A DNA stretch of 64,000 bases. It comes from Mycolicibacterium goodii (lineage in GTDB: Bacteria > Actinomycetota > Actinomycetes > Mycobacteriales > Mycobacteriaceae). Positions 1-64,000 of the stretch are shown here, piece after piece. The stretch is from the NCBI RefSeq assembly GCF_001187505.1, contig NZ_CP012150.1, positions 3,720,001 through 3,784,000 of the forward strand. The letters are read 5' to 3'. Within the stretch, counting starts at the first letter, position 1. Each line of letters starts with the position of its first letter. The position numbers were made by a program, and so were the translations under genes. The notes below the pieces were generated by a model that worked only from the letters and a program-made list of their open reading frames with translations, did not search any database and was not told the DNA's origin.

Positions 1-443
1 CCGCGGTGCGCACGGTGTCCGCCGCCGAGTTGCCCACGCTCGATTCGGCGCGGTTGGTGGACCTGCGGTCGTCGACGCGGTACGCGGCCGGGCACCTGCC
101 CGGATCGGTGCACGCGCGCCGCGAACACCTCGCCGACATCGTCGCGGCCGCCGACGGTGCACCCGTCGTACTGATCGGCGACGCCGACTATGTTGCCGAA
201 CATCTCGTCGAGGGTCTCGACGGCGACGTCCGTGTGCTGGCCGGCGGGATCGAGGCGGTGGCCGATGCGCTCACCGACGCCGACCCGCGCCACGCCGGGG
301 AGATCGTCGACCGGACCGGGCCGCCGGACTTCGGGCCCGAGCGCGCCGCCTGGTACGAGGCGTACTTCGCGTGGGAACTCAACCTGCTCACCGAATCCGA
401 GGGCGACCCGTTCTTCGATTTCGCGGCGGTGGCGGGATCATGA
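1..443 (+). CDS. rhodanese-like domain protein, probably 5'-truncated
   Basis: A rhodanese fold is suggested by the D-L-R motif near residue 20 and the following R-Y-AGHLPGS segment (about residues 25-34), which match the substrate-loop region of sulfurtransferases. The position where the catalytic cysteine loop should lie (after VVLIGD, about residues 54-61) has no cysteine, so this domain is probably catalytically inactive, or is the non-catalytic half of a tandem protein. A GTG at position 6 can start translation, but the frame stays open to the window edge, so upstream coding sequence may be missing. The stop overlaps the start of the permease (ATGA), which couples it to a sulfonate-type ABC importer and fits a role in sulfur handling. 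The role is inferred from context. Confidence 0.7.
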   Translation, partial: AVRTVSAAELPTLDSARLVDLRSSTRYAAGHLPGSVHARREHLADIVAAADGAPVVLIGDADYVAEHLVEGLDGDVRVLAGGIEAVADALTDADPRHAGEIVDRTGPPDFGPERAAWYEAYFAWELNLLTESEGDPFFDFAAVAGS

Positions 444-1330
444 CCGACACCGCGACGGTGGTCCGTGCCGGACCACCGGACACCGACACCGCGACGACGC
501 CGCCGACGCCTGCGGTCGTCGAGCGGGACTTCCACCCGGATGCGCACGAATCACGGCGTGTGAGAACGCGAAAGCTGAGCGTGGCAGTCCGCTTCGTGAT
601 ACCGGTGCTGCTGGTGGTGGTGTGGCAGGTGGCCGCCGCGTCGGAACTGGTGAGCCCGAGTGTGCTGCCCGGTCCGCTGACGATCCTGCAGAGCTACCGC
701 GAGTTGTGGCAGACCGGCGATCTGCAGGCGGCGCTGCCCATCTCGTTGCAGCGGGCCGGGCTGGGCCTGCTGATCGGGGGTACCGCGGGTCTGGTCCTCG
801 GCATCGCCGCGGGCCTGTGGGCCGTGGCTGAGCGCATCTACGACGCACCGCTGCAGATGCTGCGCACCATCCCGTTCATCGCGATGGTGCCGCTGTTCGT
901 GGTGTGGTTCGGCATCGGCGAGGAATCCAAGGTGGCGCTGATCGTGGGCGCGTCGATCTTCCCGGTGTACCTGAACACCTATCACGGCATCCGGGCCATC
1001 GACCGCAAGCTGCTGGAGGTCGGGCAGACGTTCGCGCTGAGCCGGCGCGAAACCATCCGGCTCGTGGTGGTTCCGCTGGCGATGCCGTCGATCCTCGTCG
1101 GCTGGCGCTATGCGGCAGGCACCGCGCTGCTGGCCCTCGTGGCCGCCGAGCAGATCAACACCACGTCGGGGATCGGCTACATCCTCAACACCGCCAACCA
1201 GTTCCAGCGCACCGACATCATCATCGCCGGCATCCTGGTCTACGCCGCGCTCGGCATCCTCGTCGACGTGATCATGCGGCTGATCGAACGTGCCGCGCTA
1301 CCGTGGAGGGCGACTCATGACGGTCACTGA
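440..1330 (+). CDS. ABC transporter permease, SsuC/TauC type
   Basis: This is an integral membrane subunit of a sulfonate/taurine/nitrate-type importer. The 296-residue product has a hydrophilic N-terminus, then about six hydrophobic segments starting near residue 50. The cytoplasmic EAA-type loop that docks on the ATPase is visible near residues 190-215 (LLEVGQTFALSRRE and following). The ATG at 440 is chosen because it overlaps the preceding stop as ATGA and gives a normal family length; an upstream in-frame start would run deep into the rhodanese gene. It sits second in a four-gene operon (rhodanese, permease, ATPase, binding protein). The transported compound is not shown by sequence; an aliphatic sulfonate is the family-based guess. 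Confidence 0.88.
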   Translation: MTDTATVVRAGPPDTDTATTPPTPAVVERDFHPDAHESRRVRTRKLSVAVRFVIPVLLVVVWQVAAASELVSPSVLPGPLTILQSYRELWQTGDLQAALPISLQRAGLGLLIGGTAGLVLGIAAGLWAVAERIYDAPLQMLRTIPFIAMVPLFVVWFGIGEESKVALIVGASIFPVYLNTYHGIRAIDRKLLEVGQTFALSRRETIRLVVVPLAMPSILVGWRYAAGTALLALVAAEQINTTSGIGYILNTANQFQRTDIIIAGILVYAALGILVDVIMRLIERAALPWRATHDGH

Positions 1331-2060
1331 GGCCGCATCGGTCATCGAGTTGAGCGGGCTGTCAAAGCAATTCGGCAGCCAGGTCATCCTCGACGATTTC
1401 GCGCTCACCGTCCGCAAGGGCGAGTTCGTCGCGTTGCTGGGCCGGTCGGGCACCGGCAAGACCACGCTGCTGCGGATCCTGGCGGGCCTGGAGGACGCGA
1501 CATCGGGGCATCTGCGCATCACCTCCCGATCCTCGGTGGTCTTCCAGGAGCCGCGGCTGATCCAGGCGCAGCGGGTGTGGAAGAACGTGGTGCTGAGCAC
1601 ATCTGGCTCCGATGCGGTGTACCGGCGGGCCCTTGCCGCGCTCACCGAGGTCGGGTTGGCCGACAAGGCCAAGGCCTGGCCCAAGAGTCTCTCCGGCGGC
1701 GAGGCGCAGCGGGTCGGCCTGGCCCGGGCCCTGTTCCGCTCACCCGAGTTGCTCCTGCTCGACGAACCGTTCGGCGCGCTCGATGCGTTCACCCGCAGGA
1801 CCGCACAGGATCTCGTGACCACGTTGTGGCAGGAACACCAGGTCGGCGTGCTGCTGGTCACCCACGACATCGAGGAGGCCGTGCTGCTGGCCGACCGCAT
1901 CGTGGTGCTGGGCCACGGCACCATCCAGGCCGACATCCCGGTGCACCTGGACCGCCCCCGTGACGTCACCTCGGCCGAGTTCAACGACATCAAACGCGCG
2001 GTGCTCAACAGCCTCGCGATCCCATCCCCAGAAGCGAAGGCGGACAACCCGCAATCATGA
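1317..2060 (+). CDS. ABC transporter ATP-binding protein, SsuB/TauB type
   Basis: This is the cytoplasmic ATPase that powers the adjacent importer. All nucleotide-binding elements are present in 247 residues: Walker A GRSGTGKTT (42-50), Q-loop at about Q77, signature LSGGEAQ (125-131), Walker B LLLLDEP (145-151) and the switch histidine in VTHD (about 183). The start at ATG 1317 lies just inside the permease gene and is preceded by a GGAGGG-like ribosome site, which is typical translational coupling. The stop overlaps the next start as ATGA. Assignment to the sulfonate/nitrate/taurine subfamily rests on the neighbouring permease and binding protein. Confidence 0.9.
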   Translation: MTVTEAASVIELSGLSKQFGSQVILDDFALTVRKGEFVALLGRSGTGKTTLLRILAGLEDATSGHLRITSRSSVVFQEPRLIQAQRVWKNVVLSTSGSDAVYRRALAALTEVGLADKAKAWPKSLSGGEAQRVGLARALFRSPELLLLDEPFGALDAFTRRTAQDLVTTLWQEHQVGVLLVTHDIEEAVLLADRIVVLGHGTIQADIPVHLDRPRDVTSAEFNDIKRAVLNSLAIPSPEAKADNPQS

Positions 2061-3091
2061 CCATCCTCAAGCGCACACTCGCCGTGCTGACCGCGCTCGT
2101 GACGGGCGCCGTGCTCGCCGGATGCTCGTCCGCCGGCGAGAGCGGCAAGACCAAACTGGTGATCGCCTACCAGGACAACGGAATCCCGTCGCTGATCAAA
2201 CAGTCCGGGGTGCTCAACGACACGCCGTACGACGTCGAATGGGCGATCCTCTCCGGCCCGGCCGCCAACCTTTCGGCGCTGTACGGCAAGACCATCGACG
2301 TCGGCCACATGGGCGACACGTCGCTGACCATCGAACAGGCCAACGCCGCCACCGAGTGGACCGAGAAGACCGTGCCGCTCAAGATCATCGCGGGGTGGCG
2401 CAACAACTTCGATCCGCGCTACCCACCGCTGGTGACCGCCGTGCGCACCAGCGCGGGCATCAACAGCCCGGCCGACCTGCGCGGGCACTCGTGGGGGTAC
2501 AACTTCGGCGGGTACAACCACGGCCAGTACCTGGCGTCGCTGGCGATCGCCGGATTGAGCGAATCCGACGTCAAACCGGTCAAGTTCAACGACGGCAACG
2601 CCTCGGCGGCGGCGTTCAACTCCGGTCAGGTCGACGTCTTCTCGGGCAGCCACGGCGCGATTCTGGAGTCGCTGAGCAGTGGGGACGCCAAGATCCTGCT
2701 GACTGACCGGGACACCGAGATCCCGGCGCTCAACGTGTGGACGGCGCGCACCGATGTGTTGGCCGACCCCGCCAAGAACGAGGCGCTGCAGGATTTCTTC
2801 GGGCGTCTGTCCGGGTTCTGGGACTGGTACAAGGCCAATCCCGACGAGGTCACGCAGACACTGAAGTCGACGCTCAAACTCACCGATGAACGGGCCGCCT
2901 TCGAATACCAGGTCCGCGGAGAGGGTTTCCGCAAACTCGACGGTGAACTCGTCGCCGAGGAGCAGGGCGTCGCCGACACCCTCTTCGACGCCGGGGTGGT
3001 CAAGAAACACGTCGACGTCGCGATCGAGTACGACCCCCGCTACAACGACGCCCAGAAGGCGACCGGCCCGCTGACCGCGGCAGCCAAGTAG
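2057..3091 (+). CDS. ABC substrate-binding lipoprotein, SsuA/NMT1 type
   Basis: This is the extracytoplasmic solute receptor of the importer. The 344-residue protein starts with a lipoprotein signal peptide ending in a clear lipobox (VLAGC, Cys23), so it should be anchored to the outer face of the membrane. The mature part has the two-lobe layout of aliphatic-sulfonate binding proteins, with an early VIAYQDNGIPS strand and the SPADLRGHSWGYNFGG segment. It is the last gene of the operon, joined to the ATPase by a 4-base overlap. An aliphatic sulfonate or similar sulfur compound is the likely ligand by family and by the rhodanese neighbour; no ligand residues were verified. Confidence 0.85.
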   Translation: MTILKRTLAVLTALVTGAVLAGCSSAGESGKTKLVIAYQDNGIPSLIKQSGVLNDTPYDVEWAILSGPAANLSALYGKTIDVGHMGDTSLTIEQANAATEWTEKTVPLKIIAGWRNNFDPRYPPLVTAVRTSAGINSPADLRGHSWGYNFGGYNHGQYLASLAIAGLSESDVKPVKFNDGNASAAAFNSGQVDVFSGSHGAILESLSSGDAKILLTDRDTEIPALNVWTARTDVLADPAKNEALQDFFGRLSGFWDWYKANPDEVTQTLKSTLKLTDERAAFEYQVRGEGFRKLDGELVAEEQGVADTLFDAGVVKKHVDVAIEYDPRYNDAQKATGPLTAAAK

Positions 3092-3107
3092 GAGAGCAGG
3101 TCGAGGT

Positions 3108-3968
3108 TCACGGCGTCAGCACGGCGTCGATGTCCGCCGCGAATGGCGCGCAGTCCCCGGCGCCGCGTACCTGGGTGGCCAAAGCGCCTGCGACACAGGC
3201 GCGTTGCAGCGCGTGCTCGTGACCGGACAACCACCCGGCGGCCAGCACACCGGCGAACACGTCGCCTGCGCCGGTGGTGTCGACGGCGTGCACGCGCAGG
3301 GCGGGTACGTCGAACCGCTCGTCGTCGGAGACATAGCTGGCACCCCGCGCGCCCCTGGTGATCACCAGGTGCCGCACCGGCCAGTGCCACTCGGCGGCCT
3401 CGGTCTCGTTGACCACCACCACGTCGGCCAGGTGCGACAGCCTCAGCAGGTGGTGCGCCGCGGTGCCGACGGGAGACGCGTTGAGCATGACGAGCGCTCC
3501 CGCCGCGCGGGCCTGTTGCGCCGCGGCGATGGCCGTCGTGGGGGAGATCTCCAACTGCAACAGGACCACCTCGGCCGACCCGATCGCGGCGCGGGCCTGC
3601 GGCGTTTCCACGTCGAGGTGCGCGTTGGCGCCCGGCGCGACGACGATGTGGTTCTCACCGGCCGCGTCGACCACGATCGCCGCCGAACCGCTCGGCCCCG
3701 CGACGCTCGTCACCGCATCCTGGTCGACCCCGTTGGCGCGCAGATGTGCCCGCAGCGACTCCGCGGCCGCATCCTCCCCGACGGCGGCCACCAGCGCGGT
3801 GCGGGCACCCGCGCGGGCCGCGGCCACCGCCTGATTGCCGCCCTTGCCGCCGGCGGCCGACGCGAGCGACGACGCCAGCACGGTCTGACCCGGGCGTGGC
3901 AGATTCGCAACGGTGAACGTGAGGTCGGCGTTGATGCTCCCGACGACGCAAACCCGCGCAGCGCCCAT
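3108..3968 (-). CDS. ribokinase-like PfkB family sugar kinase
   Basis: This is a cytoplasmic carbohydrate kinase that transfers phosphate from ATP to a sugar hydroxyl, most probably ribose. The 286-residue sequence carries the N-terminal sugar-binding motif GGKGGNQA (40-47) and the C-terminal DTTGAGDVFAG motif (230-240) with the catalytic aspartate at about 236. The ATG at 3968 is preferred over an upstream frame extension of 24 residues because the fold begins directly with RVCVVGSINAD. It converges on the ABC operon with only 16 bases between stops and diverges from proA. No ribose transporter lies nearby, so the physiological substrate is uncertain. Confidence 0.82.
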   Translation of the reverse strand: MGAARVCVVGSINADLTFTVANLPRPGQTVLASSLASAAGGKGGNQAVAAARAGARTALVAAVGEDAAAESLRAHLRANGVDQDAVTSVAGPSGSAAIVVDAAGENHIVVAPGANAHLDVETPQARAAIGSAEVVLLQLEISPTTAIAAAQQARAAGALVMLNASPVGTAAHHLLRLSHLADVVVVNETEAAEWHWPVRHLVITRGARGASYVSDDERFDVPALRVHAVDTTGAGDVFAGVLAAGWLSGHEHALQRACVAGALATQVRGAGDCAPFAADIDAVLTP

Positions 3969-4082
3969 AACCGACCACGCTAGACCAGCAGCCACCGGCT
4001 CGCCCCGGTTCGGGGCCCGGACTCGCCCCGGACCGGCCACTGACGCCTGTCAGCCTGCGTGAGACGGTGCCCTCAGGTCCGA

Positions 4083-4088
4083 TACGCT
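4083..4088 (+). promoter_or_regulatory. candidate -10 element for leaderless proA transcript
   Basis: The hexamer TACGCT fits the mycobacterial TAnnnT -10 pattern. Exactly six bases separate it from the proA ATG, which would place the transcription start on the A of the start codon. Mycobacteria use leaderless mRNAs widely. No convincing -35 box is seen and no Shine-Dalgarno sequence precedes the ATG, which fits the leaderless reading. Confidence 0.55.
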
Positions 4089-4094
4089 GGCGCA

Positions 4095-5372
4095 ATGAGC
4101 GTGGAAGCGCAATCGAGATCCGGTGCCGCCGATACCCGGGAAGCGGTGGCCGACCTCCGTGAACAGGTGCACAGCGCCGCACGGCGCGCCCGGGTGGCCG
4201 CCAGGACACTGGCGACCCTGAGCGCCGATGCCAAGAACCGGGCACTGCACGCCGCGGCCGACAGCGTGCTGGCAAACGTCGACGCGGTGCTGGCCGCGAA
4301 CGCCGCCGATGTCGACGCCGCACGCCAGGGCGGTACACCCGAGGCGATGCTGGACCGGCTGGCCCTCAACCCGCAACGTGTCGACGGGATCGCCGCCGGG
4401 CTGCGTCAGGTCGCGGCCCTGCCGGATCCGGTCGGTGAGGTGCTGCGCGGAAAGACCCTGCCCAACGGCCTGCGGTTGCGCCAGCAGCGGGTGCCGCTCG
4501 GCGTGGTCGGCATGGTCTACGAGGGTAGGCCCAACGTCACCGTGGACGCCTTCGGGCTGACGCTGAAATCCGGCAACGCCGCGCTGCTGCGCGGCAGTTC
4601 GTCGGCGGCCCGGTCGAACCAGGCACTGGTGGATGCCCTGCGGGCGGCGCTGGCCGACGAGGGACTGCCGCTGGACGCCGTGCAACTGCTGCCCAGCCAC
4701 GACCGCGCCAGCGTCACGCATCTGATCCAGGCCCGCGGGCTCGTCGACGTGGTGATCCCGCGCGGCGGTGCGGGTCTGATCGACGCCGTAGTGCGCGACG
4801 CGCAGGTCCCCACCATCGAGACCGGCGTGGGCAATTGCCATGTCTACGTTCATGAGTCGGCCGACATCGACATGGCCGAGAAGATTCTGCTCAACGCCAA
4901 GACCCGTCGGCCCAGTGTGTGCAACGCGGCCGAGACGCTGCTGGTGGACCGCGCCCTCGCCGACACCGCGCTGCCGCGGCTCACCAAGGCGCTGCAGGAC
5001 GCCGGTGTCACGGTGCACACCGATCCCACCGAGGAGGAACTGCACGCCGAGTTCCTGTCGATGGACATCGCGCTCGCGGTGGTCGACGGTCTCGACGCGG
5101 CGATCGACCACGTCAACACCTACGGCACCGGCCACACCGAGGCCATCGTGACCACCGATCTCGCTGCCGCACAGCGCTTCACCGAACGTGTCGACGCCGC
5201 CGCGGTGATGGTGAACGCGTCGACCTCGTTCACCGACGGAGAGCAGTTCGGTTTCGGCGCAGAAATCGGCATCTCCACCCAGAAGCTGCACGCCCGTGGG
5301 CCGATGGGACTGCCCGAACTGACCTCGACCAAATGGATCGTGTGGGGCGACGGTCAGACCCGACCCGCCTGA
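4095..5372 (+). CDS. proA: gamma-glutamyl phosphate reductase
   Basis: ProA reduces gamma-glutamyl phosphate to glutamate semialdehyde with NADPH, the second step of proline synthesis from glutamate. The 425-residue product has normal family length. The nucleophile region [12 protein letters not shown] gives Cys276 as the catalytic cysteine, and the [16 protein letters not shown] segment and a C-terminal [11 protein letters not shown] motif are as expected for the family. The ATG at 4095 is chosen over an in-frame codon 12 residues upstream because the product then starts at the usual place and the codon sits six bases after a -10 hexamer. In M. tuberculosis proA (Rv2427c) is likewise next to the MoxR/VWA pair. 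Confidence 0.97.
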
Positions 5373-5409
5373 GGCAGGCCGAGAGCCGCCCGAGAGACCA
5401 GGAGATCTG

Positions 5410-6297
5410 ATGAGCGTGCCCGCACGCCCGGCGCCGCTGTTCGCCGACATCGACGATGTCGCGCACAAGCTGGCCGAGACCGGCTACCTGCCGGACACCG
5501 CCACCGCCACCGCGGTCTTCCTGGCCGACCGGCTCGGCAAGCCGCTGCTCGTGGAAGGCCCTGCGGGTGTCGGCAAGACCGAACTCGCGCGGGCCGTCGC
5601 GCAGTGCACCGGGAGCGAACTCGTGCGCCTGCAGTGCTACGAGGGCGTCGACGAGGCACGTGCGCTCTACGAGTGGAACCACGCCAAGCAGATCCTGCGC
5701 ATCCAGGCCGGAAACGGCGGTTCGGGTGAGGACTGGGAGCAGACCAAGACCGACGTGTTCAGCGAGGAGTTCCTGCTGACCCGTCCGCTGCTCACCGCGA
5801 TCAAGCGCACGGACCCCACGGTGCTGCTGATCGACGAGACGGACAAGGCCGACATCGAGATCGAGGGTCTGCTGCTGGAGGTCCTGTCGGACTTCGCGGT
5901 GACCGTTCCCGAGCTGGGCACCATCACCGCCGAGCGGCCCCCGTTCGTGGTGCTGACCTCGAATGCCACCCGGGAGCTCTCCGAGGCGCTCAAACGGCGC
6001 TGCCTGTTCCTGCACATCGATTTCCCCGATCCGGAGCTGGAACGGCGCATCCTGCTGTCGCGAGTACCGGAGCTGCCCGAGCACATCGCCGCGGAACTGG
6101 TGCGGATCATCGGCGTGCTGCGCGGCATGCAGCTCAAGAAGCTGCCCTCGGTGGCCGAGACCATCGACTGGGGTCGCACGGTGCTGGCGCTGGGCCTGGA
6201 CACCATCGACGACGAGATGATCGCCGCGACGCTCGGGGTGATCCTCAAACACCAGTCCGATCAGCAGCGCGCCGCCGGCGAGCTCAAGCTGAACTGA
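5410..6297 (+). CDS. MoxR-family AAA+ ATPase
   Basis: This is a cytoplasmic AAA+ chaperone-like ATPase, a family that usually remodels or activates partner proteins with von Willebrand A domains. In 295 residues it shows Walker A EGPAGVGKTE (about 49-58), Walker B VLLIDETDKAD (138-148) and a sensor-type LTSNATREL segment. An AGGAG ribosome site lies just upstream of the ATG. It is followed after 12 bases by a VWA-domain gene, the classic MoxR-VWA pairing, and matches the position of Rv2426c. The target process is unknown. Confidence 0.9.
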   Translation: MSVPARPAPLFADIDDVAHKLAETGYLPDTATATAVFLADRLGKPLLVEGPAGVGKTELARAVAQCTGSELVRLQCYEGVDEARALYEWNHAKQILRIQAGNGGSGEDWEQTKTDVFSEEFLLTRPLLTAIKRTDPTVLLIDETDKADIEIEGLLLEVLSDFAVTVPELGTITAERPPFVVLTSNATRELSEALKRRCLFLHIDFPDPELERRILLSRVPELPEHIAAELVRIIGVLRGMQLKKLPSVAETIDWGRTVLALGLDTIDDEMIAATLGVILKHQSDQQRAAGELKLN

Positions 6298-6309
6298 CCG
6301 GGTGCGCTG

Positions 6310-7773
6310 ATGGCTCCCCGCCGGGTCCGCCCACCGCAACCGCTCGCCCCGCACGGTCTGCCGGGGCATCTCGTCGAGTTCGTCGAAGCCCTTCGCGGGC
6401 AAGGTATCCCGGTCGGTCCCTCGGAGACGGTGGACGCGGGCCGGGTGATGACGGTGCTGGGCCTCGGTGACCGTGAGGCGCTGCGCGAGGGCATCGCCTG
6501 CGCGGTGCTGCGTCGCGCCGACCACCGCGACACCTACGACGCGCTGTTCGACCTGTTCTTCCCTGCCGCGCTGGGGGCGCGCACGATCCTCGACGAGGAT
6601 TCCGCCGACGACTCCGACGCCGCCGACCAGACTCCGCGGCTGCCCGACGAGGACATCGAGGCGATGCGCGAGATGCTCGTGCAGATGCTTGCCGACAACG
6701 AGGATCTGGCCGACCTCGACGACCGGCTGGCGGGGCTGATCGCGCAGATCGTGGAGGCCTACGGCCGCTACAACTCCAGCCGGGGACCGTCGTACTCGTC
6801 GTATCAGGCCCTCAAGGCGATGAGCCTCGACGATCTGGAGGGTCGTCTGCTCGCGGGTCTGCTCGCGCCCTACGGCGACGAACCGACGCCCACGCAGGCC
6901 GAGATCGCCAAGGCGCTGGCCGCCCAGCGCATCACCCAACTGCGCAAGATGGTCGAGAACGAGACCAAGCGCCGCACCGCCGAGCAGCTGGGCCGTCAGC
7001 ACGTCCAGATGTACGGCGTGCCGCAGCTGGCTGAGAACGTCGAGTTCCTGCGCGCCTCGGGTGAGCAGCTGCGGCAGATGCGCAAGACCGTGCAGCCGCT
7101 GGCCCGCACCCTGGCCACGCGGCTGGCGGCGCGCAGGCGGCGGGCCCGCGCGGGGGAGATCGACCTGCGCAAGACGCTGCGCAGATCCATGTCCACCGGC
7201 GGGGTGCCGATCGACGTGGTGCTCAAGAAGCCGCATCCGGCCCGGCCCGAGCTGGCCGTGCTGTGCGACGTGTCCGGTTCGGTGGCCGGTTTCAGCCACT
7301 TCACCCTGATGCTGGTCTCGGCGCTGCGCCAGCAATTCTCCCGGGTGCGCGTGTTCGCCTTCATCGACACCACCGACGAGGTGACGGACCTGTTCGGGCC
7401 CGAGGCCGACCTGGCGGTCGCCGTGCAGCGCATCACCCGCGAGGCCGGGGTGTACACCCGCGACGGGCACTCCGACTACGGCCACGCGTTCGTGTCGTTC
7501 CTGGACAAGTACCCCGATGCGCTCTCACCGCGCAGTTCGTTACTGGTGCTGGGCGACGGGCGCAACAACTACCGCAACCCGCAGACCGAATTGCTCGCGC
7601 GCATGGTGGCCGCCAGCCGCCACGCGCACTGGCTCAACCCGGAGCCCAAGCATCTGTGGGGCAGCGGCGACTCGGCGGCGCCGAAATACCAGGACATCAT
7701 CCCGATGCACGAGTGCCGCTCGGCCAAGCAGCTGGCCGCGGTGATCGACGGGCTGCTACCGACGCTGCCGTAA
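6310..7773 (+). CDS. VWA domain protein (CoxE-like), partner of the MoxR ATPase
   Basis: This 487-residue protein has a helical, charged N-terminal two thirds and a C-terminal von Willebrand A-like domain. The metal-ion-dependent adhesion site is visible as D320-V-S322-G-S324, followed by the [16 protein letters not shown] region. Such proteins act with MoxR ATPases in metal insertion or complex maturation; CoxE of CO dehydrogenase is the named relative. Here no cofactor enzyme lies beside it, so the client is unknown. It corresponds in order to Rv2425c. No frameshift or truncation is seen. Confidence 0.86.
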
Positions 7774-7784
7774 GCTCGCTATTC

Positions 7785-8447
7785 GTGGCAACACGGCGCA
7801 GGCTGGGCGTGATGGGTGGGACGTTCGATCCCATCCACAACGGGCACTTGGTCGCGGCGAGCGAGGTCGCTGACCTGTTCGACCTCGATGAGGTCGTGTT
7901 CGTCCCCACCGGCGAACCGTGGCAGAAGCACCACCGGCGGGTCAGCGCGGCCGAGGACCGCTACCTCATGACCGTCATCGCGACCGCATCCAACCCCAGG
8001 TTCTCGGTCAGCCGGGTCGACATCGACCGCGGCGGACCGACCTACACCAAGGACACCTTGCGCGATCTGCGGGATCTCAACCAGGACGCGGATCTGTACT
8101 TCATCACCGGCGCCGACGCGCTGGGGTCGATCCTGTCCTGGCAGAACTGGGAGGACATGTTCTCGATGGCCAAGTTCGTCGGCGTGAGCCGGCCCGGCTA
8201 CGAGCTCGACGGCAAGCACATCCTTGAGGCGATGCGCGAACTGCCGCCCGACGCGTTGTCGTTGGTCGAGGTCCCGGCGCTGGCGATCTCGTCGAGCGAC
8301 TGCCGCAAGCGTGCCGAGGAGTCGCGACCCATCTGGTACCTGGTGCCCGACGGCGTGGTGCAGTACGTGGCCAAACGCGGTCTGTACGCCGCGGGTGCGA
8401 AGGACGCGCACCAGGACGACAAGAACAACAAGGAGACAGTGCGATGA
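7785..8447 (+). CDS. nadD: nicotinate-mononucleotide adenylyltransferase
   Basis: NadD adenylates nicotinate mononucleotide to deamido-NAD, a step shared by de novo and salvage NAD synthesis. The nucleotidyltransferase motif [10 protein letters not shown] lies about 12 residues from the chosen N-terminus, and the C-terminal [15 protein letters not shown] segment carries the second ATP-binding motif. The length of 220 residues is normal. The GTG at 7785 is chosen because mycobacterial NadD proteins carry a short basic tail before [12 protein letters not shown] 7812 would cut into it. A TAnnnT hexamer (TAAGCT) overlapping the upstream stop lies eight bases before the GTG. It is translationally coupled to rsfS by a 4-base overlap. 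Confidence 0.95.
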
Positions 8448-8839
8448 CCGCGACGGACGAGGCCGTCCAGATGGCGACCGTGGCGGCAAAGGCGGCCGCC
8501 GCGAAACTGGCCGACGACGTGGTGGTCATCGACGTGTCGGGTCAGTTGGTCATCACCGACTGCTTCGTGATCGCCTCGGCGTCCAACGAGCGTCAGGTGA
8601 ACGCCATCGTCGACGAGGTCGAGGAGAAGATGCGGCTGGCCGGTTACAAGCCGGCCCGGCGCGAGGGCACCCGCGAGGGGCGCTGGACCCTGCTCGACTA
8701 CATCGACGTCGTGGTTCACATCCAGCATCAGGACGAGCGCAACTTCTACGCGCTGGACAGGTTGTGGAAGGACTGCCCGCTGGTGCCCGTCGACCTGGAT
8801 CACCAGATCGCCGCCGATGGCGCGGAGCCGCAGGAATGA
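8444..8839 (+). CDS. rsfS: ribosome silencing factor
   Basis: RsfS binds ribosomal protein uL14 on the large subunit and blocks joining with the small subunit, lowering translation in starvation. The 131-residue sequence has the DUF143 core: [27 protein letters not shown] and, later, the [30 protein letters not shown] segment read here in parts. It overlaps nadD (ATGA) and precedes gpgP, the same order as Rv2421c-Rv2420c-Rv2419c. Confidence 0.96.
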
Positions 8840-8846
8840 GGCAGTG

Positions 8847-9527
8847 ATGAGGGTGCGTCGCCTGGTGATGCTGCGTCACGGCCAGACCGAGTACAACGCG
8901 GGCAGCCGGATGCAGGGCCAGCTCGACACCGATCTGTCGGATCTCGGCCGCGATCAGGCCGCCGCGGCGGCCGAGGTGCTCGCCAAGCGGCAGCCGCTGC
9001 TGATCGTCTCGTCGGATCTGCGGCGGGCGCTGGACACCGCAGAGACGCTCGGCAACCGGGCCGGGGTGTCGGTCGCCGTGGACAAGCGGCTGCGTGAGAC
9101 GCACCTGGGGGACTGGCAGGGCCTGACCCATCTCGAGGTCGACGCCGCGGCACCGGGTGCCCGGCTGGCCTGGCGCGACGACGCCCGGTGGGCACCCCAC
9201 GGCGGTGAGAGCCGGGTTGACGTCGCCGAACGCAGCCTGCCGCTCGTGGTCGAACTCGTCGAGCAGCAGGCCGAATGGGGGCTGGACCGGCCGGGTGCCG
9301 GGTCGGAGCGTCCCGTGGTGCTGGTCGCCCACGGCGGGTTGATCGCGGCGTTGACGGCCGGGCTGCTCGGGCTGCCGGTGGACAACTGGCCGGTGCTGGG
9401 CGGTATGGGCAACGCGAGTTGGGTGCAGCTGTCCGGACATTCGGCCGACGACGCGGAGTTCGCCGACATCCGCTGGCGGCTCGACGTGTGGAACGCCTCG
9501 GCGCAGGTGGCCAACGATGTCCTCTGA
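8847..9527 (+). CDS. gpgP: glucosyl-3-phosphoglycerate phosphatase (histidine phosphatase family)
   Basis: GpgP removes phosphate from glucosyl-3-phosphoglycerate to give glucosylglycerate, an early step in making methylglucose lipopolysaccharide (MGLP). The 226-residue product has the histidine phosphatase signature LRHGQTEYN with the phospho-accepting histidine at about 11, the acid-base ETHLGDWQG segment and the second histidine in [11 protein letters not shown]. The ATG at 8847 is ten codons inside the open frame and starts right at the fold. Synteny with Rv2419c and the adjoining octT gene support GpgP over a generic phosphoglycerate mutase. Confidence 0.88.
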
Positions 9528-10251
9528 GCGGGCCACCCTGCTGGTGTTCGCCGACTCGTTGTCGTATTTCGGGCCGACGGGTGGCCTGCCCGCCGACGAT
9601 CCACGGATCTGGCCCAACATCGTCGGTGAGCAGTTGGGCTGGGACGTCGAACTGATCGGGCGGATCGGCTGGACCTGCCGCGACGTGTGGTGGGCCGCGA
9701 CGCAGGATCCCCGGTCCTGGGCGGCCCTGCCGCGGGCGGGTGCGGTGATCTTCGCGACGAGCGGCATGGACTCGTTGCCGTCGCCGCTGCCCACCGCGCT
9801 GCGGGAGCTGATCCGCTACGTGCGGCCGCCGCGGTTGCGGCGGTGGGTGCGCGACGCCTACGGCTGGGTGCAGCCGCGGCTGTCGCCGATCGCGCGGGCC
9901 GCGTTGCCACCGCATGTGACGGTCGAATATCTCGAAATGACCCGCAACGCCATCGATTTCAACCGGCCCGGTATCCCGGTGGTGGCCTCGTTGCCGTCGG
10001 TGCACATCGCCGACACCTACGGCAGGGCGCACCATGGCCGCGAACCGACGGCGCGGGCGATCCGGGCGTGGGCCGAGGAGCACAACGTGCCCCTGGTGGA
10101 TCTCAAGGCCGCCGTCGCCGAAGAGGTGTTGGGCGGACGTGGCAACCCTGACGGGATCCACTGGAACTTCGAGGCGCACCGCGCCGTCGCCGAACTGATG
10201 CTCAAAGGTCTTGCCGAAGCCGGTGTGACACAACAGGATTCCGCCAACTGA
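9517..10251 (+). CDS. octT: octanoyltransferase of MGLP synthesis, SGNH-hydrolase fold
   Basis: The Rv2418c protein OctT transfers octanoyl to early glucosylglycerate intermediates of MGLP. This 244-residue homologue shows SGNH-hydrolase blocks: block [10 protein letters not shown] with the nucleophile serine at about 13 (ADSL instead of GDSL) and block [11 protein letters not shown] with the Asp-x-x-His pair near the C-terminus. The start overlaps the last codons of gpgP, implying coupled expression of two enzymes of the same pathway. The specific function rests on synteny and recalled literature; the sequence alone shows an SGNH esterase/acyltransferase. Confidence 0.8.
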
Positions 10252-10252
10252 C

Positions 10253-11107
10253 ATGGCGGTGGTGGTGGTTACCGACTCGTCGTCGCGGCTGGGTGGCGAG
10301 TTGCGCGAACGGTGGGGGATCCGGCAGATCCCGTTGCACGTCCTCGACGGCGACAGCGACCTGCGCGACGGTGTCGACGATGTGCCGTCCGACATCCATG
10401 ACCGGCCCAGGGTGACAACCTCGGGGGCGACGCCCACCGAGATCGCCGACGTGTATCGCCGGGCACTCGCCGACAGCGGCGGCGACGGCGTTGTCGCCGT
10501 TCACATCTCGGCCGCGCTGTCGAGCACGTACAGTTCGGCGGCGTCGGCCGCGCGCGAGTTCGGTCACGCGGTGCGGGTGGTCAACTCGCGGTCGGCGGCG
10601 ATGGGCGTCGGATTCGCCGCGTTGGCCGCGGCCCGCGCGGCCCACTCCGGGGCGACCCTCGACGAGGTGGAGGCGGCGGCCCGATCGGCCGCGCAACGGT
10701 CCCACGCGTTCATCGTGGTGCACCGTCTGGACAACCTACGGCGCAGCGGCCGGATCGGCACCGCGGCGTCCTGGCTGGGCACCGCGCTGGCGTTGAAACC
10801 GTTGTTGCGCCTGGACATCGACGGCCGTCTGGTGCTCTCGCAGCGCATCCGCACCGCCTCCAAGGCGCACGCCGCCCTCGTCGAGCAGGTGCTCGAGGAG
10901 GCCGGTGACCGGCCCGTCGGCGTCGTCGTGCACCACGTCGACAACCCCGACGCCGCCGAGGAGATCGGCGAACGGCTCACCGAGCGACTGCCCGCGCTGC
11001 GCTCACTGGAGATCTCCGGGATGGGTCCGGTGCTCGCGGTGCACGTCGGTGGCGGGGCCGTAGGTGTGGTGGTGTCGGTCGAGGCCGAGAACCAGCCTTC
11101 CTCGTAG
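10253..11107 (+). CDS. DegV family fatty-acid-binding protein
   Basis: DegV/FakB-type proteins bind a fatty acid and, with a FakA kinase, can present it for phosphorylation. The 284-residue product begins VVVTDSSSRL, has the TSGATPTEIADVYR segment and the family-typical HRLDNLRRSGRIG loop with the LDIDGRLV strand. It follows octT with a one-base gap, matching Rv2417c. A link to acyl supply for OctT is a context inference; no FakA partner is in the window. Confidence 0.87.
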   Translation: MAVVVVTDSSSRLGGELRERWGIRQIPLHVLDGDSDLRDGVDDVPSDIHDRPRVTTSGATPTEIADVYRRALADSGGDGVVAVHISAALSSTYSSAASAAREFGHAVRVVNSRSAAMGVGFAALAAARAAHSGATLDEVEAAARSAAQRSHAFIVVHRLDNLRRSGRIGTAASWLGTALALKPLLRLDIDGRLVLSQRIRTASKAHAALVEQVLEEAGDRPVGVVVHHVDNPDAAEEIGERLTERLPALRSLEISGMGPVLAVHVGGGAVGVVVSVEAENQPSS

Positions 11108-11222
11108 CCTCTCGGTAGCTCTTCTCGGCCCGCGATCGCCTGCGAGCCGGCGGCGGACGGGCGCACAATCGAGTCATGGCGCGAACGCGCCACGACCCGG
11201 ATTCCATGGATCGAGGCGAATC

Positions 11223-12029
11223 ATGGACATGCTCTATTCGCTCGGGATATCGGCAACCGCCGCGGTCACGCTGGCCTGGCTGTGCGTCCGCAACATCCGG
11301 GTGGTGAAGCAGTACGAAAGAGGCGTGGTCTTCCGGTTCGGCCGGGTCCGCGACCGCATCCGGCAGCCCGGCCTGACCATGCTGATCCCCATCGCGGACC
11401 GGTTGCAGAAGGTCAACATGCAGATCGTCACGATGCCGATCCCCGCTCAGGACGGCATCACCCGCGACAACGTGACCGTGCGCGTCGACGCCGTCATCTA
11501 CTTCAAGGTCATCGACCCGGTGCGCGCGGTCGTCGATGTCCAGGACTACATGTCGGCCGTCGGGCAGGTGGCGCAGACGTCGCTGCGGTCGATCATCGGC
11601 AAGAGCAACCTCGACGACCTGCTGTCCAACCGCGAGCGGCTCAACCAGGGCCTGGAACTGCTGATCGACAACCCCGCGGTGGGGTGGGGTATCCACATCG
11701 ACCGCGTCGAGATCAAGGACGTGGTGCTGCCGGATTCGATGAAGCGGTCGATCGCCAGACAGGCCGAGGCCGAACGGGAACGGCGGGCCCGCGTCATCAC
11801 CGCCGACGGCGAACTGCAGGCGTCCGAGAAGCTCGCTGCGGCGGCCGATGTCATGGGCAGTGAGCCGGCGGCGCTGCAGTTACGGTTCCTGGAGACGGTG
11901 GTGGAAGTGGCTGCCGAGAAGAACTCCACGGTGGTGGTGCCGTTCCCGGTCGAGCTGCTGCGCTTCCTCGACCGCACGACAGCGAACGATCCCGTGCGGA
12001 ATGGCGGCCCGGTGCCTCGAGTTGTCTAG
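11223..12029 (+). CDS. SPFH/Band 7 (slipin-type) membrane protein
   Basis: This is a stomatin-like protein that forms membrane-associated oligomers and organises lipid microdomains. The 268-residue sequence has one N-terminal membrane span (about 5-20), then the SPFH core starting VVKQYERGVVFRFGRVRD and the QDGITRDNVTVRVDAVIYF segment, and a helical C-terminal part rich in Glu/Arg/Ala. The start is placed at ATG 11223, after a GAGGCG ribosome site; the upstream extension is unlike the family. No NfeD partner gene is adjacent. With the next two genes it occupies the place held by eis in M. tuberculosis. Confidence 0.88.
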   Translation: MDMLYSLGISATAAVTLAWLCVRNIRVVKQYERGVVFRFGRVRDRIRQPGLTMLIPIADRLQKVNMQIVTMPIPAQDGITRDNVTVRVDAVIYFKVIDPVRAVVDVQDYMSAVGQVAQTSLRSIIGKSNLDDLLSNRERLNQGLELLIDNPAVGWGIHIDRVEIKDVVLPDSMKRSIARQAEAERERRARVITADGELQASEKLAAAADVMGSEPAALQLRFLETVVEVAAEKNSTVVVPFPVELLRFLDRTTANDPVRNGGPVPRVV

Positions 12030-12033
12030 AGGC

Positions 12034-12987
12034 GTGAAAGCCATTGGTGTATACGAATACGGTGGTCCGGAGGTTCTTCAGGTAATCGATCTTCCCGAGC
12101 CGCAGGCCGGCCCGGGCGAGGTCCGTATCCGGGTGCACGCAGCGGCGGTGAGCCCCACCGACGTCATGCTGCGCACGGGCGGTCACGCCGTCCGCTTGCA
12201 GGATCGGCGTCCGCCCTTCATCCCCGGCATGGATGCCGCCGGTGTCATCGACCAGATCGGTCTTGGCTGCGACGACCGGCTGCACGTGGGCCAACGGGTG
12301 ATCGCGTTGGTGCTGTTCGTCGGTGAGCACGGCGGCGCCTACGCCGAGCAGATCGTGGTGCCCGCGGCTTCGGTGGTGCCCGCCCCGGCGAATGCCGATT
12401 TCCCGGCCGCGTCCACCCTGCTGATGAACGCCATGACGGCGCGCCTGGCGCTCGACACGCTGGGGCTGCCCGCCGGGGCGACGGTCGCGGTGACCGGTGC
12501 GGCCGGTGCCGTCGGTGGTTATGCGGTCGAACTCGCCAAGGCCGACGGGTTGCGCGTGATCGCCGACGCCGCACCGCACGACGCGGAACTCGTCCGCGGG
12601 TTCGGCGCCGACCATGTGGTGGAGCGCGGCGCGGACGTGGCGGCAGGCATCCGTGCGGTGGCCCCCGACGGTGTCGTGGGCCTGGTGGACGCGTCCCATC
12701 AGCAAGCCGAGGTGCTCGGGGCGATCGCCGACGGCGGGACGCTGATCGAACTGCGCGGTTGGAGTGGGCCGGCCGAGCGCGGCATCCGGGTGATCCCGGT
12801 GATGGTGCCCGACCGCCTCACCGACACCGAGGGGCTCGCCACGTTGGGCCGCCAGGCCGAGAACGGCGTCCTGACGCTGCGGGTCGCCGATGTCCTGCCT
12901 GCCGATGAGGCGACGAAAGCCCACCGCCTGCTGGAGGCCGGCGGGTTGCGCGGACGCATCGTCCTTGACTTCTCGGGACTGTCCTGA
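12034..12987 (+). CDS. NAD(P)H quinone oxidoreductase-like MDR protein
   Basis: This is a zinc-independent medium-chain dehydrogenase/reductase of 317 residues. The GroES-like N-terminal domain begins MKAIGVYEYGGPEVLQV; the Rossmann domain carries AVTGAAGAVGGYAVELAK for NADPH binding near residues 150-170. No zinc-binding cysteine pattern is seen. The start is the GTG at 12034, four bases after the SPFH stop, where the family N-terminus begins. The substrate, a quinone or an activated alkene, cannot be told from sequence. Confidence 0.85.
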   Translation: MKAIGVYEYGGPEVLQVIDLPEPQAGPGEVRIRVHAAAVSPTDVMLRTGGHAVRLQDRRPPFIPGMDAAGVIDQIGLGCDDRLHVGQRVIALVLFVGEHGGAYAEQIVVPAASVVPAPANADFPAASTLLMNAMTARLALDTLGLPAGATVAVTGAAGAVGGYAVELAKADGLRVIADAAPHDAELVRGFGADHVVERGADVAAGIRAVAPDGVVGLVDASHQQAEVLGAIADGGTLIELRGWSGPAERGIRVIPVMVPDRLTDTEGLATLGRQAENGVLTLRVADVLPADEATKAHRLLEAGGLRGRIVLDFSGLS

Positions 12988-13053
12988 ACTTTTCGGGGAC
13001 AGCGCGCGTGTCCATAGGGCAGGATTTCCGACCACACCAGCAGGGGACCCGAA

Positions 13054-14331
13054 ATGTATGCGCGCGCACACTCCGCAGTTCTGTCCACGATCACTGCCGC
13101 CGCGGTCGGTGCGGCCGTCGTTGCGCCGGTGCTGGCACCACCACCGGACCTGCACGTTCCCCGGTTGGTCAGCGCACCGGTCGAGCTGACCGCGACGCCC
13201 GCGTTGGGCGCGCTCCCGCTGGCCTTCCTGCGCAACCAGGCGCTGTACTGCAGCGTGATCTGCCCGTTCGCCGTGCAGGGTCTGGTCACCGTTCCGGTGG
13301 GGGCGGCGCTGTCGCCGGTGGCGTTCGTGGACTCGCTGGGCCGCACGGGATCGTTGACCCGCGCGATCGGCGCGGCCGCCGCATCGATCACGGGTCCGGC
13401 GAACGCCGCCGCCGAGGGCATCATCCTCAACGACGTCGACCGCGTCGTCCCCAAGGCGTTCAACACCCTGGAGATCGCCGTGGTGCAGCTGCTGCGCGTC
13501 GGTGCGGCACTGGCCGATCCGGCCGGCCTGCCCGACACCATCAACACGGCACGCCAGACCATCCTCGACGGGCTCAACCAGCCACTGCCCGGACCCGGCG
13601 TGCCGGTGCCCACCGAGACGGGCGCGCGCACGCTGCCCGAGGTCGTGGCCGTCGAGGCCATCAAGGTCTTTGCCGCCGTCGCGTTCCAGGCCGGTGAGCT
13701 GGTGCTGCTCGGGGTCGTGCAGACCGCCGACGCCGCCGCACAGGAACTCGCGCGTTCCGGCGACCCGGTGCGGGCCTTGTCCGCAGCCGTGCAGCAGGCC
13801 GGCGACGTGCTGCAGACCGCGTCGAAGATCATCACCGATTCCGTGCAGACCGCCGCCACCAACATCCGCGACGCCGCCGGCGGCCCCGCCGAGTCACGGA
13901 CCGTCAACCTCGACGCCACACCGTCGGTGGCGGCTCTGACGGCAGTGCAGAAGGCGGAGCCGAAGGCGGAAGAGGCAACCGAAAAGGCCGGTCCGCAAAC
14001 CGAAGCGACGCAGGCCGACTCGGTGACCGCAGACGAAGCTCCCACCGATACGGTCGGCAAACCCTCCACCAAGCCGCGCCCGATCCGCCAGGCGGTGTCC
14101 GACCTCGGACGCGCCCTGAGGTCGCTGACCGGCTCGCCGACCAAGACCAGCAAGGACTCCGATACGGCTGACGCGGGCGCGTCGCGCGACACCTCGGACG
14201 GGTCGAGCAAGAAGTCGACGGCGAAGTCGACGGAGAAGTCCGAGAAGTCGGAGAAGACGTCGGAGAAGAAGTCCGAGAAGTCGTCGGAGAAGCAGTCACA
14301 CAGGAACAAGACCGGGAAGCACGCCGCCTGA
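13054..14331 (+). CDS. secreted Ala-rich protein with Lys/Ser/Glu-repeat tail
   Basis: I do not recognise a known domain. The 425-residue product has a short N-terminal signal-like segment (about 5-28, ending APVLAPPP), so it is probably exported. The middle (about 60-270) is Ala/Val-rich and may form helices similar to the many PE/PPE-less mycobacterial surface proteins. From about residue 290 it turns acidic/polar, and the last 45 residues are a low-complexity tail of K-S-x-E-K units ending KTGKHAA. The basic tail resembles mycobacterial heparin-binding or DNA-binding tails, by composition only. An AGGGGA ribosome site precedes the ATG, and a strong hairpin follows the gene. Confidence 0.75.
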   Translation: MYARAHSAVLSTITAAAVGAAVVAPVLAPPPDLHVPRLVSAPVELTATPALGALPLAFLRNQALYCSVICPFAVQGLVTVPVGAALSPVAFVDSLGRTGSLTRAIGAAAASITGPANAAAEGIILNDVDRVVPKAFNTLEIAVVQLLRVGAALADPAGLPDTINTARQTILDGLNQPLPGPGVPVPTETGARTLPEVVAVEAIKVFAAVAFQAGELVLLGVVQTADAAAQELARSGDPVRALSAAVQQAGDVLQTASKIITDSVQTAATNIRDAAGGPAESRTVNLDATPSVAALTAVQKAEPKAEEATEKAGPQTEATQADSVTADEAPTDTVGKPSTKPRPIRQAVSDLGRALRSLTGSPTKTSKDSDTADAGASRDTSDGSSKKSTAKSTEKSEKSEKTSEKKSEKSSEKQSHRNKTGKHAA

Positions 14332-14372
14332 CATACCGGTCGTCATCCCCAGACCTGATTTCATCCACAGCC

Positions 14373-14407
14373 ACCGTTCCGGGGCGCCTGCGGCGACCCG
14401 GAACGGT
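14373..14407 (+). terminator. strong hairpin terminator after the secreted-protein gene
   Basis: An 11-base perfect stem (ACCGTTCCGGG at 14373-14383 with CCCGGAACGGT at 14397-14407) continues through one G/A mismatch into CGCC-TGC-GGCG, giving nearly 16 pairs and a three-base loop. There is no T tract, which is usual for mycobacterial terminators. It separates the gene ending at 14331 from comEA. Confidence 0.72.
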
Positions 14408-14420
14408 CCTGTGCCGGGCC

Positions 14421-14426
14421 TACCGT
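14421..14426 (+). promoter_or_regulatory. candidate -10 element for comEA
   Basis: The hexamer TACCGT fits TAnnnT and ends seven bases before the comEA ATG, so transcription could begin on or next to the start codon. It lies just after the hairpin terminator of the previous gene, where a new promoter is expected. No ribosome site is visible before the ATG. Confidence 0.45.
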
Positions 14427-14433
14427 CGCGGGC

Positions 14434-15264
14434 ATGGGTACCGAACTCCCTGTGCAGCGGCTCCGCCGCAGACTCGGGTCCGACGACGACGCCGATGATT
14501 CCACCGAGACGGACTCCGGCGCGGCCCCCGACACCGCGCTGTCGAAATGGCTGCCCGACACCACCGAGGGGCAGCGGCCCGCGTGGCTGACGGCGATCCG
14601 GGCCGATCCCGGGCGGGTCGGCGTCCTCGCCCTGGGAGCGCTCGGCGTGCTGGCGGTGCTGATCACCGTGTTCGTCGTGCTGCGCGACCGCCCGGCGCCC
14701 GTCGTATCGGCGAACCTTCCTCCCGTGCAGATGGTTTCGTCGGCGGCTCCCACCACCGAGGGTGCCCCGGGTGCCGCGGCCGGGCCCGTGGTGGTCAGCG
14801 TGGTGGGCCTGGTGCACAAGCCCGGTCTGGTCACGTTGTCGTCGGGGGCGCGGATCGCCGACGCGCTCACGGCCGCGGGCGGTGCGCTCGACGGTGCCGA
14901 TCTGATCGGGCTCAACATGGCGCGGCGGGTCGCCGACGGTGAGCAGATCGTCGTCGGGATCGCCGCGCCCGCGGGGCAGCCGACCACCATGGGAAGTTCG
15001 GTCTCGGGTCCTGCCGCGGGTGCGGCAGGTACCGCCGAGCCCGCGGCGAGCGGCGGCGCGCCGGAACCGTCCGGTCCGCTCGACCTGAACACCGCGACCG
15101 TCGAGCAACTCGACGCCCTGCCCGGCATCGGACCGGTCACCGCGGAGGCCATCGTGGCATGGCGAAACGCCAACGGACAGTTCGCCGGTGTCGACCAACT
15201 GGGGGAGGTCGACGGGATCGGCCCGGCCCGGCTGGAGAAGCTGCGCGGGCTGGTCCGGGTATGA
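14434..15264 (+). CDS. comEA: ComEA-like DNA-binding membrane protein
   Basis: ComEA proteins bind double-stranded DNA at the cell surface in transformable bacteria. The 276-residue product has an acidic cytoplasmic N-terminus, one membrane span (about 62-83), a SLBB-like domain (about 110-175), a linker rich in Ala/Gly/Pro, and a C-terminal helix-hairpin-helix pair (about 215-276) with LDALPGIGPVTAEAIVAWR. The stop overlaps the comEC start as ATGA. Synteny is with Rv2415c. Natural competence has not been established in mycobacteria as far as I know, so the role is uncertain. Confidence 0.88.
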   Translation: MGTELPVQRLRRRLGSDDDADDSTETDSGAAPDTALSKWLPDTTEGQRPAWLTAIRADPGRVGVLALGALGVLAVLITVFVVLRDRPAPVVSANLPPVQMVSSAAPTTEGAPGAAAGPVVVSVVGLVHKPGLVTLSSGARIADALTAAGGALDGADLIGLNMARRVADGEQIVVGIAAPAGQPTTMGSSVSGPAAGAAGTAEPAASGGAPEPSGPLDLNTATVEQLDALPGIGPVTAEAIVAWRNANGQFAGVDQLGEVDGIGPARLEKLRGLVRV

Positions 15265-16772
15265 CCGACGCCGAACCCCTCGACCTTCGCCTGGTGCCCG
15301 CCGCGCTCACCGCGTGGACGGTCACGGCCGCCGGGATCGTCTGGTACATCGCGGGATCGGTACTCGTGGTGCTCGCCGCGACGCTGCTCACCGCCGCGGT
15401 CAGCCGGTGGGCCGGGCCGGCCCGCACCGCGGCCGTGGTGATCGCCGTCGCGCTGACCGGAGCGGGCTTCGCAGTGGCGGTCGGGTTGCGGGTCAACCAG
15501 ATTCGTGAGCACCCGGTGGCCGACCGCTACGGTGGGGCCGCGACGGTCCGCGTGGTCGTCGGTGAGGCGCCACGGCTCACCCGCGGTGGCCGCCTGATGT
15601 TCCGGGCCGCGCTCACCGAACTCGACGGTGTTGCGGTGTCCGGACGCGTGATGGTGTTCGCGTCGGGTCGGTTCGGCGCGGTGATGCCGGGCAGCCCGGT
15701 CGGTTTCCGCGCCGCGCTGTCGCGGCCCACCAGGGCCGATCTCACCGTGGCGGTGCTCTCCGCGCGCGGTGATCCGGCGATCGGCGACGCGTCGGCGATT
15801 CAGCGTGGCGCACAACGCATCCGAACGGCCTTTGCCGACACCGCACGCCTGGTGCTGCCCGCCGACCAGGCCGCGATCCTGCCGGGCCTGGTCCTCGGCG
15901 ACACCAGCACCGTCAGCGCGCAGACCACCGCGCAGTTCCGGGCGAGCGGTCTGACCCATCTGACCGCCGTGTCCGGCGCCAACGTGACCATCGTGTGCGG
16001 GACCCTGCTGCTGACCGCGGTCCTCGTCGGCCCGCGCGCCGCGGTCGCCCTCGCACTGCTGGGCCTGATCGGGTTCGTCGTCGTCGTGCAACCGTCGGCG
16101 AGCGTGTTGCGCGCCGCGGTCATGGGCGCGGTCACGCTGCTGGCGATCGTGACCCACCGGCGGCGGCAGGCCATTCCGGCGTTGGCCGCGAGTGTGCTGG
16201 TGCTGATGATCGCCGCGCCCGAACTCGCCGTCGACGTCGGGTTCGCGTTGTCGGTGTGCGCCACCGCGGCGATCGTCGTCATCGCCCCGGCCTGGGCGCG
16301 TCGGCTGGAGGCCAGGGGCTGGCCGCGCACCCTCGCCGCCGCCGTCGCCGTGGCAGCCGCCGCACAGTTGGTCACGGCACCGCTCGTGGCGGGGATCTCC
16401 GGCCGGTTCAGTGTGGTCGCCGTGGCGGCCAATCTCGCGGTGGCCGGGGTGATCCCGCCGATCACGGTGCTCGGTACCGCGGCCGCGGCGCTCGCGGCGG
16501 TGTGGCCGGCCGGGGCGGGGCTGCTGATCCGGTTCACCGGGCCCGAATTGTGGTGGTTGTTGTCGGTGGCGCGGTGGGCGTCGGGCGTGCCCGGATCGAC
16601 GGTGCCGACCCCGTCCGGATGGGCCGGTGTGCTGCTCGTGGCGGTCTCGGGCATCGCGTTGACGGTGTTGTGGCGCAGCCGCTGGGTACGCCGGGCGCTG
16701 GCCGGGGCGGCGCTCGTGCTGCTGGCGTGGACGGTGGCAGGCCAGGTTGTCGGCGGTGTCGGGCCGACATGA
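15261..16772 (+). CDS. comEC: ComEC/Rec2-type DNA channel protein, lacking the hydrolase domain
   Basis: ComEC forms the inner-membrane channel for single-stranded DNA in competence. This 503-residue protein has the N-terminal soluble OB-like region and the polytopic Competence domain, with the diagnostic [17 protein letters not shown] segment near residue 235. It stops after the last hydrophobic helices (ending near GQVVGG), so the C-terminal metallo-beta-lactamase-like domain of the Bacillus protein is absent. The ATG at 15261 is chosen from the ATGA overlap with comEA; an upstream extension would run into comEA. Length and order match Rv2414c. Confidence 0.88.
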
Positions 16773-16779
16773 CACCATC

Positions 16780-17739
16780 ATGGGCGTGACCGACGGGCTG
16801 CACTTGGTGCTGGGTGACGAGGAGCTGCTGGTGGAGCGCGCCGTTGGCGCCATCCTGCGGGACATTCGCAAGCGCGCAGGCTCCGACGACGTGCCGGTGG
16901 ACCGGCTGCGCGCGGGCGAGGTGAGCACCAGCGAGCTCGCCGAACTGCTCAGCCCGTCGCTGTTCGCCGAGGAGCGTCTGGTCGTGCTGGAGGCCGCCGC
17001 TGAGGCAGGCAAGGACGCCGTCGCGCTCATCGCCTCGGCGGCCGCCGACCTGCCGCCGGGAACCGTGCTGGTGGTCATCCACTCCGGTGGCGGGCGCGCC
17101 AAGGCGCTGGCCGATCAGCTGAAGAAGATCGGCGCCGAGGTGCATCCGTGCGCCCGCATCACCAAGCCGGCCGAGCGCGCGGACTTCGTCCGCTCCGAGT
17201 TCCGCAGGCTGCGCGCCAAGGTGTCCGACGACACGGTCTCCGCAGTGCTCGACGCGGTCGGATCCAACATCCGGGAACTGGCCGCGGTGTGTTCACAGCT
17301 GGTCGCCGACACCGCCGGTGAGGTCGACGTCGCCGCGGTGCGCCGGTATCACAGCGGCAAGGCCGAGGTGAAGGGCTTCGACATCGCCGACAAGGCCGTC
17401 GTCGGGGATGTGGCCGGGGCGGCCGAGGCGCTGCGCTGGGCGATGCTCGCGGGGGAGCCGCATGTGGTGCTGGCCGACGCGTTGGCCGAGGCTGTGCACA
17501 CCATCGCGCGGGTGGGGCCGCTGTCGGGCGATCCGTACCGGCTCGCCGGGGAACTCGGGATGCCACCGTGGCGGGTGCAGAAGGCGCAGAAGCAGGCGCG
17601 GCGCTGGTCGCGGGAATCCGTCGCCGAGGCGATGAAGGTGGTGGCGGCGCTCAATGCAGACGTGAAGGGCGTAGCCGCGGATGCGGACTACGCCCTGGAG
17701 GCGGCGGTGCGCCAGGTGGCGCAGCTCGCCGCCGGGTAG
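16780..17739 (+). CDS. holA: DNA polymerase III delta subunit
   Basis: The delta subunit opens the beta sliding clamp during clamp loading. The sequence begins [16 protein letters not shown], has the [21 protein letters not shown] segment of domain I, and the [20 protein letters not shown] region before the C-terminal collar helices. The start is placed at ATG 16780 (319 residues); GTG 16786 is an alternative. It lies seven bases after comEC, as in Rv2414c-Rv2413c. It converges with rpsT, with 21 bases between stops. Confidence 0.93.
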
Positions 17740-17760
17740 AACCCGTTTACTGCTGGAAGA

Positions 17761-18021
17761 TCAGAGCTTGTTGAAGGCCACGGCCAGCGCCGACTTCTTG
17801 TTGGCGGCCTGGTTCCGGTGGATGACACCCTTGCTGGCGGCCTTGTCGAGCTTGCGGCTGGTGGCGTGCAGCAACTCCGATGCCTTGTCCTTGTCGCCGG
17901 CCTCGACGGCCTCGCGGAAGCCACGGATCGCCGTACGCAGCGACGACTTCACCGACTGGTTACGCAGCCGACGACGCTCGTTGGTGCGGATGCGCTTGAT
18001 CTGCGACTTGATGTTGGCCAC
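17761..18021 (-). CDS. rpsT: 30S ribosomal protein S20
   Basis: bS20 is a primary 16S rRNA-binding protein of the small subunit. The 86-residue basic product begins [18 protein letters not shown] and has the [14 protein letters not shown] helix, as in the whole family. The start codon is GTG, preceded by an AGAAGGAA ribosome site eight bases away. The gene faces holA tail to tail and diverges from the ATP-grasp gene. A TACCCT hexamer on the minus strand at about 18099-18104 is a weak -10 candidate. Confidence 0.98.
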
Positions 18022-18252
18022 GAAGAAGTTCCTTCTGAATCTCTAGCTGGGGTTACCGAAGTCTGTGGGTCCGCCCGCACTGTGGGCAGCGACTGTTCAG
18101 GGTACCAGTGAGGCCCCCGAACCCCCAAAATGGCGATCGGCGGCCCGGCCGCCGTGCGCGGGTACCCCCACTTCGATACCACCGCAACCCCGCGTTGGCC
18201 TGCCGAAACGGGGTTTGCGTTGGCCGGGCAAAAACCGCACGGGTGGTGCAGC

Positions 18253-19932
18253 ATGTTGTGGATGGACGCCCCAACTCGAACCCGAACCCGAGGAACCGAG
18301 AAAGCCTTACCGACCGAGACCGCGCGGCCATCGCGCACCGCGACCGGTTCCACCGCGCGCGTCAAACACCGGGGCGTGTTCGACGGCTACAACAAGCTGG
18401 GCCACTACCGGAAGGCCTTCGACGAGATGTTCGACGCGTCCGGCAACGTCCGCGGACCGTACAAGGGCATCTTCGCCGAGCTTGCTCCCTCCGACGCCTC
18501 CGAACTCCAGGCCCGCGCCGACGCGCTCAGCCGCGCCTTCACCGATCAGGGCATCACGTTCTCACTGTCGGGTCAGGAGCGTCCGTTCCCGCTCGACCTG
18601 GTCCCTCGGGTGATCTCGGCGGCCGAGTGGTCGCGACTGGAGCGGGGCATCCGGCAGCGGGTCAAGGCGCTGGAGATGTATCTCGACGACATCTACGGCG
18701 AGCAGGAGATCCTGCGCGACGGGGTGATCCCGCGCCGGTTGGTCACCTCCTGTGAGCATTTCCACCGCGAGGCCGCCGGCATCGTCCCGCCCAACGGGGT
18801 GCGCATCCACGTCGCGGGCATCGACCTGATCCGCGACGACAAGGGTGACTTCCGGGTGCTGGAGGACAACCTGCGGTCGCCGTCGGGGGTGTCCTATGTG
18901 ATGGAGAACCGGCGCACCATGGCCCGGGTCTTCCCCAACCTGTTCGCCACCCACCGGGTGCGCGCCGTCGGCGACTACTCGTCGCACCTGCTGCGGGCGC
19001 TGCGCAACGCTGCACCCACCAACGTCGCCGATCCCACGGTCGTCGTGCTGACCCCGGGTGTCTACAACTCGGCGTACTTCGAGCATTCGCTGCTGGCCCG
19101 GCAGATGGGTGCGGAGCTGGTCGAGGGTCGCGACCTGTTCTGCCGCGACAACGTCGTCTACATGCGCACCACCGAGGGGGAGCGGCAGGTCGACGTCATC
19201 TACCGCCGCATCGACGACGCGTTCCTCGACCCGATGCAGTTCCGCCCGGATTCGGTGCTCGGCGTCGCGGGCCTGCTCAACGCGGCACGCGCGGGCAATG
19301 TCGTGATCTCCAGCGCGGTCGGCAACGGCGTCGGCGACGACAAGCTGGTGTACACCTACGTGCCGACGATCATCGAGTACTACCTCGGTGAGAAGCCGGT
19401 GCTCGCCAACGTCGACACCTACCGCTGCTGGCTCGACGACGAGCGCGAGGAGGTCCTCGACCGCATCGACGAACTCGTCATCAAACCGGTCGAGGGGTCC
19501 GGCGGGTACGGAATCGTCTTCGGCCCGGACGCCGCACCGAAGGAACTGCAGGCGGTCGCCAAGAAGATCCGCAACGATCCGCGGGCCTGGATCGCTCAAC
19601 CGGTGATGCAGTTGTCGACCGTGCCCACCCAGATCGACAACAAATTGGTGCCGCGCCACGTGGACCTGCGCCCGTTTGCGGTCAACGACGGTGACGACGT
19701 GTGGGTGCTGCCCGGCGGGCTGACCCGGGTCGCGTTGCCGGAGGGGTCCTTGGTGGTGAACTCCAGCCAGGGTGGCGGGTCGAAGGACACCTGGGTGCTG
19801 GCGTCGCGGGCCTCGGTCGCCGACCGTGAACTGGCGGCCGCGGAGGTGGTGCGGGCGCTGCCGAAATCCGCCAGGGGGCCCAAGAGCGAGGCCGCCGCCG
19901 ACAACTCGTCCCAGCAGCAACAGCAGCAGTAG
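18253..19932 (+). CDS. circularly permuted ATP-grasp type 2 protein
   Basis: This family is predicted to form peptide-like bonds by ATP-dependent ligation and is usually found with alpha-E and transglutaminase-like partners. About 559 residues; the conserved core runs from GYNKLGHYRKAFDEMFD through VIPRRLVTSCEHF, LRSPSGVSYVMENRRTMARVFP, the DVIYRRIDDAFLDPM segment and the KPVEGSGGYGIVFG loop. The start is uncertain: ATG 18253 gives a length close to Rv2411c, while GTG 18376 sits at the first conserved residues and the frame is open to 18130. The C-terminus ends in six glutamines. It opens a three-gene operon matching Rv2411c-Rv2409c. Confidence 0.85.
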   Translation: MLWMDAPTRTRTRGTEKALPTETARPSRTATGSTARVKHRGVFDGYNKLGHYRKAFDEMFDASGNVRGPYKGIFAELAPSDASELQARADALSRAFTDQGITFSLSGQERPFPLDLVPRVISAAEWSRLERGIRQRVKALEMYLDDIYGEQEILRDGVIPRRLVTSCEHFHREAAGIVPPNGVRIHVAGIDLIRDDKGDFRVLEDNLRSPSGVSYVMENRRTMARVFPNLFATHRVRAVGDYSSHLLRALRNAAPTNVADPTVVVLTPGVYNSAYFEHSLLARQMGAELVEGRDLFCRDNVVYMRTTEGERQVDVIYRRIDDAFLDPMQFRPDSVLGVAGLLNAARAGNVVISSAVGNGVGDDKLVYTYVPTIIEYYLGEKPVLANVDTYRCWLDDEREEVLDRIDELVIKPVEGSGGYGIVFGPDAAPKELQAVAKKIRNDPRAWIAQPVMQLSTVPTQIDNKLVPRHVDLRPFAVNDGDDVWVLPGGLTRVALPEGSLVVNSSQGGGSKDTWVLASRASVADRELAAAEVVRALPKSARGPKSEAAADNSSQQQQQQ

Positions 19933-19941
19933 GGGGTTCCG

Positions 19942-20919
19942 ATGCTGGCGCGCAATGCCGAATCGTTGTACTGGATCGGCCGCTATGTGGAGCGGGCGGA
20001 CGACACCGCCCGCATTCTCGATGTGACGGTGCACCAACTGCTGGAGGATTCCAGCGTCGACCCGGATCAGGCGTCGCGAACGTTGCTGCGGGTCTTGGGG
20101 ATCGAGCCGCCCACCGACCGCCTCGACGTGTGGTCGCTGACCGACATCGTCGCGTTCAGCCGTGGCACATATGGCGGCGCGTCGATCGTCGATGCCATCT
20201 CGGCGGCCCGGGAGAATGCCCGCGGCGCCCGTGAGGTGACCTCCACCGAGATCTGGGAGTGCCTCAACACGACGTACAACGCGCTCGCCGAGCGCGAGCG
20301 GGCCGCCAAACGTCTTGGGCCGCACGAGTTCCTGTCGTATGTCGAGGGCCGCGCGGCGATGTTCGCCGGCCTGGCCGATTCGACGTTGAGCCGCGACGAC
20401 GGCTATCGGTTCATGGTGCTGGGCCGCGCGATCGAGCGCGTCGACATGACTGTGCGGTTGCTGCTGTCCCGGGTGGGCGACAGCGCGTCGTCGCCGGCGT
20501 GGGTGACGCTGCTGCGTTCTGCCGGTGCGCATGACACCTATCTGCGGACCTACCGCGGTGTGCTCGACGCCGGGCGGGTGGTCGAGTTCATGATGCTCGA
20601 CCGGTTGTTCCCGCGGTCGATCTTCCATTCGTTGCGTCTGGCCGAGCACAACCTCGACGAGCTGCTCAACCGGCCGCACAATCGTCTCGGCGCCACCGAC
20701 GAGGCGCAGCGGCTGCTGGGCCGGGCCCGCAGTGAGCTGGAGTTCCTGCAGCCGGGGGCGCTGCTGGAGTCGTTGGAGATCCGCCTGGCCAATCTGCAGA
20801 AAACCTGCCGTGACATCGGAGAAGCATTGGCGCAGCAGTACTTTTACTCGGCACCCTGGGTGGCCTGGACCGACGCGGGGCGCGGGGACGCGCTCGTCAT
20901 CGAGGAAGGTGAGATCTAG
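19942..20919 (+). CDS. alpha-E domain protein
   Basis: The alpha-E family is an all-helical domain found beside circularly permuted ATP-grasp ligases; its biochemical role is unknown. The 325-residue product starts MLARNAESLYWIGRYVERADDTARILDV, the standard opening of the family, and has the DDGYRFMVLGRAIERVDMTVRLL segment about midway. It begins nine bases after the ATP-grasp stop behind a G-rich ribosome site and ends directly against the start of the transglutaminase-like gene, so the three products are made together. Corresponds to Rv2410c. Confidence 0.87.
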   Translation: MLARNAESLYWIGRYVERADDTARILDVTVHQLLEDSSVDPDQASRTLLRVLGIEPPTDRLDVWSLTDIVAFSRGTYGGASIVDAISAARENARGAREVTSTEIWECLNTTYNALAERERAAKRLGPHEFLSYVEGRAAMFAGLADSTLSRDDGYRFMVLGRAIERVDMTVRLLLSRVGDSASSPAWVTLLRSAGAHDTYLRTYRGVLDAGRVVEFMMLDRLFPRSIFHSLRLAEHNLDELLNRPHNRLGATDEAQRLLGRARSELEFLQPGALLESLEIRLANLQKTCRDIGEALAQQYFYSAPWVAWTDAGRGDALVIEEGEI

Positions 20920-21759
20920 ATGTGGCGTATGCGCGTGGTGCACTCGACGGGCTATGCCTACAAGTCACCGGTCACCGCGTCCTTCAACGAGGTTCGGCTG
21001 ACACCACGTTCGGACTCGCGTCAGAACGTGATCCTCAACCGCGTGGAGACCGTCCCGGCCACCAGGTCCTACCGGTATGTCGACTATTGGGGTACCGCGG
21101 TGACGGCGTTCGACCTGCACGCCCCGCACACCGAACTGGAGGTCACGTCGTCCTCGGTGGTCGAGACCGAGGTCGGTGAGAAACCGGAGGAGAAGGTCAG
21201 CTGGGACGATCTGCGGTCCGAGGCCGTGATCGACCGGTTCGACGAGGTGCTCAGCCCCACGCACTACACGCCGCGCAGCAAGCGCATCGAGCGTGTCGGT
21301 AGGAGCATCGCGAAAGAGCACGACCCGTTCGAGGCGGTGATCGCGGCCGCGCAGTGGGTGCGCAGCGAACTCGATTACGTCGCGGGTACCACGGGCGTGC
21401 ACTCGTCGGGGCTCGACGCGCTGCGCGAGGGTAAGGGTGTGTGCCAGGACTTCGCGCACCTGTCGTTGATCATGTTGCGCGGCATGGGTGTTCCGGCTCG
21501 ATACGTGTCGGGGTATCTGCATCCCCAAGGCGAGGCGGCGATCGGCGACACCATCGACGGCCAGAGCCACGCCTGGGTGCAGGCGTGGACCGGCGGCTGG
21601 TGGGACTACGACCCCACCAACGACAGCGAGATCAACGAGCAGTACGTCAGTGTCGGGGTGGGGCGCGACTATTCGGATGTGGCCCCGCTCAAGGGAATCT
21701 ACTCCGGCGAGGGGTCCACCGACCTCGACGTCGTCGTGGAGATCACCCGGCTGGCCTAG
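20920..21759 (+). CDS. transglutaminase-like cysteine protease-fold protein
   Basis: This is a predicted peptidase or amidase that would act on products of the ATP-grasp partner. In 279 residues the Cys-His-Asp triad is readable: C175 in GKGVCQDFAHL, H217 in QSHAWVQAW and an aspartate in WWDYDPTND (about 229-231). The N-terminal part (about 1-90) is the beta-rich bacterial N-terminal transglutaminase-like region. Its stop overlaps by four bases the stop of the convergent fusion gene, which marks the end of the conserved backbone here. Corresponds to Rv2409c. Confidence 0.88.
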   Translation: MWRMRVVHSTGYAYKSPVTASFNEVRLTPRSDSRQNVILNRVETVPATRSYRYVDYWGTAVTAFDLHAPHTELEVTSSSVVETEVGEKPEEKVSWDDLRSEAVIDRFDEVLSPTHYTPRSKRIERVGRSIAKEHDPFEAVIAAAQWVRSELDYVAGTTGVHSSGLDALREGKGVCQDFAHLSLIMLRGMGVPARYVSGYLHPQGEAAIGDTIDGQSHAWVQAWTGGWWDYDPTNDSEINEQYVSVGVGRDYSDVAPLKGIYSGEGSTDLDVVVEITRLA

Positions 21760-22904
21760 AACAGCCCACCGGTGAGCGAGAGGAGCTGGCGGGTGCGGGC
21801 TTTGGCGAGCTCACAGTAGTTTCGTGCGGCTTCTCGGGCGCCCACGCGGTCGCCGCGCTCGAGTGCCTCGAGCAGGTCGCGCTGGGCGGCGAGGAACGCG
21901 GTCGACGACTGGGCGGTGTTTCCGAAGCTGCGCATCATGACGTTCTTGATGCTCAGCGACCCGAACGCTGCGATCAGCAACGGGTTACCGGACAACGCGA
22001 CGATCGCTTCGTGGAACGCGTAGTTCGCGTCGAGGTAGGCGTGGAAATCCTCGAACCGGTCACCGACGAGGTGCCGCGACATCGTCTCGAGGTGGTGGCG
22101 CGCGATCGCGAGCTGCCCGGGGTCGGCCTGATCGCCGACGCAGTCGATGACTCCGAGCTCGATCGCGAGCCGCGCCTCGAACGTGGAGTCGGAGGTCTTG
22201 ATGTCGAACGGCGCGATGACATAGCCGCGTTGCGGGTCGCGCAACACCAACCCGTCTGCCGCGAGCCGGGTGAGCGCGTAGAACGCCTGCGCCCGGTCCC
22301 CTTCGAGACGGTCGGCGAGTTCGTCGACGGTGACGACCTGCTCGGCGGTGAACACTCGGCTGAGCACCATGTCGCGGGCCCGCGAGTAGGCACTGTCGTT
22401 CCGCTCGAACTCGAATCTGCCGAAGCCGCCCCGAAAGTAGGTCAGGGGAGCGCCGTCACTTGCCGTCGCGGACACCACGAACCCGAAGAACACCGAATGC
22501 GTTCCCCCGACCACCTGTTCGGTCACCTCACATTCGAGTGCGGCGATCGCATCGGACAGGATCACCACGTCCGCGATCCCGCGTTCGATCGGCACCCCGG
22601 CGAACTTGTCCGGTCGGGGAGCGGCGAACTGGTGGGCGAGATCGGCGTGTGACTGGCCCAGGACGTTGACGGTGTAGCGCCCGCTGCGCTCGATCGCGGC
22701 GGCCGTGGGCACCGCATTGTTGATGCACGCCAGCATCATCGGCGGCTCCATCGACAGCGAGGTGACCGAGCTGGCGGTCATACCGTAGTCACGGCCGTCG
22801 GCCCGGGTCGTCACGACGGTCACGCCACTTGCCAGGTGGCCGGCGACATGCCGGAACAGGTCCGTGTCGACCCCACCCCCGGTGGTCACATAGTCCTGGG
22901 TCAC
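21756..22904 (-). CDS. flavin reductase fused to a winged-helix/FCD (GntR-FadR type) regulator
   Basis: Two domains are fused in about 382 residues. Residues about 12-165 are a flavin reductase-like FMN-binding domain, with LASGVTVVTT, the GMTASSVTSLSMEPPMML motif and GRYTVNVLG. Such domains reduce FMN/FAD for two-component monooxygenases. Residues about 170-240 form a winged helix (VDELADRLEGDRAQAFYALTRL), and about 245-380 an FCD ligand-binding domain with FHEAIVALSGNPLL. The start is set at GTG 22904, six bases after CAGGAG; ATG 22910 is too close to that site. The architecture suggests a redox- or ligand-responsive regulator that also supplies reduced flavin to the monooxygenase at 26774-27862. 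That function is inferred. Confidence 0.85.
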   Translation of the reverse strand: MTQDYVTTGGGVDTDLFRHVAGHLASGVTVVTTRADGRDYGMTASSVTSLSMEPPMMLACINNAVPTAAAIERSGRYTVNVLGQSHADLAHQFAAPRPDKFAGVPIERGIADVVILSDAIAALECEVTEQVVGGTHSVFFGFVVSATASDGAPLTYFRGGFGRFEFERNDSAYSRARDMVLSRVFTAEQVVTVDELADRLEGDRAQAFYALTRLAADGLVLRDPQRGYVIAPFDIKTSDSTFEARLAIELGVIDCVGDQADPGQLAIARHHLETMSRHLVGDRFEDFHAYLDANYAFHEAIVALSGNPLLIAAFGSLSIKNVMMRSFGNTAQSSTAFLAAQRDLLEALERGDRVGAREAARNYCELAKARTRQLLSLTGGLF

Positions 22905-22942
22905 GAGCATCTCCTGTCGTTGCACTGTCGCCCTCAATTGAA

Positions 22943-22957
22943 CGGGCGCGACGCCCG
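22943..22957 (-). promoter_or_regulatory. small hairpin upstream of the flavin reductase-regulator gene
   Basis: CGGGCG and CGCCCG flank a three-base loop, forming a perfect six-pair stem about 40 bases before the gene's start. It could be a leader hairpin or operator half of the divergent region. No function can be assigned. Confidence 0.3.
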
Positions 22958-22965
22958 GCAATCAC

Positions 22966-22980
22966 TCACGGACTTCGTGA
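22966..22980. promoter_or_regulatory. inverted repeat TCACG-N5-CGTGA, candidate operator
   Basis: A perfect five-base inverted repeat with a five-base spacer sits between the divergent fusion gene and the Gfo/Idh gene. The fusion protein contains a FadR-type DNA-binding domain, so autoregulation here is plausible. A similar CGTGA-N7-TCACG pair occurs before the amidohydrolase operon (about 38238-38254). Confidence 0.35.
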
Positions 22981-23054
22981 ATCTGGGCGGGGGTCGATGG
23001 CGCATGGGGACACGGCTGGGTTGATCGGTGACGGATTCCGACACGCCGGGCCGC

Positions 23055-23074
23055 GAAGTTCACGTTCGACGACA
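23055..23074 (+). promoter_or_regulatory. shared island motif, copy 1 (upstream of Gfo/Idh gene)
   Basis: The 20-base sequence matches the one at 28024-28043 at 18 of 20 positions; the joint consensus is GAARTTCACGKTCGACGACA. It ends 36 bases before the GTG of the Gfo/Idh gene. Two near-identical copies in the two main divergent regions of the island suggest a common regulator site. Confidence 0.5.
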
Positions 23075-23110
23075 ATGCACGAGCGTCGGCTGGGCCCTTG
23101 ACTGTTCGAT

Positions 23111-24103
23111 GTGATCAATGCAGCCGTTGTGGGACTCGGATGGTGGGGTGGCAAGGTCGTCCGCGACCTGTCCGGAAGTCACGACGTCCGGGTGGTGACC
23201 GGGGTCGACATCAGTGCCGACGCGCGCGCCGCGGCGCGTCCGTATGTCGCCGATGTTCACGACAGCTTCGACGACGTCCTGCGCGACGACTCCGTGGATG
23301 CGGTGATCCTGTGCACCCCACACAAATTTCACACCGAGCAGATCATCGCTGCCGCCGCGCACGGAAAGCATGTTTTCTGTGAGAAGCCGCTGAGCGGTTC
23401 GGGGGAGGACGCCCGGCAGGCGGTCGCGGCGATCAAGGCCGCGGGCCTGCAGCTCGGTATCGGCCACGAGCGCCGATTTGAGCCGGCGGTGACCGATCTG
23501 CGGCAGGCGATCGCCGACGGCGAACTCGGGGTGCCGCTGATCTTCGAGGGCAACTTCAGCCAGGACAAGTTTCTCGACCTGCCGGCCGAGAACTGGCGGC
23601 TGTCGGCGATCGAAGCCCCGGTCGGTCCGTTGTCGGCGACCGGCATCCATCTGGTCGATCTCGCGATCAGCATCCTCGGCCGACCCACCCAGGTGTGGGC
23701 GCGATTGTCCACGCAGGCAACCGCATTCGCCAACGGTGACACTCTCGCGATCACGCTGGCTTTCGAAAAAGGCCAGACCGCGCTGATCACCGCGGTGCTC
23801 ACCACGCCGTTCGTCGGACGGGTTACCGTGCTCGGCTCAGAGGGCTGGGTGGAGATCCGTGACCGGACACACCCCGAGGCGCCGCAGGGCTGGGACGTCA
23901 CCCGTCAATTGCGTGGCCGACCGGCTACGTCGCAGTTCTATCCACCGCACTCGTCGGTGCGCGAGAACATCGAGACCTTCGCGATGGCCGTGGCGGGGAA
24001 AGTTCCCTATCCGGTCCCGCTCGACGAGATGGTCGCCAACGCCTGCACGTTCGAGGCGATCACCCGGTCGGCCCATACCGGCGCGGTCGAAACGGTGCGA
24101 TGA
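23111..24103 (+). CDS. Gfo/Idh/MocA family NAD(P)-dependent oxidoreductase
   Basis: This family oxidises or reduces sugars, cyclitols and related polyols or imines. The 330-residue protein has a Rossmann start (AAVVGLGWWGGKVV, about 4-17) and the EKPLSG motif with the conserved lysine near residue 95, followed by the C-terminal beta-sheet domain with GPLSATGIHLVDLAI. It starts with GTG 23111 and is followed closely by the PucR-type regulator. Together with the two paralogues at 34922-37160 it suggests a polyhydroxylated or sugar-like moiety in the substrate of this island; that is inference. Confidence 0.85.
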   Translation: MINAAVVGLGWWGGKVVRDLSGSHDVRVVTGVDISADARAAARPYVADVHDSFDDVLRDDSVDAVILCTPHKFHTEQIIAAAAHGKHVFCEKPLSGSGEDARQAVAAIKAAGLQLGIGHERRFEPAVTDLRQAIADGELGVPLIFEGNFSQDKFLDLPAENWRLSAIEAPVGPLSATGIHLVDLAISILGRPTQVWARLSTQATAFANGDTLAITLAFEKGQTALITAVLTTPFVGRVTVLGSEGWVEIRDRTHPEAPQGWDVTRQLRGRPATSQFYPPHSSVRENIETFAMAVAGKVPYPVPLDEMVANACTFEAITRSAHTGAVETVR

Positions 24104-24194
24104 GGCGGACCCACGATGCGTCGAACGCCGACTACCATCGCGGCAGGGTGTGACGCAGGTCGCACCGCCGCACAACCCTCCGAGGTGTTACTCG

Positions 24195-25511
24195 ATGTCG
24201 ACGACCGTTCACCGGACCGCTGAGACCAATTCGCCCGTGACCTCGACAGCCGATGCGATGCCTGCGCCGCTGAACCTGTGGCGGGACGAGCGGCCCGTAC
24301 CCTCCTGGGTGCAGGAGGTCGCGCGCGGGTTCGACGTGGACGCGCTCGTCGACATCATCATCGGACGCTGCCTGGGCGTCGCCTTCCCCAACCACATCGG
24401 CGACGACGAGTTTCGTGCCCATTTGACGGCGAGTACCCGCGCCAACGCGCACTGCCTGAGATCGGTCATCGCGGGTGACATCGCCTTGGAGGATGTCTAT
24501 CTTGAGCAGGTGCTGTCGTTCGCGACGGTGCAGGCACAACTGCGGATCCCGCAGAAGTCGATGCAAAGGTCGTATCGGGTCAGTTTTTTCACGATGTGGG
24601 AGGCCTGGATCGGCTTCCTGCGCCGGGTGATCATCGACCGGGACATCGACCGCGACGAGGCCGCGCTGGCGATACAGCTCCTGACCCAGACGATCCTCGG
24701 ATACCAGGATTTCGTCGCCTCACAGGTGGCCGAGACCTACACACGCGATTACGAGGCGCTCAACCGGTCCCGTGCTCACATGCGACGCAATCTGGTGAAG
24801 GAGATCCTGCGGGGTGAGGGCAACGCGCTGGCGGTATCGGACACCGCGATCCTTTCCTACGACCTGAGCTGCCGGCATATCGCGGTCCTGCTGCCGACGC
24901 TGGCCGAGGGGGCCGCGACACAACTTTCGGTCGGCATGCGTGCCGCGGTCAGCTGTCAGCATTCGCTGGTCTATCCGCTGACGCTGAGTTCGACGGTGGT
25001 TTGGCTGGGGCGTATCGGGGAGTGGAAGCCGGCCGTTCTCGACGCCCTCGACGGAGTGCTCAAGGAGGCCGGAGTCGTCGCAACACTCGGCGGACCGCGT
25101 GCCGGCATAGACGGATTCCGCGAGAGCATGGAAGAGGCCATGGACGCCGAACGGATCCGGGCAGCATGGGGCGACTCGGGTGCACCCGCGGTGGTGCACC
25201 ACGACGATGTGGGCCTGGAGATCCTGCTCATGCGCGAGCCTGACCGGGCCAGGACGTTCGTCGAACGCGAACTCGGCCCACTCGCGCGGGACACGGTCGA
25301 GGCCGCGCGACTTCGTGAGACGCTGGAAGCGTCCTTCCGGTTCGGCTCACACGTCGCCGCGGCCGAGTACCTCCAACTGCACGAACACACCGTGCGCAAC
25401 CGCCTGCACAAGGTCGAGGAACTCATCGGGCGTCCGCTGGCCGAGCGTCGCACCGAATTGCAGGTCGCCGCCCGGCTCGTGCGCCTGTTGCCCGCTATGG
25501 GCCAGGCGTGA
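24195..25511 (+). CDS. PucR/CdaR-type transcriptional regulator
   Basis: This is a predicted activator responding to a catabolic substrate. The 438-residue product ends in the PucR C-terminal helix-turn-helix (about 375-435), with ASFRFGSHVAAAEYLQLHEH, TVRNRLHKVEELIGRP and ERRTELQVAARLV. The N-terminal half (about 40-240) is a helical sensor region of the type seen in many actinobacterial members, and a GGDEF-like/PucR-associated region lies between. The start is ATG 24195; the long upstream extension is a shadow of the Gfo/Idh gene. Its end overlaps by 17 bases the convergent alpha/beta-hydrolase gene. It is a candidate controller of the island. Confidence 0.82.
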   Translation: MSTTVHRTAETNSPVTSTADAMPAPLNLWRDERPVPSWVQEVARGFDVDALVDIIIGRCLGVAFPNHIGDDEFRAHLTASTRANAHCLRSVIAGDIALEDVYLEQVLSFATVQAQLRIPQKSMQRSYRVSFFTMWEAWIGFLRRVIIDRDIDRDEAALAIQLLTQTILGYQDFVASQVAETYTRDYEALNRSRAHMRRNLVKEILRGEGNALAVSDTAILSYDLSCRHIAVLLPTLAEGAATQLSVGMRAAVSCQHSLVYPLTLSSTVVWLGRIGEWKPAVLDALDGVLKEAGVVATLGGPRAGIDGFRESMEEAMDAERIRAAWGDSGAPAVVHHDDVGLEILLMREPDRARTFVERELGPLARDTVEAARLRETLEASFRFGSHVAAAEYLQLHEHTVRNRLHKVEELIGRPLAERRTELQVAARLVRLLPAMGQA

Positions 25512-26223
25512 GCAGCTGGGCTTCGAGCAGATCGGCGAACTGCCGCGGCGATTCAGCGACGCACGCATGCCTGCCCGGTAGCCAGTTCACGGTGCCCGCA
25601 CCGGTGGCCCGGGCCATCCGGATCGCTGCGTCGCGGAAGGGCTGCGCGTCGTCACGCCCGCACACCACCACAACCGGAACTTGCAGCGCGCCAAGGGGAT
25701 CGCTGAGATCCACCTCGGCCAACAGGTCGCACGCGCGTGCGTAGCCCTCCGGATCGGTACCTGCGAACACCTCACGCGCCCGCATCACCCGTGCGTCGCC
25801 TGCCGCGCCAAACTCAGGGGTGAACCACATTTCGACCATTGGCTCGACCAGGCTCTTCAGCTCACCTCGGCGGGCGACCGCGGCCCGGTCGCGCCACATC
25901 CGGCGCATCGGTTCCGGATACACCGGCACCGTGTCCACCAACACCACTGATGCGACGAGATCCGGCCGGTCCAAGGCAATCTGCTGGGCCACGATGCCGC
26001 CAAGGGACATCCCGACCAGGTGCACCGTCGTGCCGGGGTCGAGCCGGCCGACGACCGCATCGGCGAACGCGGCGACGCCGGCGCCGCGCGGCAGAGTCGC
26101 GGCCGAGCCGTGACCGGGCAGGTCGAACGCGATATGGTCGCGACCGCCCAGCTCGGCCCGGACCTCGGTCCAGAAGTTCAGGTCCGCTCCCAACGGGTGC
26201 AGAAACACGAGCGGGGTTCTCAC
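25495..26223 (-). CDS. alpha/beta hydrolase (enol-lactonase-like)
   Basis: This is a cytoplasmic hydrolase of 242 residues. The catalytic triad can be read as S73 in VGMSLGG, an Asp in VVCGRDDAQ (191/192) and H219 in LPGRHACV; the oxyanion region is FLHPLGAD near the N-terminus. The closest family memory is PcaD-like 3-oxoadipate enol-lactonase. The start is the GTG at 26223 that overlaps the stop of the upstream gene as GTGA; the longer frame upstream is a shadow. It is third in an operon with the luciferase-like monooxygenase and the carboxymuconolactone-decarboxylase-like gene, which fits hydrolysis of an oxygenation product. Confidence 0.85.
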   Translation of the reverse strand: MRTPLVFLHPLGADLNFWTEVRAELGGRDHIAFDLPGHGSAATLPRGAGVAAFADAVVGRLDPGTTVHLVGMSLGGIVAQQIALDRPDLVASVVLVDTVPVYPEPMRRMWRDRAAVARRGELKSLVEPMVEMWFTPEFGAAGDARVMRAREVFAGTDPEGYARACDLLAEVDLSDPLGALQVPVVVVCGRDDAQPFRDAAIRMARATGAGTVNWLPGRHACVAESPRQFADLLEAQLLTPGP

Positions 26224-26774
26224 GGCAGCCTCTCGTAATTGTCGGGAACCGTTGTGCGCGCGGCGTTCATGGTCATCGCCAGCGTCGTGTAGTAGCCCAC
26301 CGTCACAATGGCCTCCACGACGGCGACGTCGCCCGCGGCCATCACCGCGTCGGCGAACGTGTCGTCGCTGACGGCATGGTCGCGCCCGAGTTCGATGACC
26401 AGCCGCCAAAACGTGCACACGTCGGGCGGGCCGGTGGGCGCCCCCCGGGCCGCGACGGCGGCGATGACGTCCTCGCCCAGTCCGGCCTCACGCGCCATCG
26501 GAACGTGATGACCCCATTCGAAGTCCTGGTCCCAGTCACGCGCGACGAGCAGAATGACCAACTCGCGCAGATGATCCGGTAGCTCGGACTCGAAACGCAG
26601 GTATTCGCCGACGAGCTGCACACGGGTCATCAACTCGGGCGCCCGCAACAGCGGGACGAACGGGCCGAACAGCCCGCCGCGCGGCCCGGACGTTATCCGG
26701 TCCACCGCACGTTGTTGCTCCGGGCTGAGCGAGGCAGGCAGAGGCAACCGGTCGGCGGAGCCGTGTTCGGCCAT
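26220..26774 (-). CDS. carboxymuconolactone decarboxylase-like protein
   Basis: This 184-residue protein belongs to the AhpD/carboxymuconolactone decarboxylase fold. It has the LRELVILLVARDWDQDFEWGHH region with the EWGHH pattern of PcaC-type proteins and no CxxC pair, so an AhpD-like peroxidase role is unlikely. The start is ATG 26774, which overlaps the monooxygenase stop as ATGA. Placement between a luciferase-like oxygenase and an enol-lactonase-like hydrolase suggests decarboxylation or isomerisation of a ring-derived intermediate. The substrate is unknown. Confidence 0.83.
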   Translation of the reverse strand: MAEHGSADRLPLPASLSPEQQRAVDRITSGPRGGLFGPFVPLLRAPELMTRVQLVGEYLRFESELPDHLRELVILLVARDWDQDFEWGHHVPMAREAGLGEDVIAAVAARGAPTGPPDVCTFWRLVIELGRDHAVSDDTFADAVMAAGDVAVVEAIVTVGYYTTLAMTMNAARTTVPDNYERLP

Positions 26775-27862
26775 CAACCCGCATTCACCTTCGGCATTAC
26801 CTTCTCCGCCATGAGCTCCATGGAGCGTCGTGCAAGATCGGGATCCACCCAGTCGAGCCCGGCGTACACGAGTTCGCCGAACTCGCCGACCTCGTCCCGG
26901 AACCGCAGCAGCTGGTCCGCCACCGACTCAGGGGTTCCGGTGATGACCAGTTGATCGAGAACACCGTCTAGGGTGACCTCGTCGTCGGGTCGTTCGCGGT
27001 GGGTCTTGAACAGCTCCAGGCGACCGATCTTGCGCATCTTGGTCAGCATCTTGGAGTAGTAGTAGCGGTACGGGCTACGGGGATCGTCGCGGCCGTAGCT
27101 TTCGGCCACTGCCGGATCGTCGGCCACGAACACGGTCCTGGCCACCCGCCAGTCCCCGGTATCGGCCCGTTCACCGACCGACTCCCTGCCCTGGACATAG
27201 TTTGGCCAGTGCGTGGAGACCCACTGCGGCAGTAGGAAGTTCGCCGATAAAGGGTGGAAGTCCCGGGCACCCATGGTGATCACACCCTTGGAGAAGGGGG
27301 CCACCACCGTGCCCACGATCTCCGGACGCGGCTCCTGCAGGGTCTTGGGCAGTATGCCCACGCCAAGGTCGGGGTCGTAGGTCTTCACTGTCGTCACAGA
27401 AAAACGGCCGCCCTCGCGGACCAGAGAGTAGGGCGGCTCTGATTCCCAGATCGCGGTGATCACATCGATGGCCTCGGCAAAGATCGCGTTGCGGTCCTGG
27501 TCGAGGATGCCGAGTGCTTCGGCGTCCGAGGGGAGTGCGCCCGCGCTGATCCCGAGGATGAAGCGGCCCTCGGCGAGGTGGTCGAACATCGCCGAGTTGG
27601 CCGCGACGAGGACCGGGTGCTGCTGTGACAGGTTCGTGGTCCCGGTACCCAGGCGGATCTGCCGGGTGTCGGAGATCAGCGTTGCGAGAAACACCAGGCT
27701 GTTGGTGATGTTCTCGTGTCGATCCGTCAGGTGCTCGCCGATGAACGCGTCGTGAAAGCCCAGGCGGTCTGCCAAGATCACCGCCTCCCGGTCCTCGCGC
27801 AGGGTTTCCGACCAGGGCCGGCCGGCTGGGTGTAGTGGCATTGCGAAGTAACCGAGTCGCAT
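26774..27862 (-). CDS. luciferase-like (LLM) flavin-dependent monooxygenase
   Basis: This 362-residue enzyme of the bacterial luciferase superfamily uses reduced flavin and oxygen. It opens MRLGYFAMPLHPAG, has the ADRLGFHDAFIGEHLTD segment and the LAEGRFILGISAGALPSDAEALG region, and resembles limonene-monooxygenase-type members more than DszA or SsuD types. The start at ATG 27862 is fixed by GGAGG five bases upstream. It heads the three-gene minus-strand operon and diverges from the ABC importer over a 254-base region holding the shared motif. The only flavin reductase nearby is the fusion protein at 21756-22904. Confidence 0.86.
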   Translation of the reverse strand: MRLGYFAMPLHPAGRPWSETLREDREAVILADRLGFHDAFIGEHLTDRHENITNSLVFLATLISDTRQIRLGTGTTNLSQQHPVLVAANSAMFDHLAEGRFILGISAGALPSDAEALGILDQDRNAIFAEAIDVITAIWESEPPYSLVREGGRFSVTTVKTYDPDLGVGILPKTLQEPRPEIVGTVVAPFSKGVITMGARDFHPLSANFLLPQWVSTHWPNYVQGRESVGERADTGDWRVARTVFVADDPAVAESYGRDDPRSPYRYYYSKMLTKMRKIGRLELFKTHRERPDDEVTLDGVLDQLVITGTPESVADQLLRFRDEVGEFGELVYAGLDWVDPDLARRSMELMAEKVMPKVNAG

Positions 27863-28023
27863 TGGATCCTCCGGGTTACGAGGGACAGGCAAGTCCAGTC
27901 AACGGGCGTCGACGATCCGGATCAGTGGCGGTCGGATCGAATTTCGGCGGCCGACATCACGGCTTTCGTCACCGCCGCGCAATGGCCCGCGGCACGTCAC
28001 AGGCGGCGACACCTACCGCTGAT

Positions 28024-28043
28024 GAAATTCACGGTCGACGACA
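28024..28043 (+). promoter_or_regulatory. shared island motif, copy 2 (upstream of ABC importer)
   Basis: This matches 23055-23074 at 18 of 20 bases. It lies between the divergent monooxygenase operon and the ABC importer, 73 bases before the importer start, where an operator could control both directions. Confidence 0.5.
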
Positions 28044-28116
28044 TAGGTCAATCCCGAAGCTGGCACTGTACTGAGTGGCACGCATCACAATCTGCCGTGC
28101 ATGAAGGAGGACCACC

Positions 28117-29181
28117 GTGAAGGTCAACAAAGCGGCCAGGAAGGCGGCGTGTGTGGCTGGGGCCGCGGCGCTTGCGCTGACGACGCTCGTGGGATGCGGA
28201 GGATCCAGTCCGCAGGAGACCGGCGGACCGCAGGTCATCAGGTTCGCGTTCGCGCCGGATCCGGTGTGGGACCTGCTGACCGATTCGGGCACCAGGGCCA
28301 AGTGGGAACAGGAGAACAACATCCGGATCGAGACCAGCTCGACGTGGGACGAGTTCACCTACTTCGCCGGAGGGCACGGGGACATCGTCTCCATGTCCAC
28401 GCAAGAGGTGCCCGTTCTCGAACAACAGACCGGGATCAAGACCGTCACCTTCGGTAAATACAACTACCAGCGGGTCCCGATGCTCAAGCGGGCCGGCGAT
28501 CCGTACGAGACGTTGGAGGACATCCCGAAGGGTTCGAAGATCTGCGTCTCCGGTCCCACCTCCAACACCGCCTTCTGGACCGTGCTGGCCCAGCAGATGC
28601 ACGGCTTGGACTACCGCGTCGGCGGCGGGGATTTCCAGCTGATCGTCAACGACCACTTCGTGAACCCGACCAACCTGCTGCGCGGTGACTGCGAAGCCGC
28701 AGCCGTCATCCCCGAAGCCGCCGTGCCCCAGCTGCGCAAGGGCGAACTGCAGATCATGTACGGAGGTGAGCTGCCCTTCCAGCTGTACAAGGAGTTCGCG
28801 CCGAACAGCGACGATCAGCTCCACGTGGTGGGCAACACCTTCACCGCGACCGAGGCGTGGTACAACGCGCACCCCGACCTCGCGATCAAGTTTCTCGACC
28901 TGTGGCAGCAGGGCGTCGACATGTTCCAGAAGCAGAAGGCAGACGTGATACGTAAGTATCCGCAGCACTTCTCGGTGGAGAGCCCCGAGGACATCGACTG
29001 GCTCATCGAATTCATGTCCGGCGACAACAACTGGTTCGTCGACAAGGTCGCGCTCGACCCGGCCTGGATCCCGGCCGAAACGGAGATCTGGAACCTGATG
29101 AAGCAGCTCAACCCCGAGAACGCGAACTATCTGGCCCCTGACTCGCCGACCCCTCGTTATGAGGCGGCGAAGACCTCGTGA
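28117..29181 (+). CDS. ABC substrate-binding lipoprotein, NMT1/TauA-like
   Basis: This is the solute receptor of the island's importer. The 354-residue product has a lipobox LTTLVGC with the acylated cysteine at about 27, then VIRFAFAPDPVWDLLTDSG and a two-lobe NMT1/SsuA-like fold with TSNTAFWTVLAQQM. The GTG start lies seven bases after AAGGAGG, an unusually good ribosome site. It is the first of four importer genes read away from the monooxygenase operon. The ligand is unknown; it should be the starting compound of the pathway. Confidence 0.85.
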   Translation: MKVNKAARKAACVAGAAALALTTLVGCGGSSPQETGGPQVIRFAFAPDPVWDLLTDSGTRAKWEQENNIRIETSSTWDEFTYFAGGHGDIVSMSTQEVPVLEQQTGIKTVTFGKYNYQRVPMLKRAGDPYETLEDIPKGSKICVSGPTSNTAFWTVLAQQMHGLDYRVGGGDFQLIVNDHFVNPTNLLRGDCEAAAVIPEAAVPQLRKGELQIMYGGELPFQLYKEFAPNSDDQLHVVGNTFTATEAWYNAHPDLAIKFLDLWQQGVDMFQKQKADVIRKYPQHFSVESPEDIDWLIEFMSGDNNWFVDKVALDPAWIPAETEIWNLMKQLNPENANYLAPDSPTPRYEAAKTS

Positions 29182-29221
29182 CCCGTACACGGAACAATCA
29201 TCGATAGACGAGAGGCGACTT

Positions 29222-30061
29222 GTGTCCACCACATTGGAGTCACCCCCGAACGTCCCGGCGCGGACGAGCGAAGAGGACATCGTCCGCGCGGCAAAGCGAA
29301 AAGACCGCATCACGACGTGGGGCTGGCGAATCGCGGGGTATGTCTTCTTCCTCGGCATCTGGGAGCTCGCGTCGGGCAACCTGATGGACGAGCGGTTGCT
29401 GCCCGGGCCGTCGACGGTGTTCGAGACCTTCGGCCGGCTCTGGGCCACCGGGGAGGTGCCGGGCGCGTTCGCCACCACGCTGGCGCGGATCGCGGTCGGT
29501 TTCGCAATCGCCTTCGTGGTGGGCGTGGCGATCGGCATCCTCATGCAGAACCGGTTCCTCAACGGATTCTTCCGGGATGCGGTCACCATCGGCGTGACGA
29601 CGCCGGGCCTGATCTGGGCTCTCATCACGGCGATCATCTTCGGTAACCGCACGGCCGGGCCCATCATCGCGATCGTGCTGACGACGTTCGCGCTCATCAC
29701 CGTGAATATCTCGGAAGGCATCAAAACGCTGCCCAAGGATCTCATCGACATGGGCAAGTCGTTCGGTGTAGGGGTGGTGAAACGCAACCGCCACATCGTC
29801 GTACCGCACCTGGCGCCATTCATCTTCACCGGCGTGCGGTTCGGATTCTCGATCGCGTGGAAGGTGACGGTGCTGACCGAGGTGTTCTCGGCCTCCCAGG
29901 GCATCGGGTTCGAGATGCGCACCGCCACACAATTGTTCCGGCTCGACGAGTTCCTCACCTGGATCCTGGCGTTCTACGTCCTCGCGCTGTTCCTCGACAA
30001 GGTGGTGCTCGAATTCCTCGAACGCCGGTTCTTCGCTTGGCGAGGGGAGCTGAAGTCATGA
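29222..30061 (+). CDS. ABC transporter permease (first of two)
   Basis: This is a BPD-type membrane subunit of 279 residues with about six spans and the EAA-like loop at MGKSFGVGVVKRNRHIVVPHL. The start is GTG 29222 after an AGAGGCG site; the longer frame upstream overlaps the receptor gene and is rejected. Its stop overlaps the next permease as ATGA. Having two different permeases suggests a heterodimeric channel, whereas SsuC/TauC systems are normally homodimeric. Confidence 0.86.
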   Translation: MSTTLESPPNVPARTSEEDIVRAAKRKDRITTWGWRIAGYVFFLGIWELASGNLMDERLLPGPSTVFETFGRLWATGEVPGAFATTLARIAVGFAIAFVVGVAIGILMQNRFLNGFFRDAVTIGVTTPGLIWALITAIIFGNRTAGPIIAIVLTTFALITVNISEGIKTLPKDLIDMGKSFGVGVVKRNRHIVVPHLAPFIFTGVRFGFSIAWKVTVLTEVFSASQGIGFEMRTATQLFRLDEFLTWILAFYVLALFLDKVVLEFLERRFFAWRGELKS

Positions 30062-31110
30062 GCGTGCTCACCGATCCGGAGAAGGCCGCCGGGTACGAGC
30101 GGCCCTCGGCCCTCAGCAAGGGCTGGCGGTGGTTGACACGCAGTTCGTGGGTCGGCCGACTGCTGTTCCCGGTTGTCTGCCTGCTGTTCTGGCTGGCCGC
30201 GATCAAGGCGGTCACCACTATATGGCCGTTCGCGGTGGATGTGCTGCCGACCCCGTGGCAGGTGTTCGGGTTCATGGCCGACGAGCTGCGCGGTGACACA
30301 CTGGCCCCGCACAACATGTACGTGACGTTCGGGATCTCGTTGCAGCGGTTGGGCATCGGCATGCTGCTCGCGATGGTGATCGGAACTGTCATCGGCATCG
30401 CGATGGGCCTGTCCAAAGCGGTCGACGCGTTCTTCAACGACTGGGTGGTCGCGATCCTGGCGATGCCTAACCTGGCCTGGGCGTTGTTCTGCAGCCTCGC
30501 TTTCGGATTCGGCGACATCGGTCCCATCATCACCGTGGTGCTGACGGGAGTTCCGTTCGTGATCATCAATGTCCGTGAGGGCGTACGGAACACGCCCACG
30601 GATCTGTACGACATGGCGCGGGCGTTCGGTGTGCCCAGGGACCGCGTGATCCGGCAGGTGCTGATCCCGTCGCTGCTGCCGTTCCTGTTCGCCGCCGCGC
30701 GCTACTGCTTCGCGCTGGGATGGAAGGGCCTGGTGGTCGCGGAGGTGTTCGGTGGTCAGGACGGCGCGGGCTGGACCATCAAATTCTGGTACGACGCACA
30801 CCGTGCGTACGGCGTGATCGGATATGCGCTGCTGTTCGTCATCTTCGCGCTGATCTTCGAGAAGTTCATGTTCGACCAGTTGTCGAAGCGTCTGTTCAAG
30901 TGGCGCCCGGCGATCGATGCGGTCGACGTGGTCGAGGAGCGCTTCGACGCTCACGCCAAGGTCGCCGTCGCAGCGGCAGAGACCGGTGCCACCGCCACCA
31001 GCGCGGCGCTGGGCAGCATCACCCTCGTGACGCAGGGACCGAACGACGACGTACCCCCACCCACGGCGCCGGACGCGCCCGAGAAGAACAGGAGAATCGA
31101 CCGTGGCTGA
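30058..31110 (+). CDS. ABC transporter permease (second of two)
   Basis: This is the second membrane subunit, 350 residues, with about six spans from residue 40 to 275 and an EAA-like loop at MARAFGVPRDRVIRQVLIPSL. A hydrophilic C-terminal tail of about 60 residues (Ala/Thr/Pro-rich) is longer than usual for the family and presumably cytoplasmic. It overlaps the first permease and the ATPase, so all three are translationally coupled. Confidence 0.86.
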   Translation: MSVLTDPEKAAGYERPSALSKGWRWLTRSSWVGRLLFPVVCLLFWLAAIKAVTTIWPFAVDVLPTPWQVFGFMADELRGDTLAPHNMYVTFGISLQRLGIGMLLAMVIGTVIGIAMGLSKAVDAFFNDWVVAILAMPNLAWALFCSLAFGFGDIGPIITVVLTGVPFVIINVREGVRNTPTDLYDMARAFGVPRDRVIRQVLIPSLLPFLFAAARYCFALGWKGLVVAEVFGGQDGAGWTIKFWYDAHRAYGVIGYALLFVIFALIFEKFMFDQLSKRLFKWRPAIDAVDVVEERFDAHAKVAVAAAETGATATSAALGSITLVTQGPNDDVPPPTAPDAPEKNRRIDRG

Positions 31111-31846
31111 TATCTCTGTCACCAACTTGCACAAGGAGTTCGGCCTGGGCGCCGACAAGGTCGTCGCGTTGGAGAACGTGAACCTGAGCATCAGCGGCCA
31201 CGCCTTCGTATCGATCGTCGGGGCGTCCGGCTGCGGAAAGTCGACACTGCTGAACATCCTCAGTGGCATCGAAACCCCGACCAGCGGCAGGGTGAGCATC
31301 ACCGAGAACGGCAGGCCGGCACACGCAGGATATGTGTTTCAGGCGGCCCGGCTTCTGCCCTGGCGCAGTGTGATGGAGAACATGCTCTTCGTGCAGAAAG
31401 ACCGTTCGGCCGAGACACGGGCCCGCTGCCAGCATTACCTCGAGATGGTGCAGCTCGGTGATAAGGGCGACAAGTATCCAGGAGAGTTGTCGGGCGGCAT
31501 GCAGCAGCGTGTAGGCATCGCGCGTGCTTTCGCGACCGAACCCGATGTGCTGTTCATGGACGAACCATTCAGCCATCTCGATGCGATCACCGCGCGCACC
31601 CTGCGGCGGGAACTACACACGATCTGGGCCGAGACCGGCAAGACCGTGGTTTTCGTGACCCATGACGTCGGCGAGGCCGTCGAGCTGTCGAACCGGATCC
31701 TGGTGTTCGCAAAAGGTGGCCGCCTCGCCGACGACATCAAGCTGACGTTGCCGTTCCCGCGGGACCCGTCCGACGCGGATGTGGCGGTCACCAAGGCCGA
31801 GGTGTTCAAGACCTTCGAGGACATCGGCGCGCTCGCGGTTTCCTGA
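31103..31846 (+). CDS. ABC transporter ATP-binding protein
   Basis: This is the ATPase of the island importer, 247 residues: Walker A GASGCGKST (about 41-49), signature LSGGMQQR (about 130-137), Walker B VLFMDEP and switch VTHDVGEAV. The start is GTG 31103, inside the end of the second permease. A strong hairpin follows the stop, closing the operon. Confidence 0.9.
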   Translation: MADISVTNLHKEFGLGADKVVALENVNLSISGHAFVSIVGASGCGKSTLLNILSGIETPTSGRVSITENGRPAHAGYVFQAARLLPWRSVMENMLFVQKDRSAETRARCQHYLEMVQLGDKGDKYPGELSGGMQQRVGIARAFATEPDVLFMDEPFSHLDAITARTLRRELHTIWAETGKTVVFVTHDVGEAVELSNRILVFAKGGRLADDIKLTLPFPRDPSDADVAVTKAEVFKTFEDIGALAVS

Positions 31847-31862
31847 CTGGCTCTCGAAAGAC

Positions 31863-31892
31863 GTCGCGCCCGGCATCCGTGCCGGGCGCGAC
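31863..31892. terminator. bidirectional hairpin terminator
   Basis: A perfect 13-pair stem (GTCGCGCCCGGCA and its complement) encloses a four-base loop. It lies between the convergent ABC importer and FAH-family genes and can serve both strands. There is no T tract, as is common in mycobacteria. Confidence 0.8.
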
Positions 31893-31923
31893 ATCTGTAT
31901 ACGAGCTATGTGCCAGAAAACCG

Positions 31924-32799
31924 TTAAACAGTGGGATTCGACAGCGTTCCGATGCAATCGATGGTGACTTCCATGAGGTCACCGGGTGACAGGAAACGCG
32001 GCGGGCTGAACCCGATGCCCACTCCAGCCGGTGTACCGGTCGCGATGACGTCACCGGGTTGCAGCATCACCGCCGCCGAGATCGCCTCGATCACGGTGGG
32101 GATGTCGAAAATCAGATCCGACACGGGGGCGTCCTGACGCAGCTCCCCGTTGATCCTGGTCTGCACCCGCAACGCATTCACGTCGTCGATCTCGTCGGCG
32201 GTCACCAGCACCGGACCCATCGGCCCGTAGGTGGCGGCGCTCTTGCCGATGAAGAACTGCACGTGGCGCTTCTGTAGATCGCGGATCGTGACGTCGTTGA
32301 CGATGGTGTAGCCGTAGACGTGCGCGAACGCGTCGGCTGCAGCGATCTGATGCCCACCCTCGCCGATCACCACTGCCAGTTCACCCTCGTAATCGCTTGT
32401 ATACGTGGGGTCGTCGCTCACGCGGACGTGGTCGTCGGGGCCGACGATCGACGAAAGGGCCTTGGTGAAAATCACCGGGATGTCAGGAACCACCTGCTTC
32501 TGGCTGGCGTCGAATCCGCTGCCGGCGAACTCCGCCGCGTGATCGTAGTAGTTCTTGCCCACGCACATGATGTTGTTGTATGGGCGGATCGGTGCCAGCA
32601 ACCGCACGGTGTCGGCCGCGATGCGGGGTGCGGTGGCTGCCGCCTTCGCCGCGCGCCGCAGACCGTCGGCTCCCAGCGCGACGAACTCCACCATGCTCGG
32701 CGAGAATCCGTCATCGGTTGTCAGCGGGACCAGTGTGTCTCCGTCGATGAGGCCGATTTCTGGGCCGCCGCCAGGTCGGCAGTAGGTGGCGAGTCTCAT
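31924..32799 (-). CDS. fumarylacetoacetate hydrolase (FAH) family protein
   Basis: FAH-fold enzymes hydrolyse or decarboxylate beta-dicarbonyl compounds, often late in aromatic degradation. The 291-residue product has the N-terminal domain, then MCVGKNYYDHAAEF, the metal-binding SDYEGELAVVIGEGG segment, VNDVTIRDLQ and the end motif GDVIATGTPAGVGIG. It is the last gene of the six-gene minus-strand operon headed at 38173. A hydratase, isomerase or hydrolase activity cannot be distinguished here. Confidence 0.86.
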   Translation of the reverse strand: MRLATYCRPGGGPEIGLIDGDTLVPLTTDDGFSPSMVEFVALGADGLRRAAKAAATAPRIAADTVRLLAPIRPYNNIMCVGKNYYDHAAEFAGSGFDASQKQVVPDIPVIFTKALSSIVGPDDHVRVSDDPTYTSDYEGELAVVIGEGGHQIAAADAFAHVYGYTIVNDVTIRDLQKRHVQFFIGKSAATYGPMGPVLVTADEIDDVNALRVQTRINGELRQDAPVSDLIFDIPTVIEAISAAVMLQPGDVIATGTPAGVGIGFSPPRFLSPGDLMEVTIDCIGTLSNPTV

Positions 32800-32811
32800 G
32801 TGTCGTCCTCT

Positions 32812-33849
32812 CTAGAAAGGGGATTCGACGCCGGCGCCCCGCGCCACGTGGCGCAGCTGCACGGCGAGCTTGTCCGGTATCGGCACGCCGAGCTGTTCGG
32901 CGTCGGCCTGTAGCCGGGCTGCCTCGTCCCCGGGCAGCCTCACGCGTCCACCGTCGATCGAGCCTGAGTCGCGCAGTGCGTCCAGATGGTGTGTGAGATC
33001 GGCGAGGACCGCCGGCCCGGGGCGGAACAGGTCGGTACGCAGCACCAGGACCGCCTGTCCGGTGTTGGTCGGGGTGGTCTCGTCGAGGCGATGGTCGATC
33101 ACCTCGGCGCCGAAGGCGGCCCCGTTGAGCACGCCGGCGAGCAGGCCGATCGCGATCGTGAGGCCGGCGCCCTTGTAGCCCCCGATCGGAACCAGGAAGC
33201 CCTCGTGGGCCTTCGCCGGGTCGGTGATCGGGCGGCCCGCCGCGTCGACGACCCAGCCTTCCGGCATCGGGCGACCTTCGCGGGCCGCAACCTTGATGGT
33301 GCCGTGCGATGCCGTGGTGGTCGCGATGTCGAGGACGAACGGGGTCGACTCGGTCGGGATCGCGATGGCCAACGGATTGGTGCCGAGCAGCGGAATCGTC
33401 CCGCCCCACGGCGGCATCCCGTTGGCGTTGGCCACGGCGAGGTATGACCCGACGCAACCGGCGTCGGCGGCCATCTGCGCATACGAACCGGCCGCCCCGG
33501 CATGATTCGAGTGCACGGTGCCGACCCACGCCAGCCCCGATTGCCGCGCCTTGTCGATGGCCAACTCGGTCGCCCTGGTCATCACCACCTGTCCGAGCCC
33601 GTTGTCGCCATCGATCAGCGCCGACACCGGCGTCTCGTGGCGCACTGTGATGGTCGGACGCACGTTGATCCCGCCGGCGCGGATACGCTCCAGGTAGGAC
33701 GGCAGCCGGATCAGCCCGTGGCCCGTGCGTCCACGCATGTCGGCCTCGATGAGGCGCCGTGCGGTGATTTCGGCGTGATCGCTTGAGACTCCGTGGGCAC
33801 GGAGGGCGTCGGCGGCGAACGACTCGAGCGTCGCGGCGGGAACGCGCAT
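32812..33849 (-). CDS. malate/L-lactate dehydrogenase family (Ldh2/YlbC type) oxidoreductase
   Basis: This NAD(P)-dependent 2-hydroxyacid or imine oxidoreductase has 345 residues. Family features include GLIRLPSYLERIRAG, the active-site HSNHAGAAGSYAQMAADAG segment, and NPLAIAIPT followed by the GYKGAGLTIAIGLLAG loop. The ATG at 33849 overlaps the stop of the upstream amidohydrolase (ATGA), which is why it is preferred to the adjacent GTG. It would act on a hydroxyacid released by the preceding enzymes; the substrate is unknown. Confidence 0.86.
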   Translation of the reverse strand: MRVPAATLESFAADALRAHGVSSDHAEITARRLIEADMRGRTGHGLIRLPSYLERIRAGGINVRPTITVRHETPVSALIDGDNGLGQVVMTRATELAIDKARQSGLAWVGTVHSNHAGAAGSYAQMAADAGCVGSYLAVANANGMPPWGGTIPLLGTNPLAIAIPTESTPFVLDIATTTASHGTIKVAAREGRPMPEGWVVDAAGRPITDPAKAHEGFLVPIGGYKGAGLTIAIGLLAGVLNGAAFGAEVIDHRLDETTPTNTGQAVLVLRTDLFRPGPAVLADLTHHLDALRDSGSIDGGRVRLPGDEAARLQADAEQLGVPIPDKLAVQLRHVARGAGVESPF

Positions 33850-34925
33850 CACGGCGCCGTACCGATGCTGAACAGCCGGATCGCGTTACCGCCCAGCACC
33901 TGTGCCCTGTCATTGTCGGACAGGCGGGCTTCGGAGAGAAACGCAACGGGGTCGACGGTGCTCATGTCGAACGGGTAGTCGGTGCCCAGTAACACGTGAT
34001 CCACTCCGAGGTCGCCGACGAGCTGTTCGACCATCCGCGGGTCGAACACGTTGGTATCCACGTAAATCGAGCGCAGCACTTCGCTCGGGGGAACGTCGAG
34101 GTGATGGCGCAGCTCGGGCCGCACCTGCCAGGCATGATCGGTTCGCGCGATGTAGAACGGCAGATACCCGCCGCCGTGCACCACCAGCACACGCAGTTGA
34201 GGATGACGGATCCACACCCCGCCGAGAATCATCCGGGTCACGGCCAGTGTGGACGCCAACGGCATACACATGACGTTGACCAGATAGTAGTCGGTGAACC
34301 GCTGGCCGTGCGTGAATCCCTGGGGGTGCAGGATCACGGTCATGTCCAGTTCGACGACGGCCTCCCAGAACGGATCGAAGCGCCGGTGGTCGAGGTCGAG
34401 GCCGAGTACGTCGGCGCTGATCTCGACGCCGTGAAAGCCGAAGTCACGCTGTGCTTCCCGCAGGACCTCGACCGCGAGCTCCGGGTAATTCATCGGGACA
34501 TTGGCCACGCCGGCGAACCGGGCGGGCCACTGCGCGACGACCTCTGCGATCCGCTCGTGCTGGATCCGGTTGACCCGCAATGCCTCATCCTCGGGAAGCC
34601 AGTAGAAGTACTCCGTCGGCGGCACCGCGAGCAGTTGCATGTCGACACCCTGGGCGTCCATATCGGCCAGACGCTGCTCGGCATCCTCGAACTGGGCGGT
34701 GTTGAGTGGGCTCGCGCGGTACTCGGCGTTGTAGCGTGTGGTCTCCTCGGACGAATAGAGCGTGCGCGGTTCGAATTCGGGACGGAAGTACTGTTTCGCC
34801 TGCGCCGCGGCGGGTTTCACCGACAGGTGGGTGTGGGCGTCGACGCAAATTCCCGGCGGTTTCGGGACACGCGACGTTTCGATCCGCGGCGCCAGCTCCG
34901 GCCACCACTCGGCGGAATCCGTCAT
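33849..34925 (-). CDS. amidohydrolase 2 (ACMSD-like) family protein, copy 1
   Basis: This 358-residue metal-dependent TIM-barrel protein has the HxH of strand 1 in VDAHTHL, later histidines in ILHPQGFTHG and VVHGGGYLPFY, and the terminal aspartate in LLGTDYPFD. The family includes amino-carboxymuconate-semialdehyde decarboxylase and gamma-resorcylate decarboxylase, so decarboxylation is as likely as hydrolysis. It is a paralogue of the gene at 37157-38173. It overlaps both flanking genes of the operon by a few bases. Confidence 0.86.
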   Translation of the reverse strand: MTDSAEWWPELAPRIETSRVPKPPGICVDAHTHLSVKPAAAQAKQYFRPEFEPRTLYSSEETTRYNAEYRASPLNTAQFEDAEQRLADMDAQGVDMQLLAVPPTEYFYWLPEDEALRVNRIQHERIAEVVAQWPARFAGVANVPMNYPELAVEVLREAQRDFGFHGVEISADVLGLDLDHRRFDPFWEAVVELDMTVILHPQGFTHGQRFTDYYLVNVMCMPLASTLAVTRMILGGVWIRHPQLRVLVVHGGGYLPFYIARTDHAWQVRPELRHHLDVPPSEVLRSIYVDTNVFDPRMVEQLVGDLGVDHVLLGTDYPFDMSTVDPVAFLSEARLSDNDRAQVLGGNAIRLFSIGTAP

Positions 34926-36001
34926 GCGCGACTGAGGGCCGTCTCGGCTTGTGTCTCCAGGATGTCCTCTTCGGACAACGGCAGGTGCACCACTTCGTTG
35001 CGCTGCGCAGAGAGGTCGGCGGCGAGGTAGACCTCCATGGTGACGCGCGCGAGCCGCGCCTCGACCAGGACCGGCCGGTCATAGGCGACGGCCTCGATGA
35101 AATGGGTGGTCTCGCGCTCCATCGGTCCCGCGTACACATGGTCGACGAATTCACCGGGCATGGTGGACAACGGGAACTGCACGCCGTGGCTCACGGTGTT
35201 CAGCACGATGTCGCGGTGGCTGGCGTCGGCGAGCACCGCGCCCTCGGTGCCGATCACCTCCATCCATGTCGTCGACGCGTTGGGGTAGCCCGGCGGCAGC
35301 GACATGCCGGCGCCGACCGTCACCACCACACCGTCGTCCATGGTCACCACCAGGTACTGGGTGTCAGGTGAACCGAGGGTGGATGCCCTTACGCCCCAGG
35401 CATTCTGCGAGTACACCCGCACGGGCCTGCGCGGCTCCAGGCACCAGAACGCGAAATCGAGATCGTGAGTGGCCTCCATCGCGGCCGGGGATAGCTTTGT
35501 GCGCGAGGAGATCTTGGCGCCCAGCGAGCGTGTGATGTGGCGGCTCAGCAGGATGCTGGTGACGTTGCCCAGAGTGCCGTTGTTGATGGCCCGTTTGATC
35601 ATTGCCTGTTTGTCGTTGAACCGTTGTGAGTAGCCGATGGTGAATTTCAGTCTGCGGCTCTCTGCCAGCATGATCAGTTCATCGGCCTCGGCCAGGGTCA
35701 CGGCCATCGGCTTCTCCAGCAGCACATGCTTGCCTGCCTCGAGTGCCGCCTTGGTCATCGGGTAGTGCAGATCCTCGGGGGTGGCGGACACGACGATCGC
35801 GTCGATCCCCGGATTCCCGACGATTTCCTGCCAGTGCTCGGTGACGTATGTCGGATCAGTCTGTTCGGTGATCTCGGCGCGCCGCGCCGGATCAATTTCG
35901 GCGAGATGCAGATCGGCGACGAGGGGGCTGCGTGACGCCGTGACGGCGCGGATGCCACCGCACCAACCGGTTCCGATGATTCCGAGATTGATCTGGCGCA
36001 T
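34922..36001 (-). CDS. Gfo/Idh/MocA family oxidoreductase, copy 2
   Basis: This 359-residue protein has a Rossmann motif (LGIIGTGWCGGIRA, about 5-18) and the conserved lysine in LLEKPMAV near residue 97. The C-terminal domain has THDLDFAFWCLEPRRP. It is a relative of its neighbour at 36018-37160 and of 23111-24103. The start is ATG 36001 behind a GAAAGGA site, 16 bases from the upstream stop. Confidence 0.86.
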   Translation of the reverse strand: MRQINLGIIGTGWCGGIRAVTASRSPLVADLHLAEIDPARRAEITEQTDPTYVTEHWQEIVGNPGIDAIVVSATPEDLHYPMTKAALEAGKHVLLEKPMAVTLAEADELIMLAESRRLKFTIGYSQRFNDKQAMIKRAINNGTLGNVTSILLSRHITRSLGAKISSRTKLSPAAMEATHDLDFAFWCLEPRRPVRVYSQNAWGVRASTLGSPDTQYLVVTMDDGVVVTVGAGMSLPPGYPNASTTWMEVIGTEGAVLADASHRDIVLNTVSHGVQFPLSTMPGEFVDHVYAGPMERETTHFIEAVAYDRPVLVEARLARVTMEVYLAADLSAQRNEVVHLPLSEEDILETQAETALSRA

Positions 36002-36017
36002 GCCCAGTCCTTTCGAA

Positions 36018-37160
36018 TCAGGGTTTGAGGCCGGCGAGGAGCTCGCCGGGGTCTATCGGCAGGGACACGGGGCGGCCGGTTCGCGCCGACAGGTCCATTG
36101 CCATGGTGTGGATCAGATTGGCGTGTCCGTCGGCCGCCGTGGCGTGTGGTGTGTTGATACCGCGGCAGATTCGGGCGAACCAGGTGGTCGTCTCCTCACG
36201 CATCGGGCCCCACAGCATGCCGTCCGACACATCGCCCGGGGGATAGCTTCCGACGAAGTCGACGTGACGCGGCGCGGGTGGCTCGAATCCGCGACTGTTG
36301 TAGCCTGCGGGCTGCCCGATTTCAGAGGCCAGGATGACGTCGCGGTGGGTGTCCTCGACGTCGATCACACCGCGGGTTCCGACGATGCCGATCTCCAGTC
36401 CGTATACCGCACCCGGCCAGACCGTCGGCAGCGCCCAGTTGATGTTCATGCTGAACACCACCCCGTCGTCCATCGTGAAGATCCCCGACGTGCCGTCCTT
36501 GGTGCCGATCGGCCCCAGGGTGCGGTCGGTGGAGCGGGCGTACACCTCGACCGGTTTGCGGCCCTCCAGCAGCCACATGCACATGTCGAGGCTGTGAGTG
36601 CCGGACACCACCATGGGGGTGAGGTTGGTCGTGTCGGTCACTTTACGCAGCGTGGCCTCCGGGACCATGCGGTTCATGAACGCCCGCGTGACAACCGTTG
36701 TGACATCGCCGATCTGCCCGTCACGAAGGCGTTGCTTGACGGTTTGGAACCGTCGCCGGAACCGTTGCGTGTAGCCGACGACGGTGTCGACGCCGGCTTC
36801 GGTGATCGCGGTGAGCACGCGGGCAGAGTCCGCGGGATCGGTGGCCAGAGGTTTCTCGATGAACAGCGGCACGCCGAGTTCCACCGCGCGCAGGATCGGA
36901 TCGACGTGCTCGCGTTCGTCGGTGGCGATGATGACCGCGCCGATCTCGGGCCGGGAGAGCAGTTCGGTGATGTTCGTGGTGGCGAAGTCGGCGTCGGTGT
37001 CGGTGGCCAGATTCTTGAGCACCTGCTCGTCGATGTCGCACAAACCGAGCCAGCCGATGCCGGGGTACTCGCGAGCCAGCAGTGCGCGAATTCTGCCGAC
37101 CGTGCCACATCCGATGACCGCGAGTCCCACGGTGCCGTGCGCTGGTAATGCTGTGGTCAT
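36018..37160 (-). CDS. Gfo/Idh/MocA family oxidoreductase, copy 3
   Basis: This 380-residue protein has LAVIGCGTVGRIRALLA (about 13-29) for dinucleotide binding and FIEKPLATDPADS for the catalytic lysine region. It contains SGTHSLDMCMWLLEGRKP in the C-terminal domain. It overlaps the upstream amidohydrolase by four bases. With copy 2 it may form a two-step oxidation or a heteromeric enzyme; no direct evidence distinguishes these. Confidence 0.86.
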   Translation of the reverse strand: MTTALPAHGTVGLAVIGCGTVGRIRALLAREYPGIGWLGLCDIDEQVLKNLATDTDADFATTNITELLSRPEIGAVIIATDEREHVDPILRAVELGVPLFIEKPLATDPADSARVLTAITEAGVDTVVGYTQRFRRRFQTVKQRLRDGQIGDVTTVVTRAFMNRMVPEATLRKVTDTTNLTPMVVSGTHSLDMCMWLLEGRKPVEVYARSTDRTLGPIGTKDGTSGIFTMDDGVVFSMNINWALPTVWPGAVYGLEIGIVGTRGVIDVEDTHRDVILASEIGQPAGYNSRGFEPPAPRHVDFVGSYPPGDVSDGMLWGPMREETTTWFARICRGINTPHATAADGHANLIHTMAMDLSARTGRPVSLPIDPGELLAGLKP

Positions 37161-38173
37161 GCCAACCCCAGTAGTCGTGCGGCGTTTCCGCCTGCGATGA
37201 GATCTATCTTGGACTGATCCAGCCCGGGGACTTCGCCGAGCAATCCGAGTGGATCGTCCTCGCCCATGTCGTACGGGTAGTCGGTGCCCAGCACGACATG
37301 GTCGGCGCCGTACTTGCCGATGAGGTACTCAAGTTGATCGGGCTCGAAAACCATGGTGTCGAAGTAGAACTTGCGAAGGTAGTGGCTGGGAAGCCCCGGA
37401 ACCCCCTCGCGTACGTCGTCGCGCGCGTTCCAGCCGTGGTCAATCCTGCCTGCATAAGCAGGCAGGTAGCCGCCGCCGTGTACGACGACGATCTTGAGAT
37501 CGGGGTGGCGCTCGACCACGCCGTCGAAGATGAGGTGCGCGGTGGCCAAGGTGGCCTCGAACGCGTGGCCGATGATGTTGACGAAGTTATGGTCGGCGAG
37601 TCGCTGAGGGTGCGTGGCGCCCTGTGTGTGGATGACGACGACAAGACCGAGCTCCTCGACCTCGGCCCAGAACGGCTCCAGCCGCGGGCTCGAGATTTCC
37701 TCGCCCTCGATGTGCGTTCCGATCTCGATGCCGCGCATGCCGAGTTCTCCCGACAAGTAGCGCAATTCGGCGACCGCGGCCTCGGTGTCCTGGAACGGCA
37801 CGGTGCCCAGCGGCAGGAACCGGCCGGGATGCGCCGATGTCGCCTCGACGAGTTCCTCATTGATGATCCGCGCGACCTTGGCGCCCAGCTCCGGATCCGC
37901 CCAGTAGTAGTACTGGTACACCGCGACCGCGACGGCCTGGATGTCCACGCCCATCCGGTCCATGTCCGCCAGCCGGACGTCGAGAAAATCCATCTTCGGC
38001 CGGATCGTTTCGAGTTGGCGTCGGTTCACCGTTTGGGTTGTCGGATTGCCGTGTCCAAGCGCCACCTTGCCCGCCGACCGTGCGGCGTCGGCCATGAACT
38101 CGGCGGCCGGCCCGCATTCGCGATGACAGTGGATGTCGATCACCGGACCGTCATTGCGCCGGACCCGGCTCAT
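37157..38173 (-). CDS. amidohydrolase 2 (ACMSD-like) family protein, copy 2
   Basis: First gene of the six-gene operon, 338 residues. The metal-site residues are visible as IDIHCH near residue 14, VIHTQGATHP, VVHGGGYLPAY and VLGTDYPYD. It parallels the copy at 33849-34925 along most of its length (RLADMD-GVDI, RFEP/DPFW region, HPQLRV/HPDLKI). The start is ATG 38173 with GGAG nine bases upstream. A sigma-A-like promoter is seen at 38198-38226. Confidence 0.86.
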   Translation of the reverse strand: MSRVRRNDGPVIDIHCHRECGPAAEFMADAARSAGKVALGHGNPTTQTVNRRQLETIRPKMDFLDVRLADMDRMGVDIQAVAVAVYQYYYWADPELGAKVARIINEELVEATSAHPGRFLPLGTVPFQDTEAAVAELRYLSGELGMRGIEIGTHIEGEEISSPRLEPFWAEVEELGLVVVIHTQGATHPQRLADHNFVNIIGHAFEATLATAHLIFDGVVERHPDLKIVVVHGGGYLPAYAGRIDHGWNARDDVREGVPGLPSHYLRKFYFDTMVFEPDQLEYLIGKYGADHVVLGTDYPYDMGEDDPLGLLGEVPGLDQSKIDLIAGGNAARLLGLA

Positions 38174-38197
38174 CCTTTGAATCTCCGCATGAATCCG

Positions 38198-38226
38198 ACA
38201 CTAGGAAGCCTCGATGCGGCAGACAA
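38198..38226 (-). promoter_or_regulatory. candidate promoter of the amidohydrolase operon
   Basis: Reading the minus strand, TTGTCT (38226-38221) and TAGTGT (38203-38198) are separated by 17 bases, fitting -35 and -10 spacing. Transcription would start about 18 bases before the ATG. Just upstream, at about 38238-38254, lies a CGTGA-N7-TCACG inverted repeat that could be an operator. Confidence 0.5.
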
Positions 38227-38263
38227 TGTCACATCGCGTGATTCGCACTCACGTCAGGCGTGA

Positions 38264-39124
38264 TCACCCGGCTGGCTTGACGCACACCCCGGGGTGCACC
38301 TCGACGCGGTGCAGATCCTGTCCGACCTCGATCTGGCGGTCGAACTCGGTGGCCGCCAGTGCCCGCCACTGGTCCTCGGTGCCAGGGGCGATGGCCGGCA
38401 CGTAGTGGGTGAGGATCAGGATCCCGACCCCGGCCCGCGCCGCGGTGGCCGCGGCGTCCTGCACCGACGAGTGGTAGTCGCAGATGTCGCGGATGCGTTG
38501 CTGCGGAAGCGTGTCGATGATGTCCTTGCGGATCACGGTGTGGATGAGCGCGCCCGCGCCTGCCGCGAGCGCGTCGAGCGTCGGGCACGGCACGGTGTCA
38601 CCCGCGGCCACCACCGAGGCGTCGGCATGTTCGACCCGGAAGCCGATCGTGGGGGTCACGGGGCGATGGTCGGTGGGGGCCACGCGGATCGCCACGCCGT
38701 CGCGGTCCCACACCACCCCCTCGGTGTGTTCGTGAACCTCGACCGGCGGGGGCGCGGTGAGGTCGTGGTGGTGAGCGATGCGGTATCCGATGTCGTGGCC
38801 GAACGCCTTGAGCGTGGCCTCGACGACCTCAGCGGTTCCCGGCGGGCCGATGATCGGCAGGGGTGGGGCGTCGGGGGTGAAGGTGCTCACCCAGCGCGTG
38901 ATGATCACGTCGCCGAGGTCGGCGATGTGATCGCTGTGCAGATGGGTGAGCAGCAGCGCGCTGAGTTGCGGGGCCGACGACCCGGCGGCCGCCAGGCGCT
39001 GCAGTACGCCGCGGCCGCAGTCGATGAGGAACGTCTGGCCGCCGGCGCGGACCATCGTCGACGGTCCAGCCCGGTCGGGATCTGGGATGGGGCTTCCGGT
39101 TCCGAGCAGGGTGACCTCGATCAT
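38264..39124 (-). CDS. metallo-beta-lactamase fold hydrolase (RNase Z/arylsulfatase-like)
   Basis: This zinc-dependent hydrolase of 286 residues starts [22 protein letters not shown], with the HLHSDHIAD zinc-binding motif near residue 61 and later [10 protein letters not shown] and [10 protein letters not shown] segments. The start is ATG 39124, where the fold begins; the longer upstream frame is unlike the family. It matches the position of Rv2407, annotated as ribonuclease Z, but arylsulfatase AtsA-like enzymes share this pattern. It diverges from the CBS gene and marks a return to conserved backbone. Confidence 0.83.
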
Positions 39125-39225
39125 GGCGTCCTTGATACCAACTCGGGCCGTCGGACGCGCGGGAAACTGACGACTCCGTAGGTAAGCCTTCCGACCGAGC
39201 GACGTGTCGGTGGGTGGTGGCATGC

Positions 39226-39241
39226 TCGAACGTACGGTCGA
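39226..39241. promoter_or_regulatory. LexA/SOS-box-like site with one mismatch
   Basis: TCGAAC-GTAC-GGTCGA differs at one base from the mycobacterial SOS-box pattern TCGAAC-N4-GTTCGA. It lies between the divergent MBL and CBS genes. Neither is a known DNA-damage gene, so it may be chance. Confidence 0.25.
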
Positions 39242-39285
39242 ACACCTCGTGCGGCGGTGTGGTCACCGGAAGGCCGGTCCTTGGA

Positions 39286-39303
39286 GGTGCTCAAATGAGC
39301 ACC
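39286..39303. promoter_or_regulatory. perfect inverted repeat before the CBS gene
   Basis: GGTGCTCA-AA-TGAGCACC is an eight-pair perfect repeat about 80 bases upstream of the CBS-domain gene. It is a candidate operator or a small hairpin for the divergent region. Confidence 0.35.
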
Positions 39304-39379
39304 AAACAAGCGAATCGCCTTCCGCGTGGCCTTGTCGCGACCTAGCCTTGTGTGAGGCAGATCACGATCGGAGGCCGGT

Positions 39380-39811
39380 ATGCGGATCGCGGACGTGCTG
39401 AAGAACAAGGGCACCGCGGTGGTGACCATCTCGCCGCAGGCCACCGTCGCCGAACTGCTCGCGGGGCTGGCCGAGATGAACATCGGCGCGATGGTGGTGA
39501 TGGGCAAGAGCGGCCTGGAGGGAATCGTCTCCGAACGCGACGTGGTTCGCCAGCTGCACAAGCGCGGCAGCAGCCTGCTGGCGCAGCCGGTGTCGTCGAT
39601 CATGACCAGTGTCGTGGCGACCTGCACTCCGCGCGACACCGTCGACCACCTCAACGTCCTGATGACCCACAACCGGGTCCGCCACATCCCGGTGCTCGAC
39701 GATGGCCGGTTGGCCGGCATTGTGAGCATCGGCGACGTGGTCAAGACCCGGATGGAAGAACTCGAAACCGAGCAACAGCAGTTGCAGGCCTACATCACGC
39801 AGGGACGCTGA
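39380..39811 (+). CDS. tandem CBS domain protein
   Basis: A Bateman module of two CBS domains in 143 residues (about 8-60 and 72-130), which typically binds adenine nucleotides and senses energy state. Readable motifs include EGIVSERDVVRQL and HIPVLDDGRLAGIVSIGDVVK. A CGGAGG ribosome site lies six bases before the ATG, and a TAGCCT hexamer at 39343-39348 is a -10 candidate. It matches Rv2406c. The C-terminal helix is Glu/Gln-rich. Confidence 0.9.
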   Translation: MRIADVLKNKGTAVVTISPQATVAELLAGLAEMNIGAMVVMGKSGLEGIVSERDVVRQLHKRGSSLLAQPVSSIMTSVVATCTPRDTVDHLNVLMTHNRVRHIPVLDDGRLAGIVSIGDVVKTRMEELETEQQQLQAYITQGR

Positions 39812-39862
39812 CGCGCCGCGGCGAGCAGTCGGGCTCGGCACCTCCTGAACGAGCTCACGGGT

Positions 39863-41257
39863 TCAGGCGAGCTCGATGTTGTTCAGCAGATCGTTGTCGG
39901 TGAACGCACCACGGTATGCGGCGGCCGGATGGCTGTCGGGCAGCCGGTCACCGCGGCCGAGCAGCTTGTGCCGCAGCGTCCCCGACTTGTCGGTCGCGAT
40001 CAGACCGCGCTCACGCAGCGTGGGGAACAGGCGGTCGGCGACCTCCTGAAACGTCCCCGGCACGGTCGCGTGGTAGACGTTGATGCCGTCGACGCCGGCC
40101 TCACGCCACTCCTCGAGCTGATCCGCGATCTCCTCGGCGGTGCCGACGATGCGGTTGGCCCCCTCGAGAACCCACGCCATGTCGCGGATGGTCGGCTCGT
40201 CGCTGCCCGACGCCTCAGCCGCCCAACGGGTGAAGCTCTTGATCCCGGTGAACTCGCCGAGCTCACTGATCGGCGTGTCCAAGGGCAGCGCGCCCGCGTC
40301 GATCCCGGCATCGCCCAGTGCGTGCAACGCGATGCCCTCCAGGTCCAGATGGCGTTTGAGCTCATCGTTGCGCCGCACGGCCTCGGCATGCGTGTCGCCG
40401 ATGACGAACGACAATCCCTGCGCGAACGTGATGTCCTGGGGATCGCGGCCGTTCTGCGCGGCCAATGCCCGCGTCTCGGTGGTCAGCTTGTGCGCGGCCT
40501 CCGGATTCGGACTGCTGATGTAGACGCCTTCGGCGTTGCGGGCCGAGAACAGCTGCCCGGCCGGTGACGAGCCGGCCTGGAACAGCACCGGGGTGCGCTG
40601 CGGCGAGGGTGAGGTGAAATGGGGGCCCTCGACCTTGTAGCGCTTGCCGACGTGGTTGATCTTGTGGATTTTCGACGGATCCGAATGGATGCTGCGTTCC
40701 TTGTCCTGGACGAGGGCATCTTCGTCCCACGACCCCTCCCACAGCTTGTACGCCACATCGACGTACTCGTAGGCCCATTCGTACCGCTCGTCGTGCCCGA
40801 GGGTGCCCTCGTGACCGAAGCTGCGGAACATGTTCTCGTTGAAGCTCGTCACGATGTTCCAGCCGAGGCGGCCTTCGGTGTAGTGGTCCAGCGAGGACAT
40901 CCGGCGCGCGAAGTTGAACGGGTGATCCTGCACGATCGAACTCGTGAACACGATTCCCAGGTTCTCGGTGGCCGCCGCGAGGGCGGACGCCAGCACCGAG
41001 GGGTCGTTCACCGGGATCTGGATGCCGCCCTCGACGGATTTGCGCCAGTTGCCGTTCCACGGCGCCCGCAATCCGAACACGTCGGCGAAGAACAGCAGGT
41101 CGTAACCGGCCTTGTCGACGGCAGCGGCCAGCGACGTCCAGTGGCGCAGCGAGTTGAACTTGTGGTTCTGCGCCTCGGGCGCGCGCCAAAGGCCGTGCAG
41201 CACATGGGATGCGGTGTTCATGACGAACGCCGAGTAGTACAGCGGCCGCTTGCTCAC
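39863..41257 (-). CDS. NtaA/SnaA/DszA-type flavin-dependent monooxygenase
   Basis: This is a two-component LLM monooxygenase of 464 residues. The family pattern is clear: HGLWRAPEAQ near residue 22, DLLFFADVFG, the GRLGWNIVTSFN segment, RTPVLFQAGSSPAGQ and a C-terminal PAAAYRGAF. Relatives cleave C-S or C-N bonds (dibenzothiophene sulfone, nitrilotriacetate, acetylated alkylcysteines). Start GTG 41257 has AGGAG eight bases upstream. It closes an operon with a MetNIQ-type importer, which suggests that the imported ligand is the substrate. Confidence 0.86.
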   Translation of the reverse strand: MSKRPLYYSAFVMNTASHVLHGLWRAPEAQNHKFNSLRHWTSLAAAVDKAGYDLLFFADVFGLRAPWNGNWRKSVEGGIQIPVNDPSVLASALAAATENLGIVFTSSIVQDHPFNFARRMSSLDHYTEGRLGWNIVTSFNENMFRSFGHEGTLGHDERYEWAYEYVDVAYKLWEGSWDEDALVQDKERSIHSDPSKIHKINHVGKRYKVEGPHFTSPSPQRTPVLFQAGSSPAGQLFSARNAEGVYISSPNPEAAHKLTTETRALAAQNGRDPQDITFAQGLSFVIGDTHAEAVRRNDELKRHLDLEGIALHALGDAGIDAGALPLDTPISELGEFTGIKSFTRWAAEASGSDEPTIRDMAWVLEGANRIVGTAEEIADQLEEWREAGVDGINVYHATVPGTFQEVADRLFPTLRERGLIATDKSGTLRHKLLGRGDRLPDSHPAAAYRGAFTDNDLLNNIELA

Positions 41258-41282
41258 GAGAATGCTCCTGGGGTGGTGGCGA

Positions 41283-42182
41283 TCACTGGCCGATGGGGCC
41301 GAGCGTGTCGCGGATCAGTTTGTTGTCGGTGGTTTCGAGGAACTCGGCGATGCGGGGATCTTTGAAGGTCTCGATGAGCTTCTGCACGTTGGGATCGTCG
41401 AGATGCCTGTTGCTCACCACGAGCCCGCCTTCGCTGCCCTTCGGCGCGGGGTGGCGTGAGAGGATCTGCTCTTCCCGGAGGCCGGCCGCGTACACGTCGG
41501 AGATGTGCACGGTGACGGCGTCGACATCGGCGAGGCTGCGGGCCAACTGGCCGATCGGTACCTGGACGAACTCGTAATCCTTGGGATTCGATTCGATGTC
41601 GTCGAGCTGGGGGAGACCTTCGATGGTGTCCTTGCCCGGCTTCAAGGTGATCTGTCCGGCCTCGGCGAGGTCCAGCAGCGCGATGGCCTGGCCCGCAGGA
41701 TCGTCGCGCAACGCGATCTTGGCACCGTTGGGCACCTGGTCCCAGTTGCGGTACTTGTTCGAGTACGTCGCCTGGTCCCAGGTGAACGTCGGTGCGGCCA
41801 GGGTGAGTTCGAAGCCATTGGCGGCGATCGCGTCGTTGAGGAAAGGCTGGTGCTCGAAGAAGTTACCTGCCACGTCGCCCGCGTCGACCGCGCGGTTGAT
41901 CTCGATGAGGTTGTCGATCTGGACCGGCTTGATGGTGATGCCGTGGTCGGGCGCCACGTTCTCGGAGATGTAGGACAGCAGGTTCTCGGCGGCAATGTCT
42001 GTGCTCCAGGTCGCCACCTCGAGCGTGGTACCGAATTCCTTGTCCTGGTTTGCCACCTGAGCGTAAATGATGCCTCCGGCGATGGCCACCACGACGGCGG
42101 CCGCGCCGGCGACCCACGGCCACCGCTTGCGCTTCTTGATCTCGATGTCGATGCCGTCGCCGGCCCCGGGGGTGTCTGTCAC
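41283..42182 (-). CDS. metQ: MetQ/NlpA-type substrate-binding protein, membrane-anchored
   Basis: This is the receptor for a methionine-uptake-type ABC importer. The core has the NlpA pattern: AENLLSYISENVAPDHGI, the GNFFEHQPFLND segment, and KIALRDDPAGQAIALLDLAEAG. Unlike typical MetQ, the N-terminus is a KKRKRWP stretch followed by one hydrophobic helix (about 21-42) with no lipobox cysteine, so it should be held by a membrane span. The start is GTG 42182 after AAGGAA. The ligand may be methionine, a derivative or another organosulfur compound. Confidence 0.85.
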   Translation of the reverse strand: MTDTPGAGDGIDIEIKKRKRWPWVAGAAAVVVAIAGGIIYAQVANQDKEFGTTLEVATWSTDIAAENLLSYISENVAPDHGITIKPVQIDNLIEINRAVDAGDVAGNFFEHQPFLNDAIAANGFELTLAAPTFTWDQATYSNKYRNWDQVPNGAKIALRDDPAGQAIALLDLAEAGQITLKPGKDTIEGLPQLDDIESNPKDYEFVQVPIGQLARSLADVDAVTVHISDVYAAGLREEQILSRHPAPKGSEGGLVVSNRHLDDPNVQKLIETFKDPRIAEFLETTDNKLIRDTLGPIGQ

Positions 42183-42193
42183 GGATGTTCCTT

Positions 42194-42877
42194 TCAGCGC
42201 GTCAGGCTCTTGACCACACGGTCGCCGACGAATTGGACTATCTGGATGGTGATGATCAGCGAGATTGCCGTGGCGATCATGATGTTGTGGTCAAATCTGT
42301 TGTAGCCGTAGGTGATCGCAAGGTTTCCGACACCGCCTGCGCCGATCGAGCCTGCGATGGCCGAGTATTCGATCATCGCGATGGTGTTCACCGTCAGCGC
42401 ACCGGCCAACGCGGGCAACGCCTCGGACAGCTGCACGGTCTTGATGATCTGCAGCGTGGTGCCGCCGGACACCTGGCCCATGTCGGTGACGTCGGTGCGC
42501 ACCTCGCGCAGCGCGTTCTGTACCAGGCGTGCGAAGAACGGGATGCCCGCGGTCGTCATCGGCACGATGGCCGCGGGGATGCCGATCGTGGTGCCGACGA
42601 GGAACCGGGTCACCGGGATGATCGCCGCCATGAGAATCAGAAACGGCAGCGACCGACCGATGTTGACGATCGTGTTCAACGCCACGAATACCCGCGGGTT
42701 CGGGTAGAGACCCAGCGGTGACGTGTTGTGCAGCGTGACGCCCAACGGGGTGCCGATGAGAACGACGAGCACCATGGTGATGCCGACCATGGCCCAGGTC
42801 TCGCCGTAGGCCGGCAACAGCAGATCCGGTACCCGAGACCACGGTGTGCTGAAATCCTCCTGCGCCAGGATGTTCAC
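42194..42877 (-). CDS. metI: MetI-type ABC permease
   Basis: This 227-residue membrane subunit has about five spans and the MetI-like segments [21 protein letters not shown] and [18 protein letters not shown]. The GTG start overlaps the metN stop as GTGA. It is part of the metN-metI-metQ-monooxygenase operon. Confidence 0.9.
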
Positions 42878-43881
42878 GCCGCTGCCCCGCCCTCGGTCGA
42901 TGGGGTCGCGACGAGCCGGGCGTGCAGACCGCGGCCGGCGAGGTAATCCGCGAAACCGGTAGGCGCCGAAGGCGAGAGCGCCAGTGTCGCGCGGCCGACG
43001 ACCACCCCGCGGATGGCTTCGACGCTCGCGCTGAGCACGCTGATGCGGGTGCCGTCGATGCCGGGCGCCGAATGGATCGCGGTGAGCCAGTCGAGCGGCA
43101 CGTTGTGGGACGCGTGCGAGATCTCCCAGATCTGGCCCGGTGTTTCCGGAACGGCGCTGGGCCGCACCGGCAGCAGTTCACGGGCCAGCGACGAGTGTGG
43201 GTCGAGGATGATGTCGGTGACCGAACCGTTTTCGATGATGCGGCCGCCGTCGATACGCGCGACCGAGTCTGCGATCTCGCGCACCACCTCCATCTCGTGG
43301 GTGATCAGGATGATCGACAACCCGAACTCGTCACGGAGATGGCCGAGCAGTTCCAGGATCGATTGCGTGGTCACGGGATCCAGACCCGAGGTGGCCTCAT
43401 CGGACAGCAGGACCGAAGGCCGCAGCGCCAGGGCGCGGGCAATCCCGACCCGCTGTTTCTGGCCGCCCGAGAGTTGCGCGGGGTAGTAGCCGCTGCGGTC
43501 GGACAGTCCGACGCGTCCGAGCAACTCGGCAACTCGTTTGTCGATCGAGGCCTCGGTGGCGTTCAGGTATTCCAATGGCAGCGCGACGTTCTCGGCGACC
43601 GTGCGGCGGCGCAGCAGCGGAGCGCTCTGGAAGATCACCCCGATGTCGCGGCGGGCCGCGATCAGTTCGGCGCCCTCCAGACGGCTGAAATCCTTGCCGT
43701 CGACGCGGACTGTGCCGCTGGTGGGGCGCTCCAGAAAGCTGACGCAGCGCGACAGCGTGCTCTTGCCCGCACCGCTGGGTCCCACCACGGCGAGGATTTC
43801 GCCGCTGCCCACCGACAACGAGATGTCGTCGAGGACCGTGCGGTCCCCGAATCGTTTGGTCAGGTTCTCGATCTCTATCAC
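42874..43881 (-). CDS. metN: MetN-type ABC ATPase with C-terminal NIL domain
   Basis: The ATPase of the importer has 335 residues. It has Walker [10 protein letters not shown] (about 38-46), signature LSGGQKQR, Walker [13 protein letters not shown] and switch ITHEMEVV. The last 90 residues fit the NIL/ACT-like regulatory domain of MetN, which senses methionine in E. coli. The start is GTG 43881 behind GAGGG; upstream residues of the frame are not MetN-like. It heads the operon and diverges from the SfnG-like gene. Confidence 0.9.
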
Positions 43882-43999
43882 TGGACCCTCTAGCTCTCTC
43901 GGACAGCGCGCCAACCTACGCAGGGCCCAGAGGCTCGAACAGGATAGAAATCGTTGTGATCGGAAAATAACGTCACTCATGGGTGTACCGCACCGGAAG

Positions 44000-44022
44000 T
44001 GTTCGGGGAACAGAACGTTCTG
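44000..44022. promoter_or_regulatory. overlapping palindromes, candidate operator
   Basis: TGTTC-GGG-GAACA (44000-44012) overlaps CAGAACGTTCTG (44011-44022), giving four GTTC/GAAC half-sites in 23 bases. The site lies in the 270-base divergent region between metN and the SfnG-like gene, ideal for joint control of both organosulfur operons. Confidence 0.5.
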
Positions 44023-44151
44023 GCATGGGGAAACGCTTGGTGGACAGCGCTTCCGGGCGATCTCGACGGCCCGCGGTGAAGTCGGTCACAGGCCGCGGTG
44101 ATGGAACCGAATCCTCTAGGGTCGGCGCAGGACGACAATGAGATCGAACGG

Positions 44152-45240
44152 ATGAGGATGACCGGATACCCGCGATTTGGGGTGTGGGCGAACGTCCACG
44201 GCACCATGGCGGCAATGACGCACCCCGAGGATCCCGTCGACGCCTCCTGGCCGCGGGTTCGTGACCAGATCCTGCTGGCCGAAAGGCTCGGTTTCGACAG
44301 CACGCTGATCGCCCAGCACACGATGAACCCGCTCGACGAATCGCTCGACCAGCTCGACGCGTGGAGTGCCGCCGCGGCGGTCGCGGCGCTGACCGAGAAG
44401 ATCGAGATCATCGCCGCGGTCAAACCGTCGATCATCCACCCGACGGTCCTGGCCAAGCAGGCGCAGGGCATCGAGGAGATCAGTGGCGGCCGGTTCGCGA
44501 TCAACGTCGTGAACGCCTGGTGGATCCCCGACCTCGAGCGGTCCGGCATCGGAATGCTGGAGCACGGCGAGCGCTACGCCTACGGCACCGAATGGCTGCA
44601 CGTCGTGCGGCGCCTGCTCACCGGAGAGCGAACGACGTTCCACGGCAACTACTTCCACGTCGACGACTTCGTCCTGCATCCCACCGGCACGTTCCGAGAG
44701 CGGCCGCGGATATACCTGGGCGGGGAGTCCACTCCCGCGCGAGACCTGGCCGCTGCCGAGGCCGACGTGCTGTTCCTCAACGGGCAGGCCGAGGACGACG
44801 CCTACGAGCTGATCGCCGACGTCCGAAGGCGTGCCCGGGTCGGCCTGCACCCGCTGCGCTTCGGCATGGCGGCGTTCGTGGTGACGGCGCCGACACAGCG
44901 CGAGGCGGCCGAACTGCTGGAGTACCACTGGGAGCTCAACGCCAGAGACAAAGCTGCCGAAGGCGATACGATCGAGCGCTTCAGCCGGGACACCGATCCG
45001 GCATCGGTGATGTGGCAGCGCCTGCGCGAACGTCCGCACATCGGGCCCAACGGCGGCACCGCGGCCGGGTTGGTCGGCGACTACGACACCGTCGCACAGC
45101 GCATCGTCGACTGGTGCCGAGGCGGGATCGAGATTTTCATGCTGGCATTCCAACCGTTCGAGGCCGAGATGCGTCGCTTCGCCCAGGAAGTGATGCCGCG
45201 CGTACGCGCACTGATGGAGAAGACGGAGATCGCGTCGTGA
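44152..45240 (+). CDS. SfnG-like flavin-dependent monooxygenase
   Basis: This LLM enzyme of about 362 residues resembles SfnG, the dimethylsulfone monooxygenase that yields methanesulfinate. Shared features are GRFAINVVNAWW, the EHGERYAYGTEWLHVVRRL segment, YFHVDDFVLHPTG and RIYLGGESTPARDLAA. The start is unclear: ATG 44152 is used, ATG 44158 begins closer to the fold, and GTG 44098/ATG 44101 give longer forms. Its stop overlaps the SsuD-like start as GTGA, so the two are co-translated. Confidence 0.8.
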   Translation: MRMTGYPRFGVWANVHGTMAAMTHPEDPVDASWPRVRDQILLAERLGFDSTLIAQHTMNPLDESLDQLDAWSAAAAVAALTEKIEIIAAVKPSIIHPTVLAKQAQGIEEISGGRFAINVVNAWWIPDLERSGIGMLEHGERYAYGTEWLHVVRRLLTGERTTFHGNYFHVDDFVLHPTGTFRERPRIYLGGESTPARDLAAAEADVLFLNGQAEDDAYELIADVRRRARVGLHPLRFGMAAFVVTAPTQREAAELLEYHWELNARDKAAEGDTIERFSRDTDPASVMWQRLRERPHIGPNGGTAAGLVGDYDTVAQRIVDWCRGGIEIFMLAFQPFEAEMRRFAQEVMPRVRALMEKTEIAS

Positions 45241-46340
45241 CCGAACCGCTGAAGTTCCACTGGTATCTGCCGACACACGGCGACACCACGACGATCGCCG
45301 ACAACCGGCTCAGCGCCACCGAGAAGGCCGTATCGCATCTCGAGCCCACGCTGCGAAACCTCACCGACCTTGGCCGCGCCGCAGAGGATTTCGGCTTCGA
45401 GGCGGTGCTCACGCCAACGGGGTCGCACTGCGAGGACTCCTGGCTCGCCACCGCCGCGCTGGCCCAGCACACCGAACGGTTGAAGTATCTCGTCGCGTTC
45501 CGGCCCGGTGTGCTGTCGCCAACGCTGGCTGCCCAACAGGTCAGCACGTATCAGCGCTTCACCGGGAACCGCTTGGCGCTCAACGTCGTCACGGGTGGTG
45601 ACGATGACGAGATGCGCCGGTACGGCGACAGCCTCGACAAGACGGCGCGGTATCGGCGCACCGGCGAGTTCCTCAGCGTGGTACGCGGAATCTGGAGCAA
45701 TCCCGAGTTCAGCTTCCACGGCGAGTTCTACGACATCGAGCACGCGCGGGCGGCCTTCCCGCTCACGCAGGTGCCCACCATCTATTTCGGCGGTTCCTCC
45801 CCGGAGGCCATCGAGGTGGCCGCCGAGCACGCCGACGTCTACCTGACGTGGGGTGAGAAGCACGAGCAGGTCGCCGAGAAGATCGAGCGCGTGCGGGCCG
45901 CCGCCGCGCGGCACGGTCGCACGCTGCGGTTCGGCCTCCGCATGCACACCGTGGCTCGGCCCACCCACGAGGAGGCGTGGCAGAAGGCCGAGGAACTGAT
46001 CGAGGGACTCTCGCCCGAACAGGTCCGCGCGGCCCACGAGCGTTATCTGGCATCGGGATCGGAAGGGCAGCGGCGCATGGCGGCGCTCACCACCGGCGAA
46101 CTGCTCGACGCACGCAGCCTCGAAGTGCATCCGGGCCTGTGGGCCGGCCCCAGCCTGCTGCGTGACGGTGCGGGCACTGCCGCGACCGGCAGCTACGAGG
46201 AGGTCGCGGCCGTGTTCAAGGAGTACGCGCAACTGGGCATCAGCGAGTTCATCCTGTCGGGCTACCCACAAGCCGAGGAGATCCGCCACGTCGGCGCCGG
46301 AGTGCTTCCTGCGCTCGGTGTGACCGTACCCGTCGGCTGA
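45237..46340 (+). CDS. ssuD: FMNH2-dependent alkanesulfonate monooxygenase
   Basis: SsuD releases sulfite from alkanesulfonates with reduced FMN and oxygen. The 367-residue sequence follows E. coli SsuD closely by eye: FHWYLPTHGD at the start, PTGSHCEDSWLA with the conserved active-site-lid cysteine near residue 66, IYFGGSSPEAIEVAAEHADVYLTWGE read in parts, the RFGLRMHTVAR segment, GLWAGPSLLRDGAGTA and FILSGYPQAEE. The start is GTG 45237, overlapping the previous stop. No SsuE-type reductase is adjacent, which differs from E. coli. Confidence 0.9.
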   Translation: MTEPLKFHWYLPTHGDTTTIADNRLSATEKAVSHLEPTLRNLTDLGRAAEDFGFEAVLTPTGSHCEDSWLATAALAQHTERLKYLVAFRPGVLSPTLAAQQVSTYQRFTGNRLALNVVTGGDDDEMRRYGDSLDKTARYRRTGEFLSVVRGIWSNPEFSFHGEFYDIEHARAAFPLTQVPTIYFGGSSPEAIEVAAEHADVYLTWGEKHEQVAEKIERVRAAAARHGRTLRFGLRMHTVARPTHEEAWQKAEELIEGLSPEQVRAAHERYLASGSEGQRRMAALTTGELLDARSLEVHPGLWAGPSLLRDGAGTAATGSYEEVAAVFKEYAQLGISEFILSGYPQAEEIRHVGAGVLPALGVTVPVG

Positions 46341-46344
46341 GCCG

Positions 46345-46986
46345 ATGTGCGATGGTGGGCACGTGTCCGCCATCGCTGTTCGATCCGCACAGAAATTCGA
46401 TGTGGCGCCGCTCGCCGCGGTCCTGGGTCGTGCCTTTGCCGACGACCCGGTGATGAAGTGGGTGATGCCCGACGCCGCGCGTCGTGCGCGGGCCCTGCCG
46501 CGCATGTTCGCGACCCTCACTCGTCATCACCACCTGCGTGGCGGGGGTGCCGAGGTCGCTGTGAGTGGTACCGGCGTCGGCGGTACCGGGATCGGGGCCG
46601 CGGCGCTGTGGGACGGACCCGGCCGCTGGAAGCAGACCCCCGCCGAAGAACTGCGGATGTTGCCGATGCTCCTTCTCGCGTTCGGGCGCCACCTCAGCCG
46701 TGGCCGTCAGGTCATCGACCTGATGAAGGAGCAGCATCCGGAGGAACCGCACTGGTATCTCGCGGTCATCGGCAGCGACCCGACCGTGCGGGGCGGCGGA
46801 TACGGCCACGCGTTGATGCGCTCACGCCTCGAACAGGTCGACGCCGAGCACGCACCGGCATACCTGGAATCCAGCAATCCCGACAACGTCCCGTATTACG
46901 CCCGGTTTGGGTTCGAGGTCACCGGCGAGATCCGGTTGCCCGACGACGGGCCGGTGCTGACCATGATGTGGCGGCAACCCCGCTGA
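46345..46986 (+). CDS. GNAT family N-acetyltransferase
   Basis: This single-domain acetyltransferase of about 207-213 residues has LGRAFADDPVMKWVMPD near the N-terminus, the acetyl-CoA loop VRGGGYGHALM, and YLESSNPDNVPYYARFGFEV. The start may be ATG 46345 or GTG 46363; neither has a good ribosome site. It follows ssuD by four bases and converges with the small membrane-protein gene, with no gap between stops. The acceptor substrate is unknown. Confidence 0.82.
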   Translation: MCDGGHVSAIAVRSAQKFDVAPLAAVLGRAFADDPVMKWVMPDAARRARALPRMFATLTRHHHLRGGGAEVAVSGTGVGGTGIGAAALWDGPGRWKQTPAEELRMLPMLLLAFGRHLSRGRQVIDLMKEQHPEEPHWYLAVIGSDPTVRGGGYGHALMRSRLEQVDAEHAPAYLESSNPDNVPYYARFGFEVTGEIRLPDDGPVLTMMWRQPR

Positions 46987-47235
46987 TCAGTCGAATACCC
47001 CGGTCATGTTGAGGATCAGCAGCACGCCTGCCGCGATGAACAATGCCAGGAACAGCACCAGGCCGATACCGCTCACCGCGGCGGTCGGGGTGACCTTGCG
47101 CCTCGGACGGGGTTCGGGTTCGCCGAGGCCGGAGGTCTGCGCAGAGTCCGGTGGCGTCGCACCGGGAGCGACGCCACCTCCTGGTTCCAGATCGGGCGTA
47201 TCGGCCGGATCGGGGTCGGGAGGTACAGCAGTCAT
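46987..47235 (-). CDS. small Pro-rich single-span membrane protein (DUF6480-like)
   Basis: This 82-residue protein has a Pro/Asp/Gly-rich soluble N-terminus (DPDPADTPDLEPGGGVAPG) and one C-terminal membrane span (about 52-78). The N-terminal motif is what I remember of the actinobacterial DUF6480 family; the function is unknown. It lies head-on to the GNAT gene and 41 bases downstream of the PemK-fold gene. Confidence 0.7.
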   Translation of the reverse strand: MTAVPPDPDPADTPDLEPGGGVAPGATPPDSAQTSGLGEPEPRPRRKVTPTAAVSGIGLVLFLALFIAAGVLLILNMTGVFD

Positions 47236-47276
47236 GTTCCCGGAGTTCCCGGTCCGGCGAATTTGAAGCGCCGCGA

Positions 47277-47912
47277 CTAGCTCCAGGAGTACTCGACGCG
47301 CAACCGTTCGGCGACCACCTCGAAACGCGTGCGGTCCAGGATCGCGCCCTCGCGGCGGATGCCTTCCTCGGGCACGTCGAGCACCCGGTCGAGGCGCACC
47401 CAGCTGGGCCTGCCGTCGTAGTCCCAGGTGCCGGTGCCGATGCCGACCCAGTTGGGGTCGTCGCGGTGGTGTTCCTGGCTGGAGAGCATGAGCCCGAGCA
47501 GGGTGTGGTGGTCACGTCCCACCACCAGCACGGGACGGTCCTTGCCCTTGGTGGGGTCGTCCTCGTAGACCACCCACGTCCACACGATCTCACCGGGATC
47601 GGCGCGGCCGTCGAGGTCGGGGGAGTAGACCACCTTGCGGGCGCGGTGCGCGGTGGGGACGCTGTGTTCGGAGACCGGCCGCCCGGCGGTGATGGCGGGC
47701 GCGTTGTTCGCCGAGACGTTTGCAAGCCCGCCGGCCAGCACGTCCATTCCGAGCCGAATGCCCTGTTGAATGCCCTGCTGGATGCCCTGTTGCACGGTCC
47801 TGGGCACGTTGTCGGACTTCTGTAGCTGGCGCACGAACTTCGGCGCCTCGTTGAAGACGAGGTTCTCGGTGCCCTTCAGAACTCGCTGGAACGTCTTCCA
47901 CTGCGACACCAT
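47277..47912 (-). CDS. PemK/MazF-fold protein with long N-terminal extension
   Basis: The C-terminal part (about 85-211) has the MazF/PemK layout: [29 protein letters not shown] read in parts, then WVGIGTG and a LDRVLDV segment. The first 80 residues are an extra helical region with three QQGI repeats (41-52). No antitoxin gene is adjacent and the protein is nearly twice the length of a toxin, so a toxin role is doubtful. It matches Rv2405 in position. The start is ATG 47912, divergent from lepA. Confidence 0.8.
47757..47792 (-). repeat. three tandem 12-base units encoding QQGI
   Basis: Units at 47757-47768, 47769-47780 and 47781-47792 differ by only one or two bases. They encode Gln-Gln-Gly-Ile three times in the N-terminal extension of the PemK-fold protein and could vary in number between strains. 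Confidence 0.75.
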
Positions 47913-47970
47913 GAATCGAGCATATGTCAGCGACGGGCCCGGCGATTGTGTCGCGGCGGGCGGCGCTCGA

Positions 47971-47976
47971 TACCCT
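47971..47976 (+). promoter_or_regulatory. candidate -10 element for lepA
   Basis: TACCCT fits TAnnnT and is followed after about six bases by the expected start region near 47983. This leaves a short leader before GTG 47992 or about 42 bases before the Shine-Dalgarno-placed codon at 48025. Confidence 0.45.
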
Positions 47977-47991
47977 AGAAGTGCACAACAC

Positions 47992-49866
47992 GTGCGCTAC
48001 ACCCACGCCCACCAGGAGATTCCCATCAGCAGTTTCGCCGACAAGACGTTCACTGCGCCGGCGCAGATTCGGAACTTCTGCATCATCGCTCACATCGACC
48101 ATGGCAAGTCGACGCTGGCCGACCGGATGCTGCAGCTCACCGGCGTCGTCGACGAGCGGTCGATGCGTGCCCAGTACCTCGACCGCATGGACATCGAGCG
48201 TGAGCGTGGGATCACGATCAAGGCCCAGAACGTCCGCCTTCCGTGGCGCGTCGACGGGCAGGACCATGTGCTGCACCTGATCGACACCCCCGGCCACGTC
48301 GACTTCACCTACGAGGTGTCCCGCGCGCTGGAGGCCTGCGAGGGTGCGGTGCTGCTGGTCGACGCCGCCCAGGGCATCGAGGCGCAGACGTTGGCCAACC
48401 TGTACCTGGCACTGGACCGCGATCTCGCGATCATCCCGGTGCTCAACAAGATCGACCTGCCCGCGGCCGATCCGGACCGCTACGCCGGCGAGCTCGCCCA
48501 CATCATCGGCTGCGAACCGTCGGATGTGCTGCGGGTCTCCGGCAAGACCGGCGAAGGCGTCGGCCAACTGCTCGACGAGGTGGTGCGCCAGGTGCCCGCG
48601 CCGGTGGGTGACCCCGATGCGCCGACGCGCGCGATGATCTTCGACTCGGTGTACGACATCTACCGCGGCGTGGTTACCTACGTGCGTGTGGTCGACGGCA
48701 GGATCGTGCCGCGCGAGCGCATCGCGATGATGTCCACCGGCGCCACGCACGAACTGCTCGAGGTCGGCATCGTCTCACCCGAACCGAAGGCCAGCGAAGG
48801 CCTCGGCGTCGGTGAGGTCGGCTACCTCATCACGGGCGTGAAAGACGTCCGCCAGTCGAAGGTCGGCGACACCGTGACCACGGCGCGCAAGGGCGCGACC
48901 GAAGCGCTCACGGGGTATCGCGAACCCAAGCCGATGGTGTACTCGGGCCTGTATCCGGTCGACGGTTCGGACTACCCGGATCTGCGTGACGCGCTGGACA
49001 AGTTGCAGCTCAACGACGCCGCCCTGACCTACGAGCCGGAGACCTCCGTGGCGCTGGGCTTCGGGTTCCGCTGCGGGTTCCTGGGACTGCTGCACATGGA
49101 GATCACCCGCGAACGCCTGGAGCGCGAGTTCAACCTCGACCTGATCTCCACCTCGCCCAATGTGGTGTACCGGGTGATCCAGGACGACGGCACCGAAAAA
49201 GTCGTCACCAACCCGTCGGACTGGCCCGAGGGCAAGATCCGCGAGGTTTACGAGCCCGTGGTGAAGACGACGATCATCGCGCCCAGCGAGTTCATCGGCA
49301 CGATCATGGAGCTGTGCCAGTCCCGCCGCGGCGACCTGCAGGGCATGGACTACCTGTCTCCCGAGCGCGTCGAACTGCGCTACATCATGCCGCTCGGTGA
49401 GATCATCTTCGACTTCTTCGATTCGCTGAAATCCCGTACCCGCGGCTACGCGAGCCTCGACTACGAGGAGGCGGGTGAGCAGGAGGCCGCGTTGGTCAAG
49501 GTCGACATCCTGCTGCAGGGCGAGGCCGTCGACGCGTTCAGCGCCATCGTGCACAAGGACGCGGCGTCGGCCTACGGCAACAAGATGACCACCAAACTCA
49601 AGGAACTGATCCCGCGGCAGCAGTTCGAGGTGCCGGTGCAGGCCGCGATCGGCTCGAGAATCATTGCGCGCGAGAACATCCGGGCGATCCGCAAGGACGT
49701 GCTGTCGAAGTGCTACGGCGGTGACATCACCCGTAAGCGCAAGCTGCTGGAAAAGCAGAAAGAGGGCAAGAAGCGGATGAAGACCATCGGCCGGGTCGAC
49801 GTGCCCCAGGAGGCGTTCGTCGCGGCGCTGTCCACCGACGCGGCCGGTGACAAACCCAGGAAGTAG
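47992..49866 (+). CDS. lepA: elongation factor 4 (LepA), ribosome-associated GTPase
   Basis: LepA is a translational GTPase that acts on the ribosome in initiation or back-translocation. About 624 residues contain G1 [10 protein letters not shown]3 DTPGH, G4 NKID, the EF-G-like domains, and the LepA-specific C-terminal domain ending in the [16 protein letters not shown] region, as in the whole family. The start used, GTG 47992, is the first plausible codon, but a good AGGAG (48014-48018) sits six bases before an in-frame ATC at 48025, where the conserved ISSFADKTF begins. It matches Rv2404c. Confidence 0.95.
48014..48018 (+). promoter_or_regulatory. Shine-Dalgarno sequence inside the annotated lepA N-terminus
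   Basis: AGGAG is followed by ATTCCC and then ATC, in frame with lepA. The spacing of six bases is ideal, but no ATG, GTG or TTG is there; ATT at 48019 and ATC at 48025 are the only candidates. If used, lepA starts with a rare codon. Confidence 0.45.
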
Positions 49867-49911
49867 CCCGGTCGCCACCCGTTCGTCGCTTTGCTGAGGA
49901 GTGGCCCGTAG

Positions 49912-49917
49912 TAGGGT
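49912..49917 (+). promoter_or_regulatory. candidate -10 element for the first lipoprotein gene
   Basis: TAGGGT fits TAnnnT; a start about seven bases later (about 49924) would exclude ATG 49919 and leave a 28-base leader with a G-rich ribosome site before ATG 49952. Confidence 0.45.
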
Positions 49918-49951
49918 CATGAGACAGTACGCACGACGGGGGTGGTTGCTG

Positions 49952-50725
49952 ATGAACACGGTCGGCAAGGTGGTGATGCTGGCCGCGTCGCTGACGCTGC
50001 TGGTGGGCTGCACCAGGATCGTCGACGGGTCGGTGCAACCGGCTGCGGATCTGGCGCCGCGACCGCTCGGCGCAGCGGAGATCGCACAGGTGCTGCCCGA
50101 TGCCGACGAACTCTCCGAGATCCTCGATCAGCGGATCATCGAGGACATCGACGGGCGGCGCGCGCTGGAGGGCGGCGTCGACGAGATGGCCGACGGTCTG
50201 GCGACGGAAAGCGATGCGTCGCCGCATGATTGCGTCGGCGCCGCGACCCCCATGCAGCGCAGCGTCTACGAGTCCGCGGACGTCACCGAGGTGATCGGCG
50301 AGGGCTTCGAGGGCGACGACGACGGGGGCGCCATCCTCGCCGCGGGTGTCGGTGTGGTGGCCCTCGACAGCGTCGCCGACGCCAACAAGCTCTTCGACAC
50401 GTTCGCCGAGCAGTGGCAGGACTGCGACGGCACCACCGTCACGATCGTCAAGGAGTCGGTGCGCGGTGGCTTCTTCACCGACCACGTCACCGATGTGCGG
50501 GTCGAGGATTCCGTCGTCGCCGCGACCATCGAGTTCGGCCACACCGTCGACAGCACGGTCAACCCGGTGGCCCGCGCGTTGGGGGTGCGGGCAAACTGCC
50601 TCGTCGAGGTCGACGTGGCGTACTACAGCGACCCGCAGAGCCACCCGAAGGGCAACACCGACGTGGATTCGGTCGCGATCGACATCGCGCACCTGATGAT
50701 GGACCACATCAGCGATCTGAGCTGA
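49952..50725 (+). CDS. LppR-like lipoprotein with PknH-type sensor domain
   Basis: This is a secreted lipoprotein of 257 residues. The signal peptide ends with LLVGC, and the mature part resembles the extracellular sensor domain found in PknH and in many mycobacterial lipoproteins, with cysteines in PHDC, WQDC and RANC. The start at ATG 49952 puts the lipobox at the right distance; ATG 49919 would add eleven residues before it. It follows lepA, as lppR (Rv2403c) does. It is paralogous to the next gene. Confidence 0.8.
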   Translation: MNTVGKVVMLAASLTLLVGCTRIVDGSVQPAADLAPRPLGAAEIAQVLPDADELSEILDQRIIEDIDGRRALEGGVDEMADGLATESDASPHDCVGAATPMQRSVYESADVTEVIGEGFEGDDDGGAILAAGVGVVALDSVADANKLFDTFAEQWQDCDGTTVTIVKESVRGGFFTDHVTDVRVEDSVVAATIEFGHTVDSTVNPVARALGVRANCLVEVDVAYYSDPQSHPKGNTDVDSVAIDIAHLMMDHISDLS

Positions 50726-50778
50726 CCGATCCGCGTACGATCAGCCGCGAAAACCCACGCGGAGAGCGACAATGGGTC

Positions 50779-51495
50779 ATGACGTCCGGGCGACGCCGGA
50801 CCCGGCTGGGCCCCGCGGGTGCCGCGGTCACCTCCGCAGTGGCCGCCGGCGTGCTGCTCTCGGGGTGCGTGCACGTCGTCGACGGATCGGCGACGCGGGA
50901 TCCCTTGGCGCTGCCGCTGGGAGCCGCGGTGTCCGAGACCGATCTCGACACCCTGCTGTTGCCGGTCACCGAACTCGGTGACATCGTCGGGTCCTCCGAC
51001 CTGACGGTGACCGTCGAGCTCGACGAGTTCAACGACAGTTCCGCGGCGATGGACGATCCGGATTGTCTGGCAGCCGCTTTCGGCGCTCAGGAGCGGGTGT
51101 ACGCGGGCACCGGATGGACCGCGGTGCGTGATCAGATCGTGCGTGAACCCGGCGCGCTCAACCCGCACTGGATCGAACAGGCCGTGGTGCTGTTCCGCTC
51201 CGATCTGCACGCCCGCGACTTCTTCGACGAGTCACACAAGACGTGGGACGGCTGCGTGGGATCCCTGACCACCTACGACACCGCCCAGATGCCGGTGGAG
51301 TGGTCGGTCAGCGAGGTCACCGCCGGGGAATCCACGATCAGCCAGATGTCGGTGCCCGAGACCGCGGTACAGGGCGGCTGCCAGCACGCGCTGTCGGTGG
51401 CGGCCAACGTCGTCGTCGAGGCGTGGGCCTGCGGTGAGGACATCGACACTCAGGCCAGCGCGATCGTCGACCAGATCGTGTCCAACATCGAGTAG
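50779..51495 (+). CDS. lipoprotein with PknH-type sensor domain, second copy
   Basis: This 238-residue lipoprotein begins with an Arg-rich region, a hydrophobic stretch and lipobox LLSGC, then VHVVDGSA and the same sensor-like domain as its neighbour. Four mature cysteines (DDPDC, WDGC, QGGC, WACG) fit the two-disulfide pattern of PknH sensors. It lies 53 bases after the first copy, so tandem duplication is likely, although identity is low. Confidence 0.8.
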   Translation: MTSGRRRTRLGPAGAAVTSAVAAGVLLSGCVHVVDGSATRDPLALPLGAAVSETDLDTLLLPVTELGDIVGSSDLTVTVELDEFNDSSAAMDDPDCLAAAFGAQERVYAGTGWTAVRDQIVREPGALNPHWIEQAVVLFRSDLHARDFFDESHKTWDGCVGSLTTYDTAQMPVEWSVSEVTAGESTISQMSVPETAVQGGCQHALSVAANVVVEAWACGEDIDTQASAIVDQIVSNIE

Positions 51496-51514
51496 ATGGG
51501 CCGAGTCTGGTCGG

Positions 51515-52021
51515 TCAGCCCAGTGCGGTGCCGTCGCGCGCGACGATCTGCTCGACCTGCGTCCGCAGCCCTTCGAGCTGACTGCGCTCGTCGTCGGAGT
51601 ACTCGCGCGCGGTGTCGTCGAGCACGCACACCGTTCCGACGACATTGCCGCAGCCGTCGTGCACGGCCAACCCCAGGTAGTTGCTCAAACCGAACTCCGC
51701 CTCGTCTTCGTTTCCGGCGAAGGTGCTGTCCTGGCGTGAGTCCCGGACGAACAGCGTCTCGTCGGAATCGACGACGCGTTCGCAGTACAGCGGTACCCGC
51801 TCGGGATCGGTACCGGCCTTCTTCCCGGCGGCCCCGACCGTGTAGTGCTTGGTGGCCTCGCCCGCGGTCGCGGCCACCACCATGGAGTCCGGTTCCGACC
51901 GCATCACCAGAACGGATTTGACGCCCAACTTCTCGGCGACGGCTTCAAGGGTCGAGGCGATGGAGGACAGCCCGGGTGTGGTGTCGGTGCGGTGCGGCTC
52001 TGATGTGGTCACGTCCGTCAT
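51515..52021 (-). CDS. GAF domain protein
   Basis: A stand-alone GAF sensor of 168 residues. The domain spans most of the protein: YCERVVDSDETLFVRDSRQD, then GLSNYLGLAVHDGCGNVVGTVCVLD read in parts, and a C-terminal helix. GAF proteins of this form often act as redox or small-molecule sensors. It diverges from the DszA-like operon across 97 bases and converges with the lipoprotein gene. No output domain is present, so the partner is unknown. Confidence 0.85.
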   Translation of the reverse strand: MTDVTTSEPHRTDTTPGLSSIASTLEAVAEKLGVKSVLVMRSEPDSMVVAATAGEATKHYTVGAAGKKAGTDPERVPLYCERVVDSDETLFVRDSRQDSTFAGNEDEAEFGLSNYLGLAVHDGCGNVVGTVCVLDDTAREYSDDERSQLEGLRTQVEQIVARDGTALG

Positions 52022-52118
52022 CGTATGGCCAGTCCGCGGTTGAGGACAGCCGATCGGGATTGCCTCGCGCTGAGCGCAAACCTGGGCTGCCGCGACCGCA
52101 ATCCGTAACTTCGCCGGG

Positions 52119-53423
52119 GTGACAAGGGAGCTTCACCTGCTGGCCTTCGGCAACACCCGGTCAGCTGGGCCGTGGCGTCATCCCGCTGCCGACAACACGC
52201 CGGCCGGGGTGCGGCGCCGGCTGATCCGGTACGCGCAGACCGCCGAGGCCGGGACCTTCGACGCACTGTTCTTCGCCGACGGCCTGAACTACGGCCCGCC
52301 CGCGACGTGGGCGTACAAGATCACCGAGGATTTCGAACCGCTCACCGCCACCGCGGCGTTGTCGTCGGTGACCGAGCGGATCGGCCTCGTCGTGACGGGA
52401 TCGGCGACGCTGGCACACCCGTATCACCTGGCACGGCAGCTGCTCTCACTCGACCACCTCAGCGGTGGCCGGGCCGGCTGGAACGTGGTGACCAGCTTCG
52501 CGCGGGCCGCGGCGGACAACTTCAGCGCGCGCGGTGTGGTCGACCACGACGAGCGCTACCTCATCGCCGAGGAGGCGCTCGAGGTGGTCGGCAAGCTGTG
52601 GGACGAATGGGGCGAGGACACCGTCGTCGAAGACCGGGCGTCGGGAATCTTCAACGAGGTCAGCCGGATCCGCCCGGCCGATCACCACGGCCGGTACTTC
52701 GACGTCGCCGGGCCGATCGGTGCGGCGCGTTCGGTGCAGGGCCGTCCGGTGCTCTTCCAGGCCGGATCCTCCGACACCGGGAGGGCTTTCGCCGCCAGGC
52801 ATGCCGAGGTGATCTTCACCAGCCACGGCAACCGCGAGCGCGCGCAGACGTTCTATCGCCAGATCCACGAGCAGTCACGGCAATTCGGCCGGCCCACGCC
52901 GCCGCTGATCACGCCGTCGCTGCGCTACATCGTCGGGTCGACCGACGAAGAAGCCCGTCGCGCCGAACGCGAGGAGTACGAGTACTTCAGCCCCGAGTAC
53001 CAGGCCGGGTGGCTGCTGGAGGTCGACGTCGACGTCACCGGCGCCGACCTGGACGGGCCGGTGCCCGACTCGGCGTTCCCCGAGCACACCGAGACCCACC
53101 AGACCGCACTCGCCGGCTACCGGCACCTCGCGGGCGAGGGCAACCCGACGGTGCGGGAGTTCCTGTACCGCACGGTGAACGGCTGGGGTGCCGCGGTGGT
53201 GGGAACCCCCGAGCGCATCGCCGACACGATCGGGGAGTGGTTCACCACCGGCGCGGCCGACGGTTTCGTCCTGCGGGATTCCGGCCTGCCGGGCCAGCAC
53301 GAGCTGTTCGTCGAACAGGTGGTGCCGGTGCTGCGCAAGCGTGGCCTGTTCCGTCACGAGTACACCGGTACCACACTGCGCGCACATCTGGGCCTGGACG
53401 TCCCGCCGAGGTCGGTGTCGTGA
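52119..53423 (+). CDS. NtaA/SnaA/DszA-type flavin-dependent monooxygenase (first of pair)
   Basis: This 434-residue LLM enzyme has HPYHLARQLLSLDHLSGGRAGWNVVTSFA read in parts, DHDERYLIAEEALEVV, and RPVLFQAGSSDTGRAFA, the hallmarks of the DszA branch. It starts with GTG 52119 and overlaps the second monooxygenase as GTGA. A shared flavin reductase must be encoded elsewhere. It may cleave a C-S bond, by analogy with DszA and the alkylcysteine monooxygenases of Bacillus. Confidence 0.86.
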   Translation: MTRELHLLAFGNTRSAGPWRHPAADNTPAGVRRRLIRYAQTAEAGTFDALFFADGLNYGPPATWAYKITEDFEPLTATAALSSVTERIGLVVTGSATLAHPYHLARQLLSLDHLSGGRAGWNVVTSFARAAADNFSARGVVDHDERYLIAEEALEVVGKLWDEWGEDTVVEDRASGIFNEVSRIRPADHHGRYFDVAGPIGAARSVQGRPVLFQAGSSDTGRAFAARHAEVIFTSHGNRERAQTFYRQIHEQSRQFGRPTPPLITPSLRYIVGSTDEEARRAEREEYEYFSPEYQAGWLLEVDVDVTGADLDGPVPDSAFPEHTETHQTALAGYRHLAGEGNPTVREFLYRTVNGWGAAVVGTPERIADTIGEWFTTGAADGFVLRDSGLPGQHELFVEQVVPVLRKRGLFRHEYTGTTLRAHLGLDVPPRSVS

Positions 53424-54802
53424 CCGAACCCTATGTGCTGTCGGCATTCACGATGTCGACGGTGTCACACGGCAACTTCGGCATGTGGCGCCACCCGCAG
53501 GACCGCACGTCCAAATACACCGACATCCGCTACTGGGTGGACCTCGCGCGCCTGCTCGACGACGGCGGTTTCGACGTGCTGTTCATCGCCGACGCGGTGG
53601 GCCAACTCGACGTGTTCGGCGGCGACGCCAGCGCGGCACTGGCCCGGGCGGTGCAGACACCGGTCACCGATCCGCTGCTGGCGGTGTCGGCGATGGCCGC
53701 GGCCACCCAGCGGCTGGGGTTCGGCATCACCGTCTCGACCACCTACGAGAGCCCATACCTGCTGGCCCGCAAGTTCAGTACCCTCGACCACCTCACCGGC
53801 GGCCGGATCGGCTGGAACATCGTCACGTCGCTGCTGGACAGCGCGGCGCGCAACATCATCGGCCGCGACCGCCAGATCCCCCATGACGAGCGGTACGCGA
53901 TGGCCCAGGAGTTCGTCGAGGTCACCTACAAGTTGTGGGAGGGCTCGTGGGAACCGGATGCGGTGCTGCGCGACCGCGAACGCGGGGTCTTCACCGATCC
54001 TTCGAAGGTGCATGACATCGCCCACGAGGGCCGGTACTTCAGCGTTCCCGGTGCTCATCTCGTCGAGCCGTCGCCCCAGCGCACACCGGTGCTGTTCCAG
54101 GCCGGTACCTCGATCGCGGGACGTGAATTCGCCGCGCGCAACGCCGAATTGGTGTTCGTCTCGGATCCACGGCCGGAAGTGCTGCGCGCCAACATCGACG
54201 ACGTCCGACGGCGGGCGGCCGGGCACGGCCGCGATCCGGAGTCGTTGAGGTTCATCACCTCGGTCGAGATCGTCACCGACAGCACCGATTCGGCCGCGCG
54301 CTCCAAGGCCGACGAGCTGGCCCGGTTCCACGACCTCGACGGCGGGCTGGTCTTGTTGTCGGCGCTCAGCGGAGTCGACTGGTCCACCTACGGTGTCGAC
54401 CGCCCGATCGAGCAGTTCGACACCGATGCGAGCCGATCGATCCTCGCCGCGGTCACCGATACGGGTGTGCGCCGACGTCTGACCTTGCGTGACTATGTCG
54501 GCGGCCTCGGCGGATTCGGTGGGGAACTGTTCGTCGGGTCCGGCCCGACGGTGGCCGACGATCTGGAGGCCTACGCGCGGACAACCGGCGTCGACGGCTT
54601 CAACATCGCCTACCACATCACGCCGGGCAGCTTCGCCGACGTCGCGACCCACCTGATCCCGGAGCTGCGTCGACGCGGCCGGGCCCGTGCGGCGGGCGAT
54701 CCGACCACGTTGCGACAGCGCCTCTTCGGTGGTGACTCACCGCTTCTCGGGCAGCAGCACCCCGCGTCCGCGTTCCGTCGTAAACCGGTTCGTTCCCAAT
54801 AG
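53420..54802 (+). CDS. NtaA/SnaA/DszA-type flavin-dependent monooxygenase (second of pair)
   Basis: This 460-residue enzyme has MSTVSHGNFGMWRHPQD at the start, GRIGWNIVTSLLDSAARN, RTPVLFQAGTSIAGREFA, and a C-terminal HPASAFR tail like the enzyme at 39863-41257. It differs from its neighbour enough to suggest a distinct substrate. The start is GTG 53420 from the overlap. Confidence 0.86.
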   Translation: MTEPYVLSAFTMSTVSHGNFGMWRHPQDRTSKYTDIRYWVDLARLLDDGGFDVLFIADAVGQLDVFGGDASAALARAVQTPVTDPLLAVSAMAAATQRLGFGITVSTTYESPYLLARKFSTLDHLTGGRIGWNIVTSLLDSAARNIIGRDRQIPHDERYAMAQEFVEVTYKLWEGSWEPDAVLRDRERGVFTDPSKVHDIAHEGRYFSVPGAHLVEPSPQRTPVLFQAGTSIAGREFAARNAELVFVSDPRPEVLRANIDDVRRRAAGHGRDPESLRFITSVEIVTDSTDSAARSKADELARFHDLDGGLVLLSALSGVDWSTYGVDRPIEQFDTDASRSILAAVTDTGVRRRLTLRDYVGGLGGFGGELFVGSGPTVADDLEAYARTTGVDGFNIAYHITPGSFADVATHLIPELRRRGRARAAGDPTTLRQRLFGGDSPLLGQQHPASAFRRKPVRSQ

Positions 54803-54923
54803 AATCCCGCCGATTTCATCGGTTTCACCGCGGCTACACCTGCTGCAGCCTGACATCAGATACCGAGTCGATCGTCCGGGCTTCATGTGCACGGACCGTG
54901 TCGCGGTCAGAAAGGAAACCACC

Positions 54924-56384
54924 GTGACCACCACAGATGATCCGATCGCGACGGCAGGGGGTAGGGCCCTGACCGCCGCGGAATCCACCGGTCTGGAACG
55001 CGATGCCCTCGGCGCGTGGGGCGTTTTCGCTCAGGGCCTCGCGGCCGCGGCGCCCAGCGTCGCGGTGGCCGTGGTCCCGTTCGCACTGTTCGTCGCGGCG
55101 GGCAAGGGTGCCGCCTGGGCCGCGGTCATCGGCCTGTTGATCGTCGTGCTCGTGGCGCTGACGATCAGTTTTCAGGCCAAGCGCACGGTGTCGTCGGGCT
55201 CGCTGGGCACCTACACCGGCAACGGCCTCGGGCCGGGTTTCGCCTTCGCCGCGGGTTTCGCTCTGCTGTTCGGTTACATCGGTTTCGCCACCACCGGCAC
55301 GCTCGGCGGTGTGCTCTACCTCGACGCCTTCCTCGAGTCGATAGGCCTTGGTTCCCAGACGATCTGGTTCAAACTGCTGCTGGTCGCCGTGGTGGTCGGG
55401 GTCGCGGTCTACCTGCCGTACCGCGGTGTCTCGGTCGCCGCCCGCTACGAGCTGGCGTTCGAACTGCTGGCCATCGCCTCGATCCTGATCATCATCGTCG
55501 CCTCCTACATCGGCTACGGGTTCCGGATCGACTGGGAGCAGTGGAAACCGCAGCACCTCGGATCGAGCGCCACGTTCATCGCCGCGGTGACCGCCGTCGG
55601 GTCATACGCGGGCTTCGAGAGCGTGGCGTCGCTGGGTGCGGAGGCCAAGAACGCGCACCGCAACATCGCGCGGTCGCTGCTGCGGGTCGTGATCCTGCTC
55701 GGCGTGCTCTACATCGTCGCGACCTATCCGCAGATCCTGCATTTCGACCAGATCGACGGTGACAAGGCGGTGCTGCCTCAGCTCGCCGAGTCGGTCGGCG
55801 TGGCCTGGGTCAACCAGGTGGTCAGCGGCGCGGTGGCGGTCGCCTTCATCGTGTTCGTCACCGCGGTGACCACCGCCGCGGCGCGGTCCCTGTTCACCTT
55901 CGCGCACGAAGGCGCACTTCCGCGCGTGTTCACCAAGGTGCACGAGAACTACAAGACCCCGTGGGCCGGTGTGGTTTTCGTCGGTTTCGTCGCATTCGTG
56001 TTCTCGGTCGTCGCCACGTTGAGTTCGGCGGGCCGCCTCGTGTTCGATGTGTACGGCGGCTACGTCGCCAACTGGGGCTTTCTCACCAGCTATCTGCTCG
56101 TTGTCATCGCCACCCCGATCTGGCTGCACAAGATCAACGCGCTGGCACCGTGGCATCTCGTCGTGTCGGTCGCCGCGACCGTCGGGCTGGGATACGTCAT
56201 CGTCAGCAACTTCTACCCGGTGCCCGAATTCCCGTTCAACATCCTGCCGTTCGTGTTCGGGCTGATCCTGTTGGCGGGGCTGGCCTGGTACTGGTACCTC
56301 AAGCGCACCAGACCCGAGGTTGCGCAACGAATCGGGACCATCCAGACGCTGTCCGAGGAAGAACAGCAGCGTGGTGCTCGATGA
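54924..56384 (+). CDS. APC superfamily amino acid permease
   Basis: This 486-residue transporter has about twelve spans, beginning LGAWGVFAQGLAAAAPS and including the YAGFESVASLGAEAKNAHRNI motif of the APC family. The start is GTG 54924 with AAAGGAA upstream; the longer frame into the monooxygenase is rejected. It overlaps the GNAT gene by four bases, and the next gene overlaps again, so three genes are tightly coupled. An amino acid or S-substituted cysteine is the likely substrate. Confidence 0.87.
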   Translation: MTTTDDPIATAGGRALTAAESTGLERDALGAWGVFAQGLAAAAPSVAVAVVPFALFVAAGKGAAWAAVIGLLIVVLVALTISFQAKRTVSSGSLGTYTGNGLGPGFAFAAGFALLFGYIGFATTGTLGGVLYLDAFLESIGLGSQTIWFKLLLVAVVVGVAVYLPYRGVSVAARYELAFELLAIASILIIIVASYIGYGFRIDWEQWKPQHLGSSATFIAAVTAVGSYAGFESVASLGAEAKNAHRNIARSLLRVVILLGVLYIVATYPQILHFDQIDGDKAVLPQLAESVGVAWVNQVVSGAVAVAFIVFVTAVTTAAARSLFTFAHEGALPRVFTKVHENYKTPWAGVVFVGFVAFVFSVVATLSSAGRLVFDVYGGYVANWGFLTSYLLVVIATPIWLHKINALAPWHLVVSVAATVGLGYVIVSNFYPVPEFPFNILPFVFGLILLAGLAWYWYLKRTRPEVAQRIGTIQTLSEEEQQRGAR

Positions 56385-57370
56385 CCGTCACCGAGAACAC
56401 TTTCGCCGACACATGGACCGTTCGGCAGGCCACCTCACTCGACTATCCCCATATCGCTGACTTCCTGGCCACCACAACGGGTCTGGGCGGGCGGAAATTC
56501 GCCGCGGATTCCCGCGACGTCGCCGAACAACTCGACGGGGCGCTGCCCGGCGCGGCAGTCGTCCTACGCGGTGAATCCGGCGACGTTCTCGGGTATGCCG
56601 CCCTGCACGGACCGGACACCGAAGAGCCGGAAGCGCTGGGCACCTTCGTGTTCGGCCCCTCGGCACCGGTCGAGGCGGTCCGGGACATCGTCGGCGAGAC
56701 CGTCGAGCACTTCCATTCGGCGGCGACCCCCGGTTCCTACCTGCGGGTGTACATCGGCGCCGACCAGCCGGCGGCGATCGCGGCGCTGGTGGACCGAGGG
56801 GCCCGCCGGGAGCGGCGGTTCGTCAGCACCCGTAAGTCGCTGCTCGGTGAAGACCCCGAACAACTCGCCGCCGCGCACATCGACGGACTCACGATCCTGT
56901 CGTGGGGCCAGGTGATCTCGGGTGGTCTCGGCGAACAGGTGCGCCGGTTGCAGTACGACACGTTCAGCGAGCACTTCGGCAACATGGCCAAGACGCCACA
57001 ACGGTGGGACCACCATCTGCACAGCCGGGCGTTCACCCCGGATTACAGTCTTGCCGCAGTCGATCGGGACGGAGTGGTGGTCGGATACGTCCTCGGGTCG
57101 ACGTACACCGTTCGCACCGAGCGGGGGGATCAGCGCAGCGCGCACACCGACTACATCGGTGTGCGCCGTGACCGAAGGGAGCGCGGCACCGGGGAGCTGT
57201 TGCTCAAGAAGATCTGGCTGGCGGCGCTGCGCCGTGGCTTCACGGCCGCGTCGTTGGGAACCGACATCAACAACGCCAGCAACGCGCACGTGTTGTACCG
57301 CCGACTCGGATACGTGGCGGTCCACGACGAATACGCGTATCGAATCGATGCCGAGGGGAATGGGAAATGA
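56381..57370 (+). CDS. tandem GNAT acetyltransferase, MshD-like architecture
   Basis: Two GNAT modules occupy 329 residues. The C-terminal one has an intact acetyl-CoA loop (RRDRRERGTGELLLKK, about 263-278) followed by the NASNAHVLYRRLGY motif; the N-terminal one (about 10-150) lacks a clear loop. This two-lobe plan is that of mycothiol synthase MshD, which acetylates a cysteine amine. In this operon an acetylation of an imported cysteine derivative is plausible but unproven. Confidence 0.82.
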   Translation: MTVTENTFADTWTVRQATSLDYPHIADFLATTTGLGGRKFAADSRDVAEQLDGALPGAAVVLRGESGDVLGYAALHGPDTEEPEALGTFVFGPSAPVEAVRDIVGETVEHFHSAATPGSYLRVYIGADQPAAIAALVDRGARRERRFVSTRKSLLGEDPEQLAAAHIDGLTILSWGQVISGGLGEQVRRLQYDTFSEHFGNMAKTPQRWDHHLHSRAFTPDYSLAAVDRDGVVVGYVLGSTYTVRTERGDQRSAHTDYIGVRRDRRERGTGELLLKKIWLAALRRGFTAASLGTDINNASNAHVLYRRLGYVAVHDEYAYRIDAEGNGK

Positions 57371-58602
57371 GCACGGAGAGCTTCTATCTGAAGCGGCCGA
57401 CCGGGTACGACGCCGAACTTCGATCGGTGTTCCGGCCGATCTTCGCCCGCATCGCCGAGGGCAATGTGGGCCGCGAACGCAATCGGATCCTCCCGCACGA
57501 GCAGGTGCGCTGGCTCAACGAGGCCGGATTCGGCACCCTGCGGATCCCGGCCGAGCAGGGTGGTTTCGGTGCGTCCCTGGAGCAGACCTTCCAGTTGCTG
57601 GCCGAGTTGGGGCAGGCCGACGCCAACGTCGCGCACATCTGGCGCAACCATCTGGCGTTCGTCGAGGACCGGCTCAACGCGCCGGTCACCGAGGAGAACA
57701 ACACCTGGATCAAGCGGTTCCTGGCCGGCGAGTTCATCGGCGGCGGGTGGACGGAGGCCAACAACGGCACGCTCGCCAACATCGCCACCACCATCACCGC
57801 ACAGGACGACCACTGGCTGGTGTCCGGCGCGAAATACTATGCCACCGGCAGCCTTTACGCCGATTGGCTCGATGTGATCGGGCGCGGTGACGACGGTGAA
57901 CTGTGGACCGCGCTGGTGCGCGCCGACGATCCTGGGGTGCAGCTCGTCGACGACTGGCGGGGCTTCGGGCAGCGCGCCACCGCGAGCGGATCGGCGCACT
58001 ACGACAACGCGAAAGCCGAACGCGGAAATGTGTTCCCGGCGATCGAGCGGTGCTCCTATCAGCCGCACTTCTATCAGATCGCGATGCTTGCCGTGCTGAC
58101 CGGCATCACCAAGGCCGTTCAGCGTGACGGCTCTGCGGCGCTCAAGCAGCGCAAACGCAACTACCCGCAAGGACTTTCGGAGGTGCCGTCCGACGACGCG
58201 CAGCTGCTCCAGGTGATCGGTGAGGTGTCGGCGGAGGCGTTCGGCGCCGAGGCCGCCCTGACCCTGAGCGCGCGTACCCTCGACCGCGTGGTGGCCGGCC
58301 GGCTCGCAGGCAGCGAGGACCGGGCCCGCCAACTGCTGATCGATGCCGAGGTCGCGGTCACCCAGGCCCAGCTGGTGATCATCGGCGCCGCGCTGCGGTC
58401 CACCACCAAGGTGTTCGACGCACTCGGTGCCTCGGGCGTGTCCGAAGAACTGGGCCTGGATCGCCATTGGCGCAACGCCCGAACCCTCGGGTCGCACAAT
58501 CCCGTGGTCTACAAGGCACGGATTCTCGGCGACTGGTTCATCAACGGCAAGGATCCGGTGCCGGACCTGGTGTCGCGGGGGCGTGGCGGTCAGGGCAACT
58601 GA
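57367..58602 (+). CDS. DszC/SfnC-like acyl-CoA-dehydrogenase-fold monooxygenase
   Basis: This 411-residue flavoprotein has the acyl-CoA dehydrogenase fold but the marks of the oxygenase branch: GFGTLRIPAEQGGFGASL, WTEANNGTLANI, GAKYYATGSLYADWL and a C-terminal HWRNARTLGSHNPVVYKA segment with the histidine-containing loop typical of DszC-type enzymes. These use reduced flavin to oxidise sulfur or nitrogen. It overlaps the GNAT gene (ATGA). Confidence 0.86.
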   Translation: MSTESFYLKRPTGYDAELRSVFRPIFARIAEGNVGRERNRILPHEQVRWLNEAGFGTLRIPAEQGGFGASLEQTFQLLAELGQADANVAHIWRNHLAFVEDRLNAPVTEENNTWIKRFLAGEFIGGGWTEANNGTLANIATTITAQDDHWLVSGAKYYATGSLYADWLDVIGRGDDGELWTALVRADDPGVQLVDDWRGFGQRATASGSAHYDNAKAERGNVFPAIERCSYQPHFYQIAMLAVLTGITKAVQRDGSAALKQRKRNYPQGLSEVPSDDAQLLQVIGEVSAEAFGAEAALTLSARTLDRVVAGRLAGSEDRARQLLIDAEVAVTQAQLVIIGAALRSTTKVFDALGASGVSEELGLDRHWRNARTLGSHNPVVYKARILGDWFINGKDPVPDLVSRGRGGQGN

Positions 58603-58611
58603 GCCCGCTGC

Positions 58612-59526
58612 TCAGCTGACCCGCAGCACGGCCTTGCCCGCGACGGTGCGGCCCAGCAGCGCCGCGGCGGCCGTCGAGACGTTCTCCCAGGAGTCCCGCA
58701 ACCCGATCTGCGGGTCGAGCTCCCCGTCGGCCAGCAGGGTCAGCAGATAACTCAGATCCTGGCCCAGCGGTGTGTGGATCACAAAAGGTTCCAGCCGTTT
58801 CCGGTTGCCGGTCCGGCGCTCCTCTTCGAAGTTGATCGTGGTGGGCTGGTTGGAGGCCATCCCGATCGACTGCACCGAGCCGCCGTCGGACACGAGCCGG
58901 AAGGCCTGCGCCAACAGGGGACCGCCCACGTTGTCGAGCACCCCGAACACCGGCTCGCTGATCCCGTCGAGCCCGACGGTCACCTCTGCCGCCCCGAGTT
59001 CTGTCAGTCCCGCGCCGCGCGCGGGGCTGCCGACCGCGGCGATTACGTGGGCGCCCGCGCGGGCCGCCAGTTGCACCGCGAACCGGCCGACGCCCCCGGA
59101 GGCACCGGTGATCAGCACCCGCCGCCCGACGACGGGCCCGAGGGCGCGCAGCGCCTGCAATGCCGTCACGCCGGCCACCGGGAGCGCCGCGGCCTCCTCG
59201 AACTCGACGAACTCGGGCAGCACGGCCAGGTTCTCGGTGGCGATGGCGCGGCGCTGTGCCCAGCCGCCCCCGAGGTTGAGCCCCACCACGCGGGCGCCCA
59301 CCGGCGGGCCGGACCCGTCGGCGGCCGCCGCGGTGACGATGCCTGCGGTGTCCCACCCCGGCACCTCACCCGGCTTGCGGGCGTGGTCGATGAAGTGCAG
59401 TTCCCCGAAGTTCAGCGCGATTGCCTGCACATCGATCAACACCTCGTGGGCAGCGGCAACCGGTTCGGCGACCTCGTCGAATCGAAGGTTCGCAGGGGCC
59501 AGCGGGTCGTAGACAATGGCTCGCAT
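58612..59526 (-). CDS. zinc-independent alcohol dehydrogenase/quinone oxidoreductase
   Basis: This MDR enzyme of 304 residues starts MRAIVYDPLAPANLRFDEV and has RVLITGASGGVGRFAVQLA for NADPH. The GWDTAGIVTAAAADG segment is typical of enoyl/quinone reductases. The start is ATG 59526. It converges with the DszC-like gene and diverges from the methyltransferase. The function in this context is unknown. Confidence 0.85.
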   Translation of the reverse strand: MRAIVYDPLAPANLRFDEVAEPVAAAHEVLIDVQAIALNFGELHFIDHARKPGEVPGWDTAGIVTAAAADGSGPPVGARVVGLNLGGGWAQRRAIATENLAVLPEFVEFEEAAALPVAGVTALQALRALGPVVGRRVLITGASGGVGRFAVQLAARAGAHVIAAVGSPARGAGLTELGAAEVTVGLDGISEPVFGVLDNVGGPLLAQAFRLVSDGGSVQSIGMASNQPTTINFEEERRTGNRKRLEPFVIHTPLGQDLSYLLTLLADGELDPQIGLRDSWENVSTAAAALLGRTVAGKAVLRVS

Positions 59527-59569
59527 GCTGTGGCCAACCTTGACGGCCCGGCAGCTATTCCCCCTCCCA

Positions 59570-59575
59570 TAGGGT
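59570..59575 (+). promoter_or_regulatory. candidate -10 element for leaderless methyltransferase transcript
   Basis: TAGGGT ends exactly six bases before the GTG at 59582, which would place the transcription start on the start codon. No ribosome site is seen. Confidence 0.5.
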
Positions 59576-59581
59576 GAACGC

Positions 59582-60130
59582 GTGAGCGAACACGATCGCA
59601 CACGCTGGGATGCGACCTACACCGACCGGCCGGTGCTGTGCAGCGCGCCGGGACCGCCGCGCGCGTTCACCGGCCACGTGAACGAATTCCCCACGGCGGG
59701 AAGCGCACTCGACATCGCATGCGGAAGCGGTGAGAACTCGGTGTGGCTGGCGCAGCGGGGTTTGCGGGTGTGGGGCATCGACGTGTCGCCGGTGGCGATC
59801 GAGCAGGCGAGGCAGCTCGCGGCCCGGCACGGGGTGGGTCAGCGGTGCCGGTTCGACGTGGCCGACCTCGATGACGGGTTGCCCGACGGGCCGCAGGCCG
59901 ACGTGGTGTTGTGCCACCGTTTCCGCGACCCGCGCCTGTACGAGGCGCTGCGAGCCCGGCTGGCGCCAGATGGTCTGCTGGCGGTCTGTGTGCTCAGCGA
60001 GGTCGGTGCCGAGCCGGGCCGCTTCCGGGCGGTTGCAGGCGAACTGCGTGCGCAGTTCGGCGATCTGCGGGTGATCGCCGGCCACGAAGGCGGCGGCGAG
60101 GCCTGGATCCTCGCCCGGGTACCCGGTTGA
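59582..60130 (+). CDS. class I SAM-dependent methyltransferase (TehB/thiopurine-type)
   Basis: This small methyltransferase of 182 residues has motif I ALDIACGSGENSVWLA (43-58), an acidic residue in GIDVSP (65-70) and DVADLDDG for motif III. The closest pattern is the TehB/thiopurine group, which methylates small thiols or metalloid ions. The starting GTG fits a leaderless transcript. It converges with the oligopeptide receptor gene across a 58-base inverted repeat. Confidence 0.83.
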   Translation: MSEHDRTRWDATYTDRPVLCSAPGPPRAFTGHVNEFPTAGSALDIACGSGENSVWLAQRGLRVWGIDVSPVAIEQARQLAARHGVGQRCRFDVADLDDGLPDGPQADVVLCHRFRDPRLYEALRARLAPDGLLAVCVLSEVGAEPGRFRAVAGELRAQFGDLRVIAGHEGGGEAWILARVPG

Positions 60131-60137
60131 CTCCTGC

Positions 60138-60195
60138 CGAGCAGACGCAAAACTGCTCATTTTCGCGCCGAAACAGGCAGTTCTGTGTCTGCTCG
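60138..60195. terminator. long inverted repeat, bidirectional terminator or palindromic element
   Basis: Arms CGAGCAGACGCAAAACTGC (60138-60156) and its near complement (60177-60195) match at 17 of 19 positions. A second stem TTTCG-CGC-CGAAA (60161-60173) lies in the loop. It sits between two convergent genes, the normal place for a terminator. I recall similar CAGACGCAAAA palindromes in other mycobacterial intergenic regions but cannot check. Confidence 0.75.
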
Positions 60196-60205
60196 CGAGA
60201 GGAAA

Positions 60206-61975
60206 TCAGCCGTTGACCGAGATGTTGGTGATGTCGGCGTTGTTGCCGAGCGACTGCCACGTCCAGTTGGTCACGCGATCGGAGGTCGGAATGGTCTTCA
60301 CGCGTTCGATCAACGGGAACCACGCGAGATCCGCGGAGGCGATCCGATTGGCTTTTTTCCAGTCCGCGGTGGGATCGGCGGCGGCGAACGCCCGCGCGGC
60401 GGCAGCGTTGAGTTGCGGATTGTGGTACGTGACGCCGTTCCAGCTCCCGCCCGGTGCGAAGTCGGAGTTGAGCCAGCCGCCCAACGTCATCCGCGCGCTG
60501 TTGCCCTGCCAGTCCGGGGTCCACGTGGTGATCGCCAGATCCCACTGGTCGAGGTTGGACTTGTCGGCCAGGTAGGCCCGGAACGCGCCCCAGCTGTCGC
60601 CGGCGATCGGGACGAGGCGCACGGTGATGCCCGAGCGGGCCAGCGCGTTCTGCACCGAGGTGCCGATCTTCTCGAACTCCGGGGTGTTGCGGTATGCGAC
60701 GCTGAGCGTCAGATCTTGGTGACCGGTCTCGGCGAGCAGCGCTTTGGCCTTGTCCGGGTCACCCTTGTCCTCGGGGGTGGGATAGGGGTTGTCGTCGTTG
60801 AAGCCCACTGTCGTCGACGTCAGGATCTCGTTGCTCGGGATCGCCGAGTCCGGGCCGCCGAGTCCGCGGACCACGTCGGCGCGGTTGAGCGAATAGTTCA
60901 CGGCCTGACGGACTTTCAGATCCTTCAGCGCGGCCTGAGCCGGTGTCGCGGGTTCGGCGGGGTTGTTCCAGCTGATGAAGACGGCCGATCCGCTCGCCGA
61001 CGAATGCAGATGCTCGGGGTCGGTTCGCTTGTATTGCGCGATCACGTTGGCCGGGAACGACCGCACGTACAGCGCGATGTCGGCGGTGCCGGTCTGCAGC
61101 TGCTGCGATGCGGCGTCCGCCGAGGCGACCGTGGTGTCGAAGACGATCTTGTCGGCGTAGGCCTTACGCGGATCGCCCTCGGAGTTGTACTCGGGCACCT
61201 TCGCCAGCGTGAGCTGCTTGCCCTGATCATAGGATTCGATGTAGTACGGCCCACTCGACACATAGTTCTTGCGGAACTCCAGGCTGTCGGCGAAGTACTT
61301 CGACGTCACCTCCTCTGGCAACGGCGTGACGAAGTTGAGCGTCAGGATGTCCAGGATGTCGCTGGCCGGCTCGGTGAGCGTCAGCTGCAGGGTCTTGTCG
61401 TCGAGGGCCTTGAAACCCCGGACCTCGTGGGTGTCGATGAACTGCTTGACCGCGCCGAGGTCCCCCGTCGGCACCTTCGCGAATTCCGCGGCGTACTCCT
61501 TGAATCCGTCGAACGTGGCATTGAAGTAGGTGATCGCGCTGACCTGAGCGTTGGGATCGGGGAACCGTTTGACGGCGTACACGAAGTCTCGGGCGGTGAT
61601 CTCACGGTTGCTCGCACCGGAGAACGTGATGTTGTCGCGCAGGTGGAACGTGTACGTCTTGCGGTCGGGGCTGACGTCCCAGCTCTCGGCCAGGTCGGGC
61701 ACCACGGTGGTGTCGTCGCCGATGCCGTCCCTGCTGCCCGGGTAGGTGACGAGTTGGCGGGTGGTCGCCCGGATCACCTGCCACGATTCTGCCGAGTAGG
61801 CGATCAGCGGATCGAGCGCGTCGATGTCCTCCACCGACGCGATGTGCAGCGTGCCGCCGTAGAGACTGTCAGGATCGGTCGACGACGCCGATTCACCTGT
61901 GTCGGTTCCGCAGGCAGCGACGACGAGCGCCGTGGTGGCGATCAGCGCGCCGAGAACTCTTCGTGTGGTTTTCAT
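60206..61975 (-). CDS. ABC peptide/opine-type substrate-binding lipoprotein
   Basis: This is an SBP_bac_5 family receptor of 589 residues. The lipoprotein signal ends in LVVAAC (Cys22). The mature part begins LHIASVEDIDALDPLIAYSAES and has VPDLAESWDVSPDRKTYTFHLRDNI read in parts, both typical of DppA/OppA-type receptors. It is followed by two DppBC-type permeases in the same direction of transcription order as usual (receptor last on this strand). The ligand may be a peptide, an opine or another small compound. Confidence 0.87.
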   Translation of the reverse strand: MKTTRRVLGALIATTALVVAACGTDTGESASSTDPDSLYGGTLHIASVEDIDALDPLIAYSAESWQVIRATTRQLVTYPGSRDGIGDDTTVVPDLAESWDVSPDRKTYTFHLRDNITFSGASNREITARDFVYAVKRFPDPNAQVSAITYFNATFDGFKEYAAEFAKVPTGDLGAVKQFIDTHEVRGFKALDDKTLQLTLTEPASDILDILTLNFVTPLPEEVTSKYFADSLEFRKNYVSSGPYYIESYDQGKQLTLAKVPEYNSEGDPRKAYADKIVFDTTVASADAASQQLQTGTADIALYVRSFPANVIAQYKRTDPEHLHSSASGSAVFISWNNPAEPATPAQAALKDLKVRQAVNYSLNRADVVRGLGGPDSAIPSNEILTSTTVGFNDDNPYPTPEDKGDPDKAKALLAETGHQDLTLSVAYRNTPEFEKIGTSVQNALARSGITVRLVPIAGDSWGAFRAYLADKSNLDQWDLAITTWTPDWQGNSARMTLGGWLNSDFAPGGSWNGVTYHNPQLNAAAARAFAAADPTADWKKANRIASADLAWFPLIERVKTIPTSDRVTNWTWQSLGNNADITNISVNG

Positions 61976-62004
61976 GTGCTCCTCGATTGTGTTGCTGCGA
62001 ATGC

Positions 62005-62988
62005 CTATTTGCCGCTACGGGCGTGGGTGACGACGTCGATGACGAACGTCGAGACGACGAAGATGACGGCGCCGAGCAGGGTGCAGCCGATCACCACGGG
62101 CGCATCGCCGTTGTTGGCGGCGTTGACGGCCAACCGCCCGACCCCGTCGAGTCCGAAGATCTGCTCGGTGATGATCGCTCCGCCGAGGATCGCGGCGAAC
62201 TCGATGGCGCCCAACGTCAGGATGGGATTGAGCGCCGCCGACAACGCGTGGTCGAAGTACACACCGCGGGGCCCGACGCCTTTCGCCCGTGCGGTGCGGA
62301 TGTAGTCCTTGTTGGCGACCTCCAGCACCGAGGCGCGGACAACACGCTGGAACAGGCCGACCTCGACGAGCAGCAGGGTTGTCCACGGCAGCAGGAGATG
62401 CCGCGCCCATTCGGCTGGGGACTCGGTCAACGCCACGTAGCCGCCGCTGGGGAAGAACTTCACGCCGGCCAGCGACAGCTGGTAATACAGCACGAACAGC
62501 AGGATCACGCCGGTGACGAAAGTCGGCACCGACAGAAGCACATACGACACGCCTGAGGTGACGTGATCGAACACGCCGCCCGGCCGCCGTGCCGCGTACA
62601 CCCCGAGGACGATCGAGATCGTGATCCACAGCAGCAGCGCACCCGCGGCGAGGCTGAACGTCACCGGGATCTTCTCCAGGATCAGCTCGGTGACCGGCCG
62701 TTGCTGCCGGTAGGAGTACCCCAGGCTGGGCGGCCAGTTCACCAGTCCGGTGGGCGTGCCCTTGATCTCGGGTCCGCGCACCACGTAGTACCACAGTTGC
62801 TGATACCAGGGATCGTTGAGCCGCAAGCTGTTTGCGATCGTCGCGATGGTCTCCTCCGAGGCGTTCTCGGGGGCTAGCATGCGGGCCGGGTCGCGATAGG
62901 CGATGCGGGTCAGCCCGAAGGTGACGAGCACGACCGCGAACACCGTCAGCACCATGCGGGCGGCGCGGGCCAGGAGAAATCGGGTCAT
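62005..62988 (-). CDS. ABC permease, DppB type
   Basis: This 327-residue permease has six spans. The N-terminal helix precedes the family segment ARMLAPENASEETIATIANSL, and the EAA loop lies in YIRTARAKGVGPRGVYFDHAL. It lies 29 bases upstream of the receptor start in the same operon. The start is ATG 62988, four bases from the other permease's stop. Confidence 0.89.
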   Translation of the reverse strand: MTRFLLARAARMVLTVFAVVLVTFGLTRIAYRDPARMLAPENASEETIATIANSLRLNDPWYQQLWYYVVRGPEIKGTPTGLVNWPPSLGYSYRQQRPVTELILEKIPVTFSLAAGALLLWITISIVLGVYAARRPGGVFDHVTSGVSYVLLSVPTFVTGVILLFVLYYQLSLAGVKFFPSGGYVALTESPAEWARHLLLPWTTLLLVEVGLFQRVVRASVLEVANKDYIRTARAKGVGPRGVYFDHALSAALNPILTLGAIEFAAILGGAIITEQIFGLDGVGRLAVNAANNGDAPVVIGCTLLGAVIFVVSTFVIDVVTHARSGK

Positions 62989-62992
62989 CGAT

Positions 62993-63934
62993 TTACCGTG
63001 CCGACAGCGGATCGAACCGGCTGCGCAGCCGGGTGCTGAGGATGTTGAAACCGAGCACCGTCACGAACAGCGCGGCGGCCGGCGCGATGAGCATCAGCGG
63101 CTGGACCTGGTACAGAGCGGAATCCTGCGCGTTGGCGATCATCGTTCCCCAGCTCGGCGTCGGAGGTTTGATTCCGACGCCGAGGTAGGACAGTGACGCT
63201 TCGGCGACGATGTTGGTGGGCAATTGCACGGCCCAGTAGATGATCACCGTCGGGGCGATGTTGGGCAGGATCTCCCGCGTCAACACCCGCGCATGCGAGC
63301 TTCCCGACCCGATCGCCGCCAGCACGAACGGTCTGGCCTTGAGCTCGATCACCGAATTGCGCACCAGGCGGGCGAAATACGTCCACGAGAACAGCGCGAT
63401 GATGCCGATCACCACGAAGATGGGGTCCACCAGCGTGGTTCCCGCGGTGCCGCGGTTGAGTGTCACCACACTCAGCGCCGTCACCAAGAACGGGAAGGCC
63501 AGTGCGACGTTGGTCAACTCGGACAGCACGGCGTCGGTGCGACCACCGAAATACCCGCCGATCAGGCCGACGACGACACCGACCACCATCGCGATCGTGG
63601 TGGCCGGGACACCGATGGTCAGTGAGATCCGAGCGCCGTACAGCGTGCGGATGAACACGTCGCGACCCGATCCGTCGGCGCCCAGCAGGAACCCCTTGCC
63701 GCCGGTGATCGGCAGACCGCTGTCGTCGAGTGTGTCGTCGGGGAACTGGTCATCGGGGCCGTGCCCGACGAGCGCGGCGACCAGCGGTGCCGAAAGTGCG
63801 GCAAGCACAACCAGTCCCACGAGAACCGAGCCGAAAAGCAGACCGGGGTCGGCCACCAGCGAGCGCCAGCCGCGCCGGTGTGCAGACACCGGTGGGGCGC
63901 CGGTGGCGGGGGAGCGCAGCGCCAGAGACGTCAC
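62993..63934 (-). CDS. ABC permease, DppC type
   Basis: This 313-residue permease has six spans, the KGFLLGADGSGRDVFIRTLYGAR segment read in parts, and an EAA loop at AAIGSGSSHARVLTREILPNI. The start is GTG 63934, overlapping the ATPase stop as GTGA. It pairs with the DppB-type permease. Confidence 0.88.
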   Translation of the reverse strand: MTSLALRSPATGAPPVSAHRRGWRSLVADPGLLFGSVLVGLVVLAALSAPLVAALVGHGPDDQFPDDTLDDSGLPITGGKGFLLGADGSGRDVFIRTLYGARISLTIGVPATTIAMVVGVVVGLIGGYFGGRTDAVLSELTNVALAFPFLVTALSVVTLNRGTAGTTLVDPIFVVIGIIALFSWTYFARLVRNSVIELKARPFVLAAIGSGSSHARVLTREILPNIAPTVIIYWAVQLPTNIVAEASLSYLGVGIKPPTPSWGTMIANAQDSALYQVQPLMLIAPAAALFVTVLGFNILSTRLRSRFDPLSAR

Positions 63935-64000
63935 GACACGGCCGCTTCCAGGCGCGGCACCGCATCCAGGAGACGCCGGGTGTAGGACGACTGCGGTGCG
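63931..64000 (-). CDS. ABC ATPase C-terminus, DppD/OppD type (partial)
   Basis: Only the last 23 codons lie in the window. They read SSYTRRLLDAVPRLEAAVS and stop, matching the C-terminal YTRRLLxAVP motif of oligopeptide ATPases. The stop overlaps the permease start as GTGA. The rest of the gene lies beyond the right edge. Confidence 0.75.
   Translation of the reverse strand, partial: APQSSYTRRLLDAVPRLEAAVS

Follow-up and report, generated by a model that had tools for sequence, protein, structure and literature searches.

A flavin reductase fused to a GntR/FCD-type module and linked to a luciferase-like monooxygenase in Mycolicibacterium goodii: a candidate for an exapted regulatory domain

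Introduction

When a flavin reductase turns over in the absence of substrate, NADH is wasted and peroxide is produced. 3,6-Diketocamphane 1,6-monooxygenase, an oxygenase of the luciferase-like monooxygenase (LLM) class, obtains its reduced flavin from a separate reductase, which is a plain, single-domain enzyme. The reductase of p-hydroxyphenylacetate 3-hydroxylase from Acinetobacter baumannii (C1-HPAH, or AbHpaC) carries a C-terminal MarR domain that is reported to inhibit flavin reduction until substrate binds, the stimulation being at least 30-fold (PMC10816480). The same review calls substrate-stimulated flavin reduction uncommon and names AbHpaC as the case (PMC10816480). Reductases with a C-terminal helix-turn-helix (HTH) also occur in the clusters for 4-chlorophenol, 4-fluorophenol and 4-nitrophenol, and these tails are expected to take part in substrate recognition; of these reductases, CphB serves the 4-chlorophenol oxygenase (PMC6205950). 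In the FCD-family transcription factor Atu1419, side-chain contacts to DNA come from Ser44, Arg45, Thr46, Arg49 and Arg31, and the metal ligands are N137, H141, H192 and H214 (PMC7797058).

Here we describe a gene in which a flavin reductase, a GntR-type winged helix and an FCD domain share one reading frame. Tails of the MarR or HTH kind have been described on reductases before, and the FCD version with an LLM partner is new; our literature search, over open-licence papers judged by title, found no paper on a flavin reductase-GntR/FCD architecture. Databases carry the family under the name 'flavin reductase', and the label that one source puts on many of the fusions, 'DNA-binding GntR/FadR family regulator', is probably misleading.

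Results

The fusion is one intact frame with three domains

The window, by which we mean the whole 64,000-nucleotide stretch that was analysed, contains the fusion gene at 21756..22904 on the minus strand (stop included), an intact single open frame of 382 codons encoding 382 amino acids. The GTG start at 22904 has AGGAG 6 nt upstream, and its codon is ATG in six mycobacterial relatives (L041-L046, read by eye). The initial annotation had joined a reductase, a winged helix and an FCD domain in this frame, and a Pfam search agrees, with all three over their cut-offs: Flavin_Reduct at residues 22-163 (22416..22841, minus strand; 140.6 bits, cut-off 27), GntR at residues 171-230 (22215..22394, minus; 31.1 bits, cut-off 27) and FCD at residues 242-363 (21816..22181, minus; 62.3 bits, cut-off 24.3). 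The reductase domain, which appears intact, passes the curated cut-off for the split-barrel short-chain flavin reductases (PF01613, the HpaC/NtaB/RutF kind), and the MarR models fall below their cut-offs on the tail (MarR_2 16.7 bits against 27; MarR 14.3 bits against 24.6). The nearest protein match, 96% identical, is labelled Mycolicibacterium smegmatis; the host genome is 7.1 Mb. A frameshift or chimera as the origin of the fusion was considered and rejected, since the same domains recur in 120 of 120 listed relatives and in most of two further lists.

The view that this is the only flavin reductase in the window also held for PF01613, as one of the genome's ten PF01613 matches falls there. 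The window is nonetheless rich in users of reduced flavin: three more luciferase-like monooxygenases and one acyl-CoA-dehydrogenase-like flavoprotein lie at 39866-41257, 44098-45237, 52119-53420 and 57367-58599, yet it has the one PF01613 reductase.

The fusion family is patchily distributed and forms one group

Among the best 120 of 502 listed relatives, all 120 have Flavin_Reduct and FCD, 116 also have GntR, and lengths run from 326 to 422 amino acids. Searches seeded with divergent fusions returned further fusions in Rubrobacter, Bacillota (Scopulibacillus, Sporosarcina), Euzebya and Streptomyces, among others. The spread is patchy in genome searches that scored the best four or five candidates per genome and may have missed some: a match over both the reductase and the C-terminal module was found in 5 of 396 genomes of the phylum sample, and a full-length fusion match in 4 of 394 genomes of the class sample (the other three of seven rows cover the reductase part only) and in 4 of 401 genomes of the family sample. 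The three-domain architecture is old and widespread.

In a tree of C-terminal modules from 38 fusions and 27 standalone proteins, the fusions form one group (100/99), which points to a single capture of an FCD regulator by a flavin reductase in this sample. Two standalone proteins (L100 and L101) are sisters of the fusions (joint group 100/100), and the window fusion is nested within the fusion group on a long branch.

Several loci depart from the common arrangement. In two fusions (L105:5556-6710 and L106:5416-6519) the winged helix is below the GntR cut-off (17.4 bits) or has no Pfam GntR match, with FCD over its cut-off. The fusion of Acrocarpospora pleiomorpha (L068:2028-3135) is split over two frames, by an assembly error or as a broken gene, and adjoins homologs of the window amidohydrolase (37157-38173) and of a Gfo/Idh gene. 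A plain reductase similar to the reductase half of the fusion (153 bits) lies beside a fumarylacetoacetase-like gene at L102:5454-5993, in a genome (G373) that also has a distant fusion. The window's own genome holds an unfused counterpart at L035:797-1974 (C1 near 592-593 kb): the gene of a canonical, standalone FCD regulator, its start overlapped by a flavin reductase gene of the same strand.

The winged helix has lost the paired arginine contacts

Recognition-helix residues were counted in 347 fusions, a non-random set made up of the window fusion, 344 proteins from three overlapping listings (the best 120 each of 502, 570 and 502) and the fusions of L103 and L106; four of the 347 have neither His nor Gln at place 341 and belong to neither subfamily defined below. 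As controls we used 29 standalone FCD proteins of the same genome, which has 55 FCD matches; 30 loci were taken and one (L022) was dropped for having no match. The Arg45 and Arg49 places are both basic in 0 of 347 fusions versus 21 of 29 controls, and in neither of the two standalone sisters; the pair is still absent from a thinned set of 103 fusions below 70% identity. The Arg49 place is basic in 3 of 347 fusions (27 of 29 controls) and is Phe, Tyr, Trp or His in 297 of 347 (1 of 29 controls). Ser or Thr occupies place 44 in 34 of 347 fusions versus 26 of 29 controls, and the Arg45 place is Arg or Lys in 160 of 347 versus 23 of 29. The window fusion has R204 at the Arg45 place and F208 at the Arg49 place; F208 and Y209 are invariant in 121 of 121 close relatives. 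The standalone sisters keep Ser44-Arg45-Ser46 and already have His at the Arg49 place, so loss of the Arg49 contact may predate the fusion.

On average the winged helix carries a net charge of -1.8 (window's subfamily) or -2.8 (H341 fusions), against +0.2 in the controls. Among the genome's 55 FCD proteins, each over the cut-off, the window fusion has the weakest GntR match (34.7 bits, the next 39.0, paired by hand), and in the Euzebya-type relatives P0241-P0277 the precomputed Pfam assignments lack GntR in 33 of 37 and include FCD in 36 of 37. Within the window's subfamily, mean entropy is lower in the recognition helix (0.74 bits) than in the reductase domain (0.86 bits). Judged from these residues, the paired DNA contacts of the GntR/FCD type are lost in the fusions. 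The proposal that the protein binds operator DNA is consequently not borne out: the paired arginines are missing throughout, the winged helix is on average net negative and the GntR match is the weakest of 55. DNA binding by the fusion is not supported, though not disproved; with Arg45 kept in the window fusion, and Arg49 missing also from the standalone sisters, which presumably bind DNA, binding in another mode is conceivable.

The FCD pocket is kept in most fusions and altered in the window's subfamily

The places of the FCD metal ligands read N294-H298-Q341-Y363 in the window fusion. Of the 223 fusions that have His at place 341 (H341), 213 show the canonical N/D-H-H-H set, as do 20 of 29 controls. 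None of the 120 fusions with Gln there (Q341, the window's subfamily) does; 119 of these 120 have Gln and Tyr at the second and third His places. Three LLM1-linked fusions (L049, L050 and L059; LLM1 is described below) have an intermediate N-H-H-Y pocket, read from a small alignment in which P0121 and L108 were misaligned and left out of the counts. The retention of N/D-H-H-H in the H341 fusions and its absence from the Q341 fusions suggest that, in most other fusions, the pocket persisted beyond the DNA-reading function of the helix, and that the LLM1-linked lineage remodelled it. The ligand of the window's subfamily may differ or be absent.

The fusion is linked to an LLM operon

The most constant neighbour of the fusion is LLM1 (26774..27862, minus strand; PF00296, 126.5 bits), whose linkage makes it the probable oxygenase partner. 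Its operon continues, on the minus strand, with a carboxymuconolactone decarboxylase family protein (26220..26777; PF02627, 35.3 bits) and an enol-lactonase-like alpha/beta hydrolase of uncertain start (25495..26223; PF12697, 75 bits; TIGR02427, 150.4 bits, below the cut-off of 255.85). The initial annotation had placed the fusion next to an LLM monooxygenase operon. The two are linked, but not adjacent: some 5 kb separate the fusion from the start of the LLM gene, and the divergent Gfo/Idh/MocA oxidoreductase gene (23111..24103, plus strand; PF01408, 78.3 bits), a PucR-type gene and the remainder of the LLM operon lie in between.

The sampled genomes support a stronger link to the LLM monooxygenase than could be seen from the window. 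An LLM1 ortholog lies within 10 kb of the fusion in 26 of 29 relative loci by tblastn, the misses being two short contigs (L051 and L068) and L057, and the 26 including a fragment at a contig end (L050) and a partial match at 45% (L063). The remaining 24 orthologs are 74-88% identical, and the fusions of the 29 loci 56-81%. Fusion and LLM1 operon are immediate, divergent neighbours in Geodermatophilus, Pseudonocardia, Modestobacter, Blastococcus and Microbispora, and in L125 LLM1 and the fusion lie about 20 bp apart on one strand, by first possible start. Across the 394 class genomes, LLM1 occurs in exactly the four with a full-length fusion, that is, the window's own and three others. Across the 401 family genomes it occurs in three, two of them beside the window's own, and each has the fusion; in the fourth, which has a distant fusion (37%) with the same coordinates as a Dietzia lutea plasmid copy, no LLM1 ortholog was found.

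The solved structure nearest LLM1 is that of 3,6-diketocamphane 1,6-monooxygenase (4uwm, 78.5 bits). Against NCBIfam the top model is the FMN-dependent TIGR04027 (79.1 bits, cut-off 412.9), followed by an F420 subfamily. The locus presents linked LLM oxygenase and flavin reductase genes, as in two-component LLM monooxygenase systems. Given the 4uwm relative and the enol-lactonase-like hydrolase in the operon, a route from ketone through lactone to acid is a fair guess, no more.

A separate PucR-type gene accompanies tandem dyads

A PucR-type regulator gene (24195..25511, plus strand; PF13556, 42.2 bits; PF17853, 29.6 bits; start 24195 or 24258) is the candidate transcription factor of the cluster. 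It recurs in 22 of 29 loci and is absent from three short contigs (L050, L063 and L068) and four Paractinoplanes loci. Tandem dyads of the form TGTC-N7-GTGA precede both the fusion (23029..23074, minus strand; 31 bp apart, the second copy with one mismatch) and LLM1 (27997..28043, minus; 32 bp apart), and sequence reading places a single TCAC-N7-GTGA closer to the fusion start (22966-22980, minus).

At a spacing of 31 or 32 bp and with at most two mismatches per pair, tandem dyads stand before both genes in the window and L041-L046; eleven other loci have them at a single cluster promoter. By this rule, which was read by eye and counted afterwards and so is fitted to these loci, the window and the 22 PucR loci have the tandem in 17 of 23 cases, with six PucR loci lacking it. 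The four long PucR-less loci, all of one genus and all with the fusion, have no tandem at the cluster promoters; one short PucR-less contig (L050) has it. One shuffle gave 0 tandem matches against 28 observed, two of which (window, L056) are outside cluster promoters. The single dyad occurs 8 times in the window against a shuffle mean of 2.97, with 3 of 100 shuffles reaching 8, and of the two genomic matches to a longer pattern with GTGAASTTSG, one lies in the window. When shared short dyads were sought, the divergent and pooled groups hardly exceeded their block-shuffled controls, and the mycobacterial group reached 5 of 7, where shuffling gave at most 4. The 17 of 23 loci, set beside the four long PucR-less ones, weakly favour the PucR-type protein as the binder of the tandem dyads, which would probably be the cluster operator, and as the regulator of these genes.

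Other fusions accompany other oxygenases

In Rubrobacter (L104, named through P0121, an H341 fusion) the genes next after the fusion encode an HpaB-type oxygenase (300.5 and 190.3 bits) and a DUF1028 protein. The corresponding cluster of Bacillus badius has, before HpaB, a plain reductase with 65.6% identity to the reductase half from Rubrobacter; the cluster also contains DUF1028. An LLM gene lies about 2 kb from the fusion in L103, four fusions of the phylum sample have other neighbours, and no oxygenase was recognised beside the fusions of L105 and L106 among the part of their neighbours scanned. The role that stays constant across the fusions, as read from their sequences, is that of a reductase.

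Discussion

Our analysis makes it moderately probable that a transcription-factor module has been exapted as the regulatory domain of a reductase dedicated to LLM1, and that it is gated by a ligand. The fusion would be the NAD(P)H:flavin reductase of a two-component system with LLM1 as its oxygenase, and its C-terminal half an FCD-family module turned to the regulation of an enzyme. The winged helix would no longer read DNA in the manner of its family, the rebuilt recognition helix (F208-Y209) instead contacting protein. The FCD pocket would sense a compound of the pathway and so gate the use of nicotinamide and the release of reduced flavin, confining the expenditure of reducing power, and the formation of peroxide, to times when substrate is present. 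Transcription would be left to a separate regulator, probably of the PucR type. An earlier idea that the protein responds to a pathway ligand is plausible on this account, with the response acting on catalysis and not through transcription. The two AlphaFold models (pTM 0.54 and 0.58) leave the relative placement of the domains open.

An alternative that we regard as unlikely is that the C-terminal module is a scaffold without ligand gating, serving either to dimerise the reductase or to dock it on LLM1 so that flavin passes directly between them. Such a role would suit the invariant F208 and Y209 (121 of 121) and the aromatic letters at place 208 (297 of 347 fusions), as expected for a protein contact, along with the lost metal ligands of the window's subfamily and the tight linkage to one oxygenase. 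However, an N/D-H-H-H pocket kept in 213 of 223 H341 fusions is hard to explain without a ligand or metal, and the tails are found with different oxygenase classes.

It is improbable, in our judgement, that the protein doubles as reductase and transcription factor, occupying an operator and tying expression to a ligand or to the redox state of flavin. The initial annotation had proposed a reductase combined with a DNA-binding regulator; of this, the three-domain fusion, the intact reductase domain and the LLM link stand, and the operator binding does not. GntR and FCD both exceed their Pfam cut-offs, residues 167-382 match whole GntR/FCD regulators in fold, Arg45 is kept in the window and conserved tandem dyads lie upstream of the gene, all of which would fit a DNA binder. 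Against this, no fusion among 347 has the Arg45-Arg49 pair, the winged helix is negatively charged (-1.8 and -2.8, compared with +0.2 in controls), and GntR is absent in 33 of the 37 listed Euzebya-type relatives (P0241-P0277). Moreover, 22 of 29 loci carry a distinct regulator gene, and the dyads are missing from the four long PucR-less loci that carry the fusion. Finally, that the C-terminal half is a functionless vestige is very improbable: some lineages have a poor GntR match or none, FCD is gone from the likely CphB and plain reductases serve similar operons, but full-length tails persist across very many taxa and the recognition helix of the window's subfamily varies less (0.74 bits) than the reductase domain (0.86).

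Taking the exapted, ligand-gated module as the preferred reading, a fuller history is about evenly balanced between right and wrong: an FCD factor, captured once, became a ligand sensor that regulates an enzyme, its DNA helix turning into an internal contact and its pocket being conserved in most lineages and retuned in that of LLM1, to gate FMNH2 to a Baeyer-Villiger-like LLM. If true, this would be an FCD domain controlling catalysis instead of transcription. As a second, independent solution, from an FCD regulator, it would show that the ligand domains of transcription factors are reused on enzymes. It would also provide a large family whose tail ligands ought to reveal what the partner oxygenases act on.

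Among known systems, the nearest solved relative of LLM1 is the diketocamphane monooxygenase, and the VanR-group FCD factors Atu1419 (6za3) and TM0439 (3sxy) differ from the fusion as standalone DNA binders with Ser44/Arg45/Thr46/Arg49 and an Asn/Asp-His-His-His metal site (PMC7797058). The plasmid gene in L107, from Pseudarthrobacter chlorophenolicus A6, is likely to be cphB, as suggested by strain and gene order. Its product is homologous to the fusion over the reductase and winged helix (41.6% over residues 12-232) and, as in the fusion, its recognition helix (DRSSAYHAL) is without Arg49. Unlike the fusion, it has 259 amino acids, no FCD, a winged helix below the GntR cut-off (21.7 bits) and an oxygenase of the HpaB kind.

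The closest parallel is C1-HPAH (5zc2, 5zyr), which, like the fusion, joins an N-terminal flavin reductase to a C-terminal winged helix from a transcription-factor family and serves a two-component monooxygenase, as we propose for the fusion. C1-HPAH is the top Foldseek match of both models, over 262-266 columns at 9-16 Å rmsd and about 21-23% identity over aligned columns; the domains thus agree and their arrangement differs. The C1-HPAH tail is reported to be of the MarR type and to lack FCD, and its partner oxygenase does not belong to the LLM class (PMC10816480), whereas the tail of the fusion is GntR/FCD. Gating by ligand has been shown for C1-HPAH; for the fusion, we infer that binding of a ligand to the FCD domain controls catalysis and that F208-Y209 contacts protein. 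By analogy with the substrate-relieved tail of C1-HPAH, the FCD module should gate the reductase to which it is fused.
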